From: Gammaproteobacteria bacterium
GTDB taxonomy: Bacteria > Pseudomonadota > Gammaproteobacteria > Pseudomonadales > Azotimanducaceae
Direction: 5' to 3'
DNA: 46,028 bases
Assembly (NCBI GenBank): GCA_026708185.1
Contig: JAPOVK010000026.1
Span: forward strand, 1-46,028
Made by a program: the position numbers and the translations under genes. The notes below the pieces were generated by a model. That model was not told where the DNA came from. It worked only from the letters and a program-made list of their open reading frames with translations, and did not search any database. This document shows positions 1-46,028 of the stretch, piece after piece (the first letter of the stretch is position 1; the number at the start of each line of letters is the position of its first letter).

Positions 1-61
1 CCCTCGCAAGAAAGAGCCCTCAGCCGGGGAGCGCGAGGGGCCCGCCCCTCGCAAGGAAGAG
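1..61. repeat. 16-bp direct repeat, 45 bp apart, inside egtB
   Basis: Bases 1-16 and 46-61 share CCCTCGCAAGRAAGAG with one mismatch. The spacing is 45 bp, exactly 15 codons, so the reading frame is kept. Between them, GCGAGGGG (33-40) is the inverse of the CCCTCGC that opens each copy, so the segment can also fold into a hairpin. It looks like an in-frame repeat insertion or duplication in a variable loop of EgtB; this is inference, because the upstream part is missing. Confidence 0.6.
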
Positions 62-315
62 ATGCCGGCTTGGCGCAGGTGTTCGGCGACTGCTGGGAGT
101 GGACATCGAGCGCGTACGGGCCGTACCCCGGGTTCCGCCCCCTTGGCGGCACGCTCGGCGAGTACAACGGCAAGTTCATGTCCAGCCAGATGGTCCTGCG
201 CGGCGGCTCTTGCGCGACCCCCGTTGGACACATTCGCTTGAGCTATCGGAACTTCTTCTACCCGAAGGACCGTTGGCAGTTCACGGGCATCCGACTCGCC
301 CGGGACCGGAATTAG
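1..315 (+). CDS. egtB: Ergothioneine biosynthesis protein EgtB, C-terminal end (5' end outside window)
   Basis: The frame is open from base 1 to a TAG at 313-315. It encodes the end of the formylglycine-generating-enzyme-like domain of EgtB, the iron-dependent sulfoxide synthase that joins cysteine (or glutamylcysteine) to N-alpha-trimethylhistidine. Recognisable family strings are [43 protein letters not shown] and [11 protein letters not shown], in the usual order. EgtD follows directly, which supports the assignment. The first 20 or so codons do not resemble EgtB; they contain a 45-bp-period repeat (separate entry) just before the conserved GLAQVFGD segment, so the gene may carry an in-frame insertion there. 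The start and the N-terminal DinB-like domain lie upstream of the window. Confidence 0.88.
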
Positions 316-363
316 GAGCCCACCATCGATCCCAGCACGTCCAACGGCCATTCCTCGTTCGAG

Positions 364-1302
364 TTGTTCGATCACACGCCGCCGCTACCCGACATGGTCG
401 CCGAGGTCACGCGCGGCTTGCGCCTGCCGCAGAAATCGATTCCCCCGAAGTACTTCTACGACCCCGCGGGATCACGTCTTTTCGACGCCATCACGAGATT
501 GCCCGAGTACTACCTGACCAGGACGGAGATCGGCATTCTCAACCACAACCGGCAAGCCATCGGCGAGCACGTGGGCAGCGGAACTTGCTTGGTCGAGTAT
601 GGCAGCGGCAGCAGCACCAAGGTGCGCATACTGCTCGAGGCCTGCGACCCACGGGCTTACGTGCCAGTCGACATCTCCAGGAGCCACCTCGTTGCGGCTG
701 CGCGGGCGGTCTACGACGACTACCCGGCCCTGTCGGTTTACCCGACCTGCGCGGACTACAGCGGGCCGTTCGAACTGCCACCGGCGACACGGGACATGCC
801 ACGCGTCGCCTTCTTCCCGGGCTCGAGCATCGGCAACTTCGATCCCGCGGCCGCCGATCGCTTCCTGCGCGGGGTGGCGCAGACCGTGGGCCCCGGCGGC
901 ACGCTGATCATTGGCGTGGATGCGAAGAAGGACCCGGGCGTGCTGGCGCGGGCCTACAACGACACGGCGGGCGTGACCGCGCGCTTCAACGAGAACCTTC
1001 TGCGCCACCTCAACGCTGCGATCGGCGCGGACTTCGACGTGGCCGGATTTCGCCACCGCGCGGTTTACAACGCGGACGCGGGACGGATCGAAATGTATCT
1101 CGATGCCGAGCGCGACCAGGTAGTGCGCATCAACGGAGACGCGGTGGAGTTTGCCCGCGGGGAGGCGTTGCACACTGAGAACTCGTACAAGTACGCGCCG
1201 GACGAGTTCATCGCGAAGGCCGCTCGCGCGGGATTCGATTGCATCGACGCGCTGCTCGACGAGCGACGCTACTTCATGGTGCTGCTACTCCGCGTGCGTT
1301 AA
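364..1302 (+). CDS. egtD: L-histidine N-alpha-methyltransferase EgtD
   Basis: EgtD uses three S-adenosylmethionine molecules to convert histidine to N-alpha-trimethylhistidine (hercynine), the first step of ergothioneine synthesis. The 312-residue product has the usual family length of about 320. It shows SIPPKYFYD and LFDAITRLPEYYLTRTE near the N terminus, the SAM-binding EYGSGSSTKVRILL, FFPGSSIGNF, and a C-terminal ENSYKY. The marked start is TTG at 364. An alternative is an ATC codon at 325, which has a well-placed AGGAG (314-318) six bases upstream and would add 13 residues; no ATG or GTG lies between the egtB stop and 364 in this frame. egtB stop and egtD are in the same frame and presumably one operon. 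Confidence 0.93.
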   Translation: MFDHTPPLPDMVAEVTRGLRLPQKSIPPKYFYDPAGSRLFDAITRLPEYYLTRTEIGILNHNRQAIGEHVGSGTCLVEYGSGSSTKVRILLEACDPRAYVPVDISRSHLVAAARAVYDDYPALSVYPTCADYSGPFELPPATRDMPRVAFFPGSSIGNFDPAAADRFLRGVAQTVGPGGTLIIGVDAKKDPGVLARAYNDTAGVTARFNENLLRHLNAAIGADFDVAGFRHRAVYNADAGRIEMYLDAERDQVVRINGDAVEFARGEALHTENSYKYAPDEFIAKAARAGFDCIDALLDERRYFMVLLLRVR

Positions 1303-1364
1303 GCCCCGGCAGCTGCGGATCCCCGGGGACCGCTGCGTGCATCGTCTCCGTCGAACCGAGTACG

Positions 1365-1978
1365 TCATGGCGAAGGCCACGGGCCGTCTCGCCACACGTC
1401 CTGCACTGCCTGCTCCATGGCCCGGACCTCCGCAATCCGAAAGCATGGCGAACTGGCTCTCCCGCTTGCTCGCGGAAAGCCGACCGTGATTCTGCACGCG
1501 AAGCCGAATGAACAGGTCAATCTTGCGGTCGGGCATGTCGACGATCTCCTGGGTCGCAGCCTTGCTCTTGCCGTAACGGGCAAGGAACTCCAGTTCCGAC
1601 TCAAGCTCCACCTCGATCGCGGTTTCGAGGAAACGAAACAGCGCCTCCGCTTGGGCAGTGAGGTCGATGAAGCGGTACCACAAGGTGGTTTCGTTGCGAA
1701 CGGTCAAGCGACCGTCGTCGTCCAGCACGTAGTCTACGAGCGGCATGAGTTGACGCGAGAACGCTTCCAAGGACGCGTCGTACTCGTTGGGCCGATGCAG
1801 CATGGCCGCAGACACCGGGACGATCATGCCCGCTGGGGTAAAGCGGCGCCGAGCCAGGAAGCACATGCGACGTGTGCCAGTTGGGGATCACGTCGAGGTC
1901 GAAGCGTTCCACCAAGGCGCTATAGCCGGCAGGCCGGTAGTTTGCAGTGCGCACGAATCGTGTGGAAATGCGGGCCAT
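1365..1978 (-). pseudogene. Decayed Fic-family protein gene
   Basis: Three reading frames on the minus strand together recall a Fic protein (AMPylation-type enzyme). Bases 1978 to about 1860 encode the family N terminus (GYSALVERFDLDVIPNWHTS). A second frame, about 1863-1430, encodes the C-terminal part (RRFTPAGMIVPVSAAMLHR, QEIVDMPDRKIDLFIRL, GRLSASKRESQFAMLSD). The last residues (AEVRAMEQAVQDVWRDG) are in a third frame ending at 1365. The middle of the protein, including the catalytic HPFxxGNGR loop, is absent. Two frame changes plus an internal deletion mean no active enzyme can be made. Family assignment rests on remembered sequence patterns. Confidence 0.75.
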
Positions 1979-2075
1979 CCGCGAAATCCTCGTAACCTAC
2001 CAGCGAAAACCGTAAACTAGCCGAACTGGCGACAAATGTCCTTAAGCGAGTCGGTTCGGTAGTGGCCTCAGTCTC

Positions 2076-2522
2076 CTAGAACTCCCAGAGGACCCACTCC
2101 GCAACCAGCGTCTTCGCCTGCTCCAAGTCCCCGAAGCCACGGGTCCTGTCGTACGGCACCAGGTAGTACGGCTTGCCGAGTTTCGGCACCACCTTGATCA
2201 TCCGAAGCTGTCCGTTCTGGCGGTACTCGTAGACCATGCGCTCTTCGCTTGCGATGAGCGTGACATCGGGCCCGCGAAACTCGGGCGGTGGTTCCTCGGT
2301 GACGATCAACGGAACGTGGCGCGTATTCTCCTCCGCTGGCGAAGGGGCCTTGTCGGTCGAGGCGGCTTCCTTCGGGGGCGGGTCGTCGCTGCCTGCGGGC
2401 GGGGTTGGGTTGTCCGGGTTGGATGGAGCGGCGACCAGCGCGGCCGAGGCAAACGCGGCGGCGGAGAGAAGCGGCCAGACGGCCCAGGATGAGGGCGACC
2501 GGAATACGGCGGCGTCTTGCAT
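2076..2522 (-). CDS. DUF2782 family protein, exported
   Basis: This 148-residue protein has a hydrophobic N-terminal segment (about residues 12-33, ending in ALVAAP) that looks like a signal peptide or anchor, then a Pro/Asp/Glu-rich linker (34-66), then a small C-terminal domain with VYEYRQNGQLRMIKVVPKLG and KPYYLVPYD, which I recognise as DUF2782. The function is unknown. In Pseudomonas a protein of this family lies directly beside polA, as here, where the two genes are divergent with 63 bp between their starts. ATG at 2522 is the only start that places the hydrophobic segment at the N terminus. Confidence 0.8.
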   Translation of the reverse strand: MQDAAVFRSPSSWAVWPLLSAAAFASAALVAAPSNPDNPTPPAGSDDPPPKEAASTDKAPSPAEENTRHVPLIVTEEPPPEFRGPDVTLIASEERMVYEYRQNGQLRMIKVVPKLGKPYYLVPYDRTRGFGDLEQAKTLVAEWVLWEF

Positions 2523-2585
2523 GAAACCCGCGCCGCCGGTCACTATGTCCCCCTTGGGCGCATGACCATGAAGGGGGAATCTACC

Positions 2586-5276
2586 ATGGCTGCCGACAAA
2601 CCGTTGTTGCTGGTCGACGGCTCGTCCTACCTGTTCCGAGCATTCCATGCGCTGCCCGATCTGCGCACGCTGGACGGTTTTCCCACAGGTGCGATCCGCG
2701 GGGTCATCGGCATGCTGCGCAAGCTCGCCGCCGACTTCGAGGGCAGCCCCGTCGCCGTGGTCTTCGACGCCAGCGGCCCGACCTTCCGCAACAAGATGTT
2801 CCCCGAGTACAAGGCGAACCGGCCGCGCATGGCGGACGACCTGCGGATGCAGATCCAACCGATCCTCGACATCATCGAGGCCATGGGCATGCCCCTGCTC
2901 CGTGTCCCGGATGTGGAGGCGGACGACGTCATCGGCACGCTGGCCGCCCAGGCTACCCGGACCGCGCGGCGCACCGTGATCTCCACCGGCGACAAGGACA
3001 TGGCGCAACTGGTCTCCGACCACGTCACGTTGGTCAACACGATGACCGAGACGGCTCTCGACCGGGACGGCGTGGTCGAGAAATACGGTGTCGCACCCGA
3101 GCAGATCGTCGACTACCTGGCACTGATGGGCGACGCGATCGACAACATTCCCGGCGTGCCGAAGGTGGGTCCCAAGACGGCGGCCAAGTGGCTCGCCCAG
3201 TTCGGCTCGCTGGACGAGGTCATAGCCCGCGCCAGCGAGGTCAAGGGCAAGATCGGCGACAACCTGCGTGCGACCGTGGACCAGTTGCCGCTGTCGAGGC
3301 AGCTCACGACGATCGACTGCGAAATCAGCCTCGAGGTCGGGATCGACGACCTGGCGATGAAACCCGCCGACGAGGACAAGCTCCGGGGTTACTTCGAGCT
3401 CTACGAGTTCAAGCCGTGGCTCGAAGAGCTTGGCGGCGGCGCGGAGCCTCCCCCGTCCGAGACCGTTGACATCGAAGTGGTCACGGACGGCGACGCGCTG
3501 GCCCGCTGGTTCGACCGCGCCCGCGACGCGGGGTCGTTGACGTTGTCGATCGAGACCTCCGGCGAGCGGTTCATGACCAGTCGCCCGGCCGGCGTGGCGC
3601 TCGGCGTTGCGGCCGGCGAGGCCGCCTACGTGCCAGTCGGCCACGACTACGTGGGTGTGCCGCGGCAACTCGATTGGACGGATTTCCTCGCCGCGGCGAA
3701 GCCTTTGCTCGAGGACCCCGCGATCGCCAAAACCGGCCATGATCTGAAGACCGTGATGAGCATCCTCGCGAGGTACGGCGTGGACCTTGAGGGCGCCGAC
3801 CACGACATCATGCTGGAGTCCTACGTCGTCGACAGCGTCGGTGCCCGCCGCCACCACCTCGAGGACGTCGCGGGCAAGTACCTTGGCGACCCTGGTCCCG
3901 CGTTCGAGGCGATCGCGGGCAAGGGCGCGAAGCGCTTGTCGATGAACGCGATCGACGTCGACGCCGCTGCGGGCTACGCGGCCACGCGGGCCGATCTTGC
4001 AATCCGCCTGCACGCGACGTTGCGCACCAAGCTCGACGCCACCGGCCGGCTCGGTCAGGTCTACGACGACATCGACCGACCGCTGCTCGCCGTGCTTTCG
4101 CGTGTCGAACGCACCGGCACGCTTGTCGACGCCGGCCTGCTTGCGGACCAGAGCCGCGAACTCGCAACGCGCATGGGCGAACTCGAGGAAGCGGCCTACG
4201 CGGCCGCAGGCGAACCGTTCAATCTCGGCTCGCCCAAGCAGTTGCAGGAGATCCTCTACGACAAGCTCGAACTGCCGGCGCTGAAGAAGACCCAGAAAGG
4301 CCAGCGCTCGACCGCCGAGCCCGTGCTCGTCGAATTGGCCGACATGGGCCACGAACTGCCGCAGATCATCCTCGACCACCGCTCGCTGTCGAAGTTGAAA
4401 TCCACCTATACCGACAGCCTGCCGCACGAGATCAACCAGGCGACCGGTCGCATCCACACGTCCTACAACCAGGCGGTGGCCGCGACCGGACGCCTGTCTT
4501 CGGCCGACCCCAACCTGCAGAACATCCCAATCCGCACCGCCGAGGGACGCCGCATCCGGCAGGCGTTCGTGGCGCCGCCGGGGAAGAAGCTAATCGCCGC
4601 CGACTATTCGCAGATCGAGTTGCGAATCATGGCGCACCTTTCGGGCGACGAAGGCCTGCAACGCGCCTTCGCCGCTGGCGAGGACATCCATCGCGCGACC
4701 GCGGCCGAGGTTTTCGGGGCCGAGCTAGGCACCGTTACCGACGACCAGCGACGCAGCGCCAAGGCGGTCAACTTCGGCCTGATCTACGGGATGTCGTCGT
4801 TCGGTCTGGGGCAGCAGCTTGGCGTGACGCGCTTCGTCGCCCAGGGCTACATCGACCGCTACTTCGAGCGTTTCCCAGGCGTGCGCGAGTTCATGGACCG
4901 GGTGCGGGCCCAGGCGCACGCCGACGGGTTCGTGGAAACGGTCTTCGGACGACGCCTCTACCTGCCGGATATCGGCGTACGCAACCACGCCCGGCGTCAG
5001 GGGGCGGAGCGCGCTGCGATCAACGCGCCGATGCAAGGGACGGCCGCCGACATCATCAAGCGCGCCATGCTGGCCGTGGACGATTTCTGTCGGCACGGCG
5101 ACCTTGATGTGGCCATGATCCTGCAGGTCCACGACGAACTGGTGCTCGAGGTGGCGGAGGACGACGTCGCGGAGGTAACCGAGGAGGTTACGAGGCGCAT
5201 GCGCGACGCTGCGGACCTGACCGTCGAGCTCGTGGTGGACGCAGGCGTCGGGGACAACTGGGACGAGGCGCACTGA
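2586..5276 (+). CDS. polA: DNA polymerase I, proofreading site degenerate
   Basis: This 896-residue enzyme fills gaps and removes RNA primers in replication and repair. The 5'-nuclease domain (about 1-290) is intact, with VFDASGPTFRNKMFPEYKANRP and VEADDVIGTLA. The polymerase domain keeps motif A (ADYSQIELR, D673), motif B (RRSAKAVNFGLIYG, K726, F730) and motif C (QVHDELVLEV, D850). The 3'-5' exonuclease domain (about 295-480) keeps its fold-defining strings but not its metal ligands: aligned with E. coli, D355 is Ser321, D424 is Val390 and D501 is Arg468; only E357 remains (Glu323). Proofreading is therefore probably lost, as in Taq and Bst polymerases. The start ATG at 2586 has AGGGGG eight to nine bases upstream. 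Confidence 0.97.
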   Translation: MAADKPLLLVDGSSYLFRAFHALPDLRTLDGFPTGAIRGVIGMLRKLAADFEGSPVAVVFDASGPTFRNKMFPEYKANRPRMADDLRMQIQPILDIIEAMGMPLLRVPDVEADDVIGTLAAQATRTARRTVISTGDKDMAQLVSDHVTLVNTMTETALDRDGVVEKYGVAPEQIVDYLALMGDAIDNIPGVPKVGPKTAAKWLAQFGSLDEVIARASEVKGKIGDNLRATVDQLPLSRQLTTIDCEISLEVGIDDLAMKPADEDKLRGYFELYEFKPWLEELGGGAEPPPSETVDIEVVTDGDALARWFDRARDAGSLTLSIETSGERFMTSRPAGVALGVAAGEAAYVPVGHDYVGVPRQLDWTDFLAAAKPLLEDPAIAKTGHDLKTVMSILARYGVDLEGADHDIMLESYVVDSVGARRHHLEDVAGKYLGDPGPAFEAIAGKGAKRLSMNAIDVDAAAGYAATRADLAIRLHATLRTKLDATGRLGQVYDDIDRPLLAVLSRVERTGTLVDAGLLADQSRELATRMGELEEAAYAAAGEPFNLGSPKQLQEILYDKLELPALKKTQKGQRSTAEPVLVELADMGHELPQIILDHRSLSKLKSTYTDSLPHEINQATGRIHTSYNQAVAATGRLSSADPNLQNIPIRTAEGRRIRQAFVAPPGKKLIAADYSQIELRIMAHLSGDEGLQRAFAAGEDIHRATAAEVFGAELGTVTDDQRRSAKAVNFGLIYGMSSFGLGQQLGVTRFVAQGYIDRYFERFPGVREFMDRVRAQAHADGFVETVFGRRLYLPDIGVRNHARRQGAERAAINAPMQGTAADIIKRAMLAVDDFCRHGDLDVAMILQVHDELVLEVAEDDVAEVTEEVTRRMRDAADLTVELVVDAGVGDNWDEAH

Positions 5277-5304
5277 CCGGCCATGGCCCCGGTGGGGCGG
5301 TCAG
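5273..5304. terminator. Hairpin between convergent polA and sigma-clamp gene
   Basis: CTGACCG (5273-5279) pairs perfectly with CGGTCAG (5298-5304), and the loop contains a further GC-rich palindrome, GGCCATGGCC. It covers both stop codons of the convergent genes. There is no long T run on either side, so it is a possible rather than a clear bidirectional terminator. Confidence 0.45.
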
Positions 5305-6608
5305 GCAACAGCCAGTTGCTCAGCGACCTTCACGCACATGGTCAGAACCCTGTGCTTGCCGTCGCTCATGTCGAGAACGCCGTGCCGGGTCACGCTCAGC
5401 GAGACCTCGAGGCCATCGAGCGCCAGAAGCGCTTTGCGCGGCACGCGGAGGTGGAAGAACTGGTCGGCAAGATCCTTGGCAACTTCCACGTGGCGCAACT
5501 CGACCGGGCTCGGCGCCGCTTCGCGAGCCCGCCTGCCATCGGCTTCGTAGACGAGGGCGCTCGCGAGGAGAGTTCCGCCCGGTAGCAAGGACAGGCGAAC
5601 ATGGTCAGCCCGGGTACGGACGGATCGTGTGGCGGCGCGAGTTAAAGCGTCGGTTGCCGACGTCAAGTCGCTGGCCCGTACCCGCACGCGCATCAGGACG
5701 TCCCTGTCCCTTGGCAGGACTTTCCGGTAGTCCGGGAATCGCCACGGACTGATCCCCCAAGCAAGTTCTTCGGCTGCCAACGCAAGTCGGACCTCGTCCA
5801 GGTGGACCGTCAGGTCCCCGCCGCCTGTCAACGCTTCTGCGCCGTTCGGGTGCACCAACACGTCGGCGTCAAGTGCCCTGAGCGCCGCTACGCGGCGGAC
5901 CAGCAGACGCGCGCCATCGGTCGCCACCGCGTAGCCCCGTCGGTCCAGCAGGACGCCATGAATCCCAGGTCGGGAGTCTTCGCGGTTGGGGGAGAAGAGT
6001 TCCGCCACGCCCAGCGATCTGACATCGGCCGGGCTGAGTCGCGCGGGCGTGCTGTGGCTCATGTTGTCCATTTCCTCCTTCAGTTGTTTGCGGGCGCGGT
6101 GCAGACGGCTCTTGACGGCCGATGTGGAGACTCGCAACCGAGCGCCGATTTCCCGGTAAGACTCGCCATGGACGTAGCGCGCGCGGATCAAGTCCCGTTG
6201 GTTTGGCGGAAGCCGGGCCACGGCCGCTCGCACCCTCGAGTTTCGAGGCGGGCTGTCGTCGGCAAAAGGTCCGTCGCCTTTCACCCCAGCCCATTCGGGC
6301 ACGCGCGACTGCAGGGCGAGATGCAACTGTCGCCATCGGATCTCTCCGCGCGTTTGCATCCGCACCTCGTTCCTGGCGATCACCGCGACCCATGCATCGA
6401 AGGCATGGGCATCGGTCAATGACGCCAACGATTCGATCACCCGCACCACCGTGTTCTGCACGGCATCGTCGATTTCCGTGCCTCCTTGGGCCAGGGCCAC
6501 GCGGCGGGCCAGCGCCGAGGCTCGGCCAACGAGCCGTTGCCGGGCGTGCTCGCATCCCTCGAGGGCATCCGCGACCAGTGTGGGCACGTCTTCTTTTGCA
6601 GACTTCAC
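5301..6608 (-). CDS. ECF-type sigma factor fused to a two-domain beta-clamp-like (DnaN-like) module
   Basis: One uninterrupted frame of 435 residues (from GTG 6608; an upstream TTG at 6656 would add 16 and overlap engB). Residues 10-180 are an ECF sigma factor: region 2 (EIDDAVQNTVVRVIESL, FDAWVAVIARNEVRM) and region 4 with its helix-turn-helix (VARLPPNQRDLIRARYVHG, YREIGARLRVSTSAVKSRL). Residues about 190-430 match domains 2 and 3 of the DNA polymerase III beta clamp: RPGIHGVLLD, AVATDGARLLV, RFPDYRKVLP, DHVRLSLLPGGTLLAS, and the closing LTMCVKV, in the same order as E. coli DnaN (GMLF, TVATDGHRLAV, RFPDYRRVLP, GVRLYV, VVMPMRL). Clamp domain 1 is missing. No anti-sigma gene is adjacent. Sits in the conserved polA-engB interval. 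Function is unknown; inferred role is clamp-linked promoter recognition. Confidence 0.82.
   Translation of the reverse strand: MKSAKEDVPTLVADALEGCEHARQRLVGRASALARRVALAQGGTEIDDAVQNTVVRVIESLASLTDAHAFDAWVAVIARNEVRMQTRGEIRWRQLHLALQSRVPEWAGVKGDGPFADDSPPRNSRVRAAVARLPPNQRDLIRARYVHGESYREIGARLRVSTSAVKSRLHRARKQLKEEMDNMSHSTPARLSPADVRSLGVAELFSPNREDSRPGIHGVLLDRRGYAVATDGARLLVRRVAALRALDADVLVHPNGAEALTGGGDLTVHLDEVRLALAAEELAWGISPWRFPDYRKVLPRDRDVLMRVRVRASDLTSATDALTRAATRSVRTRADHVRLSLLPGGTLLASALVYEADGRRAREAAPSPVELRHVEVAKDLADQFFHLRVPRKALLALDGLEVSLSVTRHGVLDMSDGKHRVLTMCVKVAEQLAVA
6060..6080 (-). promoter_or_regulatory. Possible internal ribosome site for a clamp-only product
   Basis: On the minus strand AAGGAGG (6080-6074) lies two bases before ATG 6071 and eleven before ATG 6062, exactly at the boundary between the sigma and clamp modules. 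Initiation at 6062 would give a clamp-like protein of about 253 residues on its own. The string also encodes Lys-Glu-Glu within the sigma C terminus, so it may be chance. Confidence 0.35.
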
Positions 6609-6631
6609 GGTTTGTTGATGCCGCTGCCCGA

Positions 6632-7273
6632 TCAGGGTTGCGCTGTCGACAGCCAACTGCGTACCAGGTCCGTAGCATCTGCGGCGCCGAGCCCGGTTTG
6701 CGCGGAGAACAGCGCGGGGTGGCAGTTCTCGCCCAGCTGCCGTTGCACGTTGCGGAGGGCTTGCGCGCGCGCACCGCGCTTGAGCTTGTCCGCCTTGTTG
6801 AGCAACGCCAGCATCGGCAGGCCGCGCGTCGCGGCCCAGTCGATCATGTGCACATCGAACGCCTGCAACGGCCGCCGGGCGTCCATGACCAGGACGATGC
6901 CGACGAGGTTCGTGCGCCGGCTGAGGTAGTCGTCGATGGCCCGTCCCCAGGCGTCGCGACGTGCCTTGGGGGCCTTGGCGTAGCCGTAGCCGGGCAGGTC
7001 GACCAGTCTGCCCCCGTCGGCGACGCTGAAGAAGTTGATCAACTGCGTCCGGCCCGGAGTTTTGCTCACCCGAGCCAGCGAGCGGCTACCCGTCAAAGCG
7101 TTGAGTGTGCTGGACTTTCCGGCGTTGGAACGGCCGACGAAACAGACTTCCGGGACATCGTCCACTGGACAGCGCTGGAGGCGGTCGGCGCTCGTGAGAA
7201 AGGAGCTGGTCAGGGGCACTGCCGGCCGGAAATCCGAGTCGGTCACGATGCTATACTCCGCGCGCTTCGGCAT
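6632..7273 (-). CDS. engB: Ribosome biogenesis GTP-binding protein EngB (YihA/YsxC)
   Basis: EngB is a GTPase needed for assembly of the large ribosomal subunit. The 213-residue product has the standard length and G motifs: GRSNAGKSS (G1, about residues 47-55), the switch KTPGRTQLINFF, DLPGYGYAK (G3), NKAD (G4, 160-163) and SAQ (G5, about 190). Its position beside polA is conserved in Gammaproteobacteria, although here the sigma-clamp gene sits between them. The ATG start lies at the centre of a 20-bp palindrome (separate entry). The sigma-clamp gene begins 23 bases downstream and may be co-transcribed. Confidence 0.96.
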   Translation of the reverse strand: MPKRAEYSIVTDSDFRPAVPLTSSFLTSADRLQRCPVDDVPEVCFVGRSNAGKSSTLNALTGSRSLARVSKTPGRTQLINFFSVADGGRLVDLPGYGYAKAPKARRDAWGRAIDDYLSRRTNLVGIVLVMDARRPLQAFDVHMIDWAATRGLPMLALLNKADKLKRGARAQALRNVQRQLGENCHPALFSAQTGLGAADATDLVRSWLSTAQP

Positions 7274-7283
7274 ATGCCGAAGC
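7264..7283. promoter_or_regulatory. Perfect 20-bp palindrome centred on the engB start codon
   Basis: GCTTCGGCATATGCCGAAGC is identical to its reverse complement, and the engB ATG (7273-7271) is at its centre. In RNA it would pair the start codon into a stem; in DNA it could bind a dimeric regulator. Confidence 0.6.
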
Positions 7284-7291
7284 CCCAAGTG

Positions 7292-7312
7292 CGCGTCGGG
7301 AATACCGACGCG
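7292..7312. promoter_or_regulatory. 8-bp inverted repeat in the engB / cytochrome c4 intergenic region
   Basis: CGCGTCGG (7292-7299) and CCGACGCG (7305-7312) are perfect inverse copies around a GAATA loop, nine bases from the palindrome on the engB start. It lies in the 119-bp divergent promoter region and could be an operator or a leader hairpin of the engB transcript. Confidence 0.45.
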
Positions 7313-7392
7313 GCTGCCGCCGAAAGCGCGAGATGGGTCGGGCACGTCGGGGCAAAAGGATTCTAGCGGACAACAGGGGAAGCAAGAGCACC

Positions 7393-8025
7393 GTGGGAAC
7401 GCGAACCGCCATCGCCATCGTCGCGCTGTGCTTAGGGCTAGGCGTTGCGGCATCGGAAGAAGCGATCGACGAGGCTGGCCCCGACGCCGAGGCGGGACGC
7501 GTCCTTTCCGCACCCTGCGTGGCCTGCCACGGCGAGGACGGCAACAGCGCCATCCCGATCAACCCGAGCTTGGCCGGGCAGAACTTCCGCTACTTGAACC
7601 GCCAGATGCTGCTGATGCGTGACGGCGGCCGCGCCGCGCCGCTTATGGCGGGCCAGCTCGACCGGTTCTCGGACGAAGAGATCGCCGACATGGCCGCGTT
7701 CTACGCGAGTCAGACCGCCGAGGTGCGGGCCGCCCCACCGGAGGCTGCGGGTCTTGGCCAGCGCATCTACCGTGGCGGACTGCTGCACAAGCAGGTTGCG
7801 GCGTGCACCGCCTGCCACGCGCCGAACGGTAGCGGCAATGCACCGGCCGGCTTTCCGCGCTTGTCAGGTCAGCACGTCGACTACGTTGTGCCGCAACTCA
7901 AGGCGTACCGCGAAGGCCAACGGACAACGGACGAAGAGTACGGCGGTATGATGCGGCAGACGGTGGCCAACTTGACGGACGGTGAAATCGAAGCTGTCGC
8001 GAAGTACCTGGTTGGCCTGCACTAG
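7393..8025 (+). CDS. Dihaem cytochrome c4
   Basis: A periplasmic electron carrier of 210 residues. The N terminus (AIAIVALCLGLGVAAS) is a signal peptide. Two haem-binding motifs, PCVACHGEDG (C42, C45, H46) and ACTACHAPNG (C138, C141, H142), fall in two similar domains, and each half ends with a helix carrying a likely methionine ligand (PLMAGQLDRFSDEEIADMAAFYA; MMRQTVANLTDGEIEAVAKYL). This is the cytochrome c4 plan; c4 donates electrons to terminal oxidases. GTG 7393 was chosen because it puts the signal peptide at the N terminus. engB is divergent, and dsbA follows after 34 bp, as in Pseudomonas. Confidence 0.93.
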   Translation: MGTRTAIAIVALCLGLGVAASEEAIDEAGPDAEAGRVLSAPCVACHGEDGNSAIPINPSLAGQNFRYLNRQMLLMRDGGRAAPLMAGQLDRFSDEEIADMAAFYASQTAEVRAAPPEAAGLGQRIYRGGLLHKQVAACTACHAPNGSGNAPAGFPRLSGQHVDYVVPQLKAYREGQRTTDEEYGGMMRQTVANLTDGEIEAVAKYLVGLH

Positions 8026-8059
8026 GGCCGAGCCGGATAATCACGCCGAGGAGCCTGGA

Positions 8060-8740
8060 TTGGACGTCGTACGGCAGAGACTCTGGGGCGTCTGCGTAGG
8101 TCGACTCGCGGCCGCTTTGGCCTGCACACTCGTCTTCGCGACCGCGAACGCCGCCGAGTTCGAAAAGGGCGTCGACTACATCGAACTACCGGTACCCGTG
8201 GAAACCCGGGATCCGAACAAGATCGAAGTCGTGGAGGTGTTCTCGTACGCGTGCATCCATTGCTACACCTTGGAGCCCATGGTCGCCGCCTGGCAGCAGG
8301 CCGCCCCGGACGACGTGGACTTCTATCGAGTGCCGCTGGTTAGCCAACGCCTGGTGCCACTGGCGCAGGCGTTCTACGCCGCCGAAACCATGGGCGTCTT
8401 GGACCGCGTCCACATGCCGATGTTCGCCGCTATCCACGAGTACGGCATCGATATGAGCCGGCGCGAGTACGTCCGACGGCTCTTCGTCCGGGACGCCGGC
8501 GTCGACGAGGAGGAGTTCATGCGGATCTTCGACTCGTTCGGCGTCCAATCGCGCGTCCGGCAGGCCGCTGCGCGGGGGCGGATGTACCGCATCCTCGCCA
8601 CGCCGAGCATCGTGGTGAACGGTCGCTACGTGACCGAATCCGGTCGCGTGGGGCTGGAGGGGATGTTCCTCGTGGTCAACCACTTGATCGAGCGTGAACG
8701 CGCGGCCCGCGCCGACGCGGAGGCGTCGGCGAGCGAATAG
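8060..8740 (+). CDS. dsbA: Thiol:disulfide interchange protein DsbA
   Basis: DsbA introduces disulfide bonds into periplasmic proteins. The 226-residue product has a signal peptide (to about ANAA, residue 32), then VFSYACIHCYTLEP, with the active-site cysteines at 65 and 68, and a cis-proline segment ATPSIVVNGRYV. The dipeptide between the cysteines is Ile-His; the usual DsbA has Pro-His, so its redox potential may differ. TTG 8060 is the preferred start: GAGGAG (8048-8053) is six bases upstream. The order cytochrome c4 - dsbA is conserved in relatives. Confidence 0.93.
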   Translation: MDVVRQRLWGVCVGRLAAALACTLVFATANAAEFEKGVDYIELPVPVETRDPNKIEVVEVFSYACIHCYTLEPMVAAWQQAAPDDVDFYRVPLVSQRLVPLAQAFYAAETMGVLDRVHMPMFAAIHEYGIDMSRREYVRRLFVRDAGVDEEEFMRIFDSFGVQSRVRQAAARGRMYRILATPSIVVNGRYVTESGRVGLEGMFLVVNHLIERERAARADAEASASE

Positions 8741-8745
8741 GGCGC

Positions 8746-9036
8746 CTAGTACCGACGCCGCTCGAGTTCGCGTTCGTAGCTCACCAGGCGGCGAATCAAC
8801 GCGTTGTACCGGGAGTGTGCGTCTTCGGGATGCAGCCGACCGACTGCGTGGTAGAGGTCGAGTTCCGGTTGGCTTGGCACCTCGGGCGTCTCGGGCACCG
8901 GCAGGCCGAGTGCGCGCAGACGGGGTGCTCCGACGGCAACGAGTAGTGCTTCGACAGTCATTTCGCCCCGCTGAAGGTCGGCTAAGCCGGCCTCCACCAG
9001 TTCGTTTCCGGGGACGTCGTCAGTCGCCTTCCTCAT
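8746..9036 (-). CDS. Small protein paired with a nucleotidyltransferase-like gene
   Basis: A 96-residue, charged, soluble protein that I do not recognise. It has no signal peptide or membrane segment and ends in an Arg/Glu-rich helix (ALIRRLVSYERELERRRY). Its ATG at 9036 overlaps the end of the upstream nucleotidyltransferase-like gene by 17 bases, so the two are almost certainly translated together. Such two-gene overlap is common in toxin-antitoxin and other protein-pair modules, but nothing in this sequence proves that role. Confidence 0.6.
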   Translation of the reverse strand: MRKATDDVPGNELVEAGLADLQRGEMTVEALLVAVGAPRLRALGLPVPETPEVPSQPELDLYHAVGRLHPEDAHSRYNALIRRLVSYERELERRRY

Positions 9037-9568
9037 TGCCTCGGACCCGTTCGACCGTCGTCGCCAGTTTGGCGCGGAGCGCTTGCTCGTCGATCGCCGG
9101 ATACCGTAGCAGGTCGCCGGTCACATCCTCAAACAGGCGCACCAGCTCGTCTAAGTCGATCAGGCCGTGCTGGACCATTGCCTGAACATCGCCCAAGTCA
9201 GTGCGATGTCCCCGCTCGATCTTGGCGAGCGCTTGGCCGTAGAAGTCGTAGTGAAAAAAGTCCACCTCGCCATACCGGGCGATGAACGGACTGCGCTGCC
9301 GCCAGCCTGGCAGCGGCGGCACGAACTGGTCCGGGGCGGCCAACTCCACGTTCATGTCGAGTTCGTCCTTCATGAGCGCGATGGCTTCGAACACGGCGGC
9401 GGGCTCGGGATCGAGCTTGATGTCCGCATCCACCGTGGCGTCGCGCCAACCGACGAGGACGGCCGACGAGCCACCGACCAGGTACACGCGCCCGGATCCC
9501 GTCGCCCGTCGTCCGATGCCCTCCATCAGCCGGACGACCCTATCTGCGTCTACGAGCGACCGCGTCAC
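9020..9568 (-). CDS. Nucleotidyltransferase-fold protein (DUF6036-like)
   Basis: A 182-residue protein whose early part has the nucleotidyltransferase signature: VYLVGGSSAVL (GG at 32-33) followed by ATVDADIKLDP, with Asp47 and Asp49 as the metal-binding pair. The rest (DFFHYDFYGQALAKIERGHRTDLGDVQAMV) resembles uncharacterised DUF6036-type proteins, often found in two-gene modules. The GTG start at 9568 shares GTGA with the stop of the upstream ArsC-like gene, and the 3' end overlaps the small partner. The substrate is unknown. Confidence 0.7.
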   Translation of the reverse strand: MTRSLVDADRVVRLMEGIGRRATGSGRVYLVGGSSAVLVGWRDATVDADIKLDPEPAAVFEAIALMKDELDMNVELAAPDQFVPPLPGWRQRSPFIARYGEVDFFHYDFYGQALAKIERGHRTDLGDVQAMVQHGLIDLDELVRLFEDVTGDLLRYPAIDEQALRAKLATTVERVRGNEEGD

Positions 9569-10020
9569 CGCAGATCCAGAAGGAGGTCGCGGCTGAATTC
9601 CCCGATCTCGTCGCGGATGCGCCGGAAGACATCGGTGAAGGCGTCCTCGTCGAGTTCCGGGTAGTCGGGATCTTCGAAGGCGTAGTGCAGCAGGCGCTTG
9701 GCGCCAGGGAACACGGGACACTGCTCGCGCGCCGTGTCGCATACAGTGATCACCAGGTCGAAGTCCTGGTCGACGTAGCGTTCGACCGGGTCGGACGTGT
9801 GTGCGGAGATGTCGATACCCACTTCGGCCATCACCCGGATGGCGATCGGATGAACGCCCTTGGGGACCGTGCCGGCACTCGCCACCGCGACACGATCACC
9901 GCGTAAGTGTTCAAGCCAGCCGTGCGCCATCTGTGAACGCGCCCGGTTGCCGGTGCAGATCACGAGGATCCGAAAAGGCTGTTCGGTGGTGGTACCCAAG
10001 GGTGTCCCCCGGCTGGGCAT
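9565..10020 (-). CDS. Arsenate reductase ArsC-like low-molecular-weight phosphatase
   Basis: A 151-residue member of the low-molecular-weight tyrosine phosphatase fold. It has the catalytic loop VICTGNRARSQMAHGW (C22, R28) and VCDTAREQCPVFPG with Cys94 and Cys101, the extra redox pair that marks the thioredoxin-coupled ArsC class. Arsenate reduction is therefore the likely activity. No ars transporter or regulator is nearby, so a general phosphatase role cannot be excluded. ATG 10020 is preferred to the upstream frame, which runs into the tandem repeat. Confidence 0.85.
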   Translation of the reverse strand: MPSRGTPLGTTTEQPFRILVICTGNRARSQMAHGWLEHLRGDRVAVASAGTVPKGVHPIAIRVMAEVGIDISAHTSDPVERYVDQDFDLVITVCDTAREQCPVFPGAKRLLHYAFEDPDYPELDEDAFTDVFRRIRDEIGEFSRDLLLDLR

Positions 10021-10056
10021 GCGAGTCGCGCAGCATACCAGCGACCGCGGGATGCT

Positions 10057-10116
10057 CCCGAGCTTGCCGCTCGTCGCCCGAGCTTGCCGCTCGTCGCCCG
10101 AGCTTGCAGCTCGGGG
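10057..10116. repeat. Three 20-bp tandem repeats upstream of xylB
   Basis: Units CCCGAGCTTGCCGCTCGTCG at 10057-10076 and 10077-10096 are identical. The third unit (10097-10116, CCCGAGCTTGCAGCTCGGGG) differs so that it becomes a hairpin, CCGAGC-TTGCA-GCTCGG. They lie in the 155-bp divergent region between the arsC-like gene and xylB. No spacers, so not a CRISPR array. Confidence 0.8.
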
Positions 10117-10175
10117 TGGCGATCCGCCACACTCGACTGACGGGGACACGGTCGTCCCCCTCTCCGGAGCAGCGC

Positions 10176-11642
10176 ATGTACTTGGGATTGGACCTCGGCA
10201 CGTCCTCCGTGAAAGCCATCGTGATGAGCGAGACGGGGGAGGTCGTGGCCGAAGCCAGCGAGCCGCTCCCGGTGCTGCGTCCCGGGCCGCGGATGAGCGA
10301 ACAGAACCCCGAGGATTGGTGGCGCGCGACCTGCGACGCGGTGGCGGCGCTCAACGACTACGCGCTGCGCATTCGTGCGATCGGGCTGTCCGGCCAGATG
10401 CACGGTGCGGTGTTGCTGGACCGCCGCGGCGACGTGCTGCGCAACGCGATTCTCTGGAATGACGGCCGGTCGGAGCCGCAGTGCATGGCTCTGGAGGCCG
10501 CAATTGACGTCGCGGGGATCACGGGCAATCGGGCCATGCCGGGTTTCACGGCGCCCAAGCTCAACTGGGTTCGCGAACACGAGCGCGACATCTTTGAGCG
10601 CACGAGGACGGTGCTGTTGCCGAAGGACTATCTCCGCTACCGGATGACGGGTGAGTACGTGAGCGACCTGTCGGATGCCTCGGGGACGCTTTGGCTGGAT
10701 GTGGGCGCGCGGGGTTGGTCCGATGCCATGTTGGCGGCCACCGACCTGAGCGAAAGTAGCATGCCGCGTCTGGTCGAGGGGTCCGAGGTCAGCGCGACGT
10801 TGCACCCGGGGGTTGCTGCCGAGTGGGGAATGGCGCCCGTGCCAGTCGTCGGCGGCGCGGGCGATCAGGCCGCGGGAGCGGTGGGGGCCGGCGCGGTGGC
10901 GCGGGGCACGAGTTTCGTATCGCTCGGCACCTCCGGCGTTTACTTCGTGCCGGATACGCAATACCGCCCCAACCCCGCCGGGGGCGTGCACGCGTTCTGC
11001 CACGCGCTGCCAGGTCTGTGGCACCAGATGTCGGTCATCCTGTCTGCCGCCAGCGCGTTGACCTGGGTCGCTCGACTGACCGGCGCGGCGTCCGAGGAAG
11101 CGTTGCTCGCCGAGGTCGAACGCAGTTCCGTAACAACCGGCCCGGTCTACTTCCTCCCCTACCTGTCGGGAGAGCGGACGCCGCACAACGACGCCGATGC
11201 CCTCGGCGCCTTCGTGGGTCTGCACCACGATGTGGATCGCGCCCAGCTCGGCTATGCCGTACTCGAAGGCGTGGCGTTTGCGCTCGCCGACGGCCAGCGC
11301 GTACTCGACGATGCCGGGGCCGAGATCGGCGAGGTGAGCGTGATCGGGGGTGGCGCCCGAAGCCTGTACTGGGGCCGCATCCTGGCGGCCGCCCTGGCGC
11401 GGCCGTTGGCCTATCGCGAGGACGCCGCCGTCGGCCCCGCCCTCGGCGCGGCTCGTCTGGCGGCGCTCGGCCACGGCGGCGGCGATCCCGCCGACGTCTG
11501 TCCGCCCGCGCCGCTCGCGGCCGAAGTGACGGTAAGCGCGGCCGACATCGACCGTGCCCGTGCGCGCTTCGCCGTCTATCGCAGGCTCTACGACGATCTG
11601 AAGCCGCGCTTCGCCCAGTTGCACGATGCCAATGCCCCATGA
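10176..11642 (+). CDS. xylB: Xylulokinase
   Basis: Phosphorylates D-xylulose to xylulose 5-phosphate, the entry to the pentose phosphate pathway. The 488-residue protein is a FGGY-family kinase with the N-terminal ATPase strings YLGLDLGTSSVKAIV, the substrate-site GLSGQMHGAVLLD, WNDGRSE, the catalytic VVGGAGDQAAGAVGAG, SLGTSGV and the C-terminal IGGGARSLYWGRILA. Length is that of E. coli XylB (484). ATG 10176 has GGAG (10165-10168) seven bases upstream. xylA follows on the same strand after a 200-bp gap filled with hairpins. Confidence 0.96.
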   Translation: MYLGLDLGTSSVKAIVMSETGEVVAEASEPLPVLRPGPRMSEQNPEDWWRATCDAVAALNDYALRIRAIGLSGQMHGAVLLDRRGDVLRNAILWNDGRSEPQCMALEAAIDVAGITGNRAMPGFTAPKLNWVREHERDIFERTRTVLLPKDYLRYRMTGEYVSDLSDASGTLWLDVGARGWSDAMLAATDLSESSMPRLVEGSEVSATLHPGVAAEWGMAPVPVVGGAGDQAAGAVGAGAVARGTSFVSLGTSGVYFVPDTQYRPNPAGGVHAFCHALPGLWHQMSVILSAASALTWVARLTGAASEEALLAEVERSSVTTGPVYFLPYLSGERTPHNDADALGAFVGLHHDVDRAQLGYAVLEGVAFALADGQRVLDDAGAEIGEVSVIGGGARSLYWGRILAAALARPLAYREDAAVGPALGAARLAALGHGGGDPADVCPPAPLAAEVTVSAADIDRARARFAVYRRLYDDLKPRFAQLHDANAP

Positions 11643-11673
11643 TTCTTCCGCGCCGTCCGACGACCGCGCGCCG

Positions 11674-11758
11674 GGAGAACGCGAAGCGTTCTCCAACGCG
11701 CCATCAGGCGCGCCGACGCCGCAAGGCGGCGCGCCTTGCCGCCGCGATTTCGAATCGC
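11674..11758. repeat. Four consecutive perfect hairpins between xylB and xylA
   Basis: H1 11674-11694: GGAGAACGC, loop GAA, GCGTTCTCC. H2 11697-11712: CGCGCC, loop ATCA, GGCGCG. H3 11721-11739: GCAAGGCG, loop GCG, CGCCTTGC. H4 11744-11758: GCGATT, loop TCG, AATCGC. All stems are perfect and none is followed by a T run. The cluster looks like a REP-type intergenic repeat element or an RNA processing or stabilising structure in the xylBA transcript. Confidence 0.8.
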
Positions 11759-11842
11759 CAAACTCGGTAGTCCCCTTCAGTCTTGATCGGCCCCGGCCGC
11801 GCCGATGAACGAACGCGGGCGAGGACGCCCGAGGAATCAGCC

Positions 11843-13159
11843 ATGAGTTTCTTCCAGGACATCGACACCATTGCCTATCGCGGCCCGGATTCCACCGATC
11901 CGCTGTCGTTCCGCTACTACGACGCCGACGCCCCCGTGCTAGGCAAGACCATGGCCGAGCACCTGCGCTTCGCGGTCTGCTATTGGCATTCGTTCGACGC
12001 GCAGGGCGCGGACGTCTTCGGCGTTGGCACGTGGGACCGCCCTTGGGCCAACGGCGCAAGCGATCCCATGGTGGCCGCACGGGCCAAGCTCGCCGCGGCG
12101 TTCGAGTTCTTCGAAAAGCTCACGGTGCCTTACTACTGCTTCCACGACCGCGACGTGGCTCCGGAAGGGCAGACGTTCGCCGAGTCGGAGAAGAACCTGC
12201 GCGCCATCGGGGAAGACATGGCCGGCGCCATGGAGAAGACCGGTGTGAAACTGCTCTGGGGAACGGCGAACCTTTTCGGCCATCCCCGCTACGCGGCCGG
12301 CGCGGCGACCAATCCCAACCCTGATGTGTTTGCCCACGCCGCGGCACAGGTCAAGACCGTGCTTGAGCTCACGCATGCGCTCGGCGGCGAGAACTACGTG
12401 CTGTGGGGCGGTCGCGAAGGCTACGACACGCTGCTCAACACCGATCTCAAGCGTGAATCCGACCAGCTAGGCCGCTTCATGCAATTGGTGGTCGAGCACA
12501 AGCACAAGATCGGTTTCGAGGGAACGCTCTTGATCGAGCCGAAGCCCTGCGAGCCGACCAAGCACCAGTACGACTACGACAGCGCGGCCTGCTACGCATT
12601 CCTGCAGAAGTACGACTTGGCCGACGAGTTCAAGCTGAATATCGAGTGCAACCATGCAACCCTGGCGGGGCATACGTTTCAGCACGAAGTCGCGTACGCG
12701 ATCGCGCACGGCATTTTCGGCAGCGTCGATGCCAACCGGGGCGATGCGCAGAACGGTTGGGACACCGACCAGTACCCGAACAACGTCGAGGAGTCGACGC
12801 TCGTGCTCTACGAAATCCTCAAGGCCGGCGGGCTGGGCACGGGCGGGTTTAATTTCGACGCCAAGATGCGTCGCCAGAGCGTCGCGCGGGACGATCTCTT
12901 CTACGGCCACATCGGCGGAATGGATACGCTCGCCCGAGGACTGCTCAATGCGGCCGAGCTGCTCGGCAGCGGCGAACTGTCGGACCGCGTAGCCGAGCGC
13001 TACGCCGGCTGGGACCACGGCGTCGGCAAACGTATCCTTGACGGCGGCGAGAACCTGGACTCGCTCTGCGCCTATACGCAAGACGCCTCGCCGGACCTGA
13101 CGCCTGTGAGCGGGCGACAGGAACTGCTCGAGAACATCGTGTCGCGGTTCTCGCGCTGA
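11843..13159 (+). CDS. xylA: Xylose isomerase
   Basis: Interconverts D-xylose and D-xylulose, feeding xylulokinase encoded upstream. The 438-residue length matches class II enzymes (E. coli 440). Active-site strings are present: [13 protein letters not shown] (catalytic His/Asp pair), [49 protein letters not shown] and [18 protein letters not shown] (metal ligands) and [12 protein letters not shown] 11843 has GAGGA (11831-11835) at seven bases. A regulator or xylose transporter is not seen in the window. Confidence 0.97.
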
Positions 13160-13172
13160 CAGCCCCGAAGTC

Positions 13173-13352
13173 GTGCGCAAGCCGCGGTCGCTCGTCGAGA
13201 GGTTCCTGAAGAGCCCGACCGTGATTGCATTCGCCGCCGTCGTGGGCGCGATCATGGTGGCCGTAATGGGCTTCGCCTGGCTGACGTGGCTGGTGTTCGA
13301 GGAGCGCTACGGCGTCGGCTTTGTCGACTTCGTGCGCAACTTTCTGCTTTGA
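13173..13352 (+). CDS. Small single-pass membrane protein, 59 residues
   Basis: GTG 13173 opens a 59-codon frame ending TGA 13350-13352. The product has a basic N terminus (RKPRSLVERFLKSP), one strongly hydrophobic span (about residues 16-43, TVIAFAAVVGAIMVAVMGFAWLT region) and a short tail. It lies 13 bases after xylA and 67 before the repeat protein. I do not recognise a family. The hydrophobic, codon-like pattern supports a real gene, but the Shine-Dalgarno site is weak. Confidence 0.5.
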   Translation: MRKPRSLVERFLKSPTVIAFAAVVGAIMVAVMGFAWLTWLVFEERYGVGFVDFVRNFLL

Positions 13353-13419
13353 GCCTGTTCGGTGGACACCTGCAAGCGTTTATGATCAAGGCGGTTCGAG
13401 GGAAAGAGGAGCAGCGCAC

Positions 13420-14343
13420 ATGAGGCCGCTCGCAATCGTAATGGCAGCGATGCTGTGTTCCGCGCCCGTGTTCGCCGCGGACCCCGACGAGATCGCGCCC
13501 CCGCACGTCTACCAGGCCGTACGCCAAGTAGCCCAGGACGTCGAACTCATCCGCGAGGTGATGGGCAAGCCCAAACTCGAAGCCCCGGCGTGGATTGTCG
13601 ACCACGCGGAGCCTCGGCACGTCTTCTACCAGGCGCAGACACTGTTCCGGCAAGTGGGCCGGCTGGCGCAGCAGATGACCGGTGAGGAGAGTGTGCTGCC
13701 GCCATTCCCCATGGGCGAGATCGAGCCGCAGCATGTGCTGCGCGTGGTGCAGGCGGCCCAGGAGCGGGTCGAGCGCGTGCGCGACGAATTGGGCATCAGC
13801 TACCGGGCGGAACTACCAACGCTCGAGCCGGACCGGCAGCCGCGCGACGTCTTCCGCGAAACCGTCCAGGCGATCCGCCAGTTGAATCTCATGCTGGATC
13901 GTCCGATCCAACCGCGGGACGTTTACGGCCGCCTGGAACTCGCGGCCGCCTACGTTGCGGGCGCGCTCACCGAGGACGAGGCGAATCCGATCTACGGCAC
14001 GCGACCGCCGTTCGACCCCGGCAAGGTACCCTCCGACGTTTATCGTCGCGTCCTCGAGTGCCTAGGCTTGGCCCAGGAAATCGGCAGGCAGCACGGTATC
14101 GCCGTGCTCCGGCTGAACCTGCGCCGCGAACTGCGACGTCGTGACATCGAGCCATCGGACGTTTACCTCTTGGCAACCACTCTGCTGGCCGAGGTTGCAT
14201 ACCTCACGCTGACGCTGGATGCCAAGGACGTCGACCTGCCGCCGATCGAGCGCCCGAAACACATCTTCCCGTCGCACGTGTTCCAGATGGCGGGCATGTT
14301 GCAGGACGAGCTCGCACGCCTGGAGGCGCAGTTGCAAATGTAA
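13420..14343 (+). CDS. Periplasmic protein with eight helical repeats
   Basis: The 307-residue product starts with a clear signal peptide (LAIVMAAMLCSAPVFAAD). The mature part is built from about eight repeats of 30-40 residues, each opening with a P-x-[HDS]-x-V-[FYL]-like motif: PPHVYQAV, PRHVFYQA, PQHVLRVV, PRDVFRET, PRDVYGRL, PSDVYRRV, PSDVYLLA and PSHVFQMA, each followed by an amphipathic helix. No catalytic motif is visible. The likely fold is an all-helical superhelix or bundle; a binding or scaffold role is inference. ATG 13420 has AGAGGAG (13405-13411) at a good distance. Confidence 0.75.
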   Translation: MRPLAIVMAAMLCSAPVFAADPDEIAPPHVYQAVRQVAQDVELIREVMGKPKLEAPAWIVDHAEPRHVFYQAQTLFRQVGRLAQQMTGEESVLPPFPMGEIEPQHVLRVVQAAQERVERVRDELGISYRAELPTLEPDRQPRDVFRETVQAIRQLNLMLDRPIQPRDVYGRLELAAAYVAGALTEDEANPIYGTRPPFDPGKVPSDVYRRVLECLGLAQEIGRQHGIAVLRLNLRRELRRRDIEPSDVYLLATTLLAEVAYLTLTLDAKDVDLPPIERPKHIFPSHVFQMAGMLQDELARLEAQLQM

Positions 14344-14393
14344 ATGTAAATGTAGATGTAGCCGCACCTGAAGCCAACCACTGGAGTCCGCTT

Positions 14394-14768
14394 ATGCCTG
14401 GTTTCGAATACGACCGCACGATCACCCTGTCCACGCCCGTCGGCGATCTCGATGAATCGATTGCGTGGTTCCGAGACATCCTCGGCTTCGAGGAGATCTT
14501 CAAGGTGCCGGAGGCCGGCTGGGGCGAAGTGAGTACGTCGGCTGACGGCGTCAGCATCGGCCTGGATGCCGGAGAAACCGCCGAAGGTCGCGGAACGACG
14601 CCCGTCTTTGGCGTGGTTGACATCGACGCCGCGCGCTCGGAACTCGAAGCCAAAGGGGTGCGTTTCGAAGGCCCGACGATTGAACTCCCCGGCATGGTCA
14701 AGCTGGCGACGTTCTTCGACCCGTACGGCAACCGCTTCATGTTCGCGCAGTCGCTGGCAGGCGGCTGA
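14394..14768 (+). CDS. VOC (glyoxalase/bleomycin resistance) family protein
   Basis: A 124-residue single VOC domain with two beta-alpha-beta-beta-beta halves: TLSTPVGDLDESIAWFRDILGFEEIF opens the first, and the second ends with ATFFDPYGNRFMFAQ, the usual C-terminal strand where a metal-binding Glu would be; here that position appears to be Met-Phe-Ala-Gln, so the metal site may be altered. Substrate unknown. It follows the repeat protein by 50 bp and precedes the binding protein by 9 bp, so these three may form an operon. Confidence 0.82.
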   Translation: MPGFEYDRTITLSTPVGDLDESIAWFRDILGFEEIFKVPEAGWGEVSTSADGVSIGLDAGETAEGRGTTPVFGVVDIDAARSELEAKGVRFEGPTIELPGMVKLATFFDPYGNRFMFAQSLAGG

Positions 14769-14777
14769 GCGGCGGCC

Positions 14778-16655
14778 GTGCGCGGCGCGGCTTGGTCTCT
14801 CGCCGCAGGCCTCGTCGCGGGGGCTGCCGCAGCGGATGATGCCGACGGCCAAGCGGGCGGGATTGCCTATGCCCACGGCACGTCGTACCTCGAGCCGCTG
14901 AAGTACGAGGCTGGATTCGCGCACTTCGACTACGTGGACCCCAACGCGCCGAAGGGCGGAATGGTACGGGCTGCAGATAGGGGCACGTACGACAGCTTCA
15001 ACGGCATTCTCGACCGCGGCCGCGTCGCCCGCGGCTTCGAGCGGCTCGGCGAGTGGGCGGTGAACTACGACCGCCTGCTGGAACAGTCGATCGACGAGCC
15101 GGCGAGCTACTACGGTCGCCTAGCGTCCGGCGTATGGGTGGCAGACGACTACCGCGAGTTCGCGTTCAAGATTCGCGACGGGGCGTATTGGCACGACGGC
15201 ACGCCGCTGACCGCGGCGGACGTGGTGTTCACGTTCGAGACGTTGCGCGAGAAAGCCGCTGTCGGCGTTCGCTCGGCGTTGCTGGAACTCGGTACGATCA
15301 AGCGGATCAGCGACGACGAGGTGCTGTTCACGACCAAGCCGAACGCGTCGGGCAACCCGGATCTCGTGTTCGCGATTGGTTCGTACTCCATCCTACCCAA
15401 GCACTACTGGGAGACGCGGGACATCAGCAAGACCACGGTCGAGCCACCGCTCGGCAGCGGTCCGTACCGCATCGGCGAGTACATGTTCGGCCGTTGGATC
15501 ATCCACGAACGGGTGGAGGACTACTGGGGAGCCGATCTTCCCGTGAACCAGGGCCGGTACAACTTCGACCGCCTCAAGATCGACTACTTCAAGGACGAGT
15601 CGGTGATGCTCGAGTCGCAGAAGGGCGACGTCATCGACATCCGCACGGAGACCGTCTCCAAGAACTGGATGACCGGCTACGACTTCCCAGCCGTGCACGA
15701 CGGCTACTTCAAGAGGGAGCTTTTGGAACTCGCCCGGCCGTGGGGGTTGTGGGCGCCGGTCATGTGGAACCTCGACGTGCCGAAGTTCCAGGACATACGC
15801 GTCCGCGAGGCGCTGTGGCTGCTCTCGGAGTTCCGGGCGACGAACCGTATCCTGATGTACGGGTTCTACAACTATGCGAAGAGCTACTTCTACAACTCGC
15901 GGATGGCGTCGGACGGACTGCCGTCCGAGCGGGAGCTTGCGCTCCTCGAGCCGTGGCGTGGCCAGATTCCGGATCGCGCCTTCACCGAGCCGTGGGTGGG
16001 CAACGAGACGGACGGCTACGGTTTCGACCGGGACAACGTCAAGCGTGCGGTGGAACTCTTCCGCCAAGCGGGATGGGAGATCCGCGACGGGGTGATGGTG
16101 AACGTCGAAACGGGCGAGCCGTTCACCGTCGAGTTCGTCTTCGGCTCGCCGTTCGGCTTGCGCCAGGAGACCCCGCTGATGAACATGATGAACCGGGTCG
16201 GCATCGCCACGACGGCCCGGAATCTCGAAGTGTCGAACTGGCTGTATCGCATGCGCAGCGGCAAGTTCGAAGGCGGCCAGATGTCCTTCGTACCCGGATT
16301 CGTGCCCGGGATCATGCTGCGCAACCGGCTGAGCACAGCCGCGGCGGACTCACCGGGCGGCCAGAACTGGGGACGGATTCGCTCTCCTGCCATCGACGCC
16401 ATGATCGACCACGTCATGGCCGCGCGGACCCCCGAAGACTTCTACGCGGCCACGCGCGCCCTGGACCGCATCCTGCTGTGGAGCTTCTACTACATCCCTG
16501 GCCTTGGGTCGCCTGGATACCGCCTGGTCTACTGGGACCGTTTCGGTCGCCCCGAGCAGCCCCCGCTACAGCGGCCCGCGTGGTTCGACACGTGGTGGTG
16601 GGACGACGAAAGAGCCGAGCGCGTTCGTCGCGGGTTGGCCACGCTGGGAGATTGA
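14778..16655 (+). CDS. Peptide ABC transporter substrate-binding protein (YejA-like, SBP family 5)
   Basis: A 625-residue periplasmic binding protein. After a short signal peptide (to about AAAADDA) it has LKYEAGFAHFDYVDPNAPKGG, typical of YejA-type oligopeptide binding proteins, then SBP_bac_5 landmarks GAYWHDGTPLTAADVVFTFE, ILPKHYW, LGSGPYRIGEY and PVMWNLDVPKFQDIRVREAL. It would deliver peptides to an inner-membrane ABC permease, but no permease or ATPase gene lies beside it, so it is an orphan here. GTG 14778 starts 9 bases after the VOC gene stop. Confidence 0.9.
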   Translation: MRGAAWSLAAGLVAGAAAADDADGQAGGIAYAHGTSYLEPLKYEAGFAHFDYVDPNAPKGGMVRAADRGTYDSFNGILDRGRVARGFERLGEWAVNYDRLLEQSIDEPASYYGRLASGVWVADDYREFAFKIRDGAYWHDGTPLTAADVVFTFETLREKAAVGVRSALLELGTIKRISDDEVLFTTKPNASGNPDLVFAIGSYSILPKHYWETRDISKTTVEPPLGSGPYRIGEYMFGRWIIHERVEDYWGADLPVNQGRYNFDRLKIDYFKDESVMLESQKGDVIDIRTETVSKNWMTGYDFPAVHDGYFKRELLELARPWGLWAPVMWNLDVPKFQDIRVREALWLLSEFRATNRILMYGFYNYAKSYFYNSRMASDGLPSERELALLEPWRGQIPDRAFTEPWVGNETDGYGFDRDNVKRAVELFRQAGWEIRDGVMVNVETGEPFTVEFVFGSPFGLRQETPLMNMMNRVGIATTARNLEVSNWLYRMRSGKFEGGQMSFVPGFVPGIMLRNRLSTAAADSPGGQNWGRIRSPAIDAMIDHVMAARTPEDFYAATRALDRILLWSFYYIPGLGSPGYRLVYWDRFGRPEQPPLQRPAWFDTWWWDDERAERVRRGLATLGD

Positions 16656-16663
16656 ACGAAACG

Positions 16664-16819
16664 TCAAAGGCGTTGTTCGTCGAGAATCGCCTGCAGAAGT
16701 TGGTTTTGCTCTTCGAGTCGCGTCACCGCGAAGTACAGCGGGTACAGGCCGATCGTGACGATCGTCAAAAGCACGAAGATCAGAAAGCTCGCTAGGCGAG
16801 CGGGAAAGCTGCGTTCCAT
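16664..16819 (-). CDS. Small single-pass membrane protein, 51 residues
   Basis: ATG 16819 to TGA 16664, convergent with the binding-protein gene (8 bases between stops). The N-terminal half is one membrane span (about residues 9-31, with IFVLLTIVTIGLYPLYF) and the remainder is a charged helix (RLEEQNQLLQAILDEQRL) that could form a coiled coil. AGGA lies about nine bases before the ATG. No family recognised. Confidence 0.5.
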   Translation of the reverse strand: MERSFPARLASFLIFVLLTIVTIGLYPLYFAVTRLEEQNQLLQAILDEQRL

Positions 16820-16875
16820 CCGTTCGAATCCTTAAAGTGAGGTGCCCTGAGCGTAGCGACTCAGGTCGCAGCCTC

Positions 16876-17790
16876 CTACCCCTCCAACTCCTCGATTCGC
16901 CGCGGATAGGTGTCCTTCAGCAGGCGGGACAGCGACCGGTCGGCCAGTAGGCGTCCGCCCGTTTGGCAGGTAGCGCAGTAGTTCGTCTCGTTCTCCGGGC
17001 GAACGATGCGTTGCACGGGTGCGCCGCAGACCGGGCAAGGCGCCCGGTACTTGCCATGTACTGCCATCTCGGGATGGAAAGCTGTCACCTTGCTGCCGCC
17101 TTGGCCGGGAAACTTGCCCTCGGCCTCGACGCGCAGCCGGGCCGTCCACTCGGACAGCACGTCACGACACGCGGCGAACAGGCCGCGGGCCTCGTCTTCG
17201 GACATGTGGCGCCCTTGCTTGAACGGAGACATGTGGGCCCGAAACAGGATCTCGTCGCTGTAGGCGTTGCCGATCCCGGCGAATACGCGCTGATCGGTCA
17301 GGGCCCTCTTGACGGTATGCGGCGTCTCGCGCAACCGGGTGTAGAAGGCCTCGAAGTCGATCTCGAATACCTCTAGGCCGCCGGGGTTCAGCGCGCCGAG
17401 AGCCGCGTCGCCGTGGACGAGCTTGAGCGACGCGCGCCTCTTCTTGCTCGCTTCCGTGAAGATCAGGCTGCCGGTCTCGAAGTCGAACGCAGCGAGCCCG
17501 TTGCGCTTCGGCACCGCCTGGGGCGGCGCATTCGGCTTGGCATCGTGCCAGCGCAGACGTCCGGCGATCATCAGGTGGATGACCACGAAATAGCTGTCGG
17601 CGAGCGCGAGCACGAGTTGCTTGGCCAATCGGCGCACAGCGATGACCTCGCGCCCGGCGATCTCGTCTACGCCCGGCGTCACGGAGCGCAGCAGGAACGG
17701 GCTGGTGAGCCGGATGCCAGTCAATCGATCACCCTTGACACGTCGCTCGATGTGCTCGACGTAGACGGTCAGGTCGGGGTATTCAGGCAC
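16876..17790 (-). CDS. Fpg/Nei-family DNA glycosylase
   Basis: A 304-residue base-excision repair enzyme. It keeps the catalytic N terminus (MPEYPD: Pro2 and Glu3 after Met removal act as nucleophile and acid), the central helix-two-turn-helix region (RVFAGIGNAYSDEILFRAHMSPF), and a C-terminal zinc finger, CPVCG...CATCQTGGRLLADRSLSRLL, ending with the DNA-binding Arg. The N terminus differs from the MPELPE of classical MutM, so it belongs to a side branch and the damage specificity is uncertain. Its start overlaps the MATE gene stop by 8 bases. Confidence 0.88.
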   Translation of the reverse strand: MPEYPDLTVYVEHIERRVKGDRLTGIRLTSPFLLRSVTPGVDEIAGREVIAVRRLAKQLVLALADSYFVVIHLMIAGRLRWHDAKPNAPPQAVPKRNGLAAFDFETGSLIFTEASKKRRASLKLVHGDAALGALNPGGLEVFEIDFEAFYTRLRETPHTVKRALTDQRVFAGIGNAYSDEILFRAHMSPFKQGRHMSEDEARGLFAACRDVLSEWTARLRVEAEGKFPGQGGSKVTAFHPEMAVHGKYRAPCPVCGAPVQRIVRPENETNYCATCQTGGRLLADRSLSRLLKDTYPRRIEELEG

Positions 17791-19213
17791 GGCGGGCCGC
17801 CCCCACGGTTTGCGGCCGAGGGCCTTCTCCCGCCGCGACCGGCTCCACGATCACGGTCTTCCACCTCCCGGACATGAAACGCGCGATCAGCATCGCGCCC
17901 TTGACCAGGAACTCGACGATCATGGCGGCGTATACCCAGACGACGGGCCACTCCAGGTAGGTGAAGACGGCCGCGAGCAGGCATCGGGCGCCGATGAGCC
18001 CGACCATCGTCGCGATGAGCGGGAAGCGCGTGTCGCCAGCGCCGCGCAAGGCACCGCCGATGGCGAACTCGATGGCGAGGAGCGGCGTCATCGACGCCAT
18101 GATGTAGGCCATCTTGACGGTGAGGTCGATGGTCTCCGGCTCGTCGCCGAGAAAGAACGTCGCCAGTTCGCGGGCGTAGATCACTACGGCGAGACCGATC
18201 GCACCCATCGAGGCGGTGGCGTAGGCCGCCGACCGCCAGCCGCTGCGCACGGCGCCGTCGGGGTCGTGGGCCCCGAGGTGTTGGCCCGCGAGGGTCGAGC
18301 CCGCGATCGAAAACCCGAACCCGACCACGAAGCACACCATGAGCAGACTTGAGCCCACGTTGTAGGCCGCGAAGGCGACCGTGCCGTAGAAGTGGCCGAT
18401 CAACATCAGGAAGACGAAATACCCGCATTGGAAGACGATCACCTCGACCCCGGCGGGATAGCCTATGTTCAAAAGCCGTTCGAAGCGTTCGCGGCGGAAC
18501 CACGAGCTTGCGACGTACTTGAGCCGAAACCCCTGCCCGAGCCAGATCGCGATCATCACCGCGCCGCCGATGGAGAACGAAATGCCGCCGGCCACGGCCG
18601 CGCCGGCGACCCCCATCTGCGGGAATCCGTAGTGCCCGAAGACGAAAACGTAGAGAAGCGGGATGTTGATGACGTTCACCCCGGCGCCGATCCACAGCGG
18701 CGACCAGGCGTCGCCGGCGGCACGCAGTGCCGCGCCAAGGATGAAGTTGACGGCGAAGGCCAGGTTGAACAGGGACATCCAGCGGATGTTCGAAGCCGCG
18801 AGTTCGGTCGTGTGGGTGTCGAGTCCGAAGATCGACGCCACGGGACCGGCGGCGAGGATGCCCGGCACGGTGACGGCCAGCGCGAACACGCCCCCGGCGG
18901 CAAGGCTTGCCATGGTGACCCGGCTCGCCTCGGTCCGGTCGTCCCCGCCCCAGGCACGCGCGACGAGCGCGGTGGTACCGGCGCTGACGGCCATCAGCAC
19001 GGCCTGCAAGGCGAAGAAGACCCGCTGCCCGACACCGATGGCGGCGAGGGCCTCCGGGCCGAGCGTGCCGACGAACCTCAACTGCACGATGGCCACCGCC
19101 GAGTACAGCAGGTTGGCGAGAATCGACGGGAAGGCCAGAGCGAAAAGGCTCGGCGGCTGTCGAGCGTCCGCACCCGCACGCGGCGCAGCCCCGCTGGTTT
19201 CTTCTGCTACCAT
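17783..19213 (-). CDS. MATE family multidrug/Na+ antiporter
   Basis: A 476-residue inner-membrane protein with twelve hydrophobic spans in two homologous halves, the MATE plan. Recognisable stretches are FPSILANLLYSAVAIVQLRF, ALVARAWG and NIGYPAGVEVIVFQCGYFVF, opening the second half, and GGALRGAGDTRFPL, the usual C-half signature. It probably exports cationic or polyaromatic compounds using Na+ or H+. ATG 19213 is chosen over GTG 19231 because AAAGG lies six bases upstream. It is divergent from the crotonase gene (46 bp) and overlaps fpg. Confidence 0.92.
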   Translation of the reverse strand: MVAEETSGAAPRAGADARQPPSLFALAFPSILANLLYSAVAIVQLRFVGTLGPEALAAIGVGQRVFFALQAVLMAVSAGTTALVARAWGGDDRTEASRVTMASLAAGGVFALAVTVPGILAAGPVASIFGLDTHTTELAASNIRWMSLFNLAFAVNFILGAALRAAGDAWSPLWIGAGVNVINIPLLYVFVFGHYGFPQMGVAGAAVAGGISFSIGGAVMIAIWLGQGFRLKYVASSWFRRERFERLLNIGYPAGVEVIVFQCGYFVFLMLIGHFYGTVAFAAYNVGSSLLMVCFVVGFGFSIAGSTLAGQHLGAHDPDGAVRSGWRSAAYATASMGAIGLAVVIYARELATFFLGDEPETIDLTVKMAYIMASMTPLLAIEFAIGGALRGAGDTRFPLIATMVGLIGARCLLAAVFTYLEWPVVWVYAAMIVEFLVKGAMLIARFMSGRWKTVIVEPVAAGEGPRPQTVGAARRA

Positions 19214-19259
19214 GCCGTGCCTTTGACTCACGCCCCTTAGGGTCTACGGGAGGGATGCC

Positions 19260-20063
19260 ATGTCGGGCGGTTTCGCCGACATCAACGTAAGCTTGTCCGG
19301 TCACGTGGCGACGGTCGAAATCGATCGACCGCCGCACAATTTCTTCGACCGCGACCTCATCGCGCAAATCGCCGACGCATACAACGACTTGGACGAGAAC
19401 CCGGACTGCCGGGCCATTGTACTGGCGTCAAACGGGAGGTCGTTCTGCGCGGGCGCCAACTTCGGCACGGGCCAGGACGATGCGTCCGGCAACGCGGAGT
19501 TTACAGAGGAAGGATTCAAGAACACCACCGGCTTGTTGTACCGCGAGGGCGTGCGCCTGTTCGGCGCGAAAAAGCCGGTGGTGGCCGCGGTGCAAGGGGC
19601 CGCCATCGGTGGCGGGCTGGGCTTGGCGCTGACCGCGGACTTCCGCGTCGCGGCACCGCAGGCGCGGTTCGCCGCCAACTTCGCCAAGCTTGGCATTCAC
19701 CCGGGGTTCGGGCTCACCGTGACGCTGCCGCGGCTGATCGGTCAGCAGGCGGCCAACACCATGTTCCTGACGGGTCGACGCGTACCCGGCGAACAGGCGG
19801 TCGAACTCGGCCTTGCCGATCAGCTCGTTGACTTGGACGATGTGCGCGATGCCGCGACGGCACTGGCGGCGGAGATCGCAGAGAACGCGCCCCTGGCTAT
19901 TCTCTCGGTACGCGCAACGATGCGTCAGGGCCTGGCGGACGCGGTCGTCGCCGCAACGGATCACGAACTCGCGGAACAGCAGTGGCTCCGGGCCACGGAG
20001 GACGCCGAGGAAGGCATCCGCGCCGTAGCGGAGCGACGCCCCGGCAACTTCAACGGGAGGTAG
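19260..20063 (+). CDS. Crotonase (enoyl-CoA hydratase/isomerase family), atypical active site
   Basis: A 267-residue crotonase-fold protein. The oxyanion-hole segments are present (SFCAGANF; VQGAAIGGGLGLALTADFRVA). Aligned with rat mitochondrial enoyl-CoA hydratase, Glu144 is Gly121 and Glu164 is Phe141 (FAANFAKLGIHPGFG), so ordinary hydratase chemistry is unlikely; an isomerase, hydrolase or decarboxylase-type reaction is possible. GGGAGGG precedes ATG 19260 at five bases. It is first in a tight operon with the LLM oxidoreductase (4-base gap) and SDR. Confidence 0.9.
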   Translation: MSGGFADINVSLSGHVATVEIDRPPHNFFDRDLIAQIADAYNDLDENPDCRAIVLASNGRSFCAGANFGTGQDDASGNAEFTEEGFKNTTGLLYREGVRLFGAKKPVVAAVQGAAIGGGLGLALTADFRVAAPQARFAANFAKLGIHPGFGLTVTLPRLIGQQAANTMFLTGRRVPGEQAVELGLADQLVDLDDVRDAATALAAEIAENAPLAILSVRATMRQGLADAVVAATDHELAEQQWLRATEDAEEGIRAVAERRPGNFNGR

Positions 20064-20067
20064 CACG

Positions 20068-20940
20068 ATGGACCTAAGCACCTCCGGCGTCTGGTTCTTC
20101 ACGGATCGCTTGACGGCCCCCGTTGCGGCACAGGCCACCAAGCGCATCGAGGCTCTCGGCTACTCGGCCTTGTGGATTCCCGAAACCATGGGGCGTAATC
20201 CGTTCGCCCACGCCGCATGGCTCCTCGCGAACACCCAGCGTCTCGTGGTCGCGACCGGGATTGCCAACATCTACCACCGTGAACCCGGTGTCACCGTGCA
20301 GGCGCAGAAGACGCTCGCCGAGCAGTCGGACAACCGGTTCCTGCTGGGTCTTGGCGTCTCGCACAAGCCCTTGGTGGAAGGTTTGCGAGGACTCACTTAC
20401 GGCAAACCCGTTGCCACCATGAGGGACTACCTCGCGAAGATGGCCGCTTCACCCTACTCGAGCATCGAGCCGAGCGAGCGTCCGCCAGTCGTGATCGCCG
20501 CTTTGGGGCCGAAGATGCTGGAACTCTCACGCGACGAGACGGACGGCGCCCACCCCTACTTCAGCTCGCCGGACCACACGCGGATGGCACGCGAGATTCT
20601 CGGCCCGGACAAGTGGCTGTGCGTCGAGCAGAAAGTCGTCATGGAAACCGACCCGGCCAAGGCGCGCAGCCTGGCCCGCGCCACGGCCAAAACCTACCAG
20701 GCGCTACCCAACTACCGGAACAACTGGCTGCGCATGGGATTGACCCGCGCCGACATCGAGGGGCAAGGCAGCGACGCCTTCATCGATGCGACGTTCGCTT
20801 GGGGCGATGCCGATGCCATCAAGGCGCGCATCGCAGAGCACTACGACGCGGGCGCAAGCCACGTCTGCATTCAGCCGGTCAACCGCGACGGCAACTTCGG
20901 CGAAGTCGATTGGGCAACCTTGGAGGCCTTGAAGCCATGA
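20068..20940 (+). CDS. Luciferase-like (LLM) oxidoreductase, TIGR03620-type
   Basis: A 290-residue TIM-barrel flavin- or F420-dependent oxidoreductase of the bacterial luciferase superfamily. Family strings are GYSALWIPETMGRNPF, LLANTQRLVVATGIANIYHREP, FLLGLGVSHKPLVEGLRG and PVVIAALGPKMLELS. I associate this arrangement with the TIGR03620 group, for which coenzyme F420 is proposed; no F420 synthesis gene is in the window. GGGAGG sits six bases before ATG 20068. Its stop overlaps the SDR start (ATGA), so the two are coupled. Confidence 0.87.
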   Translation: MDLSTSGVWFFTDRLTAPVAAQATKRIEALGYSALWIPETMGRNPFAHAAWLLANTQRLVVATGIANIYHREPGVTVQAQKTLAEQSDNRFLLGLGVSHKPLVEGLRGLTYGKPVATMRDYLAKMAASPYSSIEPSERPPVVIAALGPKMLELSRDETDGAHPYFSSPDHTRMAREILGPDKWLCVEQKVVMETDPAKARSLARATAKTYQALPNYRNNWLRMGLTRADIEGQGSDAFIDATFAWGDADAIKARIAEHYDAGASHVCIQPVNRDGNFGEVDWATLEALKP

Positions 20941-21605
20941 GCGATTTCACGGGCAAGCGCGTACTGGTCACCGGCGCCGCGGGCGTAGCGGGTCGAGCTG
21001 TGGCGACTGCGTTCCAAGCCGCCGGCGCCACGGTCACCGGCGTCGACATCGTCGAGGACGATGCGCCATGGCGGACGCTGATCGCCGACCTGATCGACCC
21101 GTACGGCGCGCGCACGGCGGTGGCGGAGGCCGGCGTGATCGACGTGCTCGCCAACATCGCCGGGGGATTCACGATGGGCGACGACATCGTCGGCACATCG
21201 GACGACACCTGGGACTTCATGATGAACCTGAACGCGCGCACGGCGCTCAACATGTGCCGGGCGGCCGTGCCGGGCATGGTCGACAACGGCGGGGGCAAGA
21301 TCGTCAACATCGGTGCCCGCGGGGGCTTGCGCGGTGCCGCGGCGATGGGCGCCTACATCGCATCCAAGAGCGTCGTCATCCGTCTCACCGAGACGCTCGC
21401 CGACGAACTCAAGCACAAAGGCATCAACGTCAACTGCATTCTGCCGAGCATCATCGACACCCCCCGCAACCGCGCTGACATGCCCAAGGCGAAGTTCGAT
21501 CACTGGGTGTCGCCGCAGGCCATCGCCGACGTCGTGCTGTTTCTGGCGTCACCGGCAGCGGACGCGATCCACGGCGCTGCGATTCCGGTGGAAGGGTTGT
21601 CTTGA
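20937..21605 (+). CDS. Short-chain dehydrogenase/reductase (SDR)
   Basis: A 222-residue NAD(P)-dependent oxidoreductase. The nucleotide-binding turn is LVTGAAGVAGRAVA, the NAG equivalent is NIAGG, and the catalytic YxxxK is YIASK. The usual catalytic Ser, 13 residues before the Tyr, is Ala here (IGARGG), a substitution seen in some SDR subfamilies. It is the last gene of the crotonase-LLM-SDR operon, starting at the ATGA overlap. Substrate unknown, presumably related to the CoA thioester or ketone handled by its partners. Confidence 0.9.
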   Translation: MSDFTGKRVLVTGAAGVAGRAVATAFQAAGATVTGVDIVEDDAPWRTLIADLIDPYGARTAVAEAGVIDVLANIAGGFTMGDDIVGTSDDTWDFMMNLNARTALNMCRAAVPGMVDNGGGKIVNIGARGGLRGAAAMGAYIASKSVVIRLTETLADELKHKGINVNCILPSIIDTPRNRADMPKAKFDHWVSPQAIADVVLFLASPAADAIHGAAIPVEGLS

Positions 21606-21700
21606 GGCCACGCCACGCGAGACAGCCCGAGGGCTGATTTCGGACGCTCAGGGGCTTGAGGTGCGCCGAAGCCTATACGGTTTGATGAGGGGTGCGGCGA

Positions 21701-21731
21701 TTGACGGCCAATTCGCCCATTTGTGTACGAT
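21701..21731 (+). promoter_or_regulatory. Candidate promoter for the DUF3883 gene
   Basis: TTGACG (21701-21706) and TACGAT (21726-21731) are spaced 19 bp. The -10 ends six bases before ATG 21738, so the transcript would start at or near the start codon and be leaderless. No Shine-Dalgarno site precedes the ATG, in agreement. Confidence 0.35.
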
Positions 21732-21737
21732 GTGCCC

Positions 21738-22589
21738 ATGCCATCGCGCCATTGGAGCCGAGAGGAGGTCGAAGCAACGGTTCAGGACTACCTGGACATG
21801 CTGTCTCTTCAGTCACGCGGCGAGTCTTACACGAAGAAAGATCACAACCGGCGACTGCGGGCGAAACTGGACAATCGCTCTAGCGGGGCGGTTGAGTACA
21901 AGCACGCGAACATCAGCGCGATCTTGGAGTCGATGGGGCTCCCGTATATCTCCGGGTACAAGCCGCGTCGGAACGTCCAAGGGCTCCTGCGGGAGGTGGT
22001 CGAGGCGCTAGCGCCGTCCCTGCCGAGGCGGCTGACGGCGGACATTGCCACTCCGCAACGGTCGGTCGCCCTCAATGACGTATTGGGAATCCTCGTACCG
22101 CCGCCAGACCGCAACCTCGTCGTTCGCGACGAGGCTCGCGATGTGGAAGGTAACTACGACGTGACTGGGGGCTCGGCGGCGCGGTTCGACTACGTGCGGC
22201 AAGAAGCTCTGAACCAGTCCATCGGCGATGCGGGCGAGGAACTCGTCCTGTCGTATGAGAAAGCTCGTCTCCGGTACGCGGGGAGGGACCACCTAGCGGG
22301 CAACATCGAGCATGTAGCCAAGACGCAAGGCGACCATGTCGGCTATGACATTCGGTCCTACGACGAAACGGGCCGCGACCGGTTCGTGGAAGTCAAGACA
22401 ACGCGCCATGGCCGGCGGACGCCTTTCTACATCAGTGCCAACGAGTTGCGGTTCGCCAGGGCCAACGCCGACGCCTACCATCTGTATCGGGTCTTCGACT
22501 ACCGCAAGTATCCGAAGCTCTTTACTTTGCCGGGCGACGTCGCAGCGCATGTTCGGTTAAACCCGGTGAGCTACCGCGCACGGTTCTGA
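21738..22589 (+). CDS. DUF3883 domain protein, nuclease-like
   Basis: A 283-residue protein. The N-terminal part (W-x-REEVEATVQDYLDML, YTKKDHNRRLRAKLDNRSSGAVEYKHANISAILESMG) is the conserved leader found on many DUF3883 proteins. The C-terminal domain (about 160-270) has IGDAGEELVLSYE, then GYDIRSYDETGRDRFVEVKTTR, a D...ExK arrangement like PD-(D/E)XK nucleases, and FYISANELRFARANADAYHLYRVFDY. DUF3883 occurs in restriction and other defence proteins, but this gene stands alone with no methylase or helicase nearby. ATG 21738 preferred over GTG 21723. Confidence 0.85.
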   Translation: MPSRHWSREEVEATVQDYLDMLSLQSRGESYTKKDHNRRLRAKLDNRSSGAVEYKHANISAILESMGLPYISGYKPRRNVQGLLREVVEALAPSLPRRLTADIATPQRSVALNDVLGILVPPPDRNLVVRDEARDVEGNYDVTGGSAARFDYVRQEALNQSIGDAGEELVLSYEKARLRYAGRDHLAGNIEHVAKTQGDHVGYDIRSYDETGRDRFVEVKTTRHGRRTPFYISANELRFARANADAYHLYRVFDYRKYPKLFTLPGDVAAHVRLNPVSYRARF

Positions 22590-22643
22590 GCGCTTCCTGA
22601 CCGTCCAATTCACAGCAGGGCATGGCTATCGACCGCCGTCACT

Positions 22644-22705
22644 GGGTGCGCGGCCTCCCGGCCCGCAGTTTTGCAACGAATGCCGGTTGGGGCCCCCGCG
22701 CACCC
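22644..22705. terminator. Long-stem inverted repeat between convergent genes
   Basis: GGGTGCGCGG (22644-22653) and CCGCGCACCC (22696-22705) are perfect 10-bp inverse copies enclosing 42 bases that include a second small palindrome (GGCCTCCCGGCC) and a short T run. The element lies between the convergent DUF3883 and flavin reductase stops and may serve both as a terminator. Confidence 0.5.
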
Positions 22706-22707
22706 GG

Positions 22708-23178
22708 CTAGACGTACTCTCCTCGAAAATACAGCAAGGGCCGGGCTTCCGGCCGAAGAATCTCGAAGCCCTGCACGCTGCCGACCACGATCGTGTGATC
22801 GCCGGCGTCGTGTTCCGCATCGACCGCGCACTCCACGTACGCGAGGGCACCGTCGAGAATGGGCGCGCCCGTGGCCTGCGTCGTCCAGCCCATCTCAGCC
22901 GCTTGGCCAGCTTGGGCGAAGACGTCGCTGATGGCCTGCTGGTCGGCGGCCAGCATGTTCACGGCGAAGCAGCCCAGCGAGCGGATCCGCGGCCAACTCG
23001 TGCTGGTCTTGGCGGGACAGACGGCGATGAGGGGCGGCTCGAGCGACAACGAGACGAAGGACTGGGCTGCGAATCCGACGAGGTCGCCGCCGTCGTTGCC
23101 GGTGACGATGGCGACGCCGGTGCAGAACTGGCCCATCGTGTCGCGATAGGCGCGGCTGTCGAAGTCGGTCTCGTCCAT
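22708..23178 (-). CDS. Flavin reductase domain protein
   Basis: A 156-residue FMN-binding split-barrel protein of the flavin reductase family, which supplies reduced flavin to monooxygenases. Family strings: YRDTMGQFCTGVAIVTG, GFAAQSFVSLSLEPPLIAVCPAK, FAVNMLAADQ and a C-terminal DHTIVVGSVQGFEI with LLYFRGEY. It overlaps the end of the DinB gene by one base (TGATG). It could serve the LLM oxidoreductase encoded 2 kb away, but that is only inference. Confidence 0.9.
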   Translation of the reverse strand: MDETDFDSRAYRDTMGQFCTGVAIVTGNDGGDLVGFAAQSFVSLSLEPPLIAVCPAKTSTSWPRIRSLGCFAVNMLAADQQAISDVFAQAGQAAEMGWTTQATGAPILDGALAYVECAVDAEHDAGDHTIVVGSVQGFEILRPEARPLLYFRGEYV

Positions 23179-23606
23179 CAGCCGCAGACGGCCCACGGGC
23201 AGGACGACGGCAGCGGTTTCTCCAAGCCGCACATCAGCCGGATGATCTGGCCCTCGTGCATGACCTCGTGCTCGGCGACTTCCGCGAGCAGCTTGTCGCG
23301 TTCCGGCGTCCAATCGCTGACAGCGTTGATTGCATCGAGCAGGTCGCGGCCTGACCGGGCAAGCTTGTCGCGGAGCTCGTCTTGCTCGAGCTTCTCGACG
23401 GACGAACTCCAGCCGCTCATCTCGCCGGCAGCGATGGCCTTCACGTAGCTCTCGCGCGTGCCGACGATGCACCACAGGTGTAGGCCGAGCGAGCGACTGT
23501 GCGGCACCGCGAGTTCCGCCGCTAGCGTGCTGTCGCCCACTTGTTCGATGAGGTCGTCGTAGAAACCGATCCGCTTGGTGAGGTTGTCGACGATGGTTTC
23601 GCGCAT
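23178..23606 (-). CDS. DinB-family metalloprotein
   Basis: A 142-residue four-helix-bundle protein of the DinB/YfiT type. The three likely metal-binding histidines are in LGLHLWCIVGTRESY and EHEVMHEGQIIRLM. DinB members often act as metal-dependent thiol transferases, but some are uncharacterised, and no substrate can be inferred. It is translationally coupled to the flavin reductase. Start ATG 23606. Confidence 0.85.
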   Translation of the reverse strand: MRETIVDNLTKRIGFYDDLIEQVGDSTLAAELAVPHSRSLGLHLWCIVGTRESYVKAIAAGEMSGWSSSVEKLEQDELRDKLARSGRDLLDAINAVSDWTPERDKLLAEVAEHEVMHEGQIIRLMCGLEKPLPSSCPWAVCG

Positions 23607-23676
23607 GGGGCCTTAAGAGTCGGCGCAAAGCGGGCGAGTATGTGCCGCGCGTTCTTCGCGAGTCAACGCGGCGGCG

Positions 23677-24378
23677 TCAGCCCGATGCGGAGGACACGAC
23701 CGCGGCGGCGGTCGCGGCGGAGACCGCCGCCATCGCCGCCTGTTGCGCGGCCTGCACGGCCTGTTTGGTGGCTGCGCCGACGAGGTCGCCATCGGCGATC
23801 GCTTCGAGCCGACGTTTTCGCCGCTTGAGCGTGGCCTTGTCGAAATGGGCTGCCAACAGGCCCGAAGCGTTGGCGACCGTGACCACAAGGGCGACGTCCG
23901 AGTCGAGACGGGGCGCGTCGCCGAGCACGGCGTCTCGGAGCCTATCGAGCAGTTCGCGCTCCGGCTTCGGGTCGATGGTGGGATAGACCTTGCGCGTGAA
24001 GAAAAGCAGAACCGTGTCCTCGTCGTCGCGCAGGATGCCCTGGCGGCACAGCCCCGCGGCGACCCGGTGGCGAAGCCGCTTCAAGTTCGCGAAGCGTTGC
24101 ACCCAGGTGGACGCCCGGGCGCGTCGCTTGGCAGTTGCGACGCGTTCGAGACAGTCGTCGAGGACAGGTTCGCCCAATGGGCGCCTGTCGGCTAAGTCGA
24201 CCATGGCCTTCTTGGTGTCGTCGATGCGGATCCGGCCATGGATGCTGAGTTCGGCCAACAGCGCCCCACCGAGCGCGAAGCTGTGCATCGACGCCTTCGA
24301 ATCCAGCGTGCCCTTGTCATCCCGCAACGCGAGAAGCATGAGTTGCTCGTGCGGATAGAGTTCGGTTCGACGTTTCAT
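23677..24378 (-). CDS. GOLPH3/VPS74 (GPP34) family protein
   Basis: A 233-residue protein with the GPP34 pattern: ELYPHEQLMLLALRDDKGTL, FALGGALLAELSIHGRI, VLDDCLERV and a basic stretch FDKATLKRRKRRLEAIADGDLVG. The C terminus is an Ala-rich helix. Eukaryotic GOLPH3 binds phosphoinositides and sorts Golgi glycosyltransferases; in bacteria the family is mainly known from actinobacteria and its role is unknown. It begins three bases after the nth stop, so it is probably the last gene of the rsxGE-nth transcript. The start has no obvious ribosome site. Confidence 0.85.
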   Translation of the reverse strand: MKRRTELYPHEQLMLLALRDDKGTLDSKASMHSFALGGALLAELSIHGRIRIDDTKKAMVDLADRRPLGEPVLDDCLERVATAKRRARASTWVQRFANLKRLRHRVAAGLCRQGILRDDEDTVLLFFTRKVYPTIDPKPERELLDRLRDAVLGDAPRLDSDVALVVTVANASGLLAAHFDKATLKRRKRRLEAIADGDLVGAATKQAVQAAQQAAMAAVSAATAAAVVSSASG

Positions 24379-24381
24379 TGC

Positions 24382-25020
24382 TCAAGCGTACTCGGTCTTG
24401 CTCCTGAATTCGCACAGATCCTCGATGACGCAAGCGCCGCAGCGAGGCTTGCGCGCCGTGCACACGTACCGGCCGTGGAGGATCAGCCAGTGATGCGCGC
24501 CGCGCTTGAAGTCGTCCGGAACCCAACGCAGCAATTTGTCCTCCACCTGTCGGGGCGTCTTCCCCGGCGCGATCCTGGTGCGGTTGCTGACCCGGAAGAT
24601 GTGCGTGTCGACGGCGATGGTGGGTTCGCCGAAGGCGGTGTTCAGCACGACGTTGGCGGTCTTGCGGCCGACGCCGGGCAGGGCCTCTAGGGCTTGGCGG
24701 TCGCGCGGCACTTCGCCATCGTGGTCGTCGATGAGGATGCGGCAGGTCTTCAGGATGTTGGCTGCCTTGGTGTTGAAGAGGCCGATGGATTTGATGAACC
24801 CCTTCAGTCGGTCCAGCCCCAGGTCCAGTATCGCCTGCGGTGTATTCGCTTGGGCGTAGAGGGGCCCTGTCGCCTGGTTGACGCTGACATCGGTGGCCTG
24901 GGCCGACAGGATCACGGCGATCAGCAGTTCGAACGGTGTCCCGAAGTCCAGTTCCGTGGTCGGCTCTGGATTCTCCGTGCGTAGCCGGGTGAAGATGTCG
25001 ATGCGCTTGGCCTTGTTCAT
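24382..25020 (-). CDS. nth: Endonuclease III
   Basis: A DNA glycosylase/AP lyase that removes oxidised pyrimidines. The 212-residue protein matches E. coli Nth (211) closely: helix-hairpin-helix LPGVGRKTANVVLN with catalytic Lys120, then IAVDTHIFRV with Asp138, and the [4Fe-4S] loop C-x6-C-x2-C-x5-C (CTARKPRCGACVIEDLC). It follows rsxE with an ATGA overlap, the usual rsxE-nth order in Gammaproteobacteria. Confidence 0.97.
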   Translation of the reverse strand: MNKAKRIDIFTRLRTENPEPTTELDFGTPFELLIAVILSAQATDVSVNQATGPLYAQANTPQAILDLGLDRLKGFIKSIGLFNTKAANILKTCRILIDDHDGEVPRDRQALEALPGVGRKTANVVLNTAFGEPTIAVDTHIFRVSNRTRIAPGKTPRQVEDKLLRWVPDDFKRGAHHWLILHGRYVCTARKPRCGACVIEDLCEFRSKTEYA

Positions 25021-25631
25021 CGCTGTCCCGCAGCGCTGCGCGTATCTGGTCTTTCGTCCGTCGGGACGGCCGCGCCGGTCTCGGTCTCATCGCCACGCCG
25101 CAAGTTCGTGAGCGCCAGCAGCAGGCCGGCCACGAGGAAGGCCCCCGGCGGCAATGCGGCCAAGGGGAAACCGATTGCGAGGACCTCCCGTGCCGCCCCC
25201 AAGGCGAGAATGGCGGCGGCGAAGCCTACGGCGGCCCCACAGGCATCGAGCAAAGTGCGCCCGAGGGATTCCTTCGCGGCGACCTGCTCGATGCGCGCCA
25301 GGATCATGCAGTTGGTGACGATGATCTGCACGAACAGGGCGATGCGTTGATAGAGGTCGAAGGCGTAAGCCTCCATGGCGAGGTTGACCAGTGTCGTGAA
25401 CGTGGCGATCACCAGCACGAAGCACGGCAGGCGGACGTCCGCTGGAATGAAACGCCTGGTCAGTGAAACCAGCGCTGCGGAGCCGATGAGGACGACGGCG
25501 CTTGCAACGGCCAGGCCCAGGGCGTTGGCGATCGTGTTGGACACGGCCAGCAATGGGCACAGGCCGAGTAGTTGGACCCACGCCGGGTTGCGCGCGACCG
25601 CAGCTTCGGTGAACCGGTTCAGGATGGGCAT
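25017..25631 (-). CDS. rsxE: Rsx/Rnf electron transport complex subunit E
   Basis: A 204-residue inner-membrane subunit with six hydrophobic spans. Together with RsxA it forms the ion channel and carries half of the [2Fe-2S] site: LLGLCPLLAVSNTIANALGLA and IIVTNCMILARIEQVAAKE, each with the ligand Cys in an inverted pair of helices. The start ATG 25631 overlaps rsxG by 13 bases and the stop overlaps nth. Confidence 0.95.
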   Translation of the reverse strand: MPILNRFTEAAVARNPAWVQLLGLCPLLAVSNTIANALGLAVASAVVLIGSAALVSLTRRFIPADVRLPCFVLVIATFTTLVNLAMEAYAFDLYQRIALFVQIIVTNCMILARIEQVAAKESLGRTLLDACGAAVGFAAAILALGAAREVLAIGFPLAALPPGAFLVAGLLLALTNLRRGDETETGAAVPTDERPDTRSAAGQR

Positions 25632-26104
25632 AGCGCCTTCAAGTCTACTCGCCCCGCGATTCGCTGGACGGCCAACATGACCGCCTCCGACGTGACGGTG
25701 GCCCCGGTGACGGCGTGCACGTCGCCGGTCCGGAACGACTGCAGCCACGCCGATGGGGTGTCGAGGATGTCGCCGAAGCCAGGCGTCTCCTGGTGATCGA
25801 TGACCCGGACGCCTTGGATCTCGCCGTCCGCCCCGACCCCGATCGCGAGACGGAACTGCCCGCCGTAGCCCCGGCCGACGCCCCGGACGATGACCTGGCC
25901 GCGATCGCACAGCACGAGGTCGCCATCGACGGCCGCGTCCACGTCCACGCCTGCCAGTTCCCGCAGGATCCGCGTCTCAGCCGCCAAGCGGTTGCGCGCA
26001 ACGTCTTTCTCGGTGAGCCTCGCGACCCAAGTCAAGGCAAAGCCCGCGACGGCGGCGAGGGTCGCCAAGGCGGCTATGTTTCGGAGGGTGTTAAGCACCC
26101 ACAA
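25619..26104 (-). CDS. rsxG: Rsx/Rnf electron transport complex subunit G
   Basis: A 161-residue periplasmic FMN-carrying subunit, anchored by an N-terminal helix (IAALATLAAVAGFALTWVA). The flavinylation motif is AVTGATVTS (T133-G-A-T136-V-T138). GVRVIDHQETPGFGD is also typical. No ATG is available: the start is TTG 26104 or GTG 26098, and the frame is open further upstream towards vapC. In relatives rsxG follows rsxD directly; here it follows inserted DNA, and the unusual start suggests the insertion boundary is very near the gene's beginning. Confidence 0.93.
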   Translation of the reverse strand: MWVLNTLRNIAALATLAAVAGFALTWVARLTEKDVARNRLAAETRILRELAGVDVDAAVDGDLVLCDRGQVIVRGVGRGYGGQFRLAIGVGADGEIQGVRVIDHQETPGFGDILDTPSAWLQSFRTGDVHAVTGATVTSEAVMLAVQRIAGRVDLKALCPS

Positions 26105-26142
26105 CCCCCAATCGCGAACGCGCTTGTCATCGGCGACCGAAG

Positions 26143-26547
26143 CTAGTCGACGCGTGGTGGCGTTACGACCTCACATTTCGGCCCCGCGGCGCGGGACAGG
26201 TGCCGGTCCAAGGTTGCCAACTGACCGCCGAGGATCTCGGCGACGGCAACGTACCAGGCGTCGTACGCCGTCAGGTTGTGGCGCAACGCCCACACCCGTT
26301 CGGCGAATGGCTCGAACGGGAATAGCTCCACATCGAGACGACGGATGTCTCGGTGGGCGCTTGTTGCCTCGAGTCTCGACAGCGAACTGGACCGCTCCAG
26401 CCGCCGCAGGATGTTTGTGGCTTCGACAAGGAGCAGCTCAGGGCCGGCCAATGGCCCGGCATCCAGTATGGATTCCGCCCACTTGCCCTCGTCGCCCGAG
26501 TCGACCAAGGCGGCGACGAGCACGGATCCGTCGAGCACGGTTGTCAC
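26143..26547 (-). CDS. VapC-type PIN-domain toxin
   Basis: A 134-residue PIN-domain ribonuclease. The acidic residues expected for metal binding are Asp6 (VLDGSVLVAAL), Glu42 (LLLVEATNIL), Asp96 (LTAYDAWYVAVAE) and Asp114 (LATLDRHL). Its GTG start overlaps the stop of the antitoxin gene (GTGA), as usual in vapBC modules. It lies on the same strand as rsxG, 38 bases upstream of it, so the toxin-antitoxin promoter could also transcribe rsxGE-nth. Confidence 0.9.
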   Translation of the reverse strand: MTTVLDGSVLVAALVDSGDEGKWAESILDAGPLAGPELLLVEATNILRRLERSSSLSRLEATSAHRDIRRLDVELFPFEPFAERVWALRHNLTAYDAWYVAVAEILGGQLATLDRHLSRAAGPKCEVVTPPRVD

Positions 26548-26780
26548 ACGCGGTCGGCGTCGCGAGCGCGCAGGATTTCCGAAACCGGCACGGTCGTTCC
26601 GGCAGCGGCTTTGCGGTCCTTGACGCCCTCGAGCCAGGCGTCGAGCGTAGGGCGGGACGCGATCCGCATAAGCTCTAGGCGGAGGAATTCCTGCATTGAC
26701 TGATGCCGCTTGGCCGCGCGTGCCGCGAGCTCGTTGCGCACTTCCTCCGGGACACCTCGGATGGTGATGTGAATTGCCAT
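26544..26780 (-). CDS. VapB/FitA-like antitoxin
   Basis: A 78-residue protein. The N-terminal half (AIHITIRGVPEEVRNELAARAAKRHQSMQEFLRLELM) is a ribbon-helix-helix DNA-binding domain; the C-terminal half (LEGVKDRKAAAGTTVPVSEILRARDADR) would bind the toxin. Antitoxins of this kind repress their own promoter at palindromic sites, and CATACA-CC-TGTATG lies 33 bp upstream. ATG 26780 is preferred over the upstream 26819 codon because it starts exactly at the domain. Confidence 0.88.
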   Translation of the reverse strand: MAIHITIRGVPEEVRNELAARAAKRHQSMQEFLRLELMRIASRPTLDAWLEGVKDRKAAAGTTVPVSEILRARDADRV

Positions 26781-26798
26781 GACTGTGATTCGCAAGCG

Positions 26799-26828
26799 TT
26801 GACTGCAATTAGCATACACCTGTATGTT
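26799..26828 (+). promoter_or_regulatory. Divergent promoter and operator candidate, vapB / carbonic anhydrase
   Basis: For the plus strand, TTGACT (26799-26804) and TATGTT (26823-26828) are spaced 18 bp. Overlapping the -10 is a perfect inverted repeat CATACA-CC-TGTATG (26813-26826), suited to a dimeric ribbon-helix-helix protein such as the adjacent antitoxin. Binding there would block the carbonic anhydrase promoter and lie just upstream of vapB. Confidence 0.45.
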
Positions 26829-26861
26829 CCCGGATACCCGTCAGGTGAGGAGGCTACCTTC

Positions 26862-27698
26862 ATGAGACGTTTGGCTCTTGCGCTTACGCTGCTGACCGCC
26901 GCTTGCGGTACCGAGAGCGGGCCTGCAACGGACGCACCCGACCAGGACGCGGTGGCCGATGTCGCCGCCGAACCAGCGAGCAACGAACTGTGTGTCCACA
27001 TGGGCCCGCAAACGCCTCGCGACATCGCGAGCGCAACAGGCCTGAACATGGAGGCGTTTCCGTTGGCACCGCCGGCGAGCGAGATGAACCTCTGTAACAT
27101 CCACACGCACACCAACGCCGAGCACAAGGGGCCGGGGTTCAGTGTCTTCGTCAGCAACGCCGACGACGGCGGTTTCGCCTGCAACGAGACACCGAACTTG
27201 AGCGACGCGGAACTCGCGCCGGCACCGGGTGCCTACCAGGGCGTGCAACCCGGCGACACGATCGAGGTGCATTGGGTTCACACATCCTGCGAAGCCGCGC
27301 CGGGCGAGGGTCTTGGCGCCTGTGTACCGGAAGCCTGCAGCGACCCGCTCCTGCGCGTTGAGGCGCAAGTCTTCCTCGTCGTCAACGACCCGGGCGCCCT
27401 CGACTTCGCCACGATGGGATATGGCGGGAACGTCGTCGACGGCCGGCACCAGGCCAAATCGATCCCGTCGAGTACCGGCGAGCCCGTGTTGTTTCGCGGC
27501 TCGACGACAGGCCCGTCCTACGACCAGAGCAACTGTTCGCCGGCGCGTGTGACTTGGAACGTCCGGCCGGCGTGCGCCAAGCTCGACATCGGCTCGCTGC
27601 ATCGCTGGGCTGACGAGGGGAATGCGTTCAACGAGACAAAGTCGCACGGTGTACGGCAGTTGGTAACGGCAGCGGAGTTGCTCTCACCCATAGAGTGA
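26862..27698 (+). CDS. Delta-class carbonic anhydrase, lipoprotein
   Basis: A 278-residue protein whose N terminus ends in a lipobox, LTAAC (Cys15), so it is probably lipid-anchored outside the inner membrane. The core resembles delta carbonic anhydrases (TWCA1 family): NLCNIHTHTNAEHKGPGFS with candidate zinc ligands His81, His83 and His88, GDTIEVHWVHTSC, LRVEAQVFLVVNDP, SSTGEPVLFRGSTTGPSY, VTWNVRPACAKLDI and the end HGVRQLVTAAELLSP. It hydrates CO2 to bicarbonate, here presumably in the periplasm. A strong GAGGAGG (26846-26852) precedes ATG 26862. Family recall is from sequence pattern only. Confidence 0.85.
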   Translation: MRRLALALTLLTAACGTESGPATDAPDQDAVADVAAEPASNELCVHMGPQTPRDIASATGLNMEAFPLAPPASEMNLCNIHTHTNAEHKGPGFSVFVSNADDGGFACNETPNLSDAELAPAPGAYQGVQPGDTIEVHWVHTSCEAAPGEGLGACVPEACSDPLLRVEAQVFLVVNDPGALDFATMGYGGNVVDGRHQAKSIPSSTGEPVLFRGSTTGPSYDQSNCSPARVTWNVRPACAKLDIGSLHRWADEGNAFNETKSHGVRQLVTAAELLSPIE

Positions 27699-27787
27699 GG
27701 CCGCCGCTTTCATATCCGGCCTGATCGGGCACTGAGCGAAAAGCGGGCGTCCACGCCGGTGGCTTGCGCTTCTCGCCTAGGGGAACA

Positions 27788-29574
27788 ATGGCCCGCAACA
27801 AGAAACGCGTTTCGTCGACGGGTGTAACGCTGGCCGGTGACCTGCCGTCTAGCCGTGCGATGGTTGCGTTCCTCGCGCCCTATGCGCACGGCGTCTGGCG
27901 CTGGTTCGGCTTTCAAGCGACGTTGTCCGTGCTGTCGATCCTCGCCGGGTTGGCTACCCCTGCATTGGCGGCGGTCGCCATCGATCAGGCCGTCGCCGGG
28001 CGGATCGGATGGGGCTTCTTCGGACTGGCCGGTGCCATGGTGGCGTCCGCGCTCATCGGCACGGCGAGTGGACCCGTGGCGGCGCGGTTCGGTGTCCCGC
28101 TGGTGGCCGACTGACCCGACGAACCGTCGCCCACGCCCTCGACATCGGTCTGCCCGGGCGACGACCGTTTGACGACGGCGACCTGCTGAACCAGGCGGGC
28201 TCCCTGGCGCCGAGCATGCCCGGCTACGCGTCGACCTTGCTGCGTGTCGGCACGGGCCTCGCCATGGTCGCGGGAAGCCTCGCCGCGTTGCTCTTCATCC
28301 ACTGGCTGTTCGTTGTCGTCTGGCTTGCCGGCGTCGGCATCCTCGCGCTGCTGGCGCGGCGTTTCATGGCCGTGCTCTCGGCCGAACAGTCGAGCTACGA
28401 GGAACTCGCCGGGCGGATGGTCAACGCCTACGCGGACGCGCTGACCGGTCGCCGCACGATTCGCGCCGCGGGTACCTTGGATCGCGAGATCGACCGGGTG
28501 ACGCAGCCGTTGCCCGCGTTGGCCGCGACCACACGCACCATCTTGAGGGTCATGGGGCGCGCCGCGGTCGTGATGGCGAGCTCGGACACAGGCGTGCTCG
28601 TGGCCACCGCCGCCGCTGGCATCTGGTTGCTCGCCGGCGGCGACCTGACGCCGGGTGCGCTGCTGGCAGCCGTGCGTTACGCGCAGATGGCCTACGGCAA
28701 TGCGATGCAGGTGTTCGACAACGGCTGGTTCCACATCGCGCTGCTGCGTTCCCAGGCAGCGCGCCTGATGGAACTCCACGGGACGCCCGCGATGAAGCAT
28801 GGGGCGAGCGAACGGCCTGCAGATGGGGCATACGGCGACATCGAAATCGATGACGTGTCCGTGCGGGGCGAGGCTGGCGACGTCCTGCGCGGCGTGAATC
28901 TGCGCATCCCCACGGGCACCACCATCGCCCTCGTTGGGGTATCCGGCGTCGGCAAAACGACGCTGGCGACCCTAGTCGGCCGGCTCCATGATCCGGACAG
29001 TGGCACGGTCCGGGTCGATGGCACGCCGCTTTCGGAATGGTCGGCCGGAGCGGTGGCGCGACGCGTTGCCTACGCTTTCGAGTCGCCTGCCTTGCTCGGC
29101 GATACGGTGCGGGATGCGATCAGGCTGGGCTACGACGCGAGCGATGCCGAAGTCGAAGCGGCCGCGCGACGCGTGGAGGCGGACGCGTTCATTCGGCGGC
29201 TTCCGAACGGCTACGACACGTCATTGGACGAGGCGCCGATGTCGGGGGGAGAGCGGCAGAGGCTCGGTTTGGCACGGGCTGCGCTGCGCGATTCCCCGGT
29301 GTTGGTCCTGGACGATGCGTTGAGTAGCCTGGATGTCGCGACGGCCGCGCGCGTCTTCGCAGCGCTTGGTTCCTTGTCGGAGGAGCGTACGGCCCTCGTC
29401 GTTGCGCATCGAGCGAGCACGGCGGCCAGCGCCGATGCCGTTGCCTGGCTCGTGGGCGGAGTCATACGCAGGGTCGCGCCCCACGCCGAGTTGTGGAAGG
29501 ACCCAGCCTACCGTGCGGCGTTCATGTCCGCCGACGCCGAAAACGCCGTGACCGCCGAGGCGGGAGACGGATGA
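27788..29574 (+). pseudogene. ABC exporter half-transporter, frameshifted near 28112
   Basis: ATG 27788 (AGGGG just upstream) starts a permease-ATPase protein that hits TGA 28112-28114 after GVPLVAD; the remaining sequence continues without a break in another frame from LTRRTVAHALDIGLP to 29574. Restoring one base would give a normal protein of about 595 residues. The transmembrane half is otherwise typical, and the ATPase has Walker A GVSGVGKTT, signature SGGERQ and Walker B VLVLDDAL. Either the gene is recently broken or one base is missing from the assembly. Its partner starts at an ATGA overlap, so the two probably made a heterodimeric exporter. Confidence 0.85.
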
Positions 29575-31271
29575 CGATCGAGGTGCCGATCGCCTACATC
29601 CTCCGGCACCGGGACCGGGTGGCCCGCATCGCGGGCTGGAGCGTCGGCGTCACGCTGGCGCCGATGCTCACGGGGCGAGCGATCGCGAGTGCCATGGACG
29701 CGGCGAACGCGGGTGCCCTCGGGGAGGCGTTCATGTGGTTGGCGGGCTTGCTTTGCGTGGGAACGGTCGGCGTCGTGTCGCTGATGCGCCTGTCGCGGCT
29801 GGCGGCGGATATCTCGGCGGACGTGCAGAGAGAACTGACGCGAGACGTCGTCCGGCATGCGCTCGGGGATGCCGTGCGTTCCGACCGTGTGCTGCGGTCC
29901 GGCGCCGAGTTGACCCAGCATGTGCCAGTCCTGGTGGACATCCTGTCGTTGATGCTGCGCACGGCACCGGCCGGCCTATTCGCCATAGGTGCGGTGGTGG
30001 GACTAGCCACCCTCTCCGGGATGTTGCTGTTGTTGGTGGTGCCTTGGCTGGCGGTGTCCGTGGTCCTCTTGGCGGTACTCGTACGTCGCGATACGCACAA
30101 CCGGACCGTGGCGACGTTGGCGGGCGAGGCTCAGTACGGGGAGATCAGCAAGGCCATCAAGGGAGTCCGCGACCTGATGGCGGCAGGCGCGAAGGACTAT
30201 GCGATCGGGCGCGTATGGGACCGCATCGTGGCGGCAAACCGTGCTTCGCTGCGACAGGGCGACGAACTCGCCATCCGCTCGGGACTCGTCAATGCCACGG
30301 CGACCTGGTTACCCGCGCTCACGGCATTGGCGTTCGTGCCGGCGCTGGTCCGCAACGGTAGCCTGACGCCCGGCGAGGTTGTCGGTTCGTTCACCTACCT
30401 GCTGGCCGGACTCACCACGGCGTCGATGTTCGTCACCTCGGTGATGGGACACCTCGTAACCCTGCGCGTGCAGCACGGTCGCTTGGTTGAAGCCGTTGGC
30501 ATCGACTCGCCCGTATCTTGCAGGCAAGCCGATGGGCCGTCGATCACCCGGCCCGCGATCCAGGTCCGCGATCTCACCTTCGCATACGGCGCGTCGGCCC
30601 AGCCCATCGTCGCGGGCCTCACCATCGACATTCCGCATGGCGACCACATCGCCATCGTCGGCCCGAGCGGCATCGGAAAGTCCACGCTGGCGGCGCTGCT
30701 TGCGGGCGTGCTGGTCCCACACGGCGGGGGCGTGGAGATCGAGGGTACGGCGGTCCACCGGCGTCCGGACCGGTTCGGCCTCGTCACCCTGGTTCCCCAG
30801 GAGGCGTACGTATTCGCCGGATCGTTGCGCGACAACCTGACCTACCTGCGGCCGTCCGCCTCGGACGCGGAGGTGGCGGCGTCGGCGCAGGCGGTTGGAC
30901 TCGAAGGCGTGCTGCAGCGGCTCGGCGGTTTCGATGCTGAGGTCGATCTGGCCAAGTCGGGACTGTCCGCAGGCGAGAGGCAGTTGCTGACGTTGGTGCG
31001 AGCGCACTTGGCGACAACCCCGATCATCGTCCTGGACGAAGCCACATGCCACTTGGACCCGACTGCAGAGGAAAGGGCCGAACGAGCCTTCATGGCGACA
31101 GGGCGCACGCTGATCGTGGTCGCGCACCGCATGTCGGCAACATTGCGCGCGAAACGCACGATCGTGATGGCTGGCGACGGCATCGATGTCGGCGAACACC
31201 GCGAGCTCATGCAGAGACATGCGCTCTATGCGGACTTTCACGGGATGTGGTCGGGCCAGCAAGGAGTCTAG
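29571..31271 (+). CDS. ABC exporter half-transporter (permease-ATPase)
   Basis: A 566-residue protein with an N-terminal six-helix membrane domain (about 20-290) and a C-terminal nucleotide-binding domain: Walker A GPSGIGKSTLAALL, signature LSAGERQLL, Walker B IIVLDEAT and the switch His in VVAHRM. Translationally coupled to the preceding frameshifted subunit. The substrate cannot be read from the sequence; such pairs export peptides, lipids or drugs. It is convergent with rsxD (19 bases between stops), marking one edge of the DNA inserted in the rsx operon. Confidence 0.92.
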   Translation: MTIEVPIAYILRHRDRVARIAGWSVGVTLAPMLTGRAIASAMDAANAGALGEAFMWLAGLLCVGTVGVVSLMRLSRLAADISADVQRELTRDVVRHALGDAVRSDRVLRSGAELTQHVPVLVDILSLMLRTAPAGLFAIGAVVGLATLSGMLLLLVVPWLAVSVVLLAVLVRRDTHNRTVATLAGEAQYGEISKAIKGVRDLMAAGAKDYAIGRVWDRIVAANRASLRQGDELAIRSGLVNATATWLPALTALAFVPALVRNGSLTPGEVVGSFTYLLAGLTTASMFVTSVMGHLVTLRVQHGRLVEAVGIDSPVSCRQADGPSITRPAIQVRDLTFAYGASAQPIVAGLTIDIPHGDHIAIVGPSGIGKSTLAALLAGVLVPHGGGVEIEGTAVHRRPDRFGLVTLVPQEAYVFAGSLRDNLTYLRPSASDAEVAASAQAVGLEGVLQRLGGFDAEVDLAKSGLSAGERQLLTLVRAHLATTPIIVLDEATCHLDPTAEERAERAFMATGRTLIVVAHRMSATLRAKRTIVMAGDGIDVGEHRELMQRHALYADFHGMWSGQQGV

Positions 31272-31290
31272 GCGAACGTCGCACCCTCCC

Positions 31291-32187
31291 CTATCGATCG
31301 CCCAACCGATCCAGGACATGCGCCGCCAAGTTGCCGAGTAGCACGGCGAAGGCGACCCCGTCGGGATAGCTTCCGGTGGCGCGGATGAGAAACACGGCGG
31401 CCCCGATCCCAAGCCCGAACAGCCATTGATGACCGGCGCGCTGCGGTGCCGTGACGGGGTCGGTGGCGATGAAGAAGGCGGCCAGCATGCTGGCGCCCGC
31501 GAACCAGTGGAAGAGCGGCGATCCAAGGCTCGCGGAGCTGCCGTTGTCGTAGAAGACCGCGGCGGGGAGGCCGAGGCCGAGCAGCACCGCAACGGGGATG
31601 CGCCAGTGCACCACGCGGATGCAAAGCAAGTACACGCCACCTAGCAGCGCGGCCGCGTTGACGAGTCCGAAGCCGGCGGCACCGACGAGGCCGAATGCCG
31701 GGCCGCTCGCTATGTCGGGGACGGTCGCGGCACCGCGGAAGCGCAGTGCGTCCAAGGCCGTGGCCCCGGTGGTGGCATCGATGTAGGCCAGGGCCTGGGG
31801 ATAGGCCACGAGGACGGCGGCGTAGCCCGCCATCGCGGGGTTGAAGACGTTGCGGCCGAGTCCGCCGTAGAGTTCCTTGGCAAGCACGATGGCGATGCCG
31901 ACGGCCACCGCGACGATCCACAGCGGCGCAAGTGGTGGGACGCCGACGGCGATGAGCAGGCAGGTGACCGGGGTGCTGCGGTCCGCGAACGGTCGGACCG
32001 GACGTTTGCGCAAGGCTTGGCAGAGGACGTCCGACGCAACGCCGGCGATCAGGGCGACGGCGCACTGCGCGAGTACCAGGGGGCCCAAAACCCAGGCGGC
32101 GACCACGACGGCGGGGGCGAGGGCGATCAGCACGCGGTCCATGAGCGCCGGCATGGACGTCGGTTTCGCGAAAAGGGCCGCTACCAC
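31291..32187 (-). CDS. rsxD: Rsx/Rnf electron transport complex subunit D
   Basis: A 298-residue inner-membrane subunit with covalent FMN; the flavin motif is TTGATALDALR with Thr143. Other family strings: RPFADRSTPVTCLLIAVGVPPLAPLW, ELYGGLGRNVFNPAMAGYA and the C-terminal GSYPDGVAFAVLLGNL, so the 3' end is complete even though inserted DNA follows. It is shorter than E. coli RsxD (about 350). The GTG start at 32187 overlaps the rsxC stop. Confidence 0.95.
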   Translation of the reverse strand: MVAALFAKPTSMPALMDRVLIALAPAVVVAAWVLGPLVLAQCAVALIAGVASDVLCQALRKRPVRPFADRSTPVTCLLIAVGVPPLAPLWIVAVAVGIAIVLAKELYGGLGRNVFNPAMAGYAAVLVAYPQALAYIDATTGATALDALRFRGAATVPDIASGPAFGLVGAAGFGLVNAAALLGGVYLLCIRVVHWRIPVAVLLGLGLPAAVFYDNGSSASLGSPLFHWFAGASMLAAFFIATDPVTAPQRAGHQWLFGLGIGAAVFLIRATGSYPDGVAFAVLLGNLAAHVLDRLGDR

Positions 32188-33209
32188 TGCCGCGGCTTTT
32201 CCATGCGTTCGGCCCGTTGCCGGTCCCGCTCATGGGCAGCGCGCGCAAGCCGCTCCGTCCGAGCTGCCGAGCGTTGCCGCGCGCGCTCGGCCTGTTCCCT
32301 GGCGAGCTGTTCGCGGCGCATGCGGGTCTTGATCGCGCGAAACTCGTTGACGAGATCGAGCTGGCTCGGACAGGCCGCGGTGCAGGCGCCGCACTCGATG
32401 CAGTCGAACACGGCGGCATCCGCCGCATCGGCTTCGAAGGCGCGATGCAGGCGCTCGGGTGCCAAGCCTTCGGGGCAGGCGCTCGCACACCAGCCGCAGC
32501 GGATGCAGGCCCAACTGGTAGGCCGGGGTACCTCGACGCTGAACGTGGACGGCGCGACCGCGGCATCGCTGGCTACATCGCGACCGGTCAGCTCGCCCTG
32601 GACGCGATAGCCTTCGGTTGCGGCCCCGGGAAGCGGAAGATCGGCAAGCGGCGTACCGATGGCGACCCATCGGTCCGTGCCGGCCACCGTGACGATACGC
32701 TGGCGCAACGCCCGCCCGCGAATCACCGCGTCGTGGATCGCGAAAAGCGTCGACACGTTGAGGACCAGCACGCCGACGTCGCTCGCGTAGCCGGTTGCCG
32801 GTACTTCGCGGCCGGTCAGATGGGCCACGAGCCGTTTCTCGTCGCCGGCCGGATAGGAGAGCCCGACAGGCGTGCCGCCCCGGACGTCGCTGTCGATTGG
32901 CACGGCCAGCGCCGTGTGTGCCGCCCCGGTGCAACGCGCAACGATGTCGAGACCGGTCCTCACCTCGTCGGCGTGGTCACGAAGCAGTGTGGCGTCCGCA
33001 GTGACGCCAGGTTCGGAAGCCATGCCGTTGCCGATCACCCAGTCCGCGTCGGCGGCGATCGCCTCGCGGATCTTGCGCGCCGTGGGATATGCGCCGCCGC
33101 CCATGCCGACTATGCCGGCCGCCTCGATGCGTTCGATAACCGCCGCGGCACCGGCCTCCGGCGGGAGCGGCGTGAACTCCGCGTCTTCTGCGCCTAGTTC
33201 GTCGGACAT
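32181..33209 (-). CDS. rsxC: Rsx/Rnf electron transport complex subunit C, N-terminally reduced
   Basis: A 342-residue version of the peripheral subunit that accepts electrons from NADH. It has the flavin/NADH-type domain (GIVGMGGGAYPTARKI, SDVGVLVLNVSTLFAIHDAVIRG), then two [4Fe-4S] motifs, CIRCGWCASACP and CIECGACTAACP, and a charged tail. The N-terminal barrel-sandwich domain of about 120 residues found in E. coli RsxC (HAPTSGTV region) is absent, because rsxB ends within 16 bases of the start. The NAAECEP segment of E. coli reads GNGMASEP here, so Cys and one Glu are lost. NADH oxidation may be altered. Confidence 0.93.
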   Translation of the reverse strand: MSDELGAEDAEFTPLPPEAGAAAVIERIEAAGIVGMGGGAYPTARKIREAIAADADWVIGNGMASEPGVTADATLLRDHADEVRTGLDIVARCTGAAHTALAVPIDSDVRGGTPVGLSYPAGDEKRLVAHLTGREVPATGYASDVGVLVLNVSTLFAIHDAVIRGRALRQRIVTVAGTDRWVAIGTPLADLPLPGAATEGYRVQGELTGRDVASDAAVAPSTFSVEVPRPTSWACIRCGWCASACPEGLAPERLHRAFEADAADAAVFDCIECGACTAACPSQLDLVNEFRAIKTRMRREQLAREQAERARQRSAARTERLARAAHERDRQRAERMEKPRQW

Positions 33210-33691
33210 GCCACGAGCTCGATGCAGTCCACGGGGCACGGCGGTAGGCACAGCTCGCAGCCCGTGCAGTGCTCTTCAATCACGGCATGCAGGTACGTCG
33301 GCGCCCCGACGATGGCGTCCACGGGACACGCGTCGAGACACAGGGCGCAGCCGATGCAGTCCTTGGCGACGATGCGCGCGACCTGTCCGGGCGGCTCTGC
33401 TACGGTCTCGGTTTCCGATTCGCGGCCGAGCAGACTCTTCAACTTGATGACAGTCTCGGGTCCGCCTGGTGGGCACAGGTCGAGTCGCTCGCCGTCCGCA
33501 ACGGCCTGGGCGTAGGGCCGACAGCCGGGGTAGCCGCATTGCGCGCATTGGCTTTGCGGCAGGAGAGCGTCGATTGCGTTGACGATCTCATCTGCGGTGT
33601 CCGCTTCCCGGCTTGCCAGGAGTCGTCTCGCCAGCGACAGCAGCGCGGCCAGCGCCAAGCCCATCCCGCCAAGAACGAGGGCTGCGGTCAT
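33194..33691 (-). CDS. rsxB: Rsx/Rnf electron transport complex subunit B (ferredoxin)
   Basis: A 165-residue iron-sulfur subunit. An N-terminal helix (LVLGGMGLALAALLSLA) anchors it; CAQCGYPGCRPYAQAVADG...C binds one [4Fe-4S] cluster, and two ferredoxin motifs follow, CIGCALCLDACPVDAI and CTGCELCLPPCPVDCI. It passes electrons between RsxC and the membrane subunits. Start ATG 33691 overlaps the rsxA stop by four bases and the end overlaps rsxC by 16. Confidence 0.96.
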   Translation of the reverse strand: MTAALVLGGMGLALAALLSLARRLLASREADTADEIVNAIDALLPQSQCAQCGYPGCRPYAQAVADGERLDLCPPGGPETVIKLKSLLGRESETETVAEPPGQVARIVAKDCIGCALCLDACPVDAIVGAPTYLHAVIEEHCTGCELCLPPCPVDCIELVACPTN

Positions 33692-34266
33692 GCGCCGACG
33701 CCGCGGAATCCGTAGAAGGCAAGCGCCATGAAGCCGACGGTCACCAGGGCCAGCGGCGGCCCCTTGAACGGCGCGGGGACGGCGTCGTCCACGATCCGTT
33801 CCCGGAGCGCCGCGAATGCCACGATGGCGATGCCGAAACCGAGCGCCGCACCGAGGGCCAGCAGGAGCGTCTCGGGTAGGGACAGCCCTTGGTCCACCGC
33901 GATCAGGGTGACGCCGAGGACGGCGCAGTTGGTCGTGATCAGCGGCAGGAAGATGCCCAGCAACTGGTGGAGTAGAGGACTTGCCGCGCGCACGAACATC
34001 TCCGTGAACTGCACGGTCCCCGCGATCACGACGATGAAGGCGATGATGCGGAGGTATTGAACGTCCAGTGGTATCAGCACGTAGCGGTTCACGAAGTAGG
34101 TCACCAGCGCCGCGACCGACAGCACGAAGGCCGTCGCCAGGGTCATGGGTACAGCGGTCTCGAACCGGGCCGAAGTGCCCACGAACGGGCAGAGTCCTAG
34201 GAACTGCACGAGGACGAAGTTGTTGACCAGGGCTGCGGAGAGCAGGATGAGCAGGGCTTCGGTCAT
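33688..34266 (-). CDS. rsxA: Rsx/Rnf electron transport complex subunit A
   Basis: A 192-residue inner-membrane protein, same length as E. coli RsxA (193), homologous to RsxE in opposite topology. LVNNFVLVQFLGLCPFVGTS and PLITTNCAVLGVTLI carry the cysteines of the shared [2Fe-2S] site. ATG 34266 is preferred to the upstream codon at 34296 because it begins at the conserved MTEALLIL. First rsx gene, 36 bases after a small ORF that follows metG. Confidence 0.96.
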   Translation of the reverse strand: MTEALLILLSAALVNNFVLVQFLGLCPFVGTSARFETAVPMTLATAFVLSVAALVTYFVNRYVLIPLDVQYLRIIAFIVVIAGTVQFTEMFVRAASPLLHQLLGIFLPLITTNCAVLGVTLIAVDQGLSLPETLLLALGAALGFGIAIVAFAALRERIVDDAVPAPFKGPPLALVTVGFMALAFYGFRGVGA

Positions 34267-34302
34267 CGTTAGCTTCCGTCGTCCCGGCGAGCCCAATCGA
34301 AC

Positions 34303-34503
34303 CTAGCAGGCCTTGGCCGGAATGTTCGAGGCACGCGGCGGGTGCTTGCGCCGCATCAGATCCGAGATGCCTTCGTCGTAGTCGGTGATGCAACGGGCGT
34401 CCGGTGCGCTCGGGAACAACGCGTCGTGGATGTTCTTGAACGTGTAGCGCGTCGTTGCTGAAGTGCGTCGAACGACCGAGTCCTCCGGTTGCTGGTGGTC
34501 CAC
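34303..34503 (-). CDS. Small protein between metG and rsxA
   Basis: A 66-residue frame with GTG start 34503, preceded by AGGTGA (a perfect match to the anti-Shine-Dalgarno end) six bases upstream, within the last codons of metG. The product is hydrophilic with a central YTFKNIHDALFPSAPDARCITDYDEGI region. I do not recognise a family with confidence; small proteins of similar pattern occur as orphan antitoxin-like genes. Position and ribosome site favour a real gene. Confidence 0.5.
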   Translation of the reverse strand: MDHQQPEDSVVRRTSATTRYTFKNIHDALFPSAPDARCITDYDEGISDLMRRKHPPRASNIPAKAC

Positions 34504-34504
34504 G

Positions 34505-36499
34505 TCAAGTCACCTGCATTCCCGGCTCTGCGCCGGCATCCGGTGCAAGGAGGAAGATGTCGCGCCCCCCGGGCCCGGCGGCGAGCACCATGCCTTCGGA
34601 CACCCCGAAGCGCATGGTGCGCGGCTCAAGGTTGGCGACGACCACGACGAGGCGCCCGACCAGCTTCGCGGGGTCGTAGGCGCTGCGGATACCGGCGAAA
34701 ACGCGCCGCTGGTGGTCGCCGACGTCGAGGTCGAGCGCCAAGAGCTTGTCGGCACCGTCGACGAAGTTCGCAGCCAGGACCTTCGCGACGCGCAGGTCGA
34801 CTTTCTGGAAGTCGTCGATGCCCACGGTATGGCTCTCTTGGGCGGCGGATGCTTCGGCGGCCTCCGCCCGGGTCGCCTCGATCACCTTGTCCAGCGCTTT
34901 CTTGTCGATGCGCGTGAACAGCGGCTTGAAGCGGTCGATCTCGTGGTCGAGAAGGGGCGTCGCGGCATCGTGCCAGGCGAGCTGCTCGACACGCAGGAAG
35001 CCCTCCGCCTTCTCCGCCATCGCCGGCAGGATTGGCTTCAGATACACCGCAAGGGCCCGGAAGACGTTGATGCCGAGCGAGCACACGCCGTGGACCTCGT
35101 CGCGCCGATCCGGGTCCCTAAGGTGCTTCCACGGCTCGTGCTCGGCGATGTAGCGGTTGCCCAGATCGGCGAGCGCGGTGATGCGGCGCACGGCTCGCCC
35201 GGTGTCGCCAGACTCGTAGAGTTCCGCCAATTCATCGCCGGCGCCCGATACCGCGTCCCACAGCTCGGTGTCGCGGATATCGCCGGCGAGCCGGCCGCCG
35301 AAGTTCTTGCCGATGAAGCCGGCGCAGCGCGATGCGATGTTGACCACCTTGCCGACGAGGTCCGCGTTCACGCGCTGCACGAAGTCGTCGAGGCCGAAGT
35401 CCATGTCGTCGGTATTGCCGCCGAACTTGGTGGCGAGGTAGTAGCGCAGGTACTCCGGGTCGAGGTGCTCAAGGTAGGTCCCGGCATTGATGAACGTGCC
35501 GCGCGACTTGGACATCTGCTTGCCGTCGACGGTCAGCATGCCGTGGACGTGGACCTTCGTCGGCGTGCGGAAATCGGACCCGGAGAGCACAGCCGGCCAG
35601 AACAGGCAATGGAAGTTGATGATGTCCTTGCCGATGAAATGATGCACCTCGGCCTGGGTGCCAGGTCTCCAGAAATCGTCGAACTCGAGCCCCTCGGTGC
35701 GATCGCAAAGGTTCTGGAAGCTCGCCATGTAGCCGACCGGCGCGTCCATCCAGACGTAGAAGTACTTGTCCTCGGTCCCCGGGATGCGGAAACCGAAGTA
35801 GGGGGCGTCGCGACTGATGTCCCATGCCTTGAGGCCGCCAGTCAGCCACTCGGCGAGCTTGTTGGCGACCTCGGACTGCACCGCCTCCGTCGCCGTCCAT
35901 TCCTTGAGGAAGTCGGCGAACTGCGGGAGGTCGACGAAGTAGTGCGTCGAATTGCGCAGTTCCGGCTCGGCGTCGGACAGCATGGACCGCGGTTCGACCA
36001 GCTCCGTGGCGTCGTACGTCGCGCCGCACTCCTGGCAGTTGTCGCCGTACTGGTCGTCGGCCCCGCAGCGCGGACAGTTGCCCTTCAGGTAGCGGTCGGC
36101 CAGGAAAAGCTTGCGTACCGGGTCGTAGAGCTGCTCGACATCCGCGGTGTACGTGTAGCCGCGCTCGGCGAGGCGGGTGTAGATCTCCCTGTTGTAGTGC
36201 TCGTTCTCCGGGGAGTGCGTGGAGTAGTAGTTGTCGTGGCTGACGTGGAAGCGCCGAAAGTCCTCGGCGTGCTCCGCGCGCAGCCGCTCGATCAACGCTT
36301 CCGGGGTGACTCCCTCGCGCTCTGCCGCAAGCATCGTCGCCGTGCCATGCGTGTCGTCCGCGCACACGTAGATGCACTGGTTGCCCATCATGCGCTGGAA
36401 CCGGACCCAGATGTCGGTCTGGATGTGTTCGAGCATGTGGCCAAGGTGAATGGCCCCGTTCGCGTTCGGCAAGGCGCTGGTGACCAGGATGCGGCGCAT
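34505..36499 (-). CDS. metG: Methionyl-tRNA synthetase
   Basis: Charges tRNA-Met. The 664-residue protein has the class I motifs HLGH (residues 18-21) and KQMSKS (about 325-330), a zinc knuckle [22 protein letters not shown] (about 143-164), and a C-terminal dimerising tRNA-binding OB domain ([21 protein letters not shown] ... [24 protein letters not shown]), as in E. coli. Its placement near the rsx genes resembles the Pseudomonas arrangement. Confidence 0.98.
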
Positions 36500-36530
36500 G
36501 GCTTGACTCGCTTCTTGGAGTAGTCAGCGG

Positions 36531-36550
36531 GGCGCGCATTCTAGCGCGCC
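36531..36550. repeat. 7-bp perfect hairpin between metG and SDR gene
   Basis: GGCGCGC (36531-36537), loop ATTCTA, GCGCGCC (36544-36550). On the minus strand the loop reads TAGAAT, a good -10 hexamer 37 bases before the metG start, but no -35 is evident. It could end the SDR transcript or shape the metG promoter. Confidence 0.4.
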
Positions 36551-36570
36551 ACGAGCCCTCGGGAGCCTGG

Positions 36571-37470
36571 TCACGGTTCGTCGTCGCCAGCGCTACGCGC
36601 GTCGTGCTCCTCCCACATCTTGACCATGCGCTCCGATGTGCCGACGTGGTCGCCCTTGACCGCCAGCATGCCGCCGTCGACGACCAGGTCGATGCCCGTG
36701 ACCCAGCGGCTTTCGTCGCTGCCGAGATAGACGCAGGCGTGGGCGATGTCGACGGCTTCGCCGCCGGGTCCCGTCAGCGGCATGAGGCCGCCGCTGACGT
36801 TGCGCACGAACCGTTTTAGCCGGCGTTCCTTGTGTTCGGGGGTGATCTGCTGGCCGTGTGTATGGCCACCCCAGAAGATCGGCGTTGCGATGGCGCCGGG
36901 GCTGACAGCGTTGACGCGGATGCCCATGGGGCCGAGCTGCATAGCGGCGGCCTTGGTGTAGTTGGATAGGCCCGCCTTTGCTGCGGAATACAGCGGGTCC
37001 GCGGCAATCTCCGCCTGGTGGGCGCCTTTCGACGAGTTGTTGATGATGGAGCCGGAGCGTTGCCTGCGCATGATCGGCGAGGCATGGCGGGTCGCGATCA
37101 TGCAGGAGCCCAAGAGGTACCACTGCGAGTAGTTGAAGCTCTCCTGGTCGATGTCCTCGATGTTGAAGACGCGGGGCTTCCCCGGTGGGGTCGCCGAGCC
37201 GCCGGCGTTGTTGAACAGCACGTCTAGGCGGTCCCACCTGTCCACCGCGGTGCGTATGACGCGGGCGATGTCCTCCTCGCGCAGCACGTCGGCCTTGACG
37301 AATATCGCCGTTCCGGGGGGCTGCCGGGATTCGACCTGTCGGCCGAGATCCTCGTTGCGACCGCAGAACACCACGCGCGCGCCCTCGGCGCAGTAGGCGT
37401 CCACGGTGGCCTCGCCGATGCCGCTGGTCGCGCCGGTGATGACCGCGACCTTGCCTTCGAGTCGACCCAT
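36571..37470 (-). CDS. Short-chain dehydrogenase/reductase (SDR)
   Basis: A 299-residue classical SDR. Motifs: VITGATSGIGEATV (cofactor turn), FNNAGG, and the catalytic Ser-Tyr-Lys set in INNSSKGAHQ and YSAAKAG, followed by INAVSPGAI-type RVNAVSPGAIATP. The C terminus is extended by about 25 residues relative to the usual 250-270, ending in a charged tail. GGAG five bases before ATG 37470 is a good ribosome site. It lies 26 bases after the crotonase gene on the same strand; the pair probably acts on one acyl-CoA-derived substrate. Confidence 0.92.
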   Translation of the reverse strand: MGRLEGKVAVITGATSGIGEATVDAYCAEGARVVFCGRNEDLGRQVESRQPPGTAIFVKADVLREEDIARVIRTAVDRWDRLDVLFNNAGGSATPPGKPRVFNIEDIDQESFNYSQWYLLGSCMIATRHASPIMRRQRSGSIINNSSKGAHQAEIAADPLYSAAKAGLSNYTKAAAMQLGPMGIRVNAVSPGAIATPIFWGGHTHGQQITPEHKERRLKRFVRNVSGGLMPLTGPGGEAVDIAHACVYLGSDESRWVTGIDLVVDGGMLAVKGDHVGTSERMVKMWEEHDARSAGDDEP

Positions 37471-37496
37471 GTCTGCTCCTTTTCGTCGATTTGTAG

Positions 37497-38282
37497 TCAA
37501 TTGCCGGTGAAAGTAGGTTCCGTCTTGCCGCGATAGGCGGCGATCGCTGCGTTGCGGTCTTCGGTCATCGCCGAAAGGATGTTCTGATCGACGTCCATGT
37601 GCATGACGGCGTTGTCGAGCGCCGAGACGATGGCGTTGACGCTCTGCTTGATCATCTGTGCGGCGATCGGCGACTTGGCCTGGTAGCGGGCTGCCCACGC
37701 GAGCGCCGTGTCCATCAGCGACGCCCGTGGGACGAGCGAATCGAGGATGCCCCACGCGAGGAGTTCATCCGCGTGGATTCGTTCGCCGCCGATGACCAGT
37801 CGCTTGGCACGGGACGGGCCGGCGATGTGCGTGAGCAGCGGCAGCCCCTTCCACATCAGGTTCACGCCGATGTCGATCTCCGGGTACTGCATGAAGCAGT
37901 CCTCGGCGCCGATCCGAAGGTCCATGGCCGTTGCGAGGACGGCGCCGCCGCCCATTGCGGCACCGTTCCAGGCCGCGATGGTGATCTGGTCCATGTTGTA
38001 TACCGCAAGCGTCGCGCGCTCGCCCATGCGCGCGAGGCGTCGGCGCTCGAGCAGGCTGCCGGCGGCCGGGCCGCCGCCATCGAGGTCGGCACCGGAAGAG
38101 AAGTGCTTGCCCGTGCCGGTGAAGATCACGACCCGGGTCTCGGCATCGTCGCGGAATGCAAGCGCCGCGTTCTCGATGTCGACTAGGTGCGCGTGGTTCA
38201 GCGCGTTGGCCTTGGTCGGTCGATTGAAGTGAACGACGGCGACGTGGCCGTCCTTGTGGATCCTCAAGTTCTTGTAAGCCAC
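37497..38282 (-). CDS. Crotonase (enoyl-CoA hydratase/isomerase family)
   Basis: A 261-residue crotonase. Oxyanion-hole segments HFSSGADLDG and NGAAMGGGAVLATAMDLRIGAED are present. The second catalytic glutamate is kept (MQYPEIDIG, Glu135); the first (Glu144 of rat hydratase) is Val115, as in many isomerases and hydrolases of the family. GTG 38282 starts the gene, with AAGGAG eleven bases upstream. It is divergent from the hydrolase gene across a 315-bp region with an operator candidate. Confidence 0.92.
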   Translation of the reverse strand: MAYKNLRIHKDGHVAVVHFNRPTKANALNHAHLVDIENAALAFRDDAETRVVIFTGTGKHFSSGADLDGGGPAAGSLLERRRLARMGERATLAVYNMDQITIAAWNGAAMGGGAVLATAMDLRIGAEDCFMQYPEIDIGVNLMWKGLPLLTHIAGPSRAKRLVIGGERIHADELLAWGILDSLVPRASLMDTALAWAARYQAKSPIAAQMIKQSVNAIVSALDNAVMHMDVDQNILSAMTEDRNAAIAAYRGKTEPTFTGN

Positions 38283-38476
38283 GGTCGCGTGGACTCCTTA
38301 AAGGCTGCTGCCCTTAGGAGTGTGGCGGACTCGCGCTGGGGTGAAAAGGTGTAGGCTGGCGAGGCCGTTGGGAATGGCCTCGGCGCAGCCTACTAGGGGG
38401 AGGGGTCCCTTAAGGCAGGTTGCGCGTCAGCAGGCGTGCTCCAATCTGGTGCGCAACCGCGATGTCTGGGTGCTGA

Positions 38477-38511
38477 TGTTACCTGAGGTAACACTGGTGT
38501 CAACAGGTAAC
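38477..38511. promoter_or_regulatory. Palindromic operator candidate in the divergent intergenic region
   Basis: The 315-bp gap 38283-38597 holds no gene. In it, TGTTACC-TGA-GGTAACA (38477-38493) is a perfect 17-bp palindrome, and a further half-site GGTAAC occurs at 38506-38511. A dimeric repressor of the TetR or GntR kind would fit such a site. It lies between the crotonase-SDR and hydrolase-CoA-transferase operons, so one regulator could control both. No regulator gene is in the window. Confidence 0.55.
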
Positions 38512-38544
38512 GCCAACTTTTTTTCATGGTGCTCGGGATCGGCA

Positions 38545-38550
38545 TAGAAT
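38545..38550 (+). promoter_or_regulatory. Possible -10 box for the acyl-CoA operon
   Basis: TAGAAT matches the -10 consensus at five of six bases and would place the start of transcription about 40 bases before GTG 38598. The -35 region (around 38522-38527, TTTCAT) is poor, which would fit an activator-dependent promoter with the upstream palindrome. Confidence 0.3.
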
Positions 38551-38597
38551 CCTCATCACGCCCAGTTAGGCATGCCCTTCTCGATAAGGTTCCGTCG

Positions 38598-39467
38598 GTG
38601 TTTGAACGCGACAATCCCACTTCGCACAGCTATTTTTCGCAGCGTCTGCGACTGCACTACCTTGACTGGGGGAACGACAGCGCGCCGGACATGCTGCTCA
38701 TCCACGGCGTGCACGACCACTGCCACTCCTGGGATTGGCTGGCGCAATCGATGCGCGACCGCTACCACGTCGTCGCACCCGATCTGCGCGGGCACGGCGA
38801 CTCCGAGTGGTCGCTCGGTAGTCCGTACGCCTACCTGGAATACGTCCAGGACATCGCTCAACTGGTGCGCCAGCGCCACCTACCTCCGGTCACCATCGTC
38901 TCGCACTCGCTCGGTGGCACGATCGCGTCGGTGTTCGCCGGCGCCTATCCGGATCTGGTCACCCGGCTGGTGATCATCGAGGGCGTCGGTCTCTACCCGC
39001 GCGACACCGACCCGCCAGATGAGCGCCTGCGGCATTGGATCGACAACAACTACGCGTTGTCCGCCCGGGTGCCGCGCCGCTACGGCACGCTGGAGGATGC
39101 CTATCAACGCATGCAGGACACCAACCCGCATCTGTCACCGGACCAAGCGCGTCACCTGACCATCCACGGCAGCAACCTCAACGAGGACGGCACGTACACC
39201 TGGAAGTTCGACAACTACACGCGCACGCCGCGTCCCTACGACATCCCCAACGAGGACCTCGTCGCGCTCTGGCAGCGCATCACCTGCCCGGTGTTGATCG
39301 TCAACTCGCACCAGGGCTATCCGCACCGCATCGGGCAGGACGACACGCTAGGGCACTTCCAGGATGTCCGGCTCTACGAGATCGAGGACGCCGGACACTG
39401 GACGCATCACGACCAGCTTGGGGTCTGCGTGGATGTCATCGACGAGTTTCTGGGCAACGCGGCGTGA
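38598..39467 (+). CDS. Alpha/beta hydrolase
   Basis: A 289-residue alpha/beta-hydrolase. LLIHGVHDHCHSW forms the oxyanion side, VSHSLGG is the nucleophile elbow (Ser104) and DAGHWTHHDQ carries the catalytic His near the C terminus. The substrate is unknown; thioester or ester cleavage would fit the CoA-transferases encoded downstream. The start GTG 38598 (AAGG about nine bases upstream) begins at FERDNPTSHSYFSQRLRLHY, where related proteins begin; an earlier in-frame codon at 38526 lacks support. It overlaps the next gene by GTGA. Confidence 0.9.
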   Translation: MFERDNPTSHSYFSQRLRLHYLDWGNDSAPDMLLIHGVHDHCHSWDWLAQSMRDRYHVVAPDLRGHGDSEWSLGSPYAYLEYVQDIAQLVRQRHLPPVTIVSHSLGGTIASVFAGAYPDLVTRLVIIEGVGLYPRDTDPPDERLRHWIDNNYALSARVPRRYGTLEDAYQRMQDTNPHLSPDQARHLTIHGSNLNEDGTYTWKFDNYTRTPRPYDIPNEDLVALWQRITCPVLIVNSHQGYPHRIGQDDTLGHFQDVRLYEIEDAGHWTHHDQLGVCVDVIDEFLGNAA

Positions 39468-41812
39468 CGGATGCAACGCTCGAGGGACTCCGTGTCGTAG
39501 ACCTAGGCGGTCGCGCGTCCACAGCGTGGTGCTCTCGATTGTTGGCCGACTACGGCGCCGACGTGGTGATGGTCGAACCGGGTGGTGGACATCCGTTGCG
39601 CCGGCATCCGCCATTCGATCCGGACGGACGCAGCACGACGGCGCGTTATTTCCTGGCCAACAAGCGCTCGGCGCGCCCTGACCGCCGTGCGGCGCTGATT
39701 GCCGAGGCGGACGTGATCGTGGCGGAGCATGATGCTGCGGAACTGGCCCGGACGAATCCCGGGGCGGTGGTTTGCGCGATCACGCCCTGTGGTCTTGACG
39801 CCGACCGATCACGGGCCAACGGCAACGACCTCACCGCGTACGCCCGGTCGGGATGGGCGAGCGTCAACGGCCTTAAAGGTCGCCCGCCGCTCAAAGGCAG
39901 CGGTTACCAAGCGGCCTACCAAGCGGGGACGCTGGCCTACGGTTCGATCGTCGCGGCGCTGATCGAGCGCGCCGCGAACGACGGTCGAGGCCAGATCATC
40001 GACGTGTCCGAAGAGGAGGTGTTGGTGTCGACCTTCGCCCCGGCGGCGCTCCGGTGGCAGTACGCGGGCGCGGTCGCCCCCCGGCGCGAGTCCGTCACGA
40101 TGAACGATGGACCGGTGCCGGTGCGCGACGGGTACTTCGCGCTGACGCTGTCGCGTGGGCTTTTCTGGCGCAAGGCGATGACCGTCCTCGGCTTGCCAGA
40201 CCTGGCCGAGGACAAGGAGCTGCAGCAGCCGGGAACCCGACAGAAGCACCGCAGCCGCTACACGCCGCGCGTCGAAGCAGCCATGGCTGAGTGGACACGC
40301 GCGGAACTCTTCGATGCGCTGGCCGCCGAGCGCGTTGTCGCCGGACCGGCGTACCGAATCGACGAGATGGGCGAGAATCCGCAACTCGTCGCCAGGGGCT
40401 TTTTCCGCGCGATGCCGGACTCGGCGACGCGCTTTCCGGGGCCCTTCGCGCGCATGACGGTCTCGCCTTGGATGCTCAAGCACGAGATGCCCGATGTCGC
40501 GGCGAACGACGCCATGTCCTGGCGCGACGGATTCGCCACCAGGACGCCGATTCGAGCGGGAGCCGACGGGAAGGGCCCGCTGGCCGGTTTCCGGGGTCTC
40601 GTGCTCACCCAGGCGTGGGCGGGGACGTACGCTACGGAGCTGCTCGCCCTTCTCGGCGCGGACGTCATCCAGCTTGAAACCCGTGGCCGCCTGGACAGTT
40701 GGCGGGGCTCGTACCAGAACCCGATCCCCGAGGCGCTGCGGGACTTGGCGACCGCCAAGCACGCCTGGAACTGCAATCCGCTGTACAACTCGGTCAACCT
40801 CAACAAGCGTTGCATCACGGTCGACCTGGCGACGCCGGAAGGCGTTGGCCTCTTCAAGGACCTGCTGGCACACGTCGACTTCGTCGCCGAGAACTTCTCG
40901 CCGCGTGTTATGGGCAACCTAGGGATCGACTACGAGACGCTGTGCGCAATCAAGCCCGACCTGGTGATGGCAAGTTTGTCGGCGTATGGGGGAATCGGGC
41001 CGTGGACCCACGTGCCCGGCATCGGCGGCACCATCGAACCGTCGTCCGGCATGTCGGCCCTTCTCGGCTACGAAGGCGAGAGGCCGCAGAACTCGGGCCA
41101 GATGTACCCCGATCCGGTCGCCGGGATCTGCGGTTTCGCCGCCATCGTCACGGCGCTCCTGCACCGCGACCGGACCGGCGAAGGCCAGTTCATCGATCTG
41201 TCCATGCAGGAGGCCAACTTCACCTTCATCGGCGATGCCTGGCTCGAGTACGAGGCCACCGGAATCGCCCGGGGGGCCAAGGGGAATCGGCACCCCCTCT
41301 ACGCACCGCACGGAATCTACCCGTGCGACGGCGAGGATCAGTGGGTCGCCATCGCAGCGGAAACGGACCCCCAGTTCGCCGCGCTCGCCGAGGTTCTCGG
41401 CCTCGGTGCAGCCGGGTGGCGGACAAACGAGGAGCGCAAGGCGCGCGAAGCCGAGCTCGATGCGGCGATCGCGCGCGGCACCGCATCGCGTGACAGAGAA
41501 GAGCTTGCGGCGGAGTTGGCCGAACGCGGCGTCCCTGCGGGCGCCGTCAAGGATGCGCGCGAGGTCGTGGCCGACGCCCACCTGCGCGCTCGCGGTCACC
41601 TGGTATGCGTCGATCACCCGGAGGCCGGTCGCATGTGGCAGTCGGGGTGCCCGGTGCAGTTCAGCCGCACCCCGGTCGCGGTCAGTCGCCACGCGCCGCT
41701 GCAGGGGCAGCACTCGCTCGAGGTGTTCCACGACTTGCTGGGCATGACAGAGCGCCGTTACCGGGAACTTGCCGAGCAGGGCGTGACCGGCAAGGGCCCG
41801 TTGCCGCCATAG
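39464..41812 (+). CDS. Tandem (two-domain) CaiB/BaiF family III CoA-transferase
   Basis: At 782 residues this is twice the usual length: two family III CoA-transferase units in one chain, about 1-370 and 374-782. Each has the opening LRVVDLGG / FRGLVLTQAWAG segment, the RYFLANKRS / NSVNLNKRCITVDL strand, and the catalytic Asp expected in (V/I)DxS: IIDVSEEE (Asp180) and FIDLSMQEA (Asp578). Single-unit enzymes act as interlocked dimers, so this fusion may form a pseudo-dimer within one polypeptide. It would move CoA between carboxylic acids. GTG 39464 overlaps the hydrolase stop. Confidence 0.92.
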   Translation: MTDATLEGLRVVDLGGRASTAWCSRLLADYGADVVMVEPGGGHPLRRHPPFDPDGRSTTARYFLANKRSARPDRRAALIAEADVIVAEHDAAELARTNPGAVVCAITPCGLDADRSRANGNDLTAYARSGWASVNGLKGRPPLKGSGYQAAYQAGTLAYGSIVAALIERAANDGRGQIIDVSEEEVLVSTFAPAALRWQYAGAVAPRRESVTMNDGPVPVRDGYFALTLSRGLFWRKAMTVLGLPDLAEDKELQQPGTRQKHRSRYTPRVEAAMAEWTRAELFDALAAERVVAGPAYRIDEMGENPQLVARGFFRAMPDSATRFPGPFARMTVSPWMLKHEMPDVAANDAMSWRDGFATRTPIRAGADGKGPLAGFRGLVLTQAWAGTYATELLALLGADVIQLETRGRLDSWRGSYQNPIPEALRDLATAKHAWNCNPLYNSVNLNKRCITVDLATPEGVGLFKDLLAHVDFVAENFSPRVMGNLGIDYETLCAIKPDLVMASLSAYGGIGPWTHVPGIGGTIEPSSGMSALLGYEGERPQNSGQMYPDPVAGICGFAAIVTALLHRDRTGEGQFIDLSMQEANFTFIGDAWLEYEATGIARGAKGNRHPLYAPHGIYPCDGEDQWVAIAAETDPQFAALAEVLGLGAAGWRTNEERKAREAELDAAIARGTASRDREELAAELAERGVPAGAVKDAREVVADAHLRARGHLVCVDHPEAGRMWQSGCPVQFSRTPVAVSRHAPLQGQHSLEVFHDLLGMTERRYRELAEQGVTGKGPLPP

Positions 41813-41834
41813 AGGAACGTTGAAGGAGGAGGCC

Positions 41835-42671
41835 ATGCCCTACGAGACCGTCCGCTACGAAGTCGCCAACCACGTCGCGCGCATCACCACCGACCGGCCG
41901 CGCTACCGCAACGCACAGAGCCGGCGGCTGCTCGAAGATCTCGACGATGCCTTCCGCGCCGCGACGGAAGACACGAATGTGCGGGTCGTTGCCTTGTTCG
42001 GCGCCGGCGAGCATTTCTCCGGCGGCCACGACCTCGGCACGCCGGACGAACTCGCCGACCGTGAGCAGCGACCCCTGCAGGACGGCGTGCGTGGCCGGTT
42101 CGACCACTCGCGGGAGCAGTTCGTCGACAAGACGATGCGTTGGCGCAACGTCCCCAAACCCACGATCGCCGGCGTGCAGGGCTACTGCATCTTCGGCGGC
42201 TGGATCGTCGCGAGCGCGATGGACATCATCTACGCCGCCGACAACGCGATGTTCCTCGGTTCGAACTTCCAGTACTTCTCCGTGCCTTGGGACATGCATC
42301 CGCGCAGGGCCAAGGAGTTGCTCTACGAGAGCCGCTTCGTGGATGCCGAGGAGGCCGCCGAACTCGGCCTGGTGAATCGCGTCGTCCCGGCGGATGCGCT
42401 TGACGACGAGGTCATCGCCTACGCGGAGCGCATCGCGCGCAACGACCCGTTCCAACTGCGCATGATCAAGCTCGCGGTCAACCAGATGCAGGATACGCAG
42501 GGCTTCCATGCGCACATCACCGCCGCGCACCTGATGCACATAACCTCGGCCCAGGGGGAACGCGACCCGGACTACGCCCTCAAGGTGCCCGAAGGTCGGC
42601 GGAGACCGATGGTGGAACGGGCGTTCGAGCACTATCGCCTGAACAAGGCGCGGCGGGGCAACCAGGACTAG
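41835..42671 (+). CDS. Crotonase-family protein lacking both usual catalytic glutamates
   Basis: A 278-residue crotonase-fold protein. It keeps HFSGGHDLG and GVQGYCIFGGWIVASAMDIIYAADNAMFLGSNF, but the positions of Glu144 and Glu164 of rat hydratase are Ile124 and Asn144, so water addition by the usual mechanism is not expected. AAGGAGGAGG immediately before ATG 41835 gives a very strong ribosome site. The gene is 22 bases after the tandem CoA-transferase and part of that operon. Confidence 0.9.
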   Translation: MPYETVRYEVANHVARITTDRPRYRNAQSRRLLEDLDDAFRAATEDTNVRVVALFGAGEHFSGGHDLGTPDELADREQRPLQDGVRGRFDHSREQFVDKTMRWRNVPKPTIAGVQGYCIFGGWIVASAMDIIYAADNAMFLGSNFQYFSVPWDMHPRRAKELLYESRFVDAEEAAELGLVNRVVPADALDDEVIAYAERIARNDPFQLRMIKLAVNQMQDTQGFHAHITAAHLMHITSAQGERDPDYALKVPEGRRRPMVERAFEHYRLNKARRGNQD

Positions 42672-42690
42672 GCCAACCTTAGGCCAACCT
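42669..42690. repeat. 11-bp tandem duplication at the crotonase stop
   Basis: TAGGCCAACCT occurs twice in direct succession (42669-42679 and 42680-42690); the first copy contains the TAG stop codon of the crotonase gene. Probably a recent slippage duplication without function. Confidence 0.7.
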
Positions 42691-42770
42691 CCGCCCTCTT
42701 GCGCGGGGCGGAACCCGCATTACACTGCCAGCCTTTCCTCGCGAACAAAAAAGGACCTTGCTCGTTCGCC

Positions 42771-43931
42771 ATGGACTTCCCCCTCGCCGGCCTGAAGGTA
42801 CTCGACCTGTCGCGCGTCCTCGCGGGGCCGTTCGCGGGCCGCATGCTCGCGGACCTCGGCGCGGACGTCGTCAAGGTCGAACCGCCGGACGGCGACCTGA
42901 CGCGCCTCTGGGGTGCCACGCCCGGCGGCGTCCCCGGTTACTTCCACCAGCAGAACGCCGGCAAGCGCGACATCTGCGTGGACCTTACGAAGCCGGCCGG
43001 TGTCGAAGTGGTCAAGCGCCTGGCGAAGAAGGCGGATGTGGTGATCGAGAACTTCCGGCCCGGCGTGCTGCGCCGGCTCGGCCTCGGCTACGAGGTGTTG
43101 AAGACGCTACGCGAGGACATCGTGCTGCTGTCCATCTCGGGCTTCGGCCAACAAGGGCCCGAGTCGCGCCGGAGTGCGTACGCCGCGGCGATCCATGCCG
43201 AGTCGGGGCTCGTTAGGCGTCAAGCGAGGGATGGCCGGCCGCCCGCCGACATCCAGATGTCGGTGGCGGACACCAACGCCGCGCTGCACGGCCTGGTGGC
43301 TGCGCTCTCGGCATTGTTGATGCGCGACCGGACCGGCGTGGGCCAGCACATCGATATCGCCATGCTCGACACGATGCTCGTCACCGACGACCAGTTGCAC
43401 TACGACCTTGAGGATTCGAGGGATACGGCCCCGCAGCTTTCCGAGATCTGGCCGACGGGCGCAGGGGCGGTGCTGATCGCCGGCGACTTCCGCCACGTCT
43501 GGCGACAGCTCGCGACGCGCATGGGCGTAGCCGACCCAACGCCGCCGGGGGCTCCGCTTGCGGACAAGATTCACTTTCGGCGCTCGGCTGCCGCGGCGTT
43601 TTTCGCCAGCTTGGCGAGCAAGGACGAGGTCCGCGAGGCGATGGAAAGCATGAATCTCGCCTGGGGCGATGTGCGCTCGTCCGCGGATGTCCGCGAATCA
43701 CCCACCGTTCGCCATCGTGGGTCCATCGCGGATGTGGACGACCGTGCCGGTGGCACGCGGCCCATCACCCAGTCCCCCTACCGCTTCTCTAACGCGGCGT
43801 CCGGTGTGCGCGGCGTGGCGCCCCATCGCGGCGAGCACAACGCGGCGGTACTGGTCGATTGGCTCGGTTGCAGCGATGCCGACATCGCCTGCTGGCGGAA
43901 TGACGGCGTGCTGTTGGAGAACACCCCGTGA
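42771..43931 (+). CDS. CaiB/BaiF family III CoA-transferase, single unit
   Basis: A 386-residue CoA-transferase with LKVLDLSRVLAGPFAGRMLADLGADVVKVEPP, the classical N terminus, YFHQQNAGKRDICVDL, VIENFRPGVLRRLGL, and HIDIAMLDT with the catalytic Asp195. The family usually runs to about 400 residues, so it is complete. It follows the crotonase by 99 bp and overlaps the Hsp70-like gene by GTGA. Confidence 0.95.
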   Translation: MDFPLAGLKVLDLSRVLAGPFAGRMLADLGADVVKVEPPDGDLTRLWGATPGGVPGYFHQQNAGKRDICVDLTKPAGVEVVKRLAKKADVVIENFRPGVLRRLGLGYEVLKTLREDIVLLSISGFGQQGPESRRSAYAAAIHAESGLVRRQARDGRPPADIQMSVADTNAALHGLVAALSALLMRDRTGVGQHIDIAMLDTMLVTDDQLHYDLEDSRDTAPQLSEIWPTGAGAVLIAGDFRHVWRQLATRMGVADPTPPGAPLADKIHFRRSAAAAFFASLASKDEVREAMESMNLAWGDVRSSADVRESPTVRHRGSIADVDDRAGGTRPITQSPYRFSNAASGVRGVAPHRGEHNAAVLVDWLGCSDADIACWRNDGVLLENTP

Positions 43932-45358
43932 GGCGCTTGGGCGTCGGGATCGACTTCGGCACCACCAACTCCGCGGCGGCGGTGTTTGATGGCGAGCGGG
44001 TGACCCTCGTGCCGTTGGAAGCGGGTGCCGTGGGCTCCCAGGCCTCGGAGCACGACGGCGAGATCATGCCCTCCGCCACCTACATCGACCGCGGCCTGCA
44101 GACGTGCACCGGCCGGGAGGCCATCCGCCGCTACATCGACGACAACACCGGCCGCAAGGTCGAGCTCGTGCCCGAGGTGATCGGCAAGGCGAGCCTCGCC
44201 GTCGGCCATGCGGGCGCCGATTCGCGCACGCCGGGCGAAACCCTGACCGTAGACGTGTATGGCGACGCGATGACCGACATCGGCCTTCAAGGGCGGTTGT
44301 TCCGCGGCGTCAAACGCCTGCTCGGCAAGAACGACGTACGCCGGCTGATGGTCTTCGATCACCCATTTCGCCCCGTGGCGCTTATCACGCCGATCCTGCT
44401 GCGCATCCAGAAAACGCTGGCTGCGGGTCTCGCTGGTGCGTCTCCCGAGGCCTGCGTCGGTCATCCGGTGAACTTCGAGGGTCGCGATCCGCTGCGTAAC
44501 CAGCTTGCCCTGTCGCGGCTTGGCGAGGCGTACCGGTACGCGGGGGTCAAGCAGCCGCGCTTCTACCCCGAACCCATCGCTGCGGCCGTGAGCTTCCTGC
44601 ACGGCAGTACGGTGGCGACTGGCGAGCACCTGCTGACCGTGGACTTCGGCGGCGGCACGTTGGACTTCTGCGTACTGGAGCGGACGCACAGCGGCGGTTT
44701 CCGCGTCGTTGCCACCCACGGGATCGCCTTGGGCGGGGATCACATCGACCAGCGGCTGTTCAGAGAGCTCTTGTTCCCGCTGCTCGGCAAGGGTGAACGC
44801 TGGAAGCGGCGCGGCGAATACAGCGACATCGACACGGCGTTCCCGTTCGAGGATTACGAGGATCTGCTGGTGAACTGGGCGGTAACCTACATGCTCAATC
44901 AGAACCGCTATACCGCCGCGGTCCAGGACTGCATCGCTCACGGCGGCGCGGCGCGCTTCAAGTTCCGGCGGCTGCGCGAACTGATTCAGCAGAACCTGGG
45001 CTATGTCGTGTTCCAGGCCATCAAGGAGTTCAAGGCGCGGCTGTCCGCGCAGGACGAGGCCGTCCTCGACATCCCGGAGATCGACGTGGAAGTTTCGCTG
45101 ACGCGGGGCGGCTTCGAGACTTTGATTGCGGATCTCCTCGGCCAGGTCGAGGAGGCCGTCGACCAGACGCTCGCACTATCGGGGCTGCCCCGAGACGCGA
45201 TCGACGTGGTGCTGCGCACCGGTGGGTCGTCGTTGATCCCGGCCGTTCATGCGATCCTCGACCAGCGCTTCCCGAACCGGGTCGTGGATCACGATCCGTT
45301 CACCAGCGTCGCCATGGGACTGGCGATTGCGGACTACCACGGTCTACCGGCGAGTTGA
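43928..45358 (+). CDS. Hsp70-like ATPase (YegD type)
   Basis: A 476-residue actin/Hsp70-fold ATPase: phosphate loops GIDFGTTNSAAAV (7-19) and LTVDFGGGTLDFCVL, and the adenosine loop VVLRTGGSSLIPAV. The substrate-binding domain of DnaK is absent, as in E. coli YegD, so it is not a general chaperone. The unusual feature is its setting: the GTG start overlaps a CoA-transferase gene and its stop overlaps or adjoins a SnoaL-like gene, so it is translated as part of the acyl-CoA operon. Possible assistance in folding or assembly of these enzymes is inference. Confidence 0.92.
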   Translation: MRRLGVGIDFGTTNSAAAVFDGERVTLVPLEAGAVGSQASEHDGEIMPSATYIDRGLQTCTGREAIRRYIDDNTGRKVELVPEVIGKASLAVGHAGADSRTPGETLTVDVYGDAMTDIGLQGRLFRGVKRLLGKNDVRRLMVFDHPFRPVALITPILLRIQKTLAAGLAGASPEACVGHPVNFEGRDPLRNQLALSRLGEAYRYAGVKQPRFYPEPIAAAVSFLHGSTVATGEHLLTVDFGGGTLDFCVLERTHSGGFRVVATHGIALGGDHIDQRLFRELLFPLLGKGERWKRRGEYSDIDTAFPFEDYEDLLVNWAVTYMLNQNRYTAAVQDCIAHGGAARFKFRRLRELIQQNLGYVVFQAIKEFKARLSAQDEAVLDIPEIDVEVSLTRGGFETLIADLLGQVEEAVDQTLALSGLPRDAIDVVLRTGGSSLIPAVHAILDQRFPNRVVDHDPFTSVAMGLAIADYHGLPAS

Positions 45359-45366
45359 CCAAGGCC

Positions 45367-45837
45367 ATGGCGGTTGACTTCGAAGCTGTGCTTGCGCGTT
45401 TCACCGCCGCGGTCGAGGCTGGCGACGGGGAAGCCCTGGCGTCCCTGTTCACGCCGGACGGCGTCTACGAGGACCGTTTCTACGGTGCCAAGACCGGTCG
45501 TGACGCGATCGCCGAGATGCTTGAGCACGAGTTCTGGGGGCATGCGCGAGGATTCCGCTGGCGCATGTTCGAACCGGTCTGTGACGGCACGCTCGGATAC
45601 GCACGCTACCTGTTCAGCTACTCGTCGACGCTTGCCGGGGTGGAAGGACGTACGGTGGTCTTCGACGGGTTCAGCCAGTTCCGCTTCGATCCCGCGCGCG
45701 ACGACGCCTTGATCGTGCGCTACCGGGAGCAGTTCAACACCGGCATGGCCATGGCGCAGCTCGACTTCTCACCCACGCGGATCGCCAAGCACCTCGCTAG
45801 GATCGCAGAGCAATTGCGGATCGACTCCGGGTTCTGA
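45367..45837 (+). CDS. SnoaL/NTF2-like protein
   Basis: A 156-residue small alpha-beta barrel protein. FEAVLARFTAAVEAGDGEALASLFTPDGVYEDRFYG is the typical opening and GRDAIAEMLEHEFWG follows. Members bind or isomerise small hydrophobic molecules. Start is either ATG 45367 or TTG 45355, which shares TTGA with the Hsp70-like stop; neither has a good ribosome site, and coupling by the TTGA overlap is plausible. Last gene of the plus-strand operon. Confidence 0.85.
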   Translation: MAVDFEAVLARFTAAVEAGDGEALASLFTPDGVYEDRFYGAKTGRDAIAEMLEHEFWGHARGFRWRMFEPVCDGTLGYARYLFSYSSTLAGVEGRTVVFDGFSQFRFDPARDDALIVRYREQFNTGMAMAQLDFSPTRIAKHLARIAEQLRIDSGF

Positions 45838-45838
45838 A

Positions 45839-45857
45839 AGCCGCCACAGGGCGGGCT
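45839..45857. terminator. Hairpin between convergent SnoaL-like and NUDIX genes
   Basis: AGCCGCC (45839-45845) can pair with GGCGGGCT (45850-45857) with one bulged base. It fills the 19-base gap between the two convergent stop codons. There is no T run, so termination is uncertain. Confidence 0.35.
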
Positions 45858-46028
45858 CATTCGGGCAAGCGCTGGTAGTCCGGGTCTAGGGTTTCGAAGA
45901 AGGTCTGCACCATCCGATAGGTCATCCCCCAGACGAAGTGGCCGCCGGCCAAGCGGAAGCCGCTGAACGCATCGGGGCCGTCGCTCGGCGCCCCCGCGTC
46001 GAACGGTGGCGTGGACCGGGCGGCGTTG
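45857..46028 (-). CDS. NUDIX hydrolase (CoA pyrophosphatase type), C-terminal fragment
   Basis: The minus-strand frame is open from the window end to TGA 45857 (57 codons). It reads FSGFRLAGGHFVWGMTYRMVQTFF and ends LDPDYQRLPE, resembling the C-terminal helix of CoA-diphosphatase NUDIX proteins, where FVWGMTYRM follows the nudix box. The nudix box itself would be outside the window. Such an enzyme would fit the CoA-metabolism neighbourhood. Confidence 0.65.
   Translation of the reverse strand, partial: NAARSTPPFDAGAPSDGPDAFSGFRLAGGHFVWGMTYRMVQTFFETLDPDYQRLPE

Follow-up and report, generated by a model that had tools for sequence, protein, structure and literature searches.

Replication and repair proteins dock on the bacterial sliding clamp DnaN (beta clamp) through short clamp-binding peptides, which are bound by its pocket. 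Clamps and transcription meet in phage T4, where, as described in passages of two sources, the clamp gp45 activates late transcription via peptides on gp55 and gp33 and is itself a separate trimeric ring (PMC7892883, PMC9690074), the sigma factor gp55 carrying a clamp-binding peptide (PMC7892883). Among ECF sigma factors, passages of a review describe C-terminal extensions in at least 26 groups and the SnoaL tail of ECF41 as a precedent for a built-in regulator, and the word 'clamp' occurs nowhere in its main text (PMC8999054). A published sigma-clamp fusion was not found in our literature search either, the 2021 ECF reclassification lying outside it; a preliminary description of the DNA studied here had likewise known of no family with this architecture, and within that scope the claim stands.

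Here we describe such a fusion in a 46,028-nucleotide stretch of DNA (the window). The gene encodes, in one uninterrupted frame on the minus strand, an ECF sigma factor followed by ~245 residues related to domains 2 and 3 of DnaN, with DnaN domain 1 absent (Table 1). The preliminary description had reported one open frame free of stops and frame changes, with sigma regions 2 and 4 followed by DnaN domains 2 and 3; it was right on the frame and on the architecture, domain 3 being weak in the window copy. Frame length alone is no evidence of coding here, since an antisense frame of 793 residues overlaps polA. The fusion frame is not a chance one, judged by the retention of both halves in homologues and a dN/dS of 0.46 over the frame, and from these comparisons the fusion is confirmed as real, with an architecture that is certain for practical purposes.

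Table 1. Features of the fusion locus and its flanking genes in the window
Feature	Positions	Strand	Basis and remarks
ECF sigma–two-domain clamp fusion gene	5301..6608	-	435 codons; GTG start at 6608, stop at 5301-5303
Sigma region 2, residues 28-87	6348..6527	-	PF04542 (Sigma70_r2), 29.8 bits, cut-off 24
Sigma region 4, residues 125-176	6081..6236	-	PF08281 (Sigma70_r4_2), 59.6 bits, cut-off 25.7
DnaN domain-2-like module, ~residues 190-307	5688..6041	-	phmmer, module profile, hhalign, G015 homologue over PF02767
DnaN domain-3-like module, ~residue 308 to end	5304..5687	-	Alignments, strand/helix order; divergent in the window copy, low pLDDT
TDGARL, pocket, equivalent to E. coli beta 172-177	5904..5921	-	Alignment; pocket positions assumed
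FPDYRKVLP, equivalent to E. coli beta 241-249 (pocket P242, V247)	5712..5738	-	Alignment
C-terminal TMC, equivalent to E. coli 361-363	5334..5342	-	Alignment; IMP in G015, TMP in G019
In-frame ATG at the sigma/clamp junction, residue 183	6060..6062	-	Possible internal start
polA (DNA polymerase I), convergent neighbour	2517..5276	+	PF00476, 1.8e-158
GTPase, presumably engB/YihA-type, co-directional	6632..7513	-	PF01926; 23 nt from engB stop to fusion start

Both sigma-70 regions of an ECF factor, 2 and 4, are present above their Pfam cut-offs, and TIGR02937 (sigma70-ECF) matches residues 21–180 at 2.6e-21, over its cut-off; by these profiles the sigma half is intact. An extension follows region 4 in all four complete genes. 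The protein resembles extension-type ECF factors in its intact regions 2 and 4, its globular C-terminal extension and its surroundings, with no anti-sigma factor recognised among 13 neighbouring proteins scanned with Pfam (polA, engB, cytochrome c, dsbA, DUF6036, DUF234 ATPase, DUF6817, CoA transferase, phosphotriesterase, Rieske, Trp/Tyr-tRNA synthetase, CARDB and MFS). It differs from them in that its extension is a DnaN-derived two-domain module. Other ECF sigma genes of the lineage carry different large tails: one (L004 1324–3174, contig 61 of G000) has a tail that is weakly acetyltransferase-like, under the cut-off, and another (L033 67–2103, G114) combines ankyrin repeats with a nucleotide-binding match of ATP-synthase type. 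Sigma factors with exchanged sensor tails may thus be common in this lineage.

The clamp half of the window copy has no Pfam match of any kind even at E ≤ 10, and the homologous fusions of two further assemblies, G007 and G019, match no Pfam clamp family at E ≤ 1. By phmmer, the window copy matches PDB chains 1jqj, 1mmi and 3pwe, which we take to be E. coli DnaN, at ~4e-4 to 6e-4, with residues 181–316 aligned to DnaN 120–263. The 'DNA polymerase processivity factor' family PHROG 947 matches the window copy at 2.2e-5, G007 at 1.4e-6 and G019 at 1.5e-8. A profile of four homologous modules reaches 3pwe at 6.8e-15, and its profile–profile comparison with DnaN in hhalign gives 98.1% and 1.1e-13, for domain 2 only. 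The module of a third homologue, G015, matches TIGR00663 (DnaN) at ~4e-18 (4.2e-18), with the best stretch at positions 118–276 of 367 and a score of 65.5 bits, below the equivalog cut-off of 137.65; it is also the copy through which the central-domain profile of DnaN is reached, barely passing the PF02767 cut-off of 27 with 27.5 and 30.7 bits in two scans. In profile searches with each half, a check proposed in the preliminary description, the sigma half is recognised over Pfam and TIGR02937 cut-offs and the clamp half through PHROG 947 and the TIGR00663 and PF02767 matches of G015. It is not a three-domain DnaN, as the best matches start at DnaN 118–120 and the sigma part stands in the place of domain 1. 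The window-copy matches (phmmer, PHROG 947) and the four-module profile match are all confined to domain 2. For domain 3, sequence similarity in the window copy is weak, and support comes from the homologues, the strand and helix order of the model and the length of the Foldseek alignments.

An AlphaFold2 model of the window protein, built from four fusion rows and no DnaN rows, has a mean pLDDT of 57.9, with blocks of 71–88 for residues 11–80, blocks of 57–80 for domain 2 and values under 50 for residues 321–435 in clamp domain 3. A second model, of G015, was poor (mean pLDDT 47.1). Alignments that included 20 viral DnaN rows were kept out of the folding, and both models therefore derive from fusion rows alone. 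When the window model was compared with the PDB using Foldseek, ECF sigma factors and 20 DnaN structures were among the best 50 rows shown, including 7rzm at E 8.7e-5 over 268 alignment columns, which is more than one domain; matches in a viral structure library were to sigma factors and clamps too. In residues 306–424, the predicted order is strand, helix and three strands, twice over, which we take to be the order of a clamp domain. TM-scores are low (0.24–0.27, normalised by query).

The fusion is uninterrupted in four separate assemblies, namely that of the window, G007 (80% identical to the window fusion), and G015 and G019 (32 and 37%). Recovery of the same fusion in other genomes had been proposed as a check, with a stop between the halves as the sign of an assembly error; no such stop was seen in G007, G015 or G019. 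An assembly or annotation artefact joining two genes has next to no probability left. Three named carriers are metagenome-assembled genomes (MAGs), which would suit it, but sequence is conserved on both sides of the junction in the four assemblies, one fusion lies on a 4.36-Mb contig and the synteny with polA and engB recurs in G007 and G003, and we regard this reading as already refuted by the independent assemblies.

We searched 58 relatives, then the genus (5/16 genomes) and then the family (206 genomes). The family total is five fusions, one of them (G003) cut by 100 N, which stand for an assembly gap or withheld sequence, and one remnant, a patchy distribution. The remnant (G010, L021 8892–9566) is frameshifted and internally deleted and lies between polA and engB, so that at least one species is in the course of losing the gene. 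Among 23 family matches at 1e-10, 17 were set aside as DnaN from frame lengths of 366–426 residues (two of these, G108 (L155) and G026 (L015), were read). The sixth match of another search of the family, in G114, was dropped as it covers the sigma part only, in the ECF gene with ankyrin repeats. In the groups searched, the fusion is seen in one family only. At 1e-20, a threshold that would miss remnants like that of G010 (1.2e-14), only the window was found in 390 genomes of the order and 398 of the phylum. In 369 genomes of the class at 1e-12, the matches besides the window came from 38 genomes, 37 with DnaN-sized frames of 367–403 residues and one with a 537-residue frame read as DnaN; the candidates L137, L140 and L144 proved on reading to be ordinary DnaN. 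The order, class and phylum samples overlap, and in searches of such large groups scoring was limited to a few top candidates from each genome.

Scans of the genomes of 84,980 species used a few short peptide patterns and are therefore of limited sensitivity. The single-protein pattern gave 92 matches and no relative, and a four-row alignment gave eight loci, of which three are the G019, G015 and G007 fusions, all in MAGs (KW1-S15_96, an uncultured Pseudomonadales bacterium and COS4_bin_44), and five are ECF sigma genes without a clamp part in any of the frames, all of which were read. No fusion turned up in viral scans, whether with the fusion rows or with the module of G015, and a tblastn search of phages with the window protein gave 13 records, all within residues 44–209 (the sigma part). 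Plasmids searched with the G015 module gave ten records, of which one was read and is described below.

The five fusions cluster together both in a tree of 21 clamp rows and in one of 16 sigma rows, with support of 94/75 for the clamp and 81/85 for the sigma rows, and recovery in 92% and 82% of bootstrap trees, respectively. With the moderate support, long branches and deviating composition of the window row, this grouping is compatible with a single fusion event. The module does not group with the cell's own DnaN, a separate copy of which was found in five of the six carriers and not in G003; a phage clamp of 196 residues groups next to the fusions on a very long branch. Between the window and G007, dN/dS is 0.46 (bootstrap 0.32–0.63) and similar in both halves, against 0.07–0.18 for five neighbouring genes, which points to a protein under weak selection that evolves fast, like an accessory gene. 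We consider it improbable that the fusion is a dispensable, horizontally acquired gene in decay, with a functionless clamp part possibly from a phage-type short clamp. The patchy distribution, the broken G010 copy, the dN/dS of 0.46 and the place of the phage clamp in the tree would fit this account, whereas a dN/dS below 1, also for the clamp half alone (bootstrap 0.29–0.66), and a frame kept in homologues only 32–37% identical speak against it.

To compare individual residues, we aligned the four fusions with six DnaN as reference, numbering by E. coli beta and using the positions that we take to form its pocket (12 positions), dimer interface and DNA contacts. Across the four fusions, identity to E. 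coli is 69% at the pocket positions, where all columns together give 20%. On these assumed positions, the pocket also exceeds columns equally conserved in the six DnaN (75% vs 31%, p 1.5e-4), within domain 2 alone as well (82% vs 41%, p 0.005), and one of 240 circular shifts reaches the conservation of the pocket. T172, G174, R176, L177, P242 and M362 are kept in all four fusions. H175 and P363 are kept in G015 and G019 only, the window and G007 having A and C at these positions, respectively, and pocket identity is 54% for the latter pair vs 83% for the former.

The other two surfaces of the clamp fare differently. Again on assumed positions, 5 of 48 dimer-interface cells are kept in the fusions, against 55 of 72 in the six DnaN (low-tail p 0.016), and 7 of 40 DNA-contact cells against 42 of 60. 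At the DNA-contact positions 197, 198, 205 and 235, each of the four fusions has a substitution or a gap, and the interface helix of domain 3 is followed by an insertion, longest in G015 and G019. At these positions, the dimer interface and DNA contacts characteristic of DnaN are mostly gone from the module. What it shares with DnaN is the sequence of domain 2, the motifs TDG.RL and FPDYR..LP, some of the MP motif at the C-terminus and the predicted strand and helix order; what sets it apart is the sigma part in place of domain 1 and the loss of most interface and DNA-contact positions. With much of the pocket kept and most of the ring interface and DNA path lost, the likeliest role for the module is that of a peptide reader or regulatory domain, and it is probably not a ring.

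It is very unlikely that the module forms or joins a sliding ring, as a PCNA-like trimer or a mixed ring with cellular DnaN, and so tethers the sigma factor to DNA, as gp45 does for gp55 in T4. Three chains with two clamp domains each would supply six ring domains, E. coli beta* (domains 2–3) has been reported as a clamp, and a few DNA contacts persist (R152 in three of the four fusions, R240 and R282 in the window and G007), but these points are set against the losses just described. Of the three mechanisms that the preliminary description had put forward, joining a clamp ring is thus disfavoured by the missing domain 1 and the loss of most interface and DNA-contact residues at the assumed positions, while the retained pocket residues favour the other two, binding of clamp partners or a sensor role for the clamp fold.

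Our preferred reading, held tentatively and at slightly less than even confidence, is that of a cytoplasmic ECF sigma factor with a DnaN-derived C-terminal regulatory extension acting as a clamp-derived peptide reader. The module would have lost ring formation and DNA tracking and kept much of the DnaN pocket, which would bind peptides of clamp partners. Occupancy of the pocket would change how available sigma regions 2 and 4 are or, alternatively, RNA polymerase holoenzyme would be tethered near clamp partners, and replication or repair proteins would thereby influence the transcription of a small regulon. The module would take the place of an anti-sigma factor, a role also proposed for the C-terminal extensions of other ECF groups. 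A more specific proposal, possible though rather more doubtful, is that the fusion sigma factor mimics the clamp docking face, so that free or mobilised clamp partners switch or recruit RNA polymerase. The altered pocket of the window and G007 copies, the dN/dS of 0.46, the decayed G010 copy and the low pLDDT of clamp domain 3 weigh against the peptide-reader interpretation, as does the chance that TDG.RL and FPDYR are folding motifs.

Its main rival, which we judge somewhat unlikely, is that the module is a purely structural built-in regulator, as the SnoaL tail of ECF41 is, contacting the sigma regions or a small ligand. TDG.RL and FPDYR could then be kept for folding, and most pocket motifs do lie in domain 2, the better-kept domain (41% of conserved columns vs 24% in domain 3). 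The substitutions in the window pocket, the other ECF genes of the lineage with different large tails and the ECF41 precedent itself (in the passages cited of PMC8999054) point the same way. Against it, the pocket exceeds equally conserved columns of domain 2, as given above, and G015 and G019 keep H175, M362 and P363.

The fusion places a docking fold of replication proteins within a factor for transcription initiation. With a working pocket, it would connect replication or repair status directly to a set of promoters in a bacterium, and would indicate that a clamp can be stripped to a peptide-reading domain. The T4 parallel drawn in the preliminary description holds in that a sigma-like factor is linked to a sliding clamp, and is inverted in its arrangement: the T4 sigma factor bears the peptide and the clamp is separate, whereas here the pocket and the sigma factor are in one chain. 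By alignment, the C-terminus of G015 and G019 corresponds to that of DnaN and not to a C-terminal clamp-binding peptide of the gp55 type. Were the docking-face proposal true, this would be transcription–replication coupling in one chain, built the opposite way round from T4.

The plasmid record that was read, from Streptomyces sp. NBC_01435 (L053 2413–3696), encodes a MerR regulator fused to DnaN domains 2–3, and our literature search found no paper on such a fusion. PF02767 matches it with 66 bits, over the cut-off, PF02768 and PF00712 are under theirs, and TIGR00663 matches at 2.6e-29 over positions 124–367. As in the sigma fusion, a transcription regulator is followed by DnaN domains 2–3; it differs in having MerR instead of sigma, in its phylum and in being closer to DnaN by profile score, and it falls on the DnaN side of the tree on a long branch. 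It is apparently a second, independent case, which suggests more than one origin for regulator–clamp coupling. The short clamp-like proteins of phages (PHROG 3007) share the DnaN domain-2 similarity and, in L043, the absence of domain 1, but they stand alone at ~190 residues, shorter than the fusion and without a sigma part. The name 'RusA-like Holliday junction resolvase', given to PHROG 3007 and to several phage genes, is probably wrong, since these resemble short DnaN-type clamps; L043 7872–8567 matches DnaN chains at 5e-5 with no RusA among the matches listed.

The preliminary description had asked whether the fusion always sits beside polA. It does in four of the six carriers (the window, G007, G003 and G010), and does not in G015, nor on the 3' side of the G019 fusion (on a 4.1-kb contig). 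In G003 and G010, a DUF234-type ATPase gene, recognised by scan in the former and by eye in the latter, lies between the fusion and engB. Since G015 and G019 have other neighbours, proximity to polA is a feature of one sub-lineage. A CoA-transferase gene near both the G015 and G019 copies was set aside as probably a member of a common family.

The junction ATG is present in all five genes read (the window, G007, G003, G015 and G019), with a Shine-Dalgarno-like stretch before it that is the strongest among in-frame start codons in four of the five. In a synonymous-codon control, this stretch does not go beyond amino-acid constraint in the five genes (P 0.155, 0.05, 0.51, 0.35 and 0.10), so the ATG is retained as a possible internal start.

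A link of the fusion to the SOS response was rejected, as LexA-type boxes (CTGT-N8-ACAG) are below expectation in the window (six one-mismatch matches vs 10.8 expected, one of them within the fusion coding sequence at 6253–6268) and the fusion loci contain no exact match. About 140–160 nt upstream of the start of the G015 fusion, L036 7831–7855 reads GGAACCTTT and then GTCGAT, which resembles an ECF-type promoter by eye, with a spacing presumably shorter than is usual for ECF promoters. The cellular DnaN of G000 (L046, contig 53) has the unusual pocket letters ASDGHRM and YPDVDRLIP, where the fusion keeps TDG.RL and FPDYR.
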